From contig JAFQQD010000032.1 of assembly GCA_017411435.1 (NCBI GenBank), positions 1-42,454 of the forward strand: 42,454 nucleotides of DNA. The letters are read 5' to 3'. Below, piece by piece: positions 1 through 42,454 of this stretch; positions within the stretch are counted from its first letter, which is position 1; every line of letters starts with the position of its first letter. This DNA comes from Clostridia bacterium (GTDB lineage Bacteria > Bacillota > Clostridia > UMGS1883). The notes beneath the pieces were generated by a model, which worked only from the letters and a program-made list of their open reading frames with translations, did no database searches and was not told where the DNA came from. Made by a program: the position numbers and the translations under genes.

Positions 1-73
1 CCCGCATATCCATTATAACAGATGCTTTGAATTCTGGCGAGTACTTTCTTTGTTTTTGCCCTTTTTTGCTCAT
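1..73 (-). CDS. IS3-family transposase OrfA, N-terminal fragment
   Basis: Only the first 24 codons are inside the window. After a short lysine-rich start they read RKYSPEFKASVIMDMR, which matches the beginning of the helix-turn-helix OrfA protein of IS3-type elements (typical pattern: (K/R)(K/R)YSPEFK followed by a hydrophobic helix). In this family OrfA is normally joined to the DDE integrase OrfB by programmed frameshifting; that part is off the edge. The start is supported by GGAGGTG about 9 bases upstream. Whether the element is intact is unknown. Confidence 0.65.
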   Translation of the reverse strand, partial: MSKKGQKQRKYSPEFKASVIMDMR

Positions 74-114
74 AAAAATATGCACCTCCAAAAGTGTCTA
101 ACTTTTGGGGTGCA
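1..114 (-). mobile_element. End of an IS3-family insertion sequence (partial)
   Basis: The outer end reads, on the minus strand from position 114, TGCACCCCAAAAGTTAGACA. This resembles the terminal inverted repeats of IS3-family (IS150-type) elements. A ribosome binding site (GGAGGTG, about 83-89) and the start of a transposase follow. The rest of the element lies outside the window, so the second end and the target duplication cannot be seen. Family assignment rests on the terminal repeat together with the N-terminal residues of the first reading frame. Confidence 0.7.
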
Positions 115-137
115 TATCATTTTGAAACTTCCTCTTT
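115..137 (-). terminator. Remnant of an intrinsic terminator cut by the IS
   Basis: Directly after the stop codon of the C_GCAxxG gene, the minus strand carries AAAGAGGAAGTTTC, but the matching GAAACTTCCTC arm is missing: the IS end follows instead. The same arm sequence occurs in two complete hairpins of this window (24831-24872 and 29043-29080). I infer that a normal terminator was interrupted. Confidence 0.5.
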
Positions 138-140
138 TTA

Positions 141-593
141 TTATTTGTTTTCTTCAATAAATTCCGAAACTATCCGGGCGGCGCTTACAACAAATGCAGT
201 ACACGGTCTTTTTTCGTAAAATTCAGGATTTCGGGGAGTGGGGGTAGGTTTCTGTGCCCCTTCAACGCCTAAAAGTTCACGGCAGATGATTGTGTCGTAC
301 TCGCGCTTAAATTCATCTGCGAAATTCTGCACTCTTGTATAGAGGATTTTTTTCGCTTCGTCATTTTTTGCATCATCATATCCATACAGTGCGCCAAGCA
401 CCATAAACATTCCGCTTACCGCACCGCAGACTTCACGCAGTCTTCCCATTCCGCCGCCGAAGGCTGAGGAAAGACGAAGCGCTTCCTTCTCATCCATCTC
501 CATTTCCTCGTGAAAGGCGGCAAATACACTCTGCGCGCAGTTGTAACCTTCGGTAAAATATTTATGTGCAAGCTGTTCGTGTTTGTTCATCAT
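141..593 (-). CDS. C_GCAxxG_C_C family redox protein
   Basis: A 150-residue protein with the four spaced cysteines of the C_GCAxxG_C_C family: C19 (in YNCAQSV), C56 (in REVCGAVSG), C104 and C131, plus the glycine-rich GGGMGR stretch just before C56. Members are small, probably cytoplasmic proteins widespread in anaerobes. They are thought to be redox-active or metal-binding, but the reaction is not established. GAGGTGA lies just upstream of two adjacent ATG codons, so either 593 or 590 may be used. It stands alone between a repeat and an IS end, and its terminator seems to have been destroyed by the IS. Confidence 0.85.
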   Translation of the reverse strand: MMNKHEQLAHKYFTEGYNCAQSVFAAFHEEMEMDEKEALRLSSAFGGGMGRLREVCGAVSGMFMVLGALYGYDDAKNDEAKKILYTRVQNFADEFKREYDTIICRELLGVEGAQKPTPTPRNPEFYEKRPCTAFVVSAARIVSEFIEENK

Positions 594-609
594 TAGTCAC
601 CTCGTATTT

Positions 610-638
610 ATTTTAGCATAAAAAGTCACTTTTTGCAA
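610..638 (-). promoter_or_regulatory. Sigma-A promoter of the C_GCAxxG gene
   Basis: On the minus strand TTGCAA (633-638) and TAAAAT (610-615) are separated by 17 bases, and the gene starts about 17 bases further down. Confidence 0.6.
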
Positions 639-685
639 ATAGTAAAAAGGTTTGGAAACCCTTTTTATTGCAGAACTACAAGGAT

Positions 686-1130
686 TATGTTCTTTTGTAA
701 CCAAAAGAACCAAAAGTTCCGGGGTTGCGATTCCCCGGACCCACCGCCCTCGCCGGGGCGAAGAAATAAATTATTCCGTTGTATTAACTGTGTAAGTATC
801 GTTTTTTCAGCTTCCTTGCCTTTGCGCCACCGAAACGCAATCGATAAACCTATTATCGTGCATTTCTAAATCGTGTCCACCGGCAAAGGAAACTGATGTG
901 GACACGATTTTGGCGGTCGGCTTCGTTACTTCAAAAACCGCAGTTTACCTCATAAGTTAGTTTGATATTGAACTAACAAGAGTGGAGCAGTAGGGTTTTT
1001 GTAAATTTTTTGTCGGCTACCGAGAAATCGCGAGCATCATTTTCCGCTGCTGGCGAGCGATTTCAGACGGAACAGGGAACTGAGTGTTCCCTTTGAAGTC
1101 GGCGGTACAAAGACGAAAAATTTACAAAAA
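686..1130 (-). repeat. 440-bp multi-hairpin repeat, family A, copy 1
   Basis: This fills most of the 594-1186 gap. It matches 35355-35795 in inverted orientation over its whole length, with substitutions and small indels. Read on the minus strand it holds a series of hairpins: TTTTTGTAAATTTTT pairing with its complement about 110 bases on; AGGGAAC/GTTCCCT; GAAATCGC/GCGATTTC; GTTAGTT/AACTAAC; AAATCGTGTCCAC/GTGGACACGATTT; CCGGGG/CCCCGG; and GTTCTTTTG/CAAAAGAAC. No convincing gene lies inside. Function unknown: a structured RNA or a non-autonomous mobile repeat are both possible. Confidence 0.85.
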
Positions 1131-1132
1131 AC

Positions 1133-1165
1133 AAAAAGGGAATCTGAAATTCAGATTCCCTTTGA
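1133..1165 (-). terminator. gdhA terminator
   Basis: A near-perfect 14-bp stem (AAAGGGAATCTGAA with its complement) lies about 20 bases after the gdhA stop and is followed by a T-rich run on the minus strand. Confidence 0.8.
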
Positions 1166-1186
1166 TTTTGTAAAAATCAATGCTTT

Positions 1187-2563
<1,377 letters not shown>

Positions 2564-2576
2564 CTACATTAGAAAC

Positions 2577-2605
2577 ATTATAACACTGTGAAAAAAGCAT
2601 GTCAA
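2577..2605 (-). promoter_or_regulatory. Strong sigma-A promoter of gdhA
   Basis: Perfect TTGACA (2600-2605) and perfect TATAAT (2577-2582) are separated by 17 bases on the minus strand, about 40 bases before the gdhA start. Confidence 0.85.
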
Positions 2606-2630
2606 TAATTTTTCTTTCACGATTTTTATC

Positions 2631-5009
2631 TTATTTTATCTCGACAACCGTCACTCCTGCTTCGCCCTCTCCATATTTTCCCGGGCGGAAACTCTTTGCG
2701 TGGGGATGATGGCGGAGCATATCGGAAATTGCACTTCGAAGCGCGCCCGTTCCCTTACCGTGAATAATGGTAACGGATTCAAGGTGGCTTAGTGACGCAT
2801 CGTCAAGATATTTATCCACCAGTAAAAGTGCATCGTCAACCGTTTCTCCGCGGAGGTCAAGCTCCATCTTGACATCACGCGGAGCGTGACCGCCACCAAC
2901 AATGTAACTCTGCGCGGCTTTCTTTTTCTTCTGCACTTCAGCAGGGGCGAGGGCAGAAACATTCGTTTTGATTTTGAGTATTCCCACCTGAACTGTAAGG
3001 TCGCCCTTTTTATCGGGAAGTGTCAGCACATTTCCGACAGAATTCATCGTAGTAACTTCAACTTCCATACCAAGTGTGATTTTTGAGGGGTCAAGCTTCT
3101 TTTTCGATCTATTCTTAAAAACATCTTCGCTGAGCTTGTCCTCCGCCTTGTCAAGTGCGCGTTTGAGATTTCTCCTTCCCTCTTCGATTTCGGCGCGGTT
3201 ACTACTTGCCGATTCCTCAAAGAGCTTTTGCATCTTCTTGACGATTTCGTCAGCCTCGCGTTTCGCCTGCTCATAAATCTTTTTGGCGTCACGCCTTGCG
3301 TCAGAAAGCATTTTTTCTCTTTGCGCACGGATTCTGGCGCGTTCCTTTTCGGATTCTTCCTTCTGCGCCATGGAAAGCGCTGCCGCCTCGGTTGCTTTGT
3401 CAAGCTCTTCCTGTGCTTTTGCGCGGTGCTCCTCAAGTGATGTTATAACATCTTCAAAACGCGTGCTTTCACCGCTTACAAGCTCTTTTGCGCGGTCAAT
3501 TATATCTTCGCCCAGACCGAGACGCTTTGAAATTGCAAACGCGTTACTCTTACCAGGTACACCGATAAGAAGACGGTATGTCGGGCGGAGCGATGCGACA
3601 TCAAACTCACACGCGGCATTGCAGACGCGCTCGGTAGAGAGTGCAAAGAGCTTAATTTCGCTGTAATGCGTTGTTGCCGCAACCTTTGCACCGAGTTCTT
3701 TCGCTCTTTCAAGTATGGAAACGGCAAGAGCAGCACCCTCAGTCGGGTCCGTGCCCGAGCAAAGCTCGTCAAAAAGGATAAGAGAATTGTAGTTTGCGTT
3801 TTCAAGTATTTTAATTATATTAGTCATATGCGCAGAAAATGTGGAAAGTGACTGCTCGATTGACTGTTCATCGCCGATGTCGGCAAATACATTTTCAAAA
3901 ACTGCTATATTACTTCCTGCGCTTGCAGGGATTAAAAGTCCCGACTGTGCCATAAGCGTGAAAAGGCCGAGCGTTTTAAGAGAAACCGTCTTACCGCCTG
4001 TGTTGGGACCCGTTATGACGAGTGTGTCAAATTCGTCCCCAAGGTAAATATCGGTCGGTACAACCGTTTTTGCATCGATTAAAGGATGGCGTCCCTTTTT
4101 GATGTTTATGATTCCGTCAGTGTTGAGAGAGGGCTTTGTTGCATCCATTTTTTGTGCAAGCTTACCCTTTGCAAAACAAAAATCAATTTCAATTATCGTT
4201 TTGTAGTTTTCTGTAATTTCGCTACTGAATTCCGCAACTCTGCCCGAAAGCTCAATAAGAATTTTCTCGATTTCGTCCTTTTCATCGCCCGAGAGTGCAC
4301 GCAGAGAGTTGTTTATCTCAACTGCCGCCATAGGCTCGATAAAAAGAGTTGCACCGCTGGCAGAGCTATCGTGAACAACGCCGGGGACACTGCCCTTATG
4401 CTCGCTCTTCACGGGGATAACATATCTGTCGCCGCGCATTGAAACAATCGGCTCCTGAAGATAGCTTGCATAAGTGCTTGAATGTACCATATTATTAAGC
4501 ACATCGCGGATTTTTGAGTGGAGAGTACGCATTTTTCTGCGGATAGCAAGAAGCGTGGGGGACGCGTCATCCGCCATTTCCTCATCGCTTACTATTGCAG
4601 AAAAAATGGTGTTTTCAAGTTTCTTATTATCGGAAAGTGCGCCAAAAAGATTTGAAAGCGAGGGGAATTTTTCGTCAAATCCGTCCTCATCAAAATAACT
4701 TTTAAGACCGCGCGCCATACGGAGTGTATGCGCTATCGCGAGAAGCTCTCCCATAGAAAGAGCACCGCCGGCATCGGCTCTTTTTGCAGCACCCATGACA
4801 TTTTTTACGGGGCTGATTGGCGGCGCACCCTTTTTGAAAAGTAGGGAAACCGCCTCGTCAGAAAGTGACAAACGCGACTTTGCCTCATAAATATCATCAG
4901 TAGGACTAAGTGACGCGCACATATCACGCGTGTCAGAGCAAACCGCCTGCGCTGAAAGCATTTCTTTTATTTTATTGTATTCAAGAACATTCATGGTGCG
5001 TTGTTCCAT
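2631..5009 (-). CDS. mutS2: Endonuclease MutS2
   Basis: A 792-residue MutS2-family protein, an ATPase of the MutS family without the mismatch-recognition domain. It is known in other bacteria for suppressing homologous recombination and for rescuing collided ribosomes. Walker A GPNTGGKT is near residue 332 and Walker B (LILFDELCSGTDP) near 410. A charged coiled coil follows, and a C-terminal Smr nuclease domain has MELDLRGE near 715 and HGKGTGALR near 750. The reading frame stays open upstream, but the start at 5009 gives MEQRTMNVLEY, which lines up with the usual MutS2 N-terminus and has AAAGGA about 10 bases upstream; the longer version would run into a repeat. Confidence 0.95.
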   Translation of the reverse strand: MEQRTMNVLEYNKIKEMLSAQAVCSDTRDMCASLSPTDDIYEAKSRLSLSDEAVSLLFKKGAPPISPVKNVMGAAKRADAGGALSMGELLAIAHTLRMARGLKSYFDEDGFDEKFPSLSNLFGALSDNKKLENTIFSAIVSDEEMADDASPTLLAIRRKMRTLHSKIRDVLNNMVHSSTYASYLQEPIVSMRGDRYVIPVKSEHKGSVPGVVHDSSASGATLFIEPMAAVEINNSLRALSGDEKDEIEKILIELSGRVAEFSSEITENYKTIIEIDFCFAKGKLAQKMDATKPSLNTDGIINIKKGRHPLIDAKTVVPTDIYLGDEFDTLVITGPNTGGKTVSLKTLGLFTLMAQSGLLIPASAGSNIAVFENVFADIGDEQSIEQSLSTFSAHMTNIIKILENANYNSLILFDELCSGTDPTEGAALAVSILERAKELGAKVAATTHYSEIKLFALSTERVCNAACEFDVASLRPTYRLLIGVPGKSNAFAISKRLGLGEDIIDRAKELVSGESTRFEDVITSLEEHRAKAQEELDKATEAAALSMAQKEESEKERARIRAQREKMLSDARRDAKKIYEQAKREADEIVKKMQKLFEESASSNRAEIEEGRRNLKRALDKAEDKLSEDVFKNRSKKKLDPSKITLGMEVEVTTMNSVGNVLTLPDKKGDLTVQVGILKIKTNVSALAPAEVQKKKKAAQSYIVGGGHAPRDVKMELDLRGETVDDALLLVDKYLDDASLSHLESVTIIHGKGTGALRSAISDMLRHHPHAKSFRPGKYGEGEAGVTVVEIK

Positions 5010-5045
5010 AAGTATCAGTTCCTTTGTTTGCTGTTGCGTGTGGTA

Positions 5046-5281
5046 TGGGGACGGGGTGTTTTTTGTTAGCCGTAAGTGCTCCCAATAGCAAAGCTTGAAA
5101 AAACACCTTCTCGTTTGGGGACAGGTCAATTTTTGTTGCACCTGCGGATTACAAAAATGTCCCCGTCCCCCCCATAGTTGCTCTTAATAGCAAAGTGTGA
5201 AAAAACACCTTTTCGTTTGGGGACAGGTCAATTTTTGTTGCACCTTCGGATTACAAAAATGTCCCCGTCCCCTATGGGCGC
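5046..5281. repeat. GGGGACGGGG palindrome family with a 102-bp tandem duplication
   Basis: The gap between mutS2 and the PPi-phosphofructokinase holds a left half (GGGGACGGGGTG, then a T-run and GTTAGCCG) followed by two direct copies of a 102-bp unit, 5078-5179 and 5180-5281. The copies differ at only a few positions. Each unit contains GGGGACA and its complement TGTCCCC around an inner TTTTTGT/ACAAAAA pairing. Related palindromes lie near 24917, 28714 and 41183. They resemble REP-type palindromes, but no matching transposase is in the window. Confidence 0.8.
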
Positions 5282-5287
5282 TCTCTT

Positions 5288-6511
5288 TTAGCGTTTGATG
5301 TGAGAGGGAAGTCCGTTTTCAAAAATGGGGACAAGTTCGCCCTCAATAAGAGGACGCGCATAAGTTATAAATTCCTCGGTAACATTGTCGCCGCGCTCGT
5401 TAATCATACTGCGTGGAACTTCTTTTGCAAGGTTTGCAATCTCATTAACATCGGCAGTATCAGTTTCGCAGATGTAGGGATTATCGGAAACCCTTTTAAG
5501 AAGAGCCATCTTACCGCTTTGTCCCTGTGCTGCTGCCTTCACGGCTGCGCTGCCCACAGCAAACGATTCATTGATATCTGTAAGCGATGCAATATGTGAC
5601 GCACAGCGCTGAAGTGTAGAAAGCTCTACCGCGCGTGTTTTGATTCCTAAATCTTTCTTAAGCATAGCCGCAATTGTAGCCGCTGTGCCCGTAAGCATTG
5701 TATGTCCGAATGCATCGGTGCCCTTTTCGCTTCCGAGTTCACATACATATTTGCCGTCCTTTGTTCTTACACCCTCGGAAACTGTTATTACAAGAGATTT
5801 ATCCCCTTCCGTAAGCTCTTTTACGCGGCTTTTAACATATTCGTAGTCGAACGGAACCTCGGGAAGAAGCACCATTGCCGCGCCTTCGCAGTCATCGCCC
5901 TTTGCAAGAGCGCTTGCAGCGGTAAGCCAGCCTGCGTCTCTGCCCATGATTTCAACAATCGTTACACTTTTAAGGTCGTAAACAAGTGAGTCACGCACAA
6001 GCTCCTTGGTAACTGTTGCAACGAATTTAGCCGCACTGCCAAATCCAGGAGTGTGGTCAGTTTTTACAAGGTCGTTGTCAATCGTTTTCGGTACACCCAT
6101 AAATTTAATATCGGTGTTTTTGAACTTGTTATACGCGGAAAGTTTTTTGACTGTATCCATAGAATCATTGCCGCCGATATAGAAGAATCCCTTGATGTCA
6201 TACTTTTCAAAAATCTCAAAAAGTTTTTCGTAAACTTCGTTTCCTTCCACAGGCTGAGGGAGCTTAAATCTGCACGAGCCGAGGTAGGATGACGGAGTTC
6301 TTTTAAGAAGCTCTACATCATTATCCGTTTTAAGGTATTCCTTCATATCAATCATATTTTCGGCAAGAAGTCCCTCTACACCGCCAAGCATACCGAAAAT
6401 TTTGCCTTCGCAAAGGTTTTTACCCTCGCAGAAAACACCTGCAAGAGTTGCATTTATTGCAGCGGTGGGACCGCCTGACTGACCTATTACAATATTGCCC
6501 TTGATTTTCAT
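5288..6511 (-). CDS. pfp: PPi-dependent 6-phosphofructokinase
   Basis: A 407-residue phosphofructokinase-family enzyme that phosphorylates fructose 6-phosphate, probably with pyrophosphate. The two positions that separate the donor classes read GGNDS (113-117, with Asp where ATP enzymes have Gly) and PKTIDND (141-147, with Lys where ATP enzymes have Gly). Both point to pyrophosphate. The first Asp of the usual GGDDS is replaced by Asn. MGRDAGWL, of the sugar-phosphate site, is also present. The start at 6511 has GGAG 8 bases upstream. It follows the glucokinase gene by 13 bases, so the two are almost certainly co-transcribed and act consecutively in glycolysis. Confidence 0.92.
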   Translation of the reverse strand: MKIKGNIVIGQSGGPTAAINATLAGVFCEGKNLCEGKIFGMLGGVEGLLAENMIDMKEYLKTDNDVELLKRTPSSYLGSCRFKLPQPVEGNEVYEKLFEIFEKYDIKGFFYIGGNDSMDTVKKLSAYNKFKNTDIKFMGVPKTIDNDLVKTDHTPGFGSAAKFVATVTKELVRDSLVYDLKSVTIVEIMGRDAGWLTAASALAKGDDCEGAAMVLLPEVPFDYEYVKSRVKELTEGDKSLVITVSEGVRTKDGKYVCELGSEKGTDAFGHTMLTGTAATIAAMLKKDLGIKTRAVELSTLQRCASHIASLTDINESFAVGSAAVKAAAQGQSGKMALLKRVSDNPYICETDTADVNEIANLAKEVPRSMINERGDNVTEEFITYARPLIEGELVPIFENGLPSHIKR

Positions 6512-6524
6512 AAGTGTATCTCCT

Positions 6525-7448
6525 TTAGTTGTTTTTATGCAGAAATGCCGCACCGATTATGCCTGCATCTCCGCCGATTTTTGACATGGATATTTCAGGA
6601 ATACCGATTTCGTCTGCACAGAATGCGTGTTTCTTTGCGTAATCAATAAGCGGAAGAAGTATTACATCCCCCTGTGCCGAAACGGCACCGCCGATTACGA
6701 TTTCATCGGGCTGGAAAATATTTATCATATCAACAACGCCGATAGCAACCTCTTCAATCCAGTCGGAAACGATTTTCTTTGCACCATCGTCGCCTTTTTC
6801 GGAAAGGTCAAAAATCAGTTTTCCTGTAATTTCATCGTTTTTGCCAAGGGATTTCATTTCATCCCTGCGCTCTGTGGCGGTCTCGATAAGTCCGGTCATA
6901 GAACCGTATTTTTCCCAGCAACCGCGTCTGCCACAGTTACACTCTCTGCCACCTGCGCGCGTAACGATGTGCCCAAGCTCACCTGCTGCACCGTTTGAAC
7001 CGAGGAAAAGTTTTCCGTCAAGAATTACTCCGCCACCGATTCCAGTGCCGAGAGTTATAAAAATAAAGTGAGGGGATTTCTTTGATTTATAATATTCGCC
7101 AAGTGCGGCGCAGTTAGCGTCATTATCCACGAAAACAGGAATATCGCCCAGGCTTTTCTGCAGAAAATCACGGGCATAAATTCTCTTGTAGCCGATATTT
7201 TCAGCTTCAAGCAAAATACCTTCTTCTCTTTCTACTGCACTGGGAGAGCCAACACCGATTGATTTTATTTCGTCTATGCCGATATTTGCCTCATCCATAG
7301 CTTTTTTAATACATTCAAGCATTGCACGGCAAAACGCATCTTCGTCATTACACGGAGTGGGAACAGCGCATTTGGTGAGGATTTTTCCGTCCTCACTTAC
7401 AATGCCTGCCTTAATGCTCATTCCGCCTATATCTACACCTATGTACAT
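6525..7448 (-). CDS. glcK: ROK-family glucokinase
   Basis: A 307-residue ROK-family sugar kinase. The N-terminal phosphate-binding loop VDIGGMSIKAGIV, the catalytic stretch FVDNDANCAALGE, the GTGIGGGVI motif and the zinc-binding CNCGRRGCWE motif (about 165-173) are all present, as in bacterial glucokinases. It converts glucose to glucose 6-phosphate in the cytoplasm. Glucokinase rather than another hexokinase is inferred from length, motifs and its place next to a phosphofructokinase. GGAG lies 7 bases before the ATG. Confidence 0.9.
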   Translation of the reverse strand: MYIGVDIGGMSIKAGIVSEDGKILTKCAVPTPCNDEDAFCRAMLECIKKAMDEANIGIDEIKSIGVGSPSAVEREEGILLEAENIGYKRIYARDFLQKSLGDIPVFVDNDANCAALGEYYKSKKSPHFIFITLGTGIGGGVILDGKLFLGSNGAAGELGHIVTRAGGRECNCGRRGCWEKYGSMTGLIETATERRDEMKSLGKNDEITGKLIFDLSEKGDDGAKKIVSDWIEEVAIGVVDMINIFQPDEIVIGGAVSAQGDVILLPLIDYAKKHAFCADEIGIPEISMSKIGGDAGIIGAAFLHKNN

Positions 7449-7479
7449 AGCAATTCTCCTCTAAAGTAGTCTTAAATAT

Positions 7480-7508
7480 ATTTTAATATATTTGAAGTTT
7501 GGTGTCAA
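7480..7508 (-). promoter_or_regulatory. Promoter of the glcK-pfp operon
   Basis: TTGACA (7503-7508), 17 bases and TAAAAT (7480-7485) on the minus strand. The -35 box begins right after the stop codon of the upstream dGTPase gene, so the two genes are packed closely but glcK has its own promoter. Confidence 0.75.
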
Positions 7509-8501
7509 CTATATCCTATCCCATGAGCGAGGAACATAAATGTCGTTGAAGGTATAAATTGCGAAGCGGTCGCTCATACCTGCAATATAGTCACACACAG
7601 CTCTTTCAACGCCGTCCTTCCACGCAATTTCCTGAAGATGAAGGGGCATCGCACCGACATTTTCGTAGTAGTACTTAAATAGCCCCTCGATTATGCCTGA
7701 AACCTTTTTCTCCTCCGCCTTTGCCTTGGAGCCAATATAAACATGGTCAAAAAGGTATGTACGAAGACGAATCATAGCCTCTTCCACTTCTTCGCTCATT
7801 AAAATATCGTTTTTGCCGTCTGACGAATTTACAATGTCAAGAACAAGTGTGTTTACACGCTCGGCATTTGTTTTACCAAGCACATCGGTAATAAACGGAG
7901 GGATATCCTTTTCGTCTATAATCCGGGCACGGCACGCATCGTCAATATCGTGTGTTATGTATGCGATTCTGTCGGCAATCTTAAGAATTTTACCCTCAAG
8001 AGTGGCGCTTTCTCCATCGCCCGAATGATTTGCAATTCCGTTTAACACTTCCCATGTGAGATTAAGGTTTTCCAGAATTTCCACCGTGCGGATAGACTGC
8101 CTGCTGTGAGAAAATCCACCGGGGCAGAGCTTGTCAAGTGCGTTTTCGCCTGCGTGCCCGAATGGTGTGTGCCCGATATCGTGGCCGAGAGCCATTGCCT
8201 CGACTAAATCCTCATTAAGTCTGAGACTGCGTGCAATAGTGCGCGCTATCTGTGAAACTTCAAGCGTGTGGGTAAGCCGTGTCCTGTAATGGTCGCCCTC
8301 AGGCGTTATAAAAACCTGTGTCTTGTGCTTAAGACGGCGGAAAGATTTTGAATGTAAAATCTTGTCACGGTCACGCTGGAACTCTGTCCTTATTTCACAA
8401 AGGGGCATTTCTTCTCTGCGTCCGCGGGTGCTTTCGGAAAGTGTTGCAAACGGAGAAAGCGTTTCCCTTTCAATTTTTTCTGTCATTTCGCGTATGTTCA
8501 T
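7509..8501 (-). CDS. dgt: Deoxyguanosinetriphosphate triphosphohydrolase-like protein
   Basis: A 330-residue HD-domain phosphohydrolase of the dGTPase family, which removes triphosphate from dNTPs and so limits the dNTP pool. The N-terminal FRRLKHKTQVF segment, the metal-binding His of RLTHTLEV (H78), the HD pair of GHDIGHTPFGHAGE (about 107-119) and a later ITHDIDD are all present. I chose the ATG at 8501, giving MNIREMTEK, because GGAG lies 12 bases upstream and the conserved region starts there; an upstream in-frame ATG is too close to that site. No separate terminator is visible before the glcK promoter. Confidence 0.9.
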   Translation of the reverse strand: MNIREMTEKIERETLSPFATLSESTRGRREEMPLCEIRTEFQRDRDKILHSKSFRRLKHKTQVFITPEGDHYRTRLTHTLEVSQIARTIARSLRLNEDLVEAMALGHDIGHTPFGHAGENALDKLCPGGFSHSRQSIRTVEILENLNLTWEVLNGIANHSGDGESATLEGKILKIADRIAYITHDIDDACRARIIDEKDIPPFITDVLGKTNAERVNTLVLDIVNSSDGKNDILMSEEVEEAMIRLRTYLFDHVYIGSKAKAEEKKVSGIIEGLFKYYYENVGAMPLHLQEIAWKDGVERAVCDYIAGMSDRFAIYTFNDIYVPRSWDRI

Positions 8502-8523
8502 AAAGTTAATCATCTCCAAAAAG

Positions 8524-8554
8524 AAAAAGGTGTAAAAACATTTTACACCTTTTT
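8524..8554 (-). terminator. Bidirectional-looking terminator downstream of pfkA
   Basis: A perfect 14-bp stem, AAAAAGGTGTAAAA with its complement, around a 3-base loop, with T-runs on either strand. It ends the pfkA transcript before dgt. Confidence 0.85.
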
Positions 8555-8558
8555 GGCT

Positions 8559-8637
8559 AGCCATTCAAGTATTATCCGAACTCTGTTTTTTACAGCCTGT
8601 TTTCAGCCATTTGGGGCAGGTTCGGATAATGCTTCCA
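8559..8637. repeat. Long imperfect inverted repeat (possible MITE remnant)
   Basis: The two ends, each about 25 bases, are near-complementary: both include ATTATCCGAAC or its complement, preceded by GCCAT on the outer side. A smaller CTG/CAG hairpin and a CCTG/CAGG pair sit inside. No second copy was found in the window. It may be a cruciform-forming remnant or an extra pfkA 3' end structure. Confidence 0.55.
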
Positions 8638-8648
8638 TGGCTATAAAA

Positions 8649-9767
8649 TCAATCGCCAAAGCAGATACCGAGACATTTCGCTACCTGTACAAGCTCGCTA
8701 TCGGGGTCAACCTGTTTGTTTTCCTGACCGATAACATCTTCAAGCGATGCATATTCAATCTTGTCACCCTTTAAGATTACCATATTACCGAATTTACCTT
8801 GCATAGCAAGTTCCACTGCGGCACATCCGTAACGGGATGAGAGCACTCTGTCGTGCGCGGATGTAGAGCCGCCGCGCTGAATGTGACCGAGCGTTGTTGC
8901 GCGCGCTTCGTTGTTGCAAAGCTCTTCAAGTTCGTCCGCAACAACCTTTGCAATACCGCCAAGTCTGATGGGGTCGGGGCTGTCTTCACGAACGCGGGCA
9001 ACCACAATTTCGCCATCCTTGGGTTTAGCGCCTTCGGCAACCGCAACGATTGCAAAATCCTTTCCGGCTGCAAGGTCATCTTTGATTTTTGTCGCAACCT
9101 TGTTAATGTCAAATGGAATTTCGGGCAGAAGGATTACATCGGCAGCACCCGCGATACCGCCATGAAGTGTAAGCCAGCCTGCACCGCGTCCCATAATTTC
9201 TGCAACCATAATTCTGCCGTGGCTTTTAGCAGTCGTTCTGAGACGGTCAAGACAGTCTGATACAACTGAAACAGCTGTATCAAAGCCGAATGTATAATCT
9301 GTACAGTTAAGGTCGTTATCGATGGTCTTGGGAATAGCAATAACATTTACACCAAGGCGTGCAAAGTCGCGCCCGCTTGTAAGTGTACCGTCTCCGCCGA
9401 GGATGAAGAGTGCGTCAATGCCCTCTCTCTTAAGATTTTCAACGGCCCTCATAGAGGCATCGTGATAAACGATTTTACCGTCTTTTCTGATAACTGCACC
9501 ATGTTCGTCACGGGCAGGATACTTAAAAAGGTTGTCCTTGTTGGAGCTTTTTAAGATTGTACCGCCTTCGCTGAGGATTTCCTGAACGCTGTCAAGTGTA
9601 AGCGGAATGAAATCGTTGTGATAAAGACCGTGATACCCCTTACGGATACCAACAACCTCAAGTCCGTATTTAACTACAGCAGTTTTTACGACAGCGCGTA
9701 TAACTGCATTAAGACCGGGACAGTCACCGCCGCCGGTAAGAATAGCAATTTTTTTAATCTGTGCCAA
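8649..9767 (-). CDS. pfkA: 6-phosphofructokinase, group III type
   Basis: A 372-residue phosphofructokinase with TGGGDCPGLNAV at the N-terminus, GGDGT at 124-128 and PKTIDND at 146-152. Gly in the first motif is the ATP-type residue and Lys in the second is the PPi-type residue. This combination is known from group III enzymes, several of which use ATP. ATP use is therefore inferred, not certain. It is about 50 residues longer than the E. coli enzyme, as usual for this group. The start is a TTG with GGAGG 8 bases upstream; a GTG further up overlaps that site. It is monocistronic. Confidence 0.9.
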   Translation of the reverse strand: MAQIKKIAILTGGGDCPGLNAVIRAVVKTAVVKYGLEVVGIRKGYHGLYHNDFIPLTLDSVQEILSEGGTILKSSNKDNLFKYPARDEHGAVIRKDGKIVYHDASMRAVENLKREGIDALFILGGDGTLTSGRDFARLGVNVIAIPKTIDNDLNCTDYTFGFDTAVSVVSDCLDRLRTTAKSHGRIMVAEIMGRGAGWLTLHGGIAGAADVILLPEIPFDINKVATKIKDDLAAGKDFAIVAVAEGAKPKDGEIVVARVREDSPDPIRLGGIAKVVADELEELCNNEARATTLGHIQRGGSTSAHDRVLSSRYGCAAVELAMQGKFGNMVILKGDKIEYASLEDVIGQENKQVDPDSELVQVAKCLGICFGD

Positions 9768-9820
9768 TTTATATTCCTCCGTTCCCACCTGGGATAATAA
9801 GCAAAAAGTCTTTCCAATCT

Positions 9821-9849
9821 ATATTACTACACCTTGCCCTCAATTTCAA
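9821..9849 (-). promoter_or_regulatory. Promoter of pfkA
   Basis: TTGAAA (9844-9849), 17 bases and TAATAT (9821-9826) on the minus strand, about 55 bases before the TTG start. Confidence 0.6.
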
Positions 9850-9901
9850 GCAAAATTTTCAATAAATTCCTGTTTTTTTACAATAATTTCCCCGATTGTG
9901 A

Positions 9902-9936
9902 AAAAAGGCAAGAGGATGCCACGGCATCCTCTTTAG
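9902..9936 (-). terminator. Terminator of the ctsR-mcsA-mcsB-clpC operon
   Basis: AAGAGGATGC with its complement forms a strong stem right after the clpC stop, followed on the minus strand by GCC and a T-run. Confidence 0.85.
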
Positions 9937-9940
9937 TATT

Positions 9941-12364
9941 TTACTTTTTTTCAATTTTTATTTCATCATTTTCAGCCTTTATTATAACACTGTCGCCTTT
10001 TTCTATTTTCCCGTCAAGCATTTCTTCCGCGAAAAGGTCTTCAACCTTTGATGTGATGGCACGGCGCAGCGGCCTTGCTCCATATACGGGGTCAAAGCCT
10101 GCTTTTGCAAGCACCTTTACGGCACTTTCGTCAATTTCGACCGTAATATCGCTTTGCAGAAGTCTCTTTTTAATATCCTCCATCATAACAAGTGCAATCT
10201 GCCCGATTTCATCTTCGCTTAAGCGGTTAAAGACAATTATATCGTCAACACGGTTTAAGAATTCAGGGCGGAATGCCTTTTTAAGCTCATCCATAACACT
10301 GCCACGGATATTCTTGTTGACTTTTTCAAGGTCCTCTGTCGCAGATGCAAAACCAAGTGATTTCGGCTCGGTAATATTTCTTGCACCGAGGTTACTTGTC
10401 ATTATTATAACACAATTCTTAAAATCCACGCGTCTTCCCTGACTGTCTGTTAAGATACCGTCATCGAGTATCTGTAAAAGAATGTTGAAAACATCGGGAT
10501 GCGCCTTTTCAATTTCGTCAAAAAGGATTACGCTGTAAGGCTTTCTGCGCACCTTTTCGGTAAGCTGTCCGCCCTCGTCAAATCCAACATATCCGGGAGG
10601 CGAGCCAACCATTTTTGATACGGAATGTTTTTCCATATATTCTGACATATCAATGCGTATGAGTGCATCCTCGTTACCGAAAAGTGCTTCGGTAAGTGCT
10701 TTTGAAAGCTCTGTCTTACCTACACCCGTAGGACCGAGGAATATGAATGAGCCAATCGGACGCCTGGGGTCTTTAAGCCCCATTCTTCCGCGGCGGATTG
10801 CACGGCTTATTGCCGTCACTGCATCGTGCTGACCGATAACGCGCTTGTGGAGAACTTCTTCGAGATTGCGAAGACGCTCGCTCTCCTCCTCGGCAAGCTT
10901 CTTCACGGGGATTCCCGTCCAGCCTGACACGATTTCAGCGATTTCGTCTTCGCCGATTTCTCCCGATGTGCCGGTTGTGTTCTTTTTCCATTCCCCGTGA
11001 AGAGAAGAAAGTTTTTCGTTTTTCTCTTTTTCTTCATCGCGAAGAAGAGCCGCTTTTTCAAAATCCTGTGAATTTATCGCCTCTTTCTTTTCTGCGGCGA
11101 TAAGTTCAATTTCTTCTTCAAGCTCCTTTATTTCAGGAGGCAGGGTAAGTGCACCGAGTTTTACGCGGCTGCACGCCTCGTCAATAAGGTCAATAGCCTT
11201 GTCAGGCAAGAAACGGTCTGTTATATAACGGCCGCTCATTTTTGCAGCGGCAATAATTGCTTCGTCTGAAATTTTTACACCGTGGTGCGCCTCGTACTTT
11301 TCGCGGATTCCTTTTAAGATTTCGATTGTTTCATCGCATGTAGGCTCGCCAACGGTTACGGGCTGGAATCTTCTTTCAAGTGCGGCATCTTTTTCAATAT
11401 GCTTTCTGTATTCGTTAAGTGTGGTCGCACCGATAAGCTGCAGCTCTCCTCGTGCAAGAGACGGCTTTAATATGTTTGCCGCATCTATCGCGCCCTCTGC
11501 CGCACCTGCACCGATGATAGTATGCATCTCATCAACAAAGAGTATTACATTTCCTGCTTTTATAATTTCATCAACAGCTTTTTTAAGTCTTTCTTCAAAT
11601 TCGCCGCGGTACTTTGCGCCTGCAACGACACTTGAAAGGTCAAGAGAAACCACCCTTTTTCCTTTCAGGAGCTCGGGAACATTACCCTTCACAATTTCCT
11701 GAGCAAGACCTTCCGCAACGGCAGTTTTACCGACACCGGGCTCGCCAAGGAGAACGGGGTTGTTTTTCGTTCTGCGTGACAGAATTTGTATCACGCGCTC
11801 GATTTCCTTTTCGCGACCGATTACGGGGTCAAACTTTCCTGCCCTTGCAAATTCGGTCAGGTCACGGCCGAACTGATTAAGCGTGGGCGTATCTGCGCCT
11901 GCTTCCTTTTTCTTGGGGCTATGAGGAGTTGCATCCGTAAGGGCAGAAACAATATCCTCGTAAAGATTATTGGGCACGCCAAAAGACATTAAAATCTTGA
12001 ATGCAACACTGTCGCGTTCGCGCGCAAGGGCGAGGAGGATATGCTCCGTGCCTATATACGCACTCTGGAATTTGTGCGCCTCGGCTACCGATTGCTGGAG
12101 TGCGCGGTTTGTCCTTGGGGTAAATCCTGCAAAATTACCTGAAAAAGCTCCGCCCTTGTTGTATTCCTCGATTTTTTCCAGAAGCGCCTCGGAAGTAATA
12201 TTAAATGCACCAAGGTATTTTGCAGCAAAACCGCTTCCTTCGGCTAAAAGACCGTAAAGAATATGCTCTGTTCCTATATAATTGCAATTTGTATCGGCTG
12301 CACATTTCTGCGAAAGTGAAATCGCTTTTTGTGCTTTGCCGGTAAATCTGTTTTCAAAACTCAT
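9941..12364 (-). CDS. clpC: ATP-dependent Clp protease ATPase subunit ClpC
   Basis: An 807-residue class I Clp/Hsp100 unfoldase that feeds proteins to ClpP. It has the N-terminal Clp repeat domain (1 to about 145), a first AAA+ module with GEPGVGKT near 207, a UVR-type coiled middle region near 425-445, and a second AAA+ module with GPTGVGKT near 545 followed by [11 protein letters not shown] and GSPPGYVG. The middle domain is where McsB-type adaptors dock in relatives. GGAGG lies 8 bases before the ATG. It is the last gene of the class III heat-shock operon and is expected to be repressed by CtsR. Confidence 0.97.
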
Positions 12365-12379
12365 TATAATTTCCTCCTT

Positions 12380-13381
12380 TTACAATGTTTTCTGAAGAAT
12401 TTGTGCGCGCCTTACATCCCTCTCGGGAGCAGACAGGCTTTCTCCATCCAGAACGAGTGTCGCAGGCATAGAATTAAACAGTGCACGGCGCAAAGCGACA
12501 ACATCTATATTTTTTATTATGCCTGCATTTGCGCCCATGCAAACATTGGAAACAAGACCAAGTGCTTCGCTTGACGCAATTGTATACGCATATTTAAGTA
12601 TTCCCAGACTGCGCAGACATTTGTCCTTTAATTCGGATTCGCTTTCCTGGAAAAGCTCGGCACATATTCTTCGTTCCTCACTTATAAGCGAGCACGCTGC
12701 TGCGCTGAATCTTGCAAGGATATCCTCCTCACTTGCACCGAGGGTAATCTGATTTGACAGCTGGAACAGTGCTCCGCTTGCGCGGCTGCCCTCACCGTAA
12801 AGTCCGCGTACCGTCATTCCAAGGTTTGCCGCCCATTTAAGAAGCGGATTTATGCGTCCTGCCGCACTTATCGCAGGAAGATGAAGCATAACCGATGCTC
12901 TTAGTCCTGTGCCTGCGTTGGTGGGGCAGCTTGTAAGGAATCCAAACTCGTCATCCTTGTCAAATGTCAGCTTTTCGGAAAGAAGCATCTCAACCTTTTT
13001 TGCCATATCGTATGCACTTTCCGTGTCAAGTCCGTCAGAGAAGACCTGTATACGAAGATGGTCTTCCTCGTTTATCATGATGGAAATCTTCTCGTCACTG
13101 CTGATTATCATAGCGGCAGGTGCTTTTGATGTGCAAAGCTCACTGCTTATAAGATGCTTCTCTATAAGCGCCTTTTTCTTGATGTCGGAAAGGTCAGAAA
13201 CTTTGTGCATCGTAAGTTCGTTTTTAAGGGGCGAATTTGAAAACGCGTCCCATACCTTTTCTATAAGCTCCTCCGCCTGTAAAACCGTCATTTTGCGCGG
13301 ATATGGGAGTGATGCTATGTTTCGGGCAAGACGGATTCTGGTTGTAACGGCGATGTCTTTTTCGTTTATGTTACTCATCAT
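12380..13381 (-). CDS. mcsB: Protein-arginine kinase McsB
   Basis: A 333-residue member of the phosphagen-kinase fold that phosphorylates arginines on proteins and so marks them for ClpC-ClpP. Visible family features are TTRIRLARNIASLPYP near the N-terminus, the CPTNAGTGLRASV block that contains the catalytic cysteine region, and GEGSRASGALFQLSNQ. The first ATG overlaps the mcsA stop (ATGA). A second ATG follows at once and is better spaced (7 bases) from GGAGG, so the protein may be one residue shorter. Coupled translation with mcsA fits their function as kinase and activator. Confidence 0.95.
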   Translation of the reverse strand: MMSNINEKDIAVTTRIRLARNIASLPYPRKMTVLQAEELIEKVWDAFSNSPLKNELTMHKVSDLSDIKKKALIEKHLISSELCTSKAPAAMIISSDEKISIMINEEDHLRIQVFSDGLDTESAYDMAKKVEMLLSEKLTFDKDDEFGFLTSCPTNAGTGLRASVMLHLPAISAAGRINPLLKWAANLGMTVRGLYGEGSRASGALFQLSNQITLGASEEDILARFSAAACSLISEERRICAELFQESESELKDKCLRSLGILKYAYTIASSEALGLVSNVCMGANAGIIKNIDVVALRRALFNSMPATLVLDGESLSAPERDVRRAQILQKTL

Positions 13382-13842
13382 TTGCCCTCCTTTTCGCGTA
13401 TTTCGTCACGGATTTTTGCCGCTTCCTCGTAGTTTTCGGTTTCGATTGCATTTTTGAGGTTGTCTTTTAAGATGTCAATCTCGCTTTTTTCCTCTTTCCT
13501 GATTTCAGGAGCAGGAGTATCGTCAGCTTTTGCTTCGCGGTGAACCGATGTTCCGTGAATCTTCTGAAGCATACTCTTCGCCTGTGCGCGGAATGTTTCG
13601 TAACACTTTCCGCAACCCATTCTGCCCTTGTGCGTAAATTCAGACAGTGTCATACCGCAAGTGGGGCAAACGGTCTTTACCGCCTCTGTGCGTGTGCCGA
13701 ACGAAAGAAGCGAGCCGAAATTGTCAAAAATCGATTCGCCCGATGCACACTTGGAGCAGAGATTAAGCGAGCTCTTCTTTCCGTTTATAATTTGTGTATA
13801 TAATACTGTGGCGTTGTTTTTGCCGCATTTTTCACATAACAT
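13378..13842 (-). CDS. mcsA: McsA, zinc-binding activator of McsB
   Basis: A 154-residue protein with four CxxC pairs: CEKC at the start, CSKC, CPTC and CGKC. They form two zinc-binding units, and a C-terminal UVR motif (about residues 117-150, ending NYEEAAKIRDEIREKE) follows. In relatives it activates the arginine kinase McsB and controls CtsR. I chose the ATG at 13842 because GGAG lies 8 bases upstream; longer versions read into the hairpin region. It overlaps mcsB by 4 bases, but unusually 335 bases separate it from ctsR. Confidence 0.94.
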   Translation of the reverse strand: MLCEKCGKNNATVLYTQIINGKKSSLNLCSKCASGESIFDNFGSLLSFGTRTEAVKTVCPTCGMTLSEFTHKGRMGCGKCYETFRAQAKSMLQKIHGTSVHREAKADDTPAPEIRKEEKSEIDILKDNLKNAIETENYEEAAKIRDEIREKEGK

Positions 13843-13863
13843 ATAAATCGCTCCTTTTTTGTA

Positions 13864-13891
13864 GCGGTCGTGATAAATCAGCACCGACCGC
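13864..13891 (-). promoter_or_regulatory. Hairpin just before the mcsA ribosome binding site
   Basis: GCGGTCG pairs with CGACCGC around a loop of about 14 bases, partly closed by TG/CA pairs, and ends about 13 bases before the ribosome binding site of mcsA. An A-rich stretch rather than a T-run follows on the coding strand, so it is not a clear terminator. It could mark an mRNA processing site or modulate translation. The arm sequence recurs at 14100-14113. Confidence 0.4.
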
Positions 13892-14080
13892 AAAACGCGA
13901 AATATAATATTGTATTTCTTTTATCGGGATATTTTGCATAGTGCCTTTGATTTTTTAGTGTAGAAATCCGCAAACGGATTTCGGATTTTATGCGTTTTGC
14001 TCCGCACAAACTTCGCCTCTCGCTGTACCATCGTACAGCTTCGGATAACCCTTCGGCTCAGTTTGTACGCTCTGCACTAC
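13892..14080 (+). repeat. Multi-hairpin repeat, family B, copy 1
   Basis: It sits inside the ctsR operon, between ctsR and mcsA, on the opposite strand to the genes. Conserved parts: AAAACGC pairing with GCGTTTT about 100 bases on; a hairpin GAAATCCG/CGGATTTC; ACAAACT (14006) pairing with AGTTTGT (14060); an inner GCTGTAC/GTACAGC hairpin; and a closing CTGCAC. Copies 2 and 3 lie near 28825 and 40990. It is flanked by direct repeats of GCGGTCGTGATAAA (13864-13877 and 14100-14113). Confidence 0.75.
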
Positions 14081-14113
14081 TTTCTCCCAACCTTTCTTGC
14101 GGTCGTGATAAAG

Positions 14114-14175
14114 CGGTGTCATTCTGAGCGAAGCGAAGAATCTCATTCCGCACTCCGAATTCCGCATTCCGCATT
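14114..14175. repeat. Short repeat block with a GAGCGAAGCGAAG motif and ATTCCGCA units
   Basis: After the second GCGGTCGTGATAAA the sequence reads TCATTCTGAGCGAAGCGAAG, a dispersed motif I have seen in many bacterial genomes (recollection, not a search result). Several imperfect copies of ATTCCGCA follow, up to the ctsR stop. Nothing coding is visible. Confidence 0.5.
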
Positions 14176-14177
14176 TA

Positions 14178-14630
14178 TTACGCTCCTGCTATGCTTATAA
14201 GCATACTCTTAAATATCCTCGCTCTTACACTGTCGCGGATATCAGCGGTAAAGGGAAGAACCTTATCGTTTACTGCACCTAAAATTATGTGCGCCTCACG
14301 GGGGGTGATACATTCATAATCAACAAGATTTTGTACGAACACCGCTGCTGTGCGATAGGAAAGCGTGCTTCCGACTGCATTTACTATGTGCATGGGGTAG
14401 GTTGAACGGTCAGTCTTGACTGTGCGTATCCGCACACCGCCACCGCCGCCGCGTCTGCTTTCGATGATGTATCCGCGCTCGGGGGTAAAGCGTGTCTGGA
14501 TAACATAGTTTATCTGACTTGGCACGCAGTTGAGTTCCCCCGCAAGTGTGTTTCGCTGAATTTCCACATTACCGTCTGATTCTTTCAGCATATCTATAAG
14601 CATTTTTTCGATGATGTCTGACATATTCAT
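14178..14630 (-). CDS. ctsR: CtsR, repressor of class III stress genes
   Basis: A 150-residue winged-helix repressor. The N-terminal half has the helix-turn-helix (NTLAGELNCVPSQINYVI) and the glycine-rich wing (ESRRGGGGGVRI), and the C-terminal half is the dimerisation domain that McsB/ClpC act on. In Firmicutes it represses clp genes by binding heptad repeats and is inactivated by heat. AAAGGAG lies upstream of the first ATG. It is the first gene of the clpC operon, and its own promoter carries CtsR boxes, so it is expected to be autoregulated. Confidence 0.96.
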   Translation of the reverse strand: MNMSDIIEKMLIDMLKESDGNVEIQRNTLAGELNCVPSQINYVIQTRFTPERGYIIESRRGGGGGVRIRTVKTDRSTYPMHIVNAVGSTLSYRTAAVFVQNLVDYECITPREAHIILGAVNDKVLPFTADIRDSVRARIFKSMLISIAGA

Positions 14631-14656
14631 ATATAAACACTCCTTTCGCGATAAAA

Positions 14657-14681
14657 TTTGACTTTGACTTTCTTTGACTTT
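14657..14681 (-). promoter_or_regulatory. CtsR operator
   Basis: On the minus strand there are two AGTCAAA heptads separated by three bases, followed at once by a third GTCAAA. This closely fits the known CtsR site (tandem GGTCAAA heptads with a 3-base spacer), with A for G at the first position of each heptad. It lies just downstream of the -10 box, where binding would block transcription. Confidence 0.88.
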
Positions 14682-14710
14682 AATATATCACTCCTTTTTC
14701 CGTTTGTCAA
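14682..14710 (-). promoter_or_regulatory. Sigma-A promoter of the ctsR operon
   Basis: Perfect TTGACA (14705-14710), 17 bases and TATATT (14682-14687). The start site would fall inside the CtsR operator. Confidence 0.85.
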
Positions 14711-14739
14711 TACTTTTCCAAAAAAAAGAAAGAATAGCG

Positions 14740-14764
14740 AAGAAATTCGCTATTCTTTCACAAA
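14740..14764 (-). terminator. Hairpin near the potD 3' end
   Basis: GAATAGCGAA and TTCGCTATTC form a 10-bp stem 4 bases after the potD stop region, with a T-run beyond on the minus strand. It is the likely terminator of the pot operon. Confidence 0.75.
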
Positions 14765-14767
14765 AAA

Positions 14768-16201
14768 TTATCTTCTGCGTCTTCTCTTTTTAAGTTTTTT
14801 ACGGATTTTGTTTGTAATCATCGCTGCTGCCATAAGTGCGAGGAACGCCATCATAAAATATGAAAACGCGGAAATATTGTTGCTTTTAACCTGCGTCCAC
14901 ATTTCAAGCACCGCCTGATTTTTATCGCCGAAATCTTCCATAATTCCGCACCGTGCAACTTCATCGAGTGACGGATACTGTGTGGTAAGCTGTCTTCCTA
15001 AGGCGTTTGTTTTTATGATTGCCTTCCCGTTTGTATAATGTTTCTCGGAAAGCGTTCCCTCGAAGAAATAGGAAAGGTCATATTCGTATTTCCCGTCCTC
15101 ATCCTCATAATTTTCTTTCACAAGCTCAAAAATCTCGTCACCTGCAATCGCACTTGTATAGCCGATGTAGTCCATATTCATAACTGCAATTTCAGGCCTG
15201 CACAGAAAGTCAACAAAATCCTGAGCAAGCTCTGTGTTCGCGCCCTTGGGCATTACCCAGCCGTCAAACCATATGGTTGAGCCCTCATCGGGGATTTTGA
15301 AGGCGAGGAGCTTGTCATCCTCATCTTCGGCAAGGTCCATTGCATAAACGGCATCACCGCTCCACGCAAGGTTTGCGTCAATCTTGCCCGATACAATATC
15401 TGTCTTGCCCGAGTCAACCTCAAATCCGTAGATGTTTTTCTTCATTTCGGAAAGAGCCGTGCCGACATTTTCGATAGTTTTATCAGTCGTATCGTTTGCA
15501 ACCGCATTTACGGTTTTCTGCAGCTCTTCAGCCTTTATTTCACCGTTTTCGTATTTTCTGTTTGCCTCGCGCAGTTTTTCACGCTGAACATAGAGCGAGC
15601 CTACAACATACGCATCGCGCGAAACATCCTTACATGTGACGCGGTTTTTGTAGTCCGTGTTCCAGAAAAGGTCCCATGTTGAAACATCTTCATATTTTAT
15701 TGTTTCAGGGTTATACAAAAATCCGACCGTACCCCACATATACGCAACTGCGTAATCTGTCCAGTCATTCTTCTGGAATAAGTCCGAAATGTAGGGAGAT
15801 ACATACTTTGTATAATTCTCCATTTTGGAAATGTCAAATTTCTCAACGGAAATTGCATCGTCCGTACCCTCTTTTGTTGCAAGAAGCATCTTTTGTATTA
15901 TGTAGTCGGACGGACATACAAGGTCGTAGCTCGTTTTCCCTGTGCGCAGGGTGTTGAGCATTGTTTCGTTTGTTTCAAATGTATCGTACTGTACGCGTAC
16001 TTTTTTTCCTGTACGGCGCTCGTAATCCTTTTCCCACAGCTCCATAACAGAGTCGGCAATTTTTGCGCCATCGTCATCCTTGCCTTCGTTTATGTAATCC
16101 TGCCAGTTATAAACGCGCAGGACCTCCTCCTCGGCAAAGGCGGACGGAGTATAAAGGAAAAGAAGCATCATACAAAGAAGCAGTGCATTAAATCTTTTCA
16201 T
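14768..16201 (-). CDS. potD: Polyamine ABC transporter substrate-binding protein with C-terminal anchor
   Basis: A 477-residue extracellular binding protein of the PotD/PotF type: RVYNWQDYI near the mature N-terminus, YDLVCPSDYI, and SIEKFD/NYTKY-like segments. The N-terminus is a signal peptide ending in AFA. It has no lipobox cysteine. Instead the C-terminus has one hydrophobic span (about 445-463) and a basic tail of five arginines, so the protein is probably held in the membrane by its C-terminus. The start at 16201 has AAGGAG upstream and overlaps the end of potC. Spermidine/putrescine as substrate is inferred from family and operon. Confidence 0.9.
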   Translation of the reverse strand: MKRFNALLLCMMLLFLYTPSAFAEEEVLRVYNWQDYINEGKDDDGAKIADSVMELWEKDYERRTGKKVRVQYDTFETNETMLNTLRTGKTSYDLVCPSDYIIQKMLLATKEGTDDAISVEKFDISKMENYTKYVSPYISDLFQKNDWTDYAVAYMWGTVGFLYNPETIKYEDVSTWDLFWNTDYKNRVTCKDVSRDAYVVGSLYVQREKLREANRKYENGEIKAEELQKTVNAVANDTTDKTIENVGTALSEMKKNIYGFEVDSGKTDIVSGKIDANLAWSGDAVYAMDLAEDEDDKLLAFKIPDEGSTIWFDGWVMPKGANTELAQDFVDFLCRPEIAVMNMDYIGYTSAIAGDEIFELVKENYEDEDGKYEYDLSYFFEGTLSEKHYTNGKAIIKTNALGRQLTTQYPSLDEVARCGIMEDFGDKNQAVLEMWTQVKSNNISAFSYFMMAFLALMAAAMITNKIRKKLKKRRRRR

Positions 16202-16994
16202 CGCTTTTTTTCTCCTTGGAGTTAACATTTACAATGATAAGTATTACAAGGGCAATCAGCGTAATAACCGTTGTCAGCGCACGAAGTGACGGGGGAAGAG
16301 TTCCCTTTTTACTTGTAACACCGTAAACATAGGTGCTGAGTGTCTGGAACGCCGTATCCCTTGTAAAAGCAGTTATGATATAGTCATCGAGTGAAAGTGT
16401 GACTGACAGTATAAATCCTGAAAACACACCGGGCATAATCTCGGGCAAAACGATAGAGCGAAGAGCCTTCGCCGGTGTTGCACCAAGGTCAAGCGCCGCC
16501 TCATAAATATTGGGGTCCATCTGCATCAGCTTCGGACGGACGGACAGCACTACAAACGGAATAGTCAGCACTACATGACCGACAAGAAGTGTGATAAAGT
16601 TAAACTGCACACCGAAAAATACGAAAAGAATTGTAAGCGACAGAGCCGTTACGATTTCCGCATTCATAACGGGTATGTTGCCGATACCCTCCATAATTGC
16701 CTTGGTACGCTTTTTGCTGTAAAAAATACCTATCGCACCGAGTGTGCCGAGGATTGTTGACACCACCGCAGAGGATATTGCAACGAGGAATGTGTTGTAA
16801 AACGCCTGCATAATCTCTTTATCGCGGAAAAGAGTGCGGTAAAGGTGCATGCTGAACCCGTCCCAGTTGCCGATAATTTTTGTGTTGGTAAAACTGAACG
16901 CGATAAGGAGAAGTATGGGTGCATACATCACAAAAAGAAGGATGTACACATAGAATTTGCACAGAAAATCTGTAAGCGAAAAATTCTTTTTCAT
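16188..16994 (-). CDS. potC: Polyamine ABC transporter permease PotC
   Basis: A 268-residue inner-membrane permease with about six hydrophobic spans and the cytoplasmic EAA loop (EAALDLGATPAKALRSIVLPEI) that contacts the ATPase. Sequence and order match PotC/PotI proteins. The ATG at 16994 overlaps the potB stop as TAATG and has GGAGG 9 bases upstream; a GTG two codons earlier is too close to that site. It overlaps potD by 14 bases, showing tight translational coupling. Confidence 0.94.
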   Translation of the reverse strand: MKKNFSLTDFLCKFYVYILLFVMYAPILLLIAFSFTNTKIIGNWDGFSMHLYRTLFRDKEIMQAFYNTFLVAISSAVVSTILGTLGAIGIFYSKKRTKAIMEGIGNIPVMNAEIVTALSLTILFVFFGVQFNFITLLVGHVVLTIPFVVLSVRPKLMQMDPNIYEAALDLGATPAKALRSIVLPEIMPGVFSGFILSVTLSLDDYIITAFTRDTAFQTLSTYVYGVTSKKGTLPPSLRALTTVITLIALVILIIVNVNSKEKKSDEKI

Positions 16995-17791
16995 TACCAC
17001 AGACCTCCTCTTACTTCTTCTTCGGGCGCGGAGTCAGTGCACAGCGAGCCAAACGCAATAATTACAAGCATAATAAGTGCAACAAGGCTTCCTATATGCC
17101 ATAAGCCCTGGTCAAAATAAAGCTGAATACTGTTACCTATAAGAGAAATTTTCCTCTCACCCATAACATCGCTTATAACATAACTGCTCATAGTCGGCAT
17201 AAATACCATTGTCGATGCCGACACAACACCTGGCATCGTCATGGGCAGAATTGTTTTGAAGAATGTCTGCACCTTGTTTGCGCCCAGGTCATAGCTTGCC
17301 TCAATAAGCGAAATATCCATTTTTGTCATCGTAGTATAAAGCGGCAGAATTACAAACGGCAGATAGTTGTAAACCATACCTATCATTGTCGCAAGATACG
17401 GATGCTCACCGCCCGATATCCCCATCCAGAAAAGAAGGTCGCGCGTTGCTGCGGTGCGCAGAACAAAGTTAATCCACATCGGCATCACGAAAAGAAGCAC
17501 AGTCGCCTTGCCGAATCCCATGCCCTTTTTCGCAAGGAAAAATGCGGCAGGGTAACCAAGGAGCAGGCATATAGCCGTATTTAACATCCCTATAAATATA
17601 CTGAACATCAGCGTATTTATATTGTGTCCGCCCGAAAAGAATGTGCTGAAATTAGAAAGTGTCAGCATGCCATTTTCATCGGTAAAGGCATACGCCACGA
17701 TAAGAAACAGCGGAATCACAACAAAAAGTATCAGAAATACAGCATAGGGCACGGCGAGAGTTTTTCTGGAAAAAATCTTATTTTTTCGCAT
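16994..17791 (-). CDS. potB: Polyamine ABC transporter permease PotB
   Basis: A 265-residue permease with a basic N-terminus, about six membrane spans and the EAA motif ([25 protein letters not shown]). It pairs with PotC to form the channel. Its start overlaps the potA stop by 14 bases, and its stop shares one base with the potC start. There is no gap for internal regulation. Confidence 0.94.
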
Positions 17792-19265
17792 ACTGCTTCG
17801 CCTCTCCCTTCAATTTAAGCTTTATATCTTCGGGCTTTACATTAAGACCTACAAGGTCATTTTCATCATAGGTGTATTCGGTGTCAAGTACGAAATCCTC
17901 ATCCTCAGGTGTACGGATAGTCAACTGATAATGGTCACCCTTGTAGATGATTGACACGATTTCGCCACGCACAATACCCGATTCGTCATCGTCAAGGATT
18001 TCAATTGCGTCAAGACCGATTGTTGCAACAACATCGGCATCGGTAAAGTCATACTTCGTTCCGTCAGGACCTACCACATAACCCTCATCGTCAAGCGAGG
18101 AGCCCTGCACAAGAGCTGTTATATCGCAAGGGAACGGAGTTTCAGAAATAACAACGCGGTTCTGCTTGTCAATATACGCATCGTTATAAATATTCGCCGT
18201 AAGCTCTTTCTTCATGATATGAATACCGTCAGGCTCAATGTCAAACATATATGTCTTGCCCACATCAAAACTGCGTGTATCAACAACTACAAGCTCATTT
18301 CTGCCAACCATAAGGATATATTCATAGTGAATACCCTTGAAAATTTTGCTGACGATTTTGCCTTTTGCCATCCCTTCTTCATTTTCTTTGATATGAACAT
18401 CTTCGGGGCGGATTACGATATCAACCTTTTCATTTTTCGGGAATTCATCAACACAGTCGAAGGTATGGTTGATGAAACGCACCTTCATATCGCCCTTGTA
18501 AGTACCGCTGTAAATGTTGCTTTCGCCGATGAAGTTTGCAACGAAAGCATTATTGGGTTCGTTATAAATGTCCTCGGGCGAGCCTACCTGCTGAATCATA
18601 CCGTCCTTCATAACAACAACAGTATCGGAAAGTGTAAGCGCCTCTTCCTGGTCGTGTGTAACATAAATAAATGTAATGCCGAGTTTTTTATGCATCGCTT
18701 TAAGTTCAAGCTGCATATCCTTACGCATTTTAAGGTCAAGTGCGCCGAGTGGCTCGTCAAGAAGAAGTATTTCAGGCTCGTTAACAATCGCGCGGGCAAT
18801 GGCAATTCTCTGCTGCTGACCTCCTGAAAGAGTTGAAATATCACGGTAATCATAATCCTCAAGGTCAACTATTTTAAGCGCATTTTTAACTTTTTTATCT
18901 ATTTCTTCTTTTGTAAGATGGCGCATTTTACCGCCGTCTTCTATCTTTTTGAGTTTAAGACCGAATGCGATGTTGTCATAAACATCCATATGGGGAAAAA
19001 GTGCATATTTCTGGAAAACCGTATTTACAGGGCGCTCATAAGGCGGAAGCTGTGCAATATCCTCCCCGTTTAAGAGAATTTCGCCGCCTGTCGGCAGTTC
19101 GAAACCTGCAATCATACGGAGTGTGGTGGTCTTACCGCATCCGCTGGGACCAAGAAAGGTTACAAATTCCCCTTTTTTGACGCGCAGCGAAAAATCCTCA
19201 ACCGCGTAAGTCTGGCCAAAGTGTTTGGACACATTCTTCAGTTCGATAATTACTTTTTCTTTCAT
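17778..19265 (-). CDS. potA: Polyamine ABC transporter ATPase with extended C-terminus
   Basis: A 495-residue ATPase: Walker A GPSGCGKT near residue 36, the Q-loop, signature LSGGQQQR near 140, Walker [13 protein letters not shown], and the switch His in YVTHDQEEA. The usual PotA is about 350-380 residues. Here the C-terminus carries a first TOBE-like unit (about 275-355, with VIRPEDVHI) and then a second, similar one (about 405-490, with [10 protein letters not shown]). The extra unit may add a ligand or regulatory site. The start at 19265 has AGAGGTG upstream. First gene of the operon, directly behind a structured element. Confidence 0.93.
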
Positions 19266-19278
19266 CTGTAAACACCTC

Positions 19279-19558
19279 TTAAGCACACGGAAGTCGAACC
19301 CCGTATGCCTTAAATTTGTAAAATTTGCACACTTTTCATTTGTCGTCCGTAGAAGGCGTCAGCCTATCTTCGTCCTCCGCATAAAAATTGCACTAAATTT
19401 TATGCATTTAAGGTCGAAGAGTTTTAAGGTAGACAATTTTCGGTTAAGGCAAGTAAAATTCTGCAGAGAATACAGTTCGTATTTTCAAGGAATTTTACGC
19501 AGTATTAATCAAAATTGGCATCTTAAAACCATACCGGGTTCGACTTCCGTGTGCTTAA
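19279..19558. repeat. 280-bp element with long terminal inverted arms, family C, copy 1
   Basis: The outer 29 bases (19279-19307 and 19530-19558) are complementary at 28 of 29 positions and start with TTAAGCACACGGAAGTCGAA. The core is related to 30300-30496, sharing TTTGTCGTCC, a GGC/GCC mini-hairpin and CGTCCTCCGCAT in the same order and spacing. A GCATAAAA hairpin and GTAAAATTC/GAATTTTAC lie further inside. The end nearest potA abuts its ribosome binding site, so the element would form part of the potA leader if transcribed through. No gene inside. Confidence 0.8.
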
Positions 19559-19592
19559 AATAAAAAATGCAGGTTGCATTACACAACCTGCG
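19557..19592 (-). terminator. Terminator of the structured RNA upstream of potA
   Basis: GCAGGTTG and CAACCTGC (19569-19576, 19584-19591) form an 8-bp GC-rich stem followed by six T on the minus strand. Confidence 0.85.
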
Positions 19593-19850
19593 ATAATATC
19601 TGCTTTTTAAGAGTCCTCCAAACGAGTCCTCTCGCGGATTTCGGACATACAGAGTCACTACTCTTATTGACCATTTCACAAGTTTGCGTAACACGCATTT
19701 CGGTTATAAAGTAACCAACTTATAAAACTGAGCTTTTAACTCAATCAATAATAAGGCGAAAAATTCGCCAATCGGCAGTGGACCCGGCTGTCCGTATGGC
19801 CTTAACTCTTGCGAGTGGTCCGAAATATTTGTTGCAGAAATTATCTGCTT
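19592..19850 (-). ncRNA. Candidate structured RNA of unknown family upstream of potABCD
   Basis: About 260 bases bounded by a promoter and a strong terminator on the minus strand, with no plausible reading frame. The ends pair (GAUAAU 19840-19845 with AUUAUC 19592-19597). A long-range 9-bp helix joins AUUUCGGAC (19818-19826) and GUCCGAAAU (19638-19646). Inside are ACUC-GCAA-GAGU with a GNRA loop, GGACC/GGUCC, GGCGAA/UUCGCC, a three-way junction closed by AAGUU/AACUU with GGUUA/UAACC and UGCGU/ACGCA hairpins, and GAGU/ACUC. GAGGACUC occurs twice near the 3' end. It lacks recognisable signatures of RNase P, tmRNA, SRP or common riboswitches; 6S-type or raiA-type RNA cannot be excluded by eye. 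It could be an independent RNA or an attenuator for potABCD. Confidence 0.7.
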
Positions 19851-19855
19851 TAGTT

Positions 19856-19886
19856 ATTATACTACTAAAAGGTGGGGGCGTGTCAA
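19856..19886 (-). promoter_or_regulatory. Promoter of the structured RNA
   Basis: Perfect TTGACA (19881-19886) and perfect TATAAT (19856-19861) on the minus strand, with a spacer of 19 bases, two longer than ideal. Confidence 0.7.
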
Positions 19887-20010
19887 GAGGTTTTTGAACT
19901 TTTTTTGTCGATTCAAGGAGGATTTTACCTAAATTGAAAATATCTATTGCGTTTTTATCTGAAAAAGTATAAAATTATAAGATGTAAAGTGCCTATAAAG
20001 GAGAATTCCT

Positions 20011-20703
20011 ATGATTATTAAAATTGCAGGACTTGTCATTGATGTAAAAAATAAATACAAGCATTTTGAAGATTATTGCAAGGAGTTTGAGTTTGACGGA
20101 AAGCCGCATTTTTCCGTCAAAGTTCCCGACAAGGTAATGCGCGAAGTCACGAAGAAAAACCCCGACTTTTCTGACGGATATCTTGAAACGCTTGAAATCT
20201 ACAGAATCATCTGCCGCAAAATCTTAAAATATGACGCAATGCTTATGCACTGCGCCGCAGTTGCCGTTGATGGTGAGGCGTATCTTTTCACCGCAAAAAG
20301 CGGCACGGGAAAGACAACTCATATCAATTTATGGCGTGAAAAATTTGGTGACAGATTTGTCGTTGTAAACGGCGATAAGCCCATCTTGCGCATCCGTAAC
20401 GGAAAATTCTTCGCCTGCGGCACTCCCTGGCGCGGCAAGGAAAATTACGGGCACAATATTGTAGCACCCGTCAAGGCGGTTTGCATCTTAGAGCGCGGCG
20501 AAAAAAATGAAATAGAAAAGATAGCCCCACACGAGGCTATCTCGACAGTTTTAACACAGACACTTCGCACAAACGATATGTACGAAATGGAAAAAATGCT
20601 TGTTCTGATTGATAAACTTTTAGCATCCGTTCCCTTTTACCGTCTTCGCTGCAATATGGAAAGCGAAGCCGCAACAGTTTCTTACGAAGGGATGCAGAAT
20701 TAA
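20011..20703 (+). CDS. HPr-kinase-like P-loop protein of unknown substrate
   Basis: A 230-residue protein with a P-loop (TAKSGTGKTTHINLW, GKT at 100-102) preceded by a conserved MHCAAV stretch, a GDKP segment at 121-124 and CGTPWRGKE at about 136-144. This arrangement is found in proteins related to the C-terminal domain of HPr kinase/phosphorylase. It lacks the HPr kinase N-terminal domain, and no HPr gene is adjacent, so phosphorylation of HPr is not claimed. Similar proteins in Clostridia often lie near peptide-modification genes; none is seen here. AAAGGAGAA precedes the ATG. It seems to be a single-gene unit. Confidence 0.75.
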   Translation: MIIKIAGLVIDVKNKYKHFEDYCKEFEFDGKPHFSVKVPDKVMREVTKKNPDFSDGYLETLEIYRIICRKILKYDAMLMHCAAVAVDGEAYLFTAKSGTGKTTHINLWREKFGDRFVVVNGDKPILRIRNGKFFACGTPWRGKENYGHNIVAPVKAVCILERGEKNEIEKIAPHEAISTVLTQTLRTNDMYEMEKMLVLIDKLLASVPFYRLRCNMESEAATVSYEGMQN

Positions 20704-20711
20704 GTCTTTAA

Positions 20712-20927
20712 TCAGAGTTTGAAATCAAGCGGGTCAAACATGGTGGTATCAAGGTTTCTGACTCTCGGCACGCGTGGGGCAAATGGGTTAAATACATATT
20801 TCCTGCAAACGGAGGACGGCTTAACCTCACCCTTATACTTACATGTATAAACCTCGCCATCCTTTGTCACAAACTTACAGTAACGGCAAGTGTCGGTTTC
20901 TTTAAGTTTTTTTGAAAAAAGTGCCAT
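20712..20927 (-). CDS. Small four-cysteine protein of unknown function
   Basis: A 71-residue basic protein with Cys at 14, 17, 29 and 41 (CRYC, TCKYKG, SVCRKY), spaced so that it could bind one zinc or iron ion. It has no signal peptide or membrane span. I do not recognise the family. The start at 20927 is backed by GGAGGAG and a 6-base spacer; a longer frame upstream would overlap luxS. It converges on the P-loop gene with only 8 bases between the stop codons, and is divergent from luxS. Confidence 0.7.
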   Translation of the reverse strand: MALFSKKLKETDTCRYCKFVTKDGEVYTCKYKGEVKPSSVCRKYVFNPFAPRVPRVRNLDTTMFDPLDFKL

Positions 20928-20996
20928 TTTAATCTCCTCCACCAACATAATAGCATATTTTACTACATTATTCAACCGAAATTTGAGGGATGCATT

Positions 20997-21455
20997 ATGA
21001 ATATAGAAAAAATTGAAAGCTTCAAAATAGACCACAACAAATTAAAGGAAGGTATTTATGTTTCGCGCATTGACGGCGATATCGTGACATATGACCTGCG
21101 CACAAGAAAGCCAAATATGGGCGATTATATGGATAACTGTACAATGCACAGTGTGGAGCATATGATTGCGACATATATCCGTTCGTCAGAACTTGCGGGG
21201 GATATAATCTACTTTGGCCCTATGGGATGTCAGACGGGATTTTATCTGCTCGTAAGAGACGCGGAAAATGAAAAAGTGCTTACCGTCCTTAAAGAAACTC
21301 TTGAAAAAGTAATAAATCACGAGGGAGAGGTTTTCGGCGCATCGCAGATAGAATGTGGAAACTACAAAAACCTTGATATAACTCTTGCGAAGGAAGAATG
21401 TAAAAAATATCTTGAAATCTTAAATAGCTATACACCCGATTTTAAGTATGAGTGA
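20997..21455 (+). CDS. luxS: S-ribosylhomocysteine lyase
   Basis: A 152-residue LuxS metalloenzyme that cleaves S-ribosylhomocysteine to homocysteine and the AI-2 precursor DPD. The metal ligands H51 and H55 (HSVEH, with catalytic Glu54) and C120 (QIECGNY) are all present. The length matches the family. GAGGGATG precedes the ATG. The next gene, 9 bases on, makes its substrate, so the pair forms the two-step activated-methyl-cycle recycling route. No SAM riboswitch is visible upstream. Confidence 0.97.
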   Translation: MNIEKIESFKIDHNKLKEGIYVSRIDGDIVTYDLRTRKPNMGDYMDNCTMHSVEHMIATYIRSSELAGDIIYFGPMGCQTGFYLLVRDAENEKVLTVLKETLEKVINHEGEVFGASQIECGNYKNLDITLAKEECKKYLEILNSYTPDFKYE

Positions 21456-21464
21456 GGAATAAAT

Positions 21465-22142
21465 ATGTTAGGAATTATCGGTGCAATGGACATTGAAATT
21501 GAAAAAATCAATGCCTGCCTTAAAAACAAAAAAGAAGAAATAATAAGCGGAGTTACCTACACGCAGGGCACACTCGGAAAATGCGAGGTTGTAACCGCCA
21601 TATGCGGTGTTGGCAAGGTTTTTGCCGCAATCTGCACGCAGACTATGATTCTCCGCTATAGGCCCGATGCAATTATAAACACAGGCATCGCAGGAACACT
21701 TTCTGACAAGGTCGGTGTCCTTGGCAGTGTCGTTGCGACAGCACTTGTTCAGCACGATATGGACACATCGCCACTCGGTGACCCGAAAGGGCTTATTTCG
21801 GGCATCAATGTTATTGAATTTCCGACAGATGAGACTCTTGCGCAGAAGATTTGCGAAAATATTGACACTCCATACATCCGCGGAATTATCGCATCCGGTG
21901 ACTGTTTTGTTGCAGATATCGAAAAAAAGGGAAATATCCGCGACACATTTAATGCCGTAGCCTGTGAGATGGAGGGCGCAGCCGTTGCCCATGTGTGCTA
22001 TATGAGTCGCGTCCCCGTATGCGTAGTCCGTACAATTTCTGACGGTGCAGACGGCGGCGGAGAACTCAGTTACGAAGAATTCCGCGTAAAAGCGGCAGAC
22101 CTCAGCTCAGAAATTATGATTAAAACGATTGAAAGTATGTGA
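21465..22142 (+). CDS. mtnN: 5'-methylthioadenosine/S-adenosylhomocysteine nucleosidase
   Basis: A 225-residue nucleosidase of the PNP/UDP family that removes adenine from MTA and SAH. It has the N-terminal GIIGAMDIEIE (catalytic Glu11), CGVGKVFAA, the GIAGTL turn, CEMEGAAVAHV (ribose-binding Glu) and RTISDGAD (catalytic Asp). It lies directly after luxS and before a nucleotidyltransferase gene with a 5-base gap, so all three are probably one operon. Confidence 0.96.
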   Translation: MLGIIGAMDIEIEKINACLKNKKEEIISGVTYTQGTLGKCEVVTAICGVGKVFAAICTQTMILRYRPDAIINTGIAGTLSDKVGVLGSVVATALVQHDMDTSPLGDPKGLISGINVIEFPTDETLAQKICENIDTPYIRGIIASGDCFVADIEKKGNIRDTFNAVACEMEGAAVAHVCYMSRVPVCVVRTISDGADGGGELSYEEFRVKAADLSSEIMIKTIESM

Positions 22143-22147
22143 TTTAG

Positions 22148-22882
22148 ATGAAAAGTATAGTTCTTGCGGCAGGATATGCCACACGCCTTTATCCCCTGAC
22201 AGAGAATTTCCCGAAACCGCTTCTTGAGGTGGCAGGGAAAAGCATCCTCGACCATCTTTTGGATGATATTGACACTCTTCCCGAAATAGACGAGCATATT
22301 ATAATTTCAAACCACAAGTTTTACCACCATTTTGAAGAATGGAAAAAGACCTGTAAACTGAAAAACCCCGTTACAATCATTGATGACGGCTCGATGACCA
22401 ACGAAACGCGTCTTGGCGCCGTGAAGGATATTCAGTTCGCCATTGAAACTCTTAATCTTGACGACGACCTGCTTATAGTTGCAGGCGATAATCTTCTTGA
22501 TTTTTCACTTGGAGAGATGGTAAAGCTCTTCCACGAGAAAAACTGTGCCGTTGTAATGTGCAACTATGTGGAGGATGTAAATCTTCTTCGCAAGCGCGGT
22601 GTTATGATTCCAGACAGTGAATTCCGCGTAATCTCTATGGAAGAAAAACCCCAGGACCCCAAGAGCAATTGGTGTGTTGGCCCATTTTACATTTATAAGC
22701 GCGAACAGCTTCCCCTCGTTAAAAAAGGGATTGAGGAAGGCTGCGGAGTGGATGCCCCGGGCAGTTTCATTTCCTATCTGTGCGGTAAAGAGGATGTGTA
22801 TGCCCTTAAAATGCCTGGCGAGAGGTATGATATAGGGGATTTGAACAGTTACGAGGAAGTAAAGAAAATCTTTGCAAACTAA
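22148..22882 (+). CDS. Sugar-phosphate nucleotidyltransferase family protein
   Basis: A 244-residue single-domain nucleotidyltransferase with the signature AAGYATRLYPLTENFPKPLL at residues 7-26, a metal-binding VAGDN segment and a VKxSxEEKP-like ISMEEKPQDP. Such enzymes activate sugar 1-phosphates with NTP, for example RmlA and GalU, but the family is broad. The enzyme lacks the left-handed beta-helix acetyltransferase tail of GlmU. The substrate cannot be told; a role with luxS is not implied by chemistry. No terminator is visible before the next promoter. Confidence 0.85.
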   Translation: MKSIVLAAGYATRLYPLTENFPKPLLEVAGKSILDHLLDDIDTLPEIDEHIIISNHKFYHHFEEWKKTCKLKNPVTIIDDGSMTNETRLGAVKDIQFAIETLNLDDDLLIVAGDNLLDFSLGEMVKLFHEKNCAVVMCNYVEDVNLLRKRGVMIPDSEFRVISMEEKPQDPKSNWCVGPFYIYKREQLPLVKKGIEEGCGVDAPGSFISYLCGKEDVYALKMPGERYDIGDLNSYEEVKKIFAN

Positions 22883-22888
22883 AATGTA

Positions 22889-22917
22889 TTGACAAGATAC
22901 AAAATATCTGCTATTAT
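22889..22917 (+). promoter_or_regulatory. Promoter of the lysine riboswitch transcript
   Basis: TTGACA (22889-22894), 17 bases and TATTAT (22912-22917), starting just after the nucleotidyltransferase stop. The transcript would begin about ten bases before the aptamer. Confidence 0.8.
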
Positions 22918-22935
22918 GACATAAATAAACAAAAT

Positions 22936-23098
22936 TGGTAGAGGCGCGGTTATTATCAGTACCTTTTACATCAGGCAATCGGTAAAAGCGAAAGGAATCA
23001 CCGCCGAAGCAATGTGTATGCCAGTGCATATCTGCTGGGCCGTCAGAGAATATCTGCCGGACTGTCACAAGGGGGAAACCCTCGTGGAGCGCTATCGT
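22936..23098 (+). promoter_or_regulatory. Lysine riboswitch (L box) aptamer
   Basis: The conserved blocks of the lysine aptamer appear in order: GGTAGAGGCGCGG, CAGTA, CGAAAGGAAT, CACCGCCGAAGC, GCTGGGCCGTC, GGACTGTCAC and the closing GAGCGCTATC. The closing P1 helix pairs GGTAG with CTATC. A terminator follows about 45 bases later. Lysine binding is expected to stabilise the aptamer and let the terminator form, turning off the transporter downstream. Confidence 0.95.
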
Positions 23099-23141
23099 GA
23101 TTCAAAATAATGGTAAAGAATATATTTTCATTGTTCTTCCA

Positions 23142-23173
23142 CAGGTCACGGTACATCCGTGGCCTGTTTTGTT
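23142..23173 (+). terminator. Riboswitch-controlled terminator
   Basis: CAGGTCACGG with CCGTGGCCTG forms a strong stem around TACAT, followed by TTTTGTTT, in the leader between the lysine aptamer and the transporter gene. Confidence 0.88.
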
Positions 23174-23218
23174 TGGATTCGCACATACCCTAAATACCTA
23201 AAATAAGGAGGAAAAACA

Positions 23219-24808
23219 ATGAAAAGAAAAAATCATCTTTTCGCAATCTGCGCGGCACTGATTCTTTTAGTGCTGTGCCCCGCGGCAGCTTTTGCCGAGG
23301 AAGGAGAAGTAGTCTCCAAAATGGCAGGAACATTCTGGTCGCTCGTTCCGCCGATTATCGCGATAGGTCTGGCACTTATCACAAAGGAAGTTTACAGCTC
23401 GCTCTTTGTAGGTGTTCTTATGGGCGGACTCTTTGCCGCAAACTTCAGTCCCCTTAAAACAGTTGACACTGTTGTAAATGAAGGTCTTATCGCCGCAGTT
23501 TCAGGAACAGCGGGAATATTTATTTTCCTTGTTGTTCTGGGCGCAATCGTAGAGCTTGTCAACAAAGCAGGCGGCAGCGCCGCTTTCGGCGAGTGGGCAA
23601 AAGAGAACATCAAATCGCGCACAGGTGCAATGATTGCAACATTTATCCTTGGCGTACTCATCTTTATTGACGACTACTTTAACTGTCTCACAGTAGGTAC
23701 AGTAATGCGTCCCGTTACAGATGCTCACAAAATTTCAAGGGCAAAACTTTCATACCTTATTGATGCTACTGCAGCACCTATCTGTATGATTGCTCCTATT
23801 TCTTCATGGGCAGCGGCAGTATCCGAATTTGCTCCCGAAGGACAGGGGTTAAAGCTCTTTATTCAGGCAATCCCCTATAACTTCTATTCACTTCTTACAC
23901 TTGTGTTTGTTGTGGCAATGGCAGTTATGAAGGCGGATTACGGCCCCATGGCACTCCACGAAAAGAACGCGATGGAAAAAGGCGACCTCTTCACAACAGG
24001 TGAGCGCAGGGAATCAGTACAGACACAAGTTTCTTCAAGAGGCAGAGTTATTGATTTAATAATGCCCATAATCGTACTTATCGTAGTTTGCGTGTTTGCG
24101 CTTGTTTATGTCGGCGGAATCCTTGACGGTGCAAACTTCATTGACGCATTTGCAAATACTGATGCAACAGTCGGTCTTCCTCTTGGCGGACTTATTGCTC
24201 TTATCGTTGCTATTATCTATCTTATAGCACGCAGAGTTATAACATTTAAGGAAGCCATGGACTCTATCCCAAAAGGCTTTATGGCGATGGTACCTGCTAT
24301 CACAATTCTTACACTTGCAACATCACTTAAGAATATGACAGGACTTCTCGGTGCAGACGCCTATGTTGCAGGACTTATGGAAGGCGCAGCAGCAGGACTT
24401 GCTAATTTCCTTCCTGCGATTATTTTCCTTGTTGCTTGCTTCCTTTCTTTCTCAACGGGAACATCATGGGGAACATTCGGTATCCTTATTCCCATTGTCG
24501 TTGCAATTTTCCCTGCAGGAAGCGTAAATCTTATTATCGGTATGTCAGCCTGCCTTGCAGGTGCAGTATGCGGTGACCACTGCTCGCCTATATCAGACAC
24601 GACAATTATGTCATCTGCAGGTGCTGAATGTGACCATATCAACCATGTTTCAACTCAGATGCCCTACTCAATAAGCGTTGCAGCGATATCATTTGTAATG
24701 TATATTATTTCAGCGTTTATAAAGAGTGCGTATATTCTTCTCCCTGTGGGAGTGCTCCTTACCATCCTATTCCTTTTCATAATTAAAAAGAATATGGCAA
24801 AAAACTAA
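23219..24808 (+). CDS. lysW: NhaC-family transporter, predicted lysine importer
   Basis: A 529-residue polytopic membrane protein of the NhaC Na+/H+ antiporter family with about 11-12 spans, and polar motifs within spans such as IDDYFNCLTVG, APISSWAA, STGTSWGTFG and GDHCSPISDTT. Because a lysine riboswitch controls it, lysine transport is the likely role; earlier comparative work on the lysine regulon predicted NhaC-type LysW proteins as lysine transporters. The N-terminus looks like a cleavable signal peptide ending AFA at residue 26, which is unusual in this family. AAGGAGG precedes the ATG. Confidence 0.85.
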   Translation: MKRKNHLFAICAALILLVLCPAAAFAEEGEVVSKMAGTFWSLVPPIIAIGLALITKEVYSSLFVGVLMGGLFAANFSPLKTVDTVVNEGLIAAVSGTAGIFIFLVVLGAIVELVNKAGGSAAFGEWAKENIKSRTGAMIATFILGVLIFIDDYFNCLTVGTVMRPVTDAHKISRAKLSYLIDATAAPICMIAPISSWAAAVSEFAPEGQGLKLFIQAIPYNFYSLLTLVFVVAMAVMKADYGPMALHEKNAMEKGDLFTTGERRESVQTQVSSRGRVIDLIMPIIVLIVVCVFALVYVGGILDGANFIDAFANTDATVGLPLGGLIALIVAIIYLIARRVITFKEAMDSIPKGFMAMVPAITILTLATSLKNMTGLLGADAYVAGLMEGAAAGLANFLPAIIFLVACFLSFSTGTSWGTFGILIPIVVAIFPAGSVNLIIGMSACLAGAVCGDHCSPISDTTIMSSAGAECDHINHVSTQMPYSISVAAISFVMYIISAFIKSAYILLPVGVLLTILFLFIIKKNMAKN

Positions 24809-24830
24809 AAACCAAATATACCAAAGGGCA

Positions 24831-24872
24831 AAAAAGAGAGGAAGTTTCGTTTGAAACTTCCTCTCTTTTTTT
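24831..24872 (+). terminator. Terminator of the lysine transporter gene
   Basis: AAAAGAGAGGAAGTTTC and its complement form a 16-17-bp stem around GTTT, followed by eight T. Confidence 0.93.
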
Positions 24873-24916
24873 TGAAAGGCACATTAACGGGGTTGTAGAC
24901 TTTGTTAATGCGAGTG

Positions 24917-24970
24917 GTATGGGGGCGGGGTGAATTTTGTTAGCTGAAAGCGTCACAAAATTCGACCTCC
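24917..24970. repeat. GGGGACGGGG-family palindrome, degenerate copy
   Basis: It opens with GCGAGTGGTATGGGGGCGGG, as at 28704, and contains the inner pair GAATTTTGT/ACAAAATTC, but the outer CCCCGTCCCC arm is lost. The following 70 bases up to valS are G/C-rich hairpins of no clear function (GAGG...CCTCC, CCGGGG/CCCCGG-type). Confidence 0.55.
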
Positions 24971-25060
24971 GCTTCCTGCGGCGGGCCCCTTTTGTCCTCC
25001 GGACATTTTCCCCGCTACCGGGGAAATCAACCCCAAACATAAGATTATCGTCACTTTCTA

Positions 25061-27679
25061 TTAAAGTTTTGATAATGCCTCAAGAACCTTTTCATACATT
25101 TCTCTGTACTTTTCGCCCTTCGCCTTTTCTTCTTCGATAAGTTTTGCAGGAGCCTTTGCAACAAAGCCCTCGTTTGCAAGCTTCTTTTCTACTCTGTCGA
25201 TTTCAGATTCAAGCTTTTCCTTTTCTTTTGTAAGACGAGCCTTTTCTTTTTCAGTATCGATAAGCTCATCCATCGGCATAAATATCTTTGCGCCTTCAAC
25301 GATTACACTTACACTGCCTTCAGGAACATCAGCCTCGCTGTCTGTAACAGTAACATCCTTCGCACCTGCAAGTTTTTCATAGAAAAGGATACCACTTTCA
25401 AAAAGCTCTTTATCCTCTGTCACGATAATCATGCTCGCTCTTCTTGACGGGGGAACATTCATTTCTGTTCTGATGTTACGAACACTCTTTATCGCATCGC
25501 AGATAACTGCCATCTTCTTTTCTTCCTCGGGGAAGGAAAGTGTTTGTGTGTATAAGGGCCACTGAGAAGTCATAATTGTCTCCTCACCCGTGGGAAGTGC
25601 GCAGAAGATTTCTTCTGTGATAAAGGGCATAAACGGATGAAGGAGCTTTAATACGCCTGAAAGGACATAGCAAAGTGTCCTCTGTGCATCGAGTTTGCTT
25701 TCTTCATTATCACCGTAAAGACGCGGCTTTACAAGCTCAATATACCAGTCGCAAAATTCATCCCAGATAAAGTCGTAAAGATTGCCAAGCGCTACGCCAA
25801 GCTCGAATTTGTCAAGGTTTTCTGTAACTGATTTAACAACGCTGTTATAACGCGAAATAATCCACTTGTCTTCAGTCTGCGGTTTTTCGGGCATTGAGCA
25901 CTTATCAACCTCAAGGTTCATAAGCACGAATCTTGCCGCATTCCAGATTTTGTTTGCAAAGTTACGGCTGGATTCAACTCTTTCCCAATAGAAACGCATA
26001 TCGTTTCCGGGTGCGTTACCTGTTGCAAGAGTAAAGCGGAGTGCATCGGCACCGTATTTATCAATAACTTCAAGCGGGTCAATACCGTTGCCGAGAGATT
26101 TACTCATCTTTCTGCCCTGACTGTCACGCACGATACCGTGAATGAATACATGGCGGAACGGAGGCTTCTTTGTATGCTCACAACCGCTGAAAATCATTCT
26201 TGCTACCCAGAAAAATATGATGTCGTAACCCGTTACGAGAGTGCTTGTGGGGTAGTAGTATTTATATTCGGGAGTTTCCTCAGGCCAGCCGAGTGTTGAG
26301 AATGGCCACAGCGCTGACGAGAACCATGTATCAAGCACATCGTTTTCCTGACGCATGGGCTTGCCACACTTGGGACAAGTGTCAACATCGGTCTTGCTTA
26401 CAATCATTTCGCCACAAGTGTCACAGTAGAACGCAGGAATTCTGTGTCCCCACCATAACTGACGGGAAATACACCAGTCATGAACATTCTCCATCCAGTT
26501 TGTATATGTCTTGGTAAAGCGTTCGGGAACGAACTGTACCTCGCCCTCGTGAACTACGCGGAGTGCTTCCTCGGCAAGAGGCTGCATCTTAACAAACCAC
26601 TGGTCGCTTGTAAGAGGCTCAACAGTAGTACCGCAACGGTAACAAGTACCAACATTATGTGTATAATCTTCAACCTTAATAAGTGCACCACACGCTTCGA
26701 GGTCTTTTACAATCTGCTTGCGCGCTTCATAGCGGTCGAGTCCCTGATATTTACCACCCTCAGCATTGATTGTAGCATCAGGGTTCATTACATTGATAAT
26801 GGGGAGATTGTGACGAAGACCAACTTCAAAGTCGTTGGGGTCGTGCGCAGGTGTAATTTTAACCGCACCTGTACCGAAGTCCTTTTCAACATATTCGTCT
26901 GCAACGATTACGATTTCACGGCCTACAAGGGGAAGAATACATGTCTTCCCTACAAGGTCAGCGTATCTTTCATCCTCAGGATGAACGGCAATTGCAGTAT
27001 CGCCCAGAAGTGTTTCAGGACGGGTTGTAGCAATCTCGATGTAGCGGTCAGAATCGCTCATCTTATAGCGGATGTGCCAGAAATGGCCGGGCTGTTCAGT
27101 GTACTCAACCTCAGCATCAGAAAGAGCAGTTGCACAGCTGGGACACCAGTTTATAATCTTGTTACCCTTGTAGATAAGTCCCTTTTCGTAAAGGTTTACG
27201 AAAACTTCACGAACTGCTTTGGAGCAACCCTCGTCCATTGTAAAGCGTTCGCGCTCCCAGTCGCATGAACAACCGAGCTTTTTAAGCTGATTTATAATTC
27301 TGTCGCCAAATTTGTTTTTCCAGTCCCATACACGCTCTAAGAACTTTTCACGGCCAAGGTCGTAACGGGTAAGACCTTCGTTAACGCGGAGAGCTTCCTC
27401 AACCTTAATCTGTGTAGCAATACCTGCGTGGTCAGTTCCTGGCACCCAGAGGGCACTGTAACCCTGCATTCTCTTATAACGGATAAGAATATCCTGCAGA
27501 GTTTCGTCAAGAGCATGTCCCATATGAAGCTGACCTGTAACATTGGGCGGAGGAATTACGATTGTGTAAGGCTCCTTCTCGCTGTCAGGTTCAGCGTGGA
27601 AATATCCGCCGTCAATCCATTTTTTATAGAGCTTATCCTCGATTTCTGACGGATTATAGGTCTTTTCTAAATTTTTCAA
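25061..27679 (-). CDS. valS: Valyl-tRNA synthetase
   Basis: An 872-residue class Ia synthetase that charges tRNA-Val. The HIGH-type motif is in [15 protein letters not shown] near residue 45, the KMSKSLGNG motif near 525, the editing CP1 domain between them ([12 protein letters not shown]) and a zinc-finger pair CDTCG/CPKCG in the catalytic half. A C-terminal coiled-coil arm (about 805-872) binds tRNA. Translation starts at a TTG with AAGGATG upstream. It follows a small membrane-protein gene by 22 bases. No T-box leader could be recognised. Confidence 0.97.
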
Positions 27680-27701
27680 AATATATCATCCTTTCAAGAT
27701 G

Positions 27702-27872
27702 TTATTTCCCAAATATAAATAAAAGAATCACCGATACAAGTACGATGGCAAATGAGCAAACTTTAACGGAAAGTTCGGAAAACCTTGTTTTTTGGGAAAC
27801 TGTCTTTGCAGTAAAGTTAAGGATTGCGCCCAAAACCGCGAAAGATATAAAAATTATTCCCTTTATACTCAT
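27702..27872 (-). CDS. Small two-span membrane protein upstream of valS
   Basis: A 56-residue protein with two hydrophobic segments (about residues 4-20, GIIFISFAVLGAILNF, and 36-54, SFAIVLVSVILLFIF) joined by a polar loop rich in Lys/Ser/Thr. The start ATG has AGGTGG 4 bases upstream, and a good promoter lies before it. The valS gene begins 22 bases after its stop, so the two share a transcript. I do not recognise the family. Coding status rests on the promoter, the ribosome binding site and the amphipathic pattern. Confidence 0.65.
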   Translation of the reverse strand: MSIKGIIFISFAVLGAILNFTAKTVSQKTRFSELSVKVCSFAIVLVSVILLFIFGK

Positions 27873-27907
27873 AAAACCACCTACTTATCGCAGTATATCA
27901 TTTGATT

Positions 27908-27936
27908 ATTTTATCACATAAAAAAATATATGTCTA
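27908..27936 (-). promoter_or_regulatory. Promoter of the small membrane protein-valS operon
   Basis: TAGACA (27931-27936), 17 bases and TAAAAT (27908-27913) on the minus strand, about 35 bases before the small gene. Confidence 0.65.
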
Positions 27937-28037
27937 CCATTTTTTGCAGTTTCGAGGGGTATTTTTCAAAAAATGAATAAAAAAAGCCACCATTGACAAT
28001 AATGACAGTAGCCCAAGGCTAGAAAAGGAGGCGCATT

Positions 28038-28700
28038 ATGAAGAGAAAACGCATATTTATAATAGCTACCATAATGGTAATACTTGTAGCACTGTGCGTA
28101 AACGCATTTGCCCTGTCAAAAAGCGGCTCGCGCGGAGAAGAAGTGCGCAAAATCCAGACAAAACTTAAAAACTGGGGATATTACGGCGGAACCGTTGACG
28201 GAATCTATGGCTGGCAGACCGAAAATGCTGTAAGAAGCTTTCAGAAGAAAAACGGACTTACCGCGGACGGCGTTGCAGGGGAGAAGACGCTCAATGCCAT
28301 GGGAATTTTCAGCAGCACAAGTAGCGGAGGAAACAGCGCATCTCCCAACGAAGCAAATATAGAGCTTCTCGCCAGAGTAATCAACGGTGAAGCACGCGGA
28401 GAACCCTACGAAGGACAGGTTGCAGTAGGTGCAGTTGTGTTAAACCGTGTTGACCACCCGTCATTTCCCAATTCTATCTCGGGAGTAGTTTACCAGAAGG
28501 GCGCATTTACCGCCGTTGATGACGGGCAGATAAACGCGCAGATGTATGCAAGCAGCCGCCGTGCCGCGCGTGATGCACTAAACGGATGGGACCCGACAGG
28601 CGGAGCAATATATTATTATAATCCGGTAACAGCCACAAATAAATGGATAAGGACGCGTGAAGTAATTTGTACTATCGGAAGACATGTTTTCTGTAACTAA
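28038..28700 (+). CDS. sleB: Spore cortex-lytic enzyme SleB
   Basis: A 220-residue secreted hydrolase. The N-terminus is a signal peptide ending AFA at residue 25, followed by a peptidoglycan-binding domain (about 29-90, with GSRGEEVRKIQTKL and DGIYGWQTENAV) and a C-terminal Hydrolase_2 domain (about 108-220) with catalytic Glu118 in INGEARGEP. SleB is laid down in the forespore and degrades cortex muramic-delta-lactam peptidoglycan at germination. AAAGGAGG precedes the ATG. The usual partner ypeB is not adjacent. Presence supports a spore-forming host. Confidence 0.94.
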   Translation: MKRKRIFIIATIMVILVALCVNAFALSKSGSRGEEVRKIQTKLKNWGYYGGTVDGIYGWQTENAVRSFQKKNGLTADGVAGEKTLNAMGIFSSTSSGGNSASPNEANIELLARVINGEARGEPYEGQVAVGAVVLNRVDHPSFPNSISGVVYQKGAFTAVDDGQINAQMYASSRRAARDALNGWDPTGGAIYYYNPVTATNKWIRTREVICTIGRHVFCN

Positions 28701-28713
28701 GGGCGAGTGGTAT

Positions 28714-28767
28714 GGGGGACGGGGTGTTTTTTGTAAGCCGAAGGCGTAACAAAAATGACCCGTCCCC
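28714..28767. repeat. GGGGACGGGG-family palindrome after sleB
   Basis: GGGGACGGGGT pairs with ACCCGTCCCC, and a T-run/TTGT arm inside pairs with ACAAAAA. It may also terminate sleB. It is flanked by a 30-base direct repeat of the end of sleB (28680-28709 and 28776-28805; 27 of 30 identical). Confidence 0.75.
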
Positions 28768-28824
28768 AAAGAGGCAGACATGTCTTCTGTAACTAAATGC
28801 GAGTGCGCTAAATTGCACAGATCG

Positions 28825-29015
28825 TAAAACGCAGGAAATAGTATATAAAGTTCTTTTATTAAGAAATTTAACAGACTGACTTTGACAATCTAAAGTGGAA
28901 ATTCGCCATAGCGAATTTCAGAATCTATGCGTTTTACTACCCACAAACTTCACCCGCGGAGTATCTATATACACCTACGGGTTCAGTTTGTGCGTTCTGC
29001 ACTAATTTATCTCAC
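28825..29015 (+). repeat. Multi-hairpin repeat, family B, copy 2
   Basis: It has the same order of elements as copy 1 (13892-14080): AAAACGC with ATGCGTTTT, a GAAATTCG/CGAATTTC hairpin, ACAAACT with AGTTTGT enclosing ACCCG/CGGGT, then GCGTTCTGCACTA. Together with the palindrome it fills the 384-base gap between sleB and the next gene. No coding content. Confidence 0.7.
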
Positions 29016-29042
29016 TCTTACGAAATGGACGATAATCGGCAC

Positions 29043-29080
29043 AATAAAGCGGAAGTTTCTTAAGAAACTTCCGCTTTATT
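29043..29080 (-). terminator. Perfect palindromic terminator
   Basis: A perfect 38-base palindrome (GCGGAAGTTTC and its complement at the core, AATAAA at the ends) just after the stop of the zinc-ribbon gene. The T-run is weak (TTTATT). Confidence 0.75.
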
Positions 29081-29084
29081 AATT

Positions 29085-29336
29085 CTATCTTCTTGATTTG
29101 AATTGAGATTTTATACTATAAAGAGTGTTTTTGCAGAAATAACAGATATCATCCAGCCGCACACAGAAAAGATATAATCTGTTCCTCATATCCATCTTGC
29201 ACTTGTAACCTATAACGACTTTCTTTATTCCGCAACATTCCTCGCAAAACTCTGGCCCATCGGACATAATAAACTTGCTTTCAGGGTCACTGGTTCCATT
29301 AATTTTATTCCAACATTCAAGACAAAACTCCGCCAT
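29085..29336 (-). CDS. Small cysteine-rich zinc-ribbon-like protein
   Basis: An 83-residue protein with CxxC-type pairs: CLEC at 5-8, CEECC in the middle, a single Cys in YKCKMD and CYFC near the C-terminus. That is enough for one or two zinc sites. It has no signal peptide. I do not know a function. The ATG at 29336 has GGAG 8 bases upstream. It is divergent from two Xre-type regulators, and a palindrome lies between its start and theirs, which suggests common control. Confidence 0.7.
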   Translation of the reverse strand: MAEFCLECWNKINGTSDPESKFIMSDGPEFCEECCGIKKVVIGYKCKMDMRNRLYLFCVRLDDICYFCKNTLYSIKSQFKSRR

Positions 29337-29356
29337 AATAATATCTCCTCTCAAAA

Positions 29357-29372
29357 CACCAACGATTGTTGG
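29357..29372. promoter_or_regulatory. Palindromic operator candidate in the divergent intergenic region
   Basis: ACCAAC-GATT-GTTGGT is a perfect 6-bp inverted repeat about 20 bases before the zinc-ribbon gene and about 60 before the first Xre gene. It is the size expected for a dimeric Xre-type repressor. A minus-strand TTGACA lies 37 bases upstream of it. Confidence 0.5.
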
Positions 29373-29433
29373 TATATTAACAAGTTTAATTTATTATACT
29401 GTTTTTGTCAAGAACAATTGTAGGTGATGTGTT

Positions 29434-29640
29434 ATGAGAAAAATTTTGGCTCGGCGACTAAGGGAGTGCCGCAAGGAAAAAGGTTACACTCAAAATCAAG
29501 TTGCAATATATTGCGACATTACCGAAAAAACTTATCAGAACTATGAATTGATGACGCGCGAACCCAAACTTGAGATATTGATAAAAATAGCAGATTTATT
29601 CGGAACAACGATTGATTATCTTGTCGGAAGAACAGATTAA
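29434..29640 (+). CDS. Xre-family transcriptional regulator
   Basis: A 68-residue protein that is nearly all one helix-turn-helix domain: RLRECRKEKGYTQNQVAIYC, then ITEKTYQNYE (recognition helix) and EILIKIADLFGTTIDYLVGRTD, the typical Xre ending. It binds DNA as a likely dimer; the palindrome at 29357 is the obvious target. It is followed 14 bases later by a second regulator of the same family. There is no effector or protease domain, so it resembles small phage-like or autoregulatory repressors. Confidence 0.88.
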   Translation: MRKILARRLRECRKEKGYTQNQVAIYCDITEKTYQNYELMTREPKLEILIKIADLFGTTIDYLVGRTD

Positions 29641-29654
29641 ATTGGGTGATTAAC

Positions 29655-29888
29655 GTGAACATTGAGTTTAAGGATAATTATATAAAGATAGGATTGAAGA
29701 TTTCTTACTACAGAAAGTTAAAATCTTTAACACAGGAACAACTTGCTGAAATATTGGATTGCGGTGTATCTTTCATAGGGCAGATTGAAGCTCCGAATAT
29801 CTACAAGGCTATTTCATTAGATACATTATTCAAAATTGCAAAAGCGCTTGAAATACCACCATATAAACTTTTGTATTTTGAAGATTAA
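29655..29888 (+). CDS. Second Xre-family regulator
   Basis: About 77 residues, with a helix-turn-helix domain beginning KISYYRKLKSLTQEQLAEIL and ending LDTLFKIAKALEIPPYKLLYFE. The recognition segment (VSFIGQIEAPNIYKAI) differs from the preceding regulator. I prefer the GTG at 29655, because GGGTGAT sits just before it; the GTG at 29646 would overlap that site. It shares a transcript with the first regulator and ends at a strong terminator. Confidence 0.83.
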   Translation: MNIEFKDNYIKIGLKISYYRKLKSLTQEQLAEILDCGVSFIGQIEAPNIYKAISLDTLFKIAKALEIPPYKLLYFED

Positions 29889-29906
29889 AACAATTTTTGC
29901 GATAAA

Positions 29907-29940
29907 AAAGGCTGAACGATTGATTTCGTTCAGCCTTTTT
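29907..29940. terminator. Bidirectional terminator between the Xre genes and yerC
   Basis: AAAAGGCTGAACGA and its complement form a 14-bp stem with A-runs before and T-runs after on both strands. It serves the convergent Xre pair and yerC. Confidence 0.93.
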
Positions 29941-29946
29941 AGTTGA

Positions 29947-30219
29947 TTATTTCTTGTCTATAACTCTGCGATAACCTCCATCGCCATAATTAAGACAACG
30001 GTTAACTCTTGAAATAGTTGTAGTTGAAGCACCCGTCTTTGCGACAATCTCATTAAATGTTGCTCCGCCTGAAAGCAGTTTTGCAACCTCAAGGCGCTGT
30101 GACATTGTTTCAAGCTCCTTTATCGTGCAGATATCTTCAAAAAACAGCCTGCACTCTTCCTCGTCAGAAAGAGAAAGTATTGCTTTATATAACTCGTTAA
30201 AATCTTTGGATTTCGTCAT
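29947..30219 (-). CDS. yerC: YerC/YecD family TrpR-related protein
   Basis: A 90-residue protein with a TrpR-like helix-turn-helix: ETMSQRLEVAKLLSGGATFNEIVAKTGASTTTISRVNRCL (described by its parts: the first helix near 39-50, the turn GGATFNEI near 51-58, the recognition helix STTTISRV near 66-73). The family is common in Firmicutes; its regulon is not known. AGGTGAT precedes the ATG at 30219. It is on the same strand as, and downstream of, the amino acid transporter genes, but separated from them by a structured element. Confidence 0.85.
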   Translation of the reverse strand: MTKSKDFNELYKAILSLSDEEECRLFFEDICTIKELETMSQRLEVAKLLSGGATFNEIVAKTGASTTTISRVNRCLNYGDGGYRRVIDKK

Positions 30220-30241
30220 AAATATCACCTTTTAATTTTCA

Positions 30242-30528
30242 CTGAGTTAGCCTTAACGACCAACACTGAAGACGCCTCAAACCGCGAATTTTCGGTATAT
30301 TTCGGTTTGTCGTCCTTGAAAGGCGAGTAGCCTTCCTGCGTCCTCCGCATCAAAATCTTCTCAAAAATTCATCGATTTGAGGTCTGCGGAGTTTTAGAAT
30401 AATGAATTTTGTCTTAATCAAGGCAAAAATACAGGAAATATGGTAATATTTCCGAGGCTTTTAACGATGAGTAAGGCGAAATTCATATTATAAAACCGAC
30501 TTTAGTGTTAGTGGTTAAGGCTACTGAG
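30242..30528. repeat. 280-bp element with complementary arms, family C, copy 2
   Basis: The core (30300-30496) matches copy 1 (19340-19529) in order and spacing. The outer arms (30242-30274 and 30497-30528) are complementary to each other in an imperfect way, sharing TAGCCTTAAC and AACACT, but have no similarity to the arms of copy 1. GGAAATAT/ATATTTCC replaces a different inner hairpin of copy 1. The right arm includes the last codons of the ABC ATPase gene; the left arm ends about 8 bases from the yerC ribosome binding site. Confidence 0.72.
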
Positions 30529-31290
30529 GAAATGCTGTGTTTTCTCGTTTTTAGGATGGTCAAGAACTTCCTCGGGAGTGCCGTCCTCAAGCACGACACC
30601 GTCCGCCATAAAGATAATGCGGTCGGCTACATTTCTTGCAAATTCGATTTCGTGAGTAACGATAACCATCGTTACATCTTTATTTGCAAGGTCGCGGATA
30701 ACACGCAGAATTTCACCTGTAAGTTCAGGGTCAAGCGCACTTGTCGGCTCATCAAAGAAGAGTACCTTTGGATTAAGTGCAAGTGCGCGCGCAATTGATA
30801 CTCTCTGCTGCTGTCCGCCTGAGAGCTGACAGGGATAGCTTCCCATTCTGTCTTCAAGCCCTACTCGTGCCAAAAGCGCCTTTGCGTTTTCCTCGATTTC
30901 GTCTAAAATTTCCTTTTTGTTTTCTTTATAATCTGCGCGTTCTTTTGCCAAAAGTTTGGGCGCAAGAGTCACATTTTCAAGTGCAGTATACTGTGGAAAC
31001 AGATTGAAAGACTGGAAAACAAGCCCGAAATTGAGCTGAGCTTCACGAATCTGTGCAGGGGTGCGTTTCTCGGTGCTTTCGCCGTCATAAATGCACTGTC
31101 CGTTAACAAAAATCTGTCCCTTGTCGGCTTCTTCAAGGAAATTTATACAGCGAAGAAGCGTTGTCTTGCCGCTTCCTGATGAGCCGATAATTGCAACAAC
31201 CTCGCCCTTTTCCATAGAGAAGTCAATTCCCTTGAGAACCTGTATTTTACCGAAATTTTTAACTATATTTTTAACTTCAAGTATGCTCAT
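30508..31290 (-). CDS. Polar amino acid ABC transporter ATPase
   Basis: A 260-residue GlnQ/ArtP-type ATPase: Walker A GSSGSGKT near residue 34, the Q-loop LVFQSFNLFP, signature LSGGQQQR near 153, Walker B VLFFDEPTSALD and the switch His in VTHEIEFAR. It powers import of a polar or basic amino acid with the permease and binding protein encoded just upstream. GAGGTGG lies 7 bases before the ATG at 31290. Its final codons overlap the arm of the family C element. Confidence 0.95.
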   Translation of the reverse strand: MSILEVKNIVKNFGKIQVLKGIDFSMEKGEVVAIIGSSGSGKTTLLRCINFLEEADKGQIFVNGQCIYDGESTEKRTPAQIREAQLNFGLVFQSFNLFPQYTALENVTLAPKLLAKERADYKENKKEILDEIEENAKALLARVGLEDRMGSYPCQLSGGQQQRVSIARALALNPKVLFFDEPTSALDPELTGEILRVIRDLANKDVTMVIVTHEIEFARNVADRIIFMADGVVLEDGTPEEVLDHPKNEKTQHFLSSLNH

Positions 31291-31300
31291 ATGTGCCACC

Positions 31301-31945
31301 TCAACTCTTGTAATAATCAAGCTTCTTTTCAAAGTAAGAGAAGAGAAGTGTAAGAATTCCTACGAATGCAAGATAGAATACAGAGGTATAGAAAAGTGGC
31401 CACATAAGACCGTATCCTGCAAAGTTCTGGGCTGCCTGAATAATTTCAACTATCATAATAACACGGGCAAGCGCAGTATCTTTAACAAGCGTGATAACTT
31501 CATTTGCCATAGGTGCAAGGATGCGCTTTACTACCTGCATAAGTATAATCTTAAAGAAAACCTGCGTTTTGGTCATACCGAGAACCTGACCCGCCTCGTA
31601 CTGACCCTTGCTGATGGATTCAATGCCTCCGCGGTAAATTTCCGAGAAGTAGCAGGCGTAATTTATGACAAATGCCGCCACAACCGACGAAAATCTCGAA
31701 AGAATCGGGTAGCCGAGAATAAAGCCCGGTACATAAAAGAGTATGATTACCTGAAGCATCAGCGGAACACCGCGGATTATCCAGACAAATGTTTTTACAA
31801 GATATGAAAGAGGCTTGAACTTCGACATAGAGCCGAAAGAAATGATTAAACCTAAAGGAAGCGCTAACACGAGTGTTAGCGCAAAGATCATACAGGTTTT
31901 TTCAAGACCTTCCAGTAGACTTAAAGTAATGTTCCAAAAATTCAT
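31301..31945 (-). CDS. Polar amino acid ABC transporter permease
   Basis: A 214-residue HisM/GlnP-type permease with about five hydrophobic spans, the family N-terminal motif LLEGLEKTCMIFALTLVLAL and the EAA loop (EAGQVLGMTKTQVFFKIILMQ). It is the only permease of the operon, so it probably works as a homodimer. It lies between the binding protein and the ATPase with short gaps. Confidence 0.94.
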   Translation of the reverse strand: MNFWNITLSLLEGLEKTCMIFALTLVLALPLGLIISFGSMSKFKPLSYLVKTFVWIIRGVPLMLQVIILFYVPGFILGYPILSRFSSVVAAFVINYACYFSEIYRGGIESISKGQYEAGQVLGMTKTQVFFKIILMQVVKRILAPMANEVITLVKDTALARVIMIVEIIQAAQNFAGYGLMWPLFYTSVFYLAFVGILTLLFSYFEKKLDYYKS

Positions 31946-31970
31946 TATTACTTTTTCCTTTATTTATAAA

Positions 31971-32792
31971 TTATTCGATAGTTTCTGATACCTGAAGAAC
32001 GTTTTCAAAACCGTACTTCTTAGCAAGTTCCATAAGCTTACCGTTAGCTTCAAGTTCCTTAATAGCTGCGTTTACCTTTGCAGTAAGGTCGCTGCCCTTC
32101 TTGAAACCAACTGCGTAGATTTCAGAGGGAAGTTCGATTGATTCTGCGATAGCAAGATTCTTGTAGTCGCCCTTACCGCAGATGTTCTTTGCAAGAATGA
32201 TATCTACAACGATAAAGTCAACTGCACCGGAATTAACCTCCTTGAAAGCGTCAATCTGCGCGGGAGCAGCTGCGATTTTATCTGCATCTGTAACAGTTGC
32301 CGCATATGATGCACCTGCACTGCCGCTTTCTACACAAGCGCTTTTGCCCTTAAGGTCAGCTTCGGTCTTAATCTTTTCAACATTTTCTGCCTTCACAACA
32401 ACGCACTGCTGATTGAGCATATAACCGTATGAGAAATCAACAAGGTCGCTACGCTTTACTGCTGCACCGTTAACTTCATCAGTTGAATTAGCTGTGAAGC
32501 CGTTCCATACGCAGTCGATTGCGCCTGAGTTAAGTTCGTTGTATTTCTGTCCCCAGTCGATAACCTGGAATTCAACATCCATATCGAGAATCTTACCAAC
32601 TTCCTGAGCGAACTCTGTTTCGAAGCCTGTCCATGTTCCGTCAGCTTCCTGTTCGTTCATGTTTTCAAAAATTGTAACACCGCAGGTAAGAACTTCTTTT
32701 TCGCCTTCTGCAGCTTCTTTTTTTTCGCCGCAAGCAGCAAACATTGTAACTGCAAGAACAAGAGCGAGTGTAAGTACTAATAATTTTTTCAT
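31971..32792 (-). CDS. Polar amino acid ABC transporter substrate-binding lipoprotein
   Basis: A 273-residue family 3 solute-binding protein. A lipoprotein signal ends at Cys21 (FAAC), followed by a charged linker and the binding domain with FETEFAQEVGKIL, WNGFTAN, the LKGKSACVESGSAG hinge and the DFIVVD segment. Substrate is likely a polar or basic amino acid, but it cannot be told from sequence. It has its own promoter, and the order binding protein-permease-ATPase is typical for these systems. Confidence 0.94.
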   Translation of the reverse strand: MKKLLVLTLALVLAVTMFAACGEKKEAAEGEKEVLTCGVTIFENMNEQEADGTWTGFETEFAQEVGKILDMDVEFQVIDWGQKYNELNSGAIDCVWNGFTANSTDEVNGAAVKRSDLVDFSYGYMLNQQCVVVKAENVEKIKTEADLKGKSACVESGSAGASYAATVTDADKIAAAPAQIDAFKEVNSGAVDFIVVDIILAKNICGKGDYKNLAIAESIELPSEIYAVGFKKGSDLTAKVNAAIKELEANGKLMELAKKYGFENVLQVSETIE

Positions 32793-32823
32793 TTCAAAAA
32801 CTCCTTTTTGTTAATGTGTTATT

Positions 32824-32852
32824 ATATTACCACTCTACCGCGCTAAAGTCAA
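32824..32852 (-). promoter_or_regulatory. Promoter of the amino acid ABC operon
   Basis: TTGACT (32847-32852), 17 bases and TAATAT (32824-32829) on the minus strand, about 30 bases before the binding-protein gene. Confidence 0.75.
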
Positions 32853-32874
32853 GCCTTTTTTGAAAAATATTTTC

Positions 32875-34374
32875 CTACTTCATCGAGTATCTTTTATAAA
32901 GAATGTTAAGCGATTTATAAAATGCCTTGTCAACACTTGACAGTGCATCCTCTGTAATTCTGAAACACCAGTTGCCTTTTGCAACACCGGGATGGTTCAT
33001 TGAGGTATCTCCACCGAATCCGCATAAGTCCTGAATTGGCACGATGCTTATAAGTGCACCCGAGCGCCACAGCGTACGGATAACCGCGCGGATAGATTCG
33101 CTGTGAGGACCGCCCTGACCCCAGTCACCGTTAAAACCGCAGTACTGCATTGCGTAGTTACGGCTTCCCTCACTGCTTTCCCACAGCCACCCAAGGAGAG
33201 TGTTATTGTCGTGCGTACCTGTGTAGCCAACGGTTTTCTTTGTGTAGTTATGCGGAAGATGGGGTGTATCATCGTCCGTAATGAATGCAAACTGCATCAC
33301 GCCCATTCCGGGGAAATCTGTTTTACGGAGAAGCTCTCTTACATCGTCATCTATATCGCCAAGGTCCTCGGCAATGATATTTGCATCGGGGTAAACCTTT
33401 TTAAGTGCATCAAAAAATTCGATGCCGGGACCCTTTCCCCATCTGCCCATAGTAGCCTTTTCCTCGGCAGGAATTGACCAGAATGCCGAAAACGCACGAA
33501 AATGGTCAATTCTGACCGCGTCATACATACTGAGCGCGTGACCAAGGCGCTTTATCCACAGACTGTAGCCTTCTTTTTTCAGGTTATCCCAGTTGTAGAG
33601 GGGATTGCCCCACTTCTGACCTTCCTCACAGAAATAATCGGGAGGCACACCTGCACACCTTGTAAGATGCATTGATTTATCAAGCGAGAAAAGATGCGGA
33701 TTTGCCCACACATCTGCGCTGTCGTGTGCGAGGTAGATGGGCATATCGCCGATAATACTCACGCCATTTTCGTTTGCGTATTTTTTCAACGCATTCCACT
33801 CCTGGAAAAATTCATACTGTAAAAATTCGTAGAAGAAGATATCCTCGGCAAGTTCTTTTTTCGCTTTTGCCATCGCATTTTCTTCACGGAGCATAAGAGC
33901 ACTGTCCCATTCCCACCAGGGAAGATTTTCGTATTTCTTTTTGAGCGCGCAGAAAAGTGCGTAATCCTCTGCCCACGGATTTTCTTTGCAGAAATTTTTC
34001 GCTTCTTCCTTTATTTCATCCGTCATATGTAAAAGTGCTCTGCGGAAAATATCCTCACGCGTTTTGCGGAGAAATTCGTAGTCTGTTACATATATATCGG
34101 AGCAGCTGCACGCTTTTACATCTTCTGCGGTAAGGAGCTTTTTCTCAAGCAGAATTTCGGGGTCTATAAAATATTTATTTCCTGCAAACGCACTTTTTCC
34201 CGAATAAGGGGAGTTGTAACTGTCACACGGACCGCATGGAAGCACCTGCCACGCACCGAAACCGCCTTCACGGAGAAAATCCACAAATTTTCTTGCGCCT
34301 TTTCCCAGCGTTCCTATTCCATATTCTCCGGGAAGGGAGGAAATGTGCATCAGCACACCGCCGCATCTTTTCAT
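32875..34374 (-). CDS. malQ: 4-alpha-glucanotransferase (amylomaltase)
   Basis: A glycoside hydrolase family 77 enzyme of about 500 residues that transfers maltooligosaccharide chains and releases glucose. The nucleophile region DAVRIDHFRAF, the acid/base region IAEDLGDI and TGTHDNNTLLGW are present, with the N-terminal RCGGVLMHISSLPGEYGIGTLG typical of the bacterial type. Two ATG codons adjoin (34377 and 34374); the second is 8 bases from GGAGG and preferred. Released glucose could feed the glucokinase encoded earlier in the window, though the genes are not linked. It follows the DUF554 gene with no gap. Confidence 0.95.
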   Translation of the reverse strand: MKRCGGVLMHISSLPGEYGIGTLGKGARKFVDFLREGGFGAWQVLPCGPCDSYNSPYSGKSAFAGNKYFIDPEILLEKKLLTAEDVKACSCSDIYVTDYEFLRKTREDIFRRALLHMTDEIKEEAKNFCKENPWAEDYALFCALKKKYENLPWWEWDSALMLREENAMAKAKKELAEDIFFYEFLQYEFFQEWNALKKYANENGVSIIGDMPIYLAHDSADVWANPHLFSLDKSMHLTRCAGVPPDYFCEEGQKWGNPLYNWDNLKKEGYSLWIKRLGHALSMYDAVRIDHFRAFSAFWSIPAEEKATMGRWGKGPGIEFFDALKKVYPDANIIAEDLGDIDDDVRELLRKTDFPGMGVMQFAFITDDDTPHLPHNYTKKTVGYTGTHDNNTLLGWLWESSEGSRNYAMQYCGFNGDWGQGGPHSESIRAVIRTLWRSGALISIVPIQDLCGFGGDTSMNHPGVAKGNWCFRITEDALSSVDKAFYKSLNILYKRYSMK

Positions 34375-34379
34375 CATAT

Positions 34380-35111
34380 TTACCTCCATAAATTAGAAAT
34401 TAAGTACCACACAAGCGGAATAAACATCGCGGGGAGCATATTTGCAAGGTTAAGGCGCGGTTTATAGATAAAGTTAAGCCCGATTCCTGTAATCAGTATA
34501 CTTCCCACAAAAGACATCTGTGCGATAATTTCGCTTGTCAGAAGCGGAGAAAGGAATGATGCGCACACGGTTAAAAGTCCCTGATACACAAGCACGGTCA
34601 ATGCCGAAAAAATTACGCCGATTCCAAGTGTCGATGCAAAAACCACAGACATAATCATATCGAGAAGACTTTTTGTAATAAGAATTGTTGGGTCGTGCAG
34701 AAGTGCATCGTTAAATGCACCGAGGATTGTCATTGAACCAACGCAGAAAACAAGAGACGCTGTCACAAACCCCTGCGAAAATGAAGACGAATCGTCTGAG
34801 GAAAACTTTTTCTGCAGAAAATCGCCCATATTGTCAAGGCGTTTCTGAATGTTGATAAGCTCGCCTATAAATGTGCCGATTGCCATTGAAAGCACCATCA
34901 GGATTGTATAGTTGCCTGAAAGCGTGCCGTCCTGATTTGCGGTGGACGATGCATTTATAATCCCGGTAACACCAATCGTCATCGTTGCAAGAGCAAGCGC
35001 CTGCACCATACTTTCCTTTAGCCTTTCGGGAATTGCCTTTTTAAGGAGTAGTCCTACAAGCGAGCCGATTATTACCAAAACTGTATTGATGATAGTTCCG
35101 ATTCCTGTCAA
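34380..35111 (-). CDS. DUF554 family membrane protein
   Basis: A 243-residue protein with about seven hydrophobic spans, beginning GIGTIINTVLVIIGSLVGLLLKK and including LALATMTIGVTGI and GSMTILGAFNDALLHD, as in YdfK/YqgA-type DUF554 proteins. Function is unknown; a transporter or channel is plausible. The start is a TTG with AAAGGA about 10 bases upstream. Its last codons contain the ribosome binding site for malQ, so the two are co-transcribed. Confidence 0.88.
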   Translation of the reverse strand: MTGIGTIINTVLVIIGSLVGLLLKKAIPERLKESMVQALALATMTIGVTGIINASSTANQDGTLSGNYTILMVLSMAIGTFIGELINIQKRLDNMGDFLQKKFSSDDSSSFSQGFVTASLVFCVGSMTILGAFNDALLHDPTILITKSLLDMIMSVVFASTLGIGVIFSALTVLVYQGLLTVCASFLSPLLTSEIIAQMSFVGSILITGIGLNFIYKPRLNLANMLPAMFIPLVWYLISNLWR

Positions 35112-35143
35112 AAAAAATCAGTCCTTTGTAAAAAGATATTTTA

Positions 35144-35172
35144 ATTTTATCAAAATTGATGGAAATATACAA
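35144..35172 (-). promoter_or_regulatory. Promoter of the DUF554-malQ operon
   Basis: TTGTAT (35167-35172), 17 bases and TAAAAT (35144-35149) on the minus strand, about 30 bases before the TTG start. Confidence 0.6.
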
Positions 35173-35227
35173 TAACGATTTTTATCTTTTTCGAAAAGAA
35201 ACAAATATTTTGCAGAAGTGCAAACCT

Positions 35228-35290
35228 AATGCCATTTTGAGCGCCAAAATGGCGAAAAGCGCCGGGGGATTCCGATTTCCCCCGGACTCC
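35228..35290. repeat. Pair of GC-rich hairpins in a long gene-free stretch
   Basis: GCCATTTTG/CAAAATGGC and CCGGGGGA/TCCCCCGG form two adjacent stems. With the family A repeat that follows, they fill the 780-base gap between DUF554 and spoIIIAA. No coding content is seen. Confidence 0.5.
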
Positions 35291-35354
35291 TTGAACCGGC
35301 CTAGCAGGGGCTCAAAAAAAGAGAATATTTATCTTTTAAGCAGAGCAAGTTTTG

Positions 35355-35795
35355 TTTTTGTAAATTTTTTGTCTTTGAACCGCCGGCTTTAAGGAAAACT
35401 CTTTTTCCTGGTCGCCTGAAATCGCTCGCCTGCAGAGGAAAATGATGCTCGCGATTTCTCGGTAGCCGACAAAAAATTTACAAAAACCCTGCTGCAGCGC
35501 TCTTGTTAGTTTGATATAGAACTAACTTATCGCAACAAACTGCGGTTTTTGAAGTGACGAAGCCGACTGATAAAATCGTGTCCACATCAGTTTCCTTTGC
35601 TGGTGGGCACGATTTAGAAATGTCTGATAATAAGTTTATCAATACATTTCGTTATCATAAAGGCGAGGAAACTGAAAAAACGACACCCACTCATTTAATT
35701 TAACAAGATTATTAATTTTTTCGCCCCGGCGAGGGCGGTGGGCCCGGGGAATCGCAACCCCGGAACTTTTGGTTCTTTTGGTTACAAAAGAACAT
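35355..35795 (+). repeat. 440-bp multi-hairpin repeat, family A, copy 2
   Basis: It is the inverted counterpart of 686-1130. Differences are concentrated so that pairing is mostly kept: AGGGAAC/GTTCCCT of copy 1 is AGGAAAA/TTTTCCT here, and the long AAATCGTGTCCAC stem keeps 12 pairs with one T-G wobble (GTGGGCACGATTT). It ends with GGTTCTTTTGGTTACAAAAG shortly before the spoIIIA promoter region. Confidence 0.85.
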
Positions 35796-35841
35796 ACTCT
35801 TTACGCTTTCGTAAAGTTTTTCGTTCTTTCAAATTAAAAGG

Positions 35842-35870
35842 ACATAACACCCCTCATGCCCTCATATATT
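35842..35870 (+). promoter_or_regulatory. Possible sigma-E promoter of the spoIIIA operon
   Basis: ACATAAC (35842-35848), 14 bases and CATATATT (35863-35870) lie about 22 bases before spoIIIAA. The -10 resembles the mother-cell sigma-E consensus (CATACAAT); the -35 is weak. Sigma-E control is known for this operon in Bacillus. Confidence 0.4.
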
Positions 35871-35891
35871 AGACCGAAAGGATGAAACACT

Positions 35892-36776
35892 ATGGAGATA
35901 AATTCACTTATGCAGCATTTCCCTCCCAATCTTACGGAGACATTGCTCATTATGGGGACAAAGGACATGCAGGAAATCCGCATCATTGCCGAACAGAATG
36001 CGTCAGTAATAAAAAAAGGTATACTTATGGACTGCGGAGTCCGTGTAACGCGTGAAGAACTCAAAAAAATAATAAACTCCATGTGCCGCGGCTCGCTTTA
36101 CGCCATGCAGCAAAACCTTACCCAAGGATACATAACGCTTTCGGGCGGTCACCGCGTTGGCGTATGCGGAAAATGTGTATGCGAAAACGGTAAAGTCACT
36201 CATATGACGGATATTTCGGCAATCTGCGTACGGCTCTCTCGTGGAATTATCGGTGCGGCAGACGGCATAATGGAATATATAATGTATCAGCACAGGATTT
36301 ATAACACCCTGATAATCTCCCCTGCAGGATGCGGAAAAACAACACTTCTGCGCGATATCGCACGGCAAATCGGCACAACACACAAGGTATGCATTGTCGA
36401 TGAACGAAGTGAAATCGCCGCCTGCAAGGATTCGGTTCCAACGCACGATGTCGGGCGCTTTACCGCCGTGATGGATGCCGTGCCGAAAGGGCAAGGGATA
36501 ATGATGCTTCTGCGCACTATGTCGCCCGAGGTTATCATAACGGATGAAACGGGAAGCGAAAGCGAAGAGAAAGCAATAGGTGAGCTTATAAACTGCGGAG
36601 TGAAAATCATAACAACCGCGCACGGCTACAGCGAAAGGGATGTCATGCGAAGAAAATATATAAGAAATATCATCGAAGACGGAATTTTTGAGCGTATTAT
36701 CGTCCTTGGAAAACTGCGCGGGGAGATAAAGGTAGAAAAAATCATATCAGACGGAAGGAGCTTAAGGCGTGCTTAA
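35892..36776 (+). CDS. spoIIIAA: Stage III sporulation ATPase SpoIIIAA
   Basis: A 294-residue secretion-type ATPase. The N-terminal third contains the family block IRIIAEQNASV, then RVGVCGKC and VRLSRGIIGAAD, followed by Walker A SPAGCGKTTLLRDIAR near residue 145 and Walker B region EVIITDETGS. It is the cytoplasmic motor of the SpoIIIA-SpoIIQ channel between mother cell and forespore. AAAGGATG precedes the ATG. First gene of a complete eight-gene operon, overlapping spoIIIAB by 8 bases. Confidence 0.95.
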   Translation: MEINSLMQHFPPNLTETLLIMGTKDMQEIRIIAEQNASVIKKGILMDCGVRVTREELKKIINSMCRGSLYAMQQNLTQGYITLSGGHRVGVCGKCVCENGKVTHMTDISAICVRLSRGIIGAADGIMEYIMYQHRIYNTLIISPAGCGKTTLLRDIARQIGTTHKVCIVDERSEIAACKDSVPTHDVGRFTAVMDAVPKGQGIMMLLRTMSPEVIITDETGSESEEKAIGELINCGVKIITTAHGYSERDVMRRKYIRNIIEDGIFERIIVLGKLRGEIKVEKIISDGRSLRRA

Positions 36777-37248
36777 AATCATAGGCTCGGCAGTAGTTAT
36801 ATTATCTGCAACGCTTTTTGGAATAAAAAAATACAATACACTTTTTGAACGGAAAAAAGCACTCTCTGAAATTCTTGACGGAGCGAGGAGCATAAACTCA
36901 AAGCTTTCTGCTCTTCACGCACCTCTGCATGAAATATTTATGGACAGCGGCACATTTTTTGAATCAGCGTCAAAAAGAATTCTTGCGGGGCAGCTACCCG
37001 AGGAAGCCGTAAAAAGCACAGCTTTTCAGGTTACATCGCTGAAAAAAGACGATATCAGGATAATTGAGAGTTTTGCATCGGGGCTTTGTGCATCTTCGTG
37101 CGAGGGACAACTTTCAAACCTTGCAGTTTTCACAGGCGAGATTGAGAAAAAGCTTATGGAAGCATCGACAGATCTTGATATCAAGGGGAAGCTTTGCGTA
37201 AAAGGAAGTATTCTTACCGCGGCGGCAATTGTGCTTCTTTTAATATAG
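36769..37248 (+). CDS. spoIIIAB: Stage III sporulation protein SpoIIIAB
   Basis: A 159-residue protein with a hydrophobic span at each end (about 1-17 and 143-159) and a helical middle. This matches SpoIIIAB, which resembles type II secretion GspF-like components. It contains the conserved C-terminal pattern with DLDIKGKLCVKGSIL before the last span. Its GTG/ATG start region overlaps the end of spoIIIAA. Confidence 0.93.
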   Translation: MLKIIGSAVVILSATLFGIKKYNTLFERKKALSEILDGARSINSKLSALHAPLHEIFMDSGTFFESASKRILAGQLPEEAVKSTAFQVTSLKKDDIRIIESFASGLCASSCEGQLSNLAVFTGEIEKKLMEASTDLDIKGKLCVKGSILTAAAIVLLLI

Positions 37249-37257
37249 GAGAAAACT

Positions 37258-37452
37258 ATGAACACAGAACTTATTTTTCAGATTGCAGGAATAGGAATTA
37301 TAATTTCCGTTATGAATATGCTTCTTTCGCGCAGCGGCCGTGACGAGCAGGCGCTTATGATAACTATTGCAGGGCTTGTAGTCGTTTTAATGGTGGTAGT
37401 GGGCGAGATAGCAAAACTTTTTGAAACGGTAAAGACGGTGTTTGGAATATGA
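37258..37452 (+). CDS. spoIIIAC: Stage III sporulation protein SpoIIIAC
   Basis: A 64-residue protein with two membrane spans and the family pattern LIFQIAGIGIIISVMNMLL, then SGRDEQALMITIAG. It is a small membrane subunit of the SpoIIIA channel complex. It overlaps spoIIIAD by 4 bases, and the two proteins are related in sequence, as in other spore formers. Confidence 0.94.
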   Translation: MNTELIFQIAGIGIIISVMNMLLSRSGRDEQALMITIAGLVVVLMVVVGEIAKLFETVKTVFGI

Positions 37453-37835
37453 ACATTCTGGCAATCGCCTCGGCAGGCATAATGATTTCAATAATTGCGC
37501 TGACGGTTAAAAATATGAAAAGCGAAATAGGCCAGCTTATTTCAATTGCAGGAGTTGTGCTTGTTGTATCTGCTATTATTCCTTATGTAATAACCGTTGT
37601 AAAATCAATGTATGATTTTGCAAAAATGAGTCCTGCCGGCGAAAACTTCCTGATGCCGATACTTAAAATAACAGGAATTGCGTACATAAGCCAGATAGGA
37701 AGCGAGCTCTGCACAGACAGCGGAGAAAAAGCACTTGCATCGCACATACAGACAGCAGGGAAAATAGCCATAACCGTAATAACGATACCAATCGCAAAGG
37801 AAGCATTTTCAAAAATAATAGGAATACTGTCATGA
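37449..37835 (+). CDS. spoIIIAD: Stage III sporulation protein SpoIIIAD
   Basis: A 128-residue membrane protein with about three to four hydrophobic spans. The N-terminal half is like SpoIIIAC, and the later KITGIAYISQIGSELCTDSGE segment is characteristic of SpoIIIAD. Starts with an ATGA-type overlap on both sides, indicating coupled translation. Confidence 0.94.
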   Translation: MNILAIASAGIMISIIALTVKNMKSEIGQLISIAGVVLVVSAIIPYVITVVKSMYDFAKMSPAGENFLMPILKITGIAYISQIGSELCTDSGEKALASHIQTAGKIAITVITIPIAKEAFSKIIGILS

Positions 37836-38863
37836 ATACAGAAAACATTACACCGCAAATAACGGATTCTGCCGCGCAGAATATAGAAAAACTGCTCGGA
37901 GATTTTGATTTCGGAGGCATAATAAATTCCATCGCATCAGGAGAATTTTCTCCTGATGCGGGAAACATTATAAACCGCCTTATATCGCTTTTTCTCGGCG
38001 AACTCAGGAGTGCATTTGTGCTTGTGGGTTCGATTGCGGCGGTAATACTTATCGGTGCGTTTATAAAAAATCTTGACAATTCGTTTGGCAAAAGTTCTGT
38101 AAGCCAGGCAAGCGGAATTGCACTTTTTTTATATATTGCAACAATCGCTGCAACGGCATTTCAGGTAGCAACCGGGTATGTGCTTGAAACACTTCAGGAT
38201 ATAACAATTTTTGTGCACAGCATAATTCCATCTATGACAATGCTATGTATCTCCGGCGGAGAGATGGTATCTGCCACAATGAGCCACCCCGTGATGTATT
38301 TTATCTGCTCGGCATTCGGCGCACTGATAAAAAATGTTATCACACCGCTTGTGCTTTTGCGCGCAGTATGTACTCTTCTGTGCGCAATAACGGGGAATGA
38401 TTCCCTCTCGGAATTTACGGCTCTTTTTTCAAAACTTCATAAAACACTGCTCGCTCTTTCAATGTCACTTTTTGCAGGAATAATGGGGATAAGCTCCTTC
38501 GCAGCGGCGAGCTTTGACTCGCTTGCCGCACGCGGAGTCAAATTTGCAATCAGCGCATCAGTTCCCGTTGTCGGAGGCTCGATAAGTGAGGCAATGAGCT
38601 CTGTTGCAGGAAGTGCGATGCTCCTTAAAAATGCAGTCGGTCTTGGCGGAGTAATAGTAATTTTCGCAATGTTTGCCATACCCCTTCTTAAAATGTGGGC
38701 GCTTTCGCTTGCATTTCGGCTGACGGCGGCATTTACCGCACCAATCAGCGAAAAGACAGTCAGCGAAACCTTAAGAAAGCTGGGAGAATGTATAGATATG
38801 TTTTTTTCATCAATAGCATCAATAGGCACGGTCATGATAATCGCAATAGCGTCAATTTTGTGA
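37832..38863 (+). CDS. spoIIIAE: Stage III sporulation protein SpoIIIAE
   Basis: A 343-residue polytopic membrane protein with about seven to eight spans and family segments such as GIMGISSFAAASFDSLAARG, KFAISASVPVVGGSIS and CIDMFFSSI. In Bacillus it has an N-terminal signal-like region; here the first 60 residues are soluble-looking and rich in Ile/Asn. It is thought to be the permease-like core of the channel. Confidence 0.95.
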   Translation: MNTENITPQITDSAAQNIEKLLGDFDFGGIINSIASGEFSPDAGNIINRLISLFLGELRSAFVLVGSIAAVILIGAFIKNLDNSFGKSSVSQASGIALFLYIATIAATAFQVATGYVLETLQDITIFVHSIIPSMTMLCISGGEMVSATMSHPVMYFICSAFGALIKNVITPLVLLRAVCTLLCAITGNDSLSEFTALFSKLHKTLLALSMSLFAGIMGISSFAAASFDSLAARGVKFAISASVPVVGGSISEAMSSVAGSAMLLKNAVGLGGVIVIFAMFAIPLLKMWALSLAFRLTAAFTAPISEKTVSETLRKLGECIDMFFSSIASIGTVMIIAIASIL

Positions 38864-38864
38864 T

Positions 38865-39308
38865 ATGAAAGAGTATATGACATCACTTGGCGTAATCCTT
38901 ATGCTGATTTCCTTTTCAAATATGCTTATCCCCGAGGGCGGCATAAAAAAATACACCTCACTTGCGATGGGTTTTATGCTCATTTGTGCGGCACTTTCGT
39001 TTCTTCCGTCAGATATGGGAGAAACAGTTTTTGATGCGCAGTCCTACACATTAAGCGAAAAGGAGGTAGCCACCGCAGAGGCTCAGTATAAGGCAGAAGT
39101 CCTTAAAAGGCATAGGGAAAACCTTGAAAAAAGTATTGAAGAAAAGCTCAGATACGGCGGACGGGCATATGTCGAGGTCTCGCCCGGAGGCGAGGTCATT
39201 TCCGTCACACTGCTGATAAAGGGTGATGAAAGCCGCGCGATATCTTATATAGTATCAAATCTTGGAATAGACAGAGAAAGGATAAACCTTAAATATGATA
39301 AAAATTGA
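38865..39308 (+). CDS. spoIIIAF: Stage III sporulation protein SpoIIIAF
   Basis: A 147-residue protein with two N-terminal membrane spans (about 5-20 and 31-47) and a soluble C-terminal domain of ring-building (EscJ/FliF-like) type, ending YIVSNLGIDRERINLKYDKN. It overlaps spoIIIAG by 14 bases. Confidence 0.92.
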   Translation: MKEYMTSLGVILMLISFSNMLIPEGGIKKYTSLAMGFMLICAALSFLPSDMGETVFDAQSYTLSEKEVATAEAQYKAEVLKRHRENLEKSIEEKLRYGGRAYVEVSPGGEVISVTLLIKGDESRAISYIVSNLGIDRERINLKYDKN

Positions 39309-39690
39309 CAAACTTTTCGGGGATAAAAAGAACAACGGACTAATATATATATTATTAGCTATGGGAATAATGCTCCTTATTTTAGGGAACACTACGAAAA
39401 AGGATCCGCAGCAAGAGGTAAATAATGTATACAGCTCGCGTGCGGCAGAGGCGGAGGAAATTCTCTCCGAGATTAAGGGCGCAGGAAAGGTCTGCGTGAT
39501 GATATCGGACGGAGAAAAAGACGAAACTTCCCTTCTTGTAAGTCCGGAAAAGAAAGAAAAAAGAGATGCAGGTGTACTTATTGTAGCCGATGGAGGTAAT
39601 AACAGCACCATCCGTGAAAAACTTGTACGCGCGGCATCGGTGGCGCTTGGAGTATCAGCCCATAAAATAGAGGTTTTTGAAAGGAAGTAA
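39295..39690 (+). CDS. spoIIIAG: Stage III sporulation protein SpoIIIAG
   Basis: A 131-residue protein: one N-terminal membrane span (about 16-32, YILLAMGIMLLILG) and a ring-building domain with EEILSEIKGAGKVCVMI and VRAASVALGVSAHKIEVF. Bacillus SpoIIIAG is over 200 residues and forms a large ring in the intermembrane space; this one is shorter because it lacks the long insertion within the ring domain. Confidence 0.92.
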   Translation: MIKIDKLFGDKKNNGLIYILLAMGIMLLILGNTTKKDPQQEVNNVYSSRAAEAEEILSEIKGAGKVCVMISDGEKDETSLLVSPEKKEKRDAGVLIVADGGNNSTIREKLVRAASVALGVSAHKIEVFERK

Positions 39691-39695
39691 TAACT

Positions 39696-40208
39696 ATGAT
39701 GATGGTAATTAAGAAAAAGCAGCTTGCCGTAGCGGCGCTTGCTATTATTATAGGAACGGCAGGGTACATAAATGCAGGAAGAAACAGTGAGGAAGCAGGC
39801 AAAAAGTACCTTGGCGAAGCCCAGCTTGTGAATTCAAGCGAAGATGCACAGACAGAAAACACCGACTTTTTTGCACAGGCGCGTCTTGACCGCGAGGCAG
39901 GGCGAAGCCGCAGTATAGAAACATATAACGCAGTGCTTCAAAACGAAAACAGCGATGAAGCCGCAAAGGCGAGTGCTCAGGCAGGCGTGCTTGAGCTTGC
40001 ACAGAATACGGAAACTGAAACTGCCGTTGAAAATCTTTTGCGAGCACGCGGATTTGAAGACGCAGTTTGTTATATCAACGGCGGTATGGCAAATGTAGTT
40101 GTAAAGACGCAGATGCTTGACGGCGAAGGCGCGGCACAGATTTCCGAAATCGTGTCTGCACAAAGCGGAATCGCGCAGGAGAAAATCAAGATAATGGAGA
40201 TGAACTGA
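39696..40208 (+). CDS. spoIIIAH: Stage III sporulation protein SpoIIIAH
   Basis: A 170-residue protein with an N-terminal membrane span (about 8-24) and a YscJ/FliF-like ring domain at the C-terminus (ending QSGIAQEKIKIMEMN). In Bacillus it docks with forespore SpoIIQ across the intermembrane space. Three ATG codons adjoin at the start; AAGGAAG lies upstream. Last gene of the spoIIIA operon. SpoIIQ is not encoded in the window. Confidence 0.92.
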   Translation: MMMVIKKKQLAVAALAIIIGTAGYINAGRNSEEAGKKYLGEAQLVNSSEDAQTENTDFFAQARLDREAGRSRSIETYNAVLQNENSDEAAKASAQAGVLELAQNTETETAVENLLRARGFEDAVCYINGGMANVVVKTQMLDGEGAAQISEIVSAQSGIAQEKIKIMEMN

Positions 40209-40217
40209 TAAAATATC

Positions 40218-40246
40218 TTGATTATTTACGATAATAGTGATAAAAT
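40218..40246 (+). promoter_or_regulatory. Promoter of the Asp23 gene
   Basis: TTGATT (40218-40223), 17 bases and TAAAAT (40241-40246), followed by a 60-base leader with GGGCAATATTTACCC able to form a small hairpin. It allows the Asp23 gene to be expressed in vegetative cells independently of spoIIIA. Confidence 0.65.
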
Positions 40247-40307
40247 AAATACAGGCCAAGGGGCAATATTTACCCAGGCTCAGGAATGTACGAAAGGAAG
40301 TAATCAA

Positions 40308-40685
40308 ATGACTGATAATTTCATCGCTACTGAAAACGGTAATATAAAAATTTCTGAAGAGGTTATTATGCGTATAAGCGCAATTTCCGCGCGTGAGGTT
40401 GAGGGGGTAACAGGCCTCGGCACAAGCGGAAGCTGGAGTGACTTTCTCGGAAAGAAATCTGCAGACAAGGGCATCAAGGTTGAAATGAGTGAGGAAGCTA
40501 CAAAAATTGATGTTCATGTAACTGTTAAATTCGGTGTAAAAATAAACGAGATTGCATATAAGCTTCAGAAAACTGTTAAAAATGCAGTTGAGTCTTATGC
40601 AGGTCTTGAAAACATCAGCGTGAATGTTTATGTTGACGGTATTGAGCCTGAAAAAACAGTTGAGGAAAAAACACAGGAGAAATAA
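40308..40685 (+). CDS. Asp23/Gls24 family envelope stress protein
   Basis: A 125-residue Asp23-family protein: ISEEVIMRISAISAREVEGVTGL, VHVTVKFGVKINEIAYKLQ and VNVYVDGIEPEKT are the family blocks. These are cytoplasmic or membrane-associated proteins linked to envelope stress; location after spoIIIA is common in Clostridia (yqhY-like). GAAAGGAAG precedes the ATG at 40308; a longer in-frame start lies before a poor site. It has its own promoter and shares a transcript with the TSCPD gene. Confidence 0.92.
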   Translation: MTDNFIATENGNIKISEEVIMRISAISAREVEGVTGLGTSGSWSDFLGKKSADKGIKVEMSEEATKIDVHVTVKFGVKINEIAYKLQKTVKNAVESYAGLENISVNVYVDGIEPEKTVEEKTQEK

Positions 40686-40688
40686 TCT

Positions 40689-40946
40689 ATGATCAGTGAA
40701 TATACAAACCGCGGTGTTTGTTCAAGAAAAACGGTAATTGATCTTGCCGATGACGGAACAATAAACGATATCAGAATTGTTGGCGGCTGCAACGGAAACA
40801 CAAGCGGTCTTGCAAAGCTTCTTGTGGGCATGAATGCCCGTGATGCAATTGAAAGAATGCGCGGCATAGACTGTAACGGACGCGGAACAAGTTGTCCTGA
40901 CCAGGTTGCAAAAGCATTAACAGAGGCACTAAAGGCGCTTGATTAA
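40689..40946 (+). CDS. TSCPD domain protein
   Basis: An 85-residue single-domain protein with the TSCPD signature RGTSCPDQVAKAL at its C-terminus and VCSRKT/GGCNGNT cysteine segments earlier. The domain is also found at the end of some ribonucleotide reductases and as stand-alone proteins of TIGR03905 type. The Cys residues suggest metal or redox function, which is unproven. It starts 3 bases after the Asp23 stop. Confidence 0.9.
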   Translation: MISEYTNRGVCSRKTVIDLADDGTINDIRIVGGCNGNTSGLAKLLVGMNARDAIERMRGIDCNGRGTSCPDQVAKALTEALKALD

Positions 40947-40995
40947 AACGCGCAGACTGTTCGTTGACGAAAAAAATATTGATTTATGTTTTGGT

Positions 40996-41031
40996 AGAAA
41001 TCCGTGCTTTATGTACGGATTTCTTTTTTAT
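40996..41031 (+). terminator. Terminator of the Asp23-TSCPD transcript
   Basis: AGAAATCCGT and ACGGATTTCT form a 10-bp stem followed by six T. The same GAAATCCG/CGGATTTC hairpin is part of the family B repeat, so the repeat and the terminator coincide here. Confidence 0.85.
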
Positions 41032-41140
41032 AAAGCCAACGAACTACGAACAAACTTCGCCTCTCGCTGTACCTTTGTACAGCATCGGATAACCTTCGCT
41101 ACGCTCAGCTCAGTTTGTCCGTTCTGCACGCTTTTCTCTT
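41032..41140 (+). repeat. Multi-hairpin repeat, family B, copy 3
   Basis: With the terminator before it, it matches copy 1: ACAAACTTCGCCTCTCGCTG, the GCTGTAC/GTACAGC hairpin with a CTTT loop, GGATAACC, then CAGTTTGT and GTTCTGCAC. A small insertion (CTACGCTCAG) separates the last blocks. The GTTCGTTG octamer occurs on both sides (about 40970 and 41155). Confidence 0.72.
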
Positions 41141-41182
41141 CGCGCTAAACCAACCGTTCGTTGGGAAATCAATTGCTGTACA

Positions 41183-41233
41183 GTTTGGGGACGGGGCCCT
41201 TTTTGTGTAACAAAAACTGCCCCGTCCCCAAAC
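41183..41233. repeat. GGGGACGGGG-family palindrome, intact copy
   Basis: GTTTGGGGACGGGGC is perfectly complementary to the other end, and TTTTTGT/ACAAAAA pairs inside, so the 51 bases can fold as one hairpin. It is the cleanest copy of the family in the window. Confidence 0.85.
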
Positions 41234-41287
41234 AAGAAAAACAACAAAAAAAGGAATCTTCTACGAAGAGTATTCTTAAGGACAGTT

Positions 41288-41329
41288 AAAAAGGAATCGC
41301 AGAAAGTAAAATTTCTACGATTCCTTTTG
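41288..41329 (-). terminator. Terminator of the specificity-subunit gene
   Basis: AAAAAGGAATCG and CGATTCCTTTTG, with a further AGAAA/TTTCT pair inside, form a stem near the stop. A T-run follows on the minus strand. Confidence 0.85.
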
Positions 41330-41347
41330 TTTAGAAACTCTTATAAA

Positions 41348-42385
41348 TTAAACACATGCCGTTAATTTATTCAATGTATTTTCGGTTATTCTTAATTCGA
41401 TTGCTATATATTTTTCCATACATTTGTAATCAGGATTCCCGTCTATATCAGCAGGCAATGGTATTTTGCTCTTTTCCATATCTTCCTTTTTCCACTTATC
41501 TATAAAAGCATACCTTTTACCTGCTGTTTTCAAAAGAGGAATAATAAAAAATGCAATTTCTCTGTTTATTTCAAACTTTGGATATAAAACATTTACATCG
41601 TCTGATGCCCAAAATATTTCATCTTGATAAAACGCTTCACCGATAGAACCATTGTAACTCAGTGTAATTGTGTTTTGCGGATGTAGGTGTTCATCGTTCG
41701 AGATGTAAGCAGTAATACCATTGTTAATGGCACTTGCACCTATAAATCTTATTTTGCCTTCTTTCATATCTGCCTTTGTTAGTCGCTTGCCTTTTTGCAC
41801 AGTAAACAAATCGGATATTTCAAACATTTTCCAGTTGCTTATATCAATTTCGCCTGAAACACCAAATTTCTTCGCTGACTGCAAGTCAGTCAGCGAAGAG
41901 CTGACTGCAAGTTCCAGATTTTTCATATATGATTCCATATATAAAAAATCTGGATTTCCTATTTCATCAACAGGCAGTTTTATTTTTTCTGATCCAATTG
42001 TATCTTTGTTTGCCATATCACTATACGCATATTTTCTACATACCGTACGTATTACAGTTGCAATAAAATAACCATTATATGGATTCAGATTAGGATTATA
42101 TAATAAAATTATTGAACTGCCAGCACCACCTCTACCAAGAAAATCATCTTCTTGATAAAAACTACTACCATCAATTGGACTAACAGTTATACAGTTGCCA
42201 GAATCCAAAATTTCATTTTCTTTTGGTTGCAAATATTTTAATACACCGTTATTAAAGTTTCCCGATGCAACAAACGGAACATCACCATCTTCATAATTTG
42301 CCTGACTACGAGCTGATGGTCTTTTGACAGTAAACAAATCTTTTATAACAAATTCTTTCCATTGTTTTGTATCAATCTGTTTCAT
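41348..42385 (-). CDS. Restriction-modification specificity subunit (HsdS/BcgI-S-like)
   Basis: A 345-residue protein made of two similar target-recognition halves. The first begins QWKEFVIKDLFTVKR (about 8-22) and the second NWKMFEISDLFTVQKGKRL (about 184-202). Each half ends in a GNPD-containing helix (GNPDFLYMESYMKNLE, GNPDYKCMEKYI). This is the architecture of type I S subunits and of BcgI-type S subunits. It selects the DNA sequence to be methylated or cut. An inverted repeat lies in the linker (41870-41898). The partner gene is off the edge. Confidence 0.88.
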   Translation of the reverse strand: MKQIDTKQWKEFVIKDLFTVKRPSARSQANYEDGDVPFVASGNFNNGVLKYLQPKENEILDSGNCITVSPIDGSSFYQEDDFLGRGGAGSSIILLYNPNLNPYNGYFIATVIRTVCRKYAYSDMANKDTIGSEKIKLPVDEIGNPDFLYMESYMKNLELAVSSSLTDLQSAKKFGVSGEIDISNWKMFEISDLFTVQKGKRLTKADMKEGKIRFIGASAINNGITAYISNDEHLHPQNTITLSYNGSIGEAFYQDEIFWASDDVNVLYPKFEINREIAFFIIPLLKTAGKRYAFIDKWKKEDMEKSKIPLPADIDGNPDYKCMEKYIAIELRITENTLNKLTACV

Positions 42386-42454
42386 TTTGTGCTTCCTTTC
42401 CCTTCAAAACGATGGTTATATCGTTTTCTTTAGAAGATATTTCGCTATCATACA
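42372..42454 (-). CDS. C-terminal end of the upstream gene, probably the methylase/nuclease subunit
   Basis: Twenty-six codons and a stop are visible in a frame that overlaps the specificity-subunit start by 14 bases, ending in ITIVLKGKEAQNETD. It has no start inside the window. Overlap of this kind is usual between the modification (or BcgI A-type) gene and its S gene. The residues alone are too few to prove identity. Confidence 0.45.
   Translation of the reverse strand, partial: YDSEISSKENDITIVLKGKEAQNETD

Follow-up and report, generated by a model that had tools for sequence, protein, structure and literature searches.

The window analysed here is a 42,454-nt stretch from a Clostridia bacterium, and it raises the question of what a long, structured RNA is doing upstream of potABCD, which encodes a spermidine/putrescine importer. 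The initial annotation had seen either a free RNA or a terminator-controlled leader that senses polyamines or a related metabolite. The reading that we hold with good probability, from comparison of homologous loci, is that the RNA is a cis-acting, transcription-terminating OFF riboswitch of an undescribed class, which would sense spermidine or a related polyamine.

The RNA element and its homologues

The minus strand of the window carries a promoter-like pair of boxes, about 290 nt of non-coding sequence and an intrinsic terminator (Table 1). The conserved part of this RNA spans 19821-19651, or 19886-19560 with promoter and terminator included. Its predicted fold (-99.7 kcal/mol) is much more stable than those of shuffled sequences (-66.8 +/- 4.5 kcal/mol; z -7.3), and the region has no convincing open reading frame. 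The consensus boxes, terminator, high degree of structure, GNRA hairpin (capped by GCAA) and three-way junction described in the initial annotation are all present, the junction being P7/P8/P9 of the conserved fold. Three of its other observations hold in part. A 9-bp helix (19826-19818/19646-19638) is a perfect match but overlaps conserved P2 and lies outside the conserved fold, and the two copies of GAGGACUC are found in a non-conserved spacer; this helix and the GGACUC repeats were therefore dropped from the model. End-to-end pairing is strong in the homologues but weak in the window, where 289 of 1000 shuffles pair equally well, and the window helix was rejected.

The Rfam search that the initial annotation had suggested matches the 5' domain to RF02440 (SpF59_sRNA, ldcC RNA) with 69.2 bits, above the gathering threshold of 37.2; among the homologues, too, only RF02440 is matched at gathering threshold. 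By score, the window RNA is a member of this family. RF02440 itself is a truncated entry of 54 nt, typed as gene/sRNA with no function, which lacks the three-way-junction domain, P1 and the expression platform. Thus, the impression that the RNA belongs to no known class fails for its core and stands for the full element, which is undescribed in the literature searched. Matches to PyrG-leader, snoRNA and sRNA models at E-values of 1-9 fall below their own gathering scores and were taken as chance.

Of 398 Bacillota genomes sampled, 18 contain RF02440, as do 8 of 60 relatives. A scan of species genomes for the core pattern returned at least 118 stretches, nearly all of them true members; L029, L032 and L129 were rejected as false positives without any other feature of the RNA, and L026, L067 and L081 were left out as the RNA is cut at the locus ends. 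Among the matches listed, members come from Clostridia, Paenibacillus, Bacillus, Neobacillus, Kurthia, Acidaminococcus, Phascolarctobacterium and Lactococcus, as well as from single metagenome-assembled genomes labelled Spirochaetes and Synergistaceae. The strongly conserved shared sequence is about 165 nt long, three times the Rfam model, and the conserved element (about 165-200 nt) consists of the 5' pseudoknot domain and the three-way-junction domain, usually within a closing helix. A covariance model (R1) built from 46 homologues matches 20 of the 398 genomes, including two missed by RF02440.

Table 1. Positions of the RNA element, its expression platform and the controlled operon in the window.
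Feature	Position	Strand	Remarks
-35 box TTGACA	19881..19886	-	sequence; promoter-like pairs conserved upstream in homologues
-10 box TATAAT	19856..19861	-	spacer to TTGACA 19 nt
Alternative -10 box TAGTAT	19864-19859	-	spacer 16 nt
5' pseudoknot domain	19772..19821	-	equals the RF02440 match; P2, P3, P3b, pseudoknot
P2	19821-19817/19784-19780	-	outer pair covaries
P3, GCAA loop	19816-19813/19808-19805	-	covaries
P3b	19801-19799/19788-19786	-	
Pseudoknot	CGG 19794-19792 with CCG 19775-19773	-	invariant in homologues
P4 hairpin	19755..19769	-	double compensatory changes in all six pairs, 90 homologues
3' domain	19664..19751	-	P5 encloses hairpin P6 and three-way junction P7/P8/P9
P5, long 9-bp helix	19751-19743/19672-19664	-	
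P6 hairpin	19742-19730	-	
P7	19727-19717/19684-19674	-	three-way junction
P8	19716-19702	-	three-way junction
P9	19697-19685	-	three-way junction
P10 hairpin AGAGU/ACUCU	19651..19664	-	site of an insert with the P1 3' strand in most homologues
Antiterminator 5' strand ACGCAAACUUGUG	19677..19689	-	3' sides of P9 and P7
Antiterminator 3' strand CGCAGGUUGUGU	19581..19592	-	5' arm of the terminator
Intrinsic terminator and U-tract	19560..19591	-	stem 19591-19569
Repeat element, 280 bp	19279..19558	.	TTAA-ended terminal inverted repeats; between terminator and potA SD
potA SD AAGAGGTG	19280-19273	-	
potA start ATG	19265	-	
Controlled operon potA, potB, potC, potD	14768..19265	-	spermidine/putrescine importer; Pfam, NCBIfam

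Conserved structure and covariation

The fold has two domains: (i) a 5' domain of P2, P3, P3b and the CGG/CCG pseudoknot; and (ii) a 3' domain of P4, P5, P6 and P7/P8/P9. Covariation among homologues, which the initial annotation had named as a check on the helices, is readily seen. In an alignment of 90 homologues (A2), which was aligned to the covariance model and hence leans towards it, 94.4% of pair cells are paired, as opposed to at most 46% when the partners are slid, and double compensatory changes occur in 28 of 51 pairs (370 cells of this kind vs. 108 in shuffles). An independent MAFFT alignment of 46 sequences gives 92.2% paired cells and 17 pairs with double changes (149 cells vs. 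50). The Streptococcaceae add further rewired pairs in P2 and P3b (A3, by eye). The pseudoknot does not vary and hence offers no covariation to judge it by. In the homologues, the ends of the element are joined by the long closing helix P1, whose strands pair better within their own locus (-22.1 kcal/mol) than between mismatched loci (-16.1 kcal/mol); none of 5000 permutations was as good. The element thus contains a conserved structured domain with covariation, as expected of a riboswitch.

A few homologues have lost one of the domains. In L162 and L175 the 3' three-way-junction domain is kept and the 5' pseudoknot domain is unrecognisable, while in L118, L127 and L135 it is the 3' domain that is rebuilt or reduced, next to a retained 5' domain; polyamine genes still lie downstream in all five. 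Together with L030 (see below), these variants hint that the two domains may be separable, possibly as two sensing or tuning modules.

Association with polyamine genes

At 154 of 156 evaluable loci, a polyamine gene is the first to follow the RNA on the same strand, an association that is independent of the locus searches because these used the RNA sequence only. All 129 loci of the main set conform, with speD in 41, an Orn/Lys/Arg decarboxylase in 36, potA in 30 and carboxynorspermidine synthase in 22, as do the additional loci L135 and L175 (speD) and L159 and L162 (decarboxylase) and 21 of 22 Streptococcaceae loci (potA 15, decarboxylase 6). Genes were assigned via diagnostic sequence motifs, and Pfam and NCBIfam searches confirmed representative cases. 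The pot operon, whose retention downstream the initial annotation had proposed to check, is one of several targets. In one exception (L196), an IS200-like transposase gene sits between the RNA and the position that the decarboxylase occupies in the near relatives L193 and L194. In the other, L030 of Holdemania massiliensis (core near 7417, reverse strand), an apparently complete 5' pseudoknot domain with no 3' domain precedes a non-polyamine lipoprotein gene. The RNA thus lies in the 5' leader of a functionally coherent set of genes. Some Streptococcaceae carry two copies of it (L167/L177 and L117; also genomes G514 and G520); where both copies were read, one stands before potA and the other before a decarboxylase gene.

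The expression platform

Promoters upstream of the RNA and strong terminators downstream of it are conserved. The former score at least 10 in 68% of loci against 1.7% of shuffles, and for the latter the figures are 67% and 0.3%; about one third of loci have no clear terminator in the terminator scan. Within the aptamer, the stretch that makes up the 3' sides of P9 and P7 has its complement in the 5' arm of the terminator; the window version, ACGC-a-AACUUGUG with CGCAGGUUGUGU, comprises 12 base pairs and one bulge. Across 91 loci, this antiterminator averages -13.3 kcal/mol with its own partner, -10.8 kcal/mol with partners from mismatched loci and -7.6 kcal/mol in shuffles. No match as good arose in 5000 permutations, nor when another 5000 were restricted to loci of the same gene class (z -9.3). 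In Lactococcus (L117, L133), both antiterminator partners differ from those of other groups, and the pairing is retained. Sequence comparison therefore reveals mutually exclusive structures that overlap the aptamer. For the nascent window RNA, the aptamer (-87.1 kcal/mol) and antiterminator (-83.4 kcal/mol) states are predicted to be close, and completion of the terminator is predicted to put the aptamer-plus-terminator state ahead by 12.5 kcal/mol; these two-state energies ignore the pseudoknot and kinetics.

Sequence comparison thus supports the RNA element itself, its fold, promoter, terminator and antiterminator, and its association with polyamine genes. The last of these, together with conserved promoters and terminators, a locus-matched antiterminator and covarying helices, lends strong support to the second option of the initial annotation, a putative terminator-controlled leader that senses polyamines. 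Its first option, a free RNA, is not favoured by the gene association and the locus-matched antiterminator. A free-standing, trans-acting sRNA, as RF02440 ("Gene; sRNA") and pneumococcal F59/srn235 are filed, would have its own promoter and terminator as seen here, and pneumococcal catalogues include such a transcript (PMC3395615; PMC12323649). However, an sRNA acting in trans would have no need to stay upstream of and co-directional with polyamine genes at nearly every locus, or to be matched at each locus to its own terminator arm, and a short transcript is also the remnant expected of a terminated riboswitch. We regard this explanation as very improbable.

On the other hand, an attenuator leader read by a protein, in which a polyamine-responsive RNA-binding regulator rather than a small molecule stabilises the aptamer-like fold, would give the same gene association, covariation and antiterminator. 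The large conserved two-domain fold, the invariant pseudoknot and the many invariant unpaired bases are nevertheless typical of aptamers, and no common regulator gene adjoins the loci in a search limited to neighbouring genes; a protein reader is thus unlikely.

Proposed mechanism and ligand

We infer that the RNA is a riboswitch that binds a spermidine-like small molecule directly, with OFF polarity. Transcription would start at the RNA's own promoter, and the aptamer would fold while RNA polymerase advances. When polyamine is abundant, the folded aptamer would be stabilised, holding AACUUGUG paired inside the three-way junction; with this segment sequestered, the terminator would form and polymerase would halt ahead of potA. 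With polyamine in short supply, AACUUGUG and the adjoining ACGC would instead pair with the 5' arm of the terminator, CGCAGGUUGUGU, and this antiterminator would permit read-through into potABCD, turning on import (or, in other species, synthesis). As aptamer formation favours the terminator, the ligand should turn the genes off.

The gene sets appear to converge on spermidine-type polyamines. In the window genome (96.7% complete), no AdoMet decarboxylase (SpeD), spermidine synthase or NspC was detected, which makes decarboxylated SAM or MTA an unlikely ligand and an imported polyamine a likely one; the match to an Orn/Lys/Arg decarboxylase is sub-threshold only. In this genome, the switch would gate import. 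A riboswitch with the same mechanism could respond to another ligand, such as arginine, ornithine, lysine, agmatine, putrescine, cadaverine, SAM, MTA or the general load of divalent or polycations. Decarboxylase genes are indeed common targets (over a quarter of the main set), and a lysine riboswitch lies nearby in the window. Yet potA, carboxynorspermidine synthase and speD share a triamine product rather than a single amino acid, and the SpeD/SpeE route to decarboxylated SAM or MTA is unavailable in the window genome, so that a different ligand seems improbable.

Published pneumococcal data fit this reading. The homologue F59 is encoded between SP0915 and SP0916, on the same strand as SP0916 and immediately ahead of it (PMC3395615), and a longer form, srn235, spans 869478-869804 (PMC12323649). 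Short terminated products of the proposed OFF riboswitch would probably accumulate. In a pneumococcal potABCD deletion mutant, SP_0916 and SP_0918 are up 17-fold and 14-fold, respectively, by qRT-PCR, a rise not seen in RNA-seq from the same study (PMC8540371). Low polyamine could account for this effect indirectly.

Relation to known riboswitches

Polyamines stick to RNA of any kind, and it has long been disputed whether dedicated riboswitches sense them. The only validated class is a SAM-I-variant spermidine riboswitch, which has the four-stem SAM-I fold and is known from 13 examples (Salvail et al., 2023; PMC10853860), whose discoverers state that further classes must exist (PMC10853860). 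It shares downstream polyamine genes (speE, speB, ldcC) with the class described here and is likewise a transcription-terminating OFF switch with a terminator and antiterminator (PMC10853860). In contrast, the present class is far commoner and has potABCD, speD and carboxynorspermidine synthase among its targets as well; a search of 19400-20050 returned no SAM-family match at E-values up to 10 and no four-stem SAM-I fold. The speF, potE and odc1 motifs and the potABCD ABC-leader also occur near polyamine genes and are set apart from the window RNA by description only; the speF motif is alphaproteobacterial (PMC11477304) and the ABC-leader is reported in Haemophilus/Pasteurella (PMC2965389). 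Attenuating riboswitches in general, for instance the lysine riboswitch of the window (22931-23102), have the same layout of promoter, structured domain, exclusive antiterminator and terminator, and targets that make sense for feedback, whereas the fold and conserved sequence of the window RNA match no other Rfam riboswitch. The window RNA appears to work like a transcription-terminating OFF riboswitch and is a candidate member of this kind.

No description of SpF59, RF02440 or ldcC RNA as a riboswitch was found in the literature searched, and the main texts of two RNA-discovery papers (PMC6429828; PMC11109978) contain no polyamine motif. The idea may already have been proposed in some other paper, and the Rfam alias "ldcC RNA" suggests that a link to lysine decarboxylase has been noticed. 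On balance, we favour a widespread class of polyamine riboswitch that occurs in about 5% of the Bacillota genomes sampled, has a two-domain aptamer unrelated to SAM-I and controls both synthesis and import. If so, the class would be common and structurally distinct, with members in gut Clostridia, Paenibacillus, Bacillus relatives, Lactococcus and streptococci; it would account for F59, the orphan "sRNA" of pneumococcus, and for the way in which many gut bacteria couple polyamine synthesis and uptake to supply.

The window copy and its surroundings

The window copy keeps the aptamer core, antiterminator and terminator. The insert with the 3' strand of P1, the canonical closing helix, is missing both here and in the same-genus locus L023. 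In addition, a 280-bp repeat stands between the terminator and the potA Shine-Dalgarno sequence. It has TTAAGCACACGGAAGTCGAACCC at one end and an inverted copy at the other, and the genome contains at least five more near-full copies of the repeat (77-95% identity) as well as a partial one in the window (30306-30396). It is absent from the same-genus relatives L020, L022 and L023, and it is not part of the switch, though it lies inside the leader. Since the P1 strand is lost and the repeat is inserted before potA, regulation by the window copy may be weakened or altered, which limits claims for this copy and not for the class. In another genome of the same genus (L176, genome G402), the RNA before potA has no 5' domain and carries a long inverted-repeat insert; it is apparently a decayed switch. 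The lysine riboswitch of the window (RF00168, 104.5 bits, plus strand) lies upstream of a Na+/H+ antiporter-family transporter gene (23219-24808), and probably controls lysine uptake or export.
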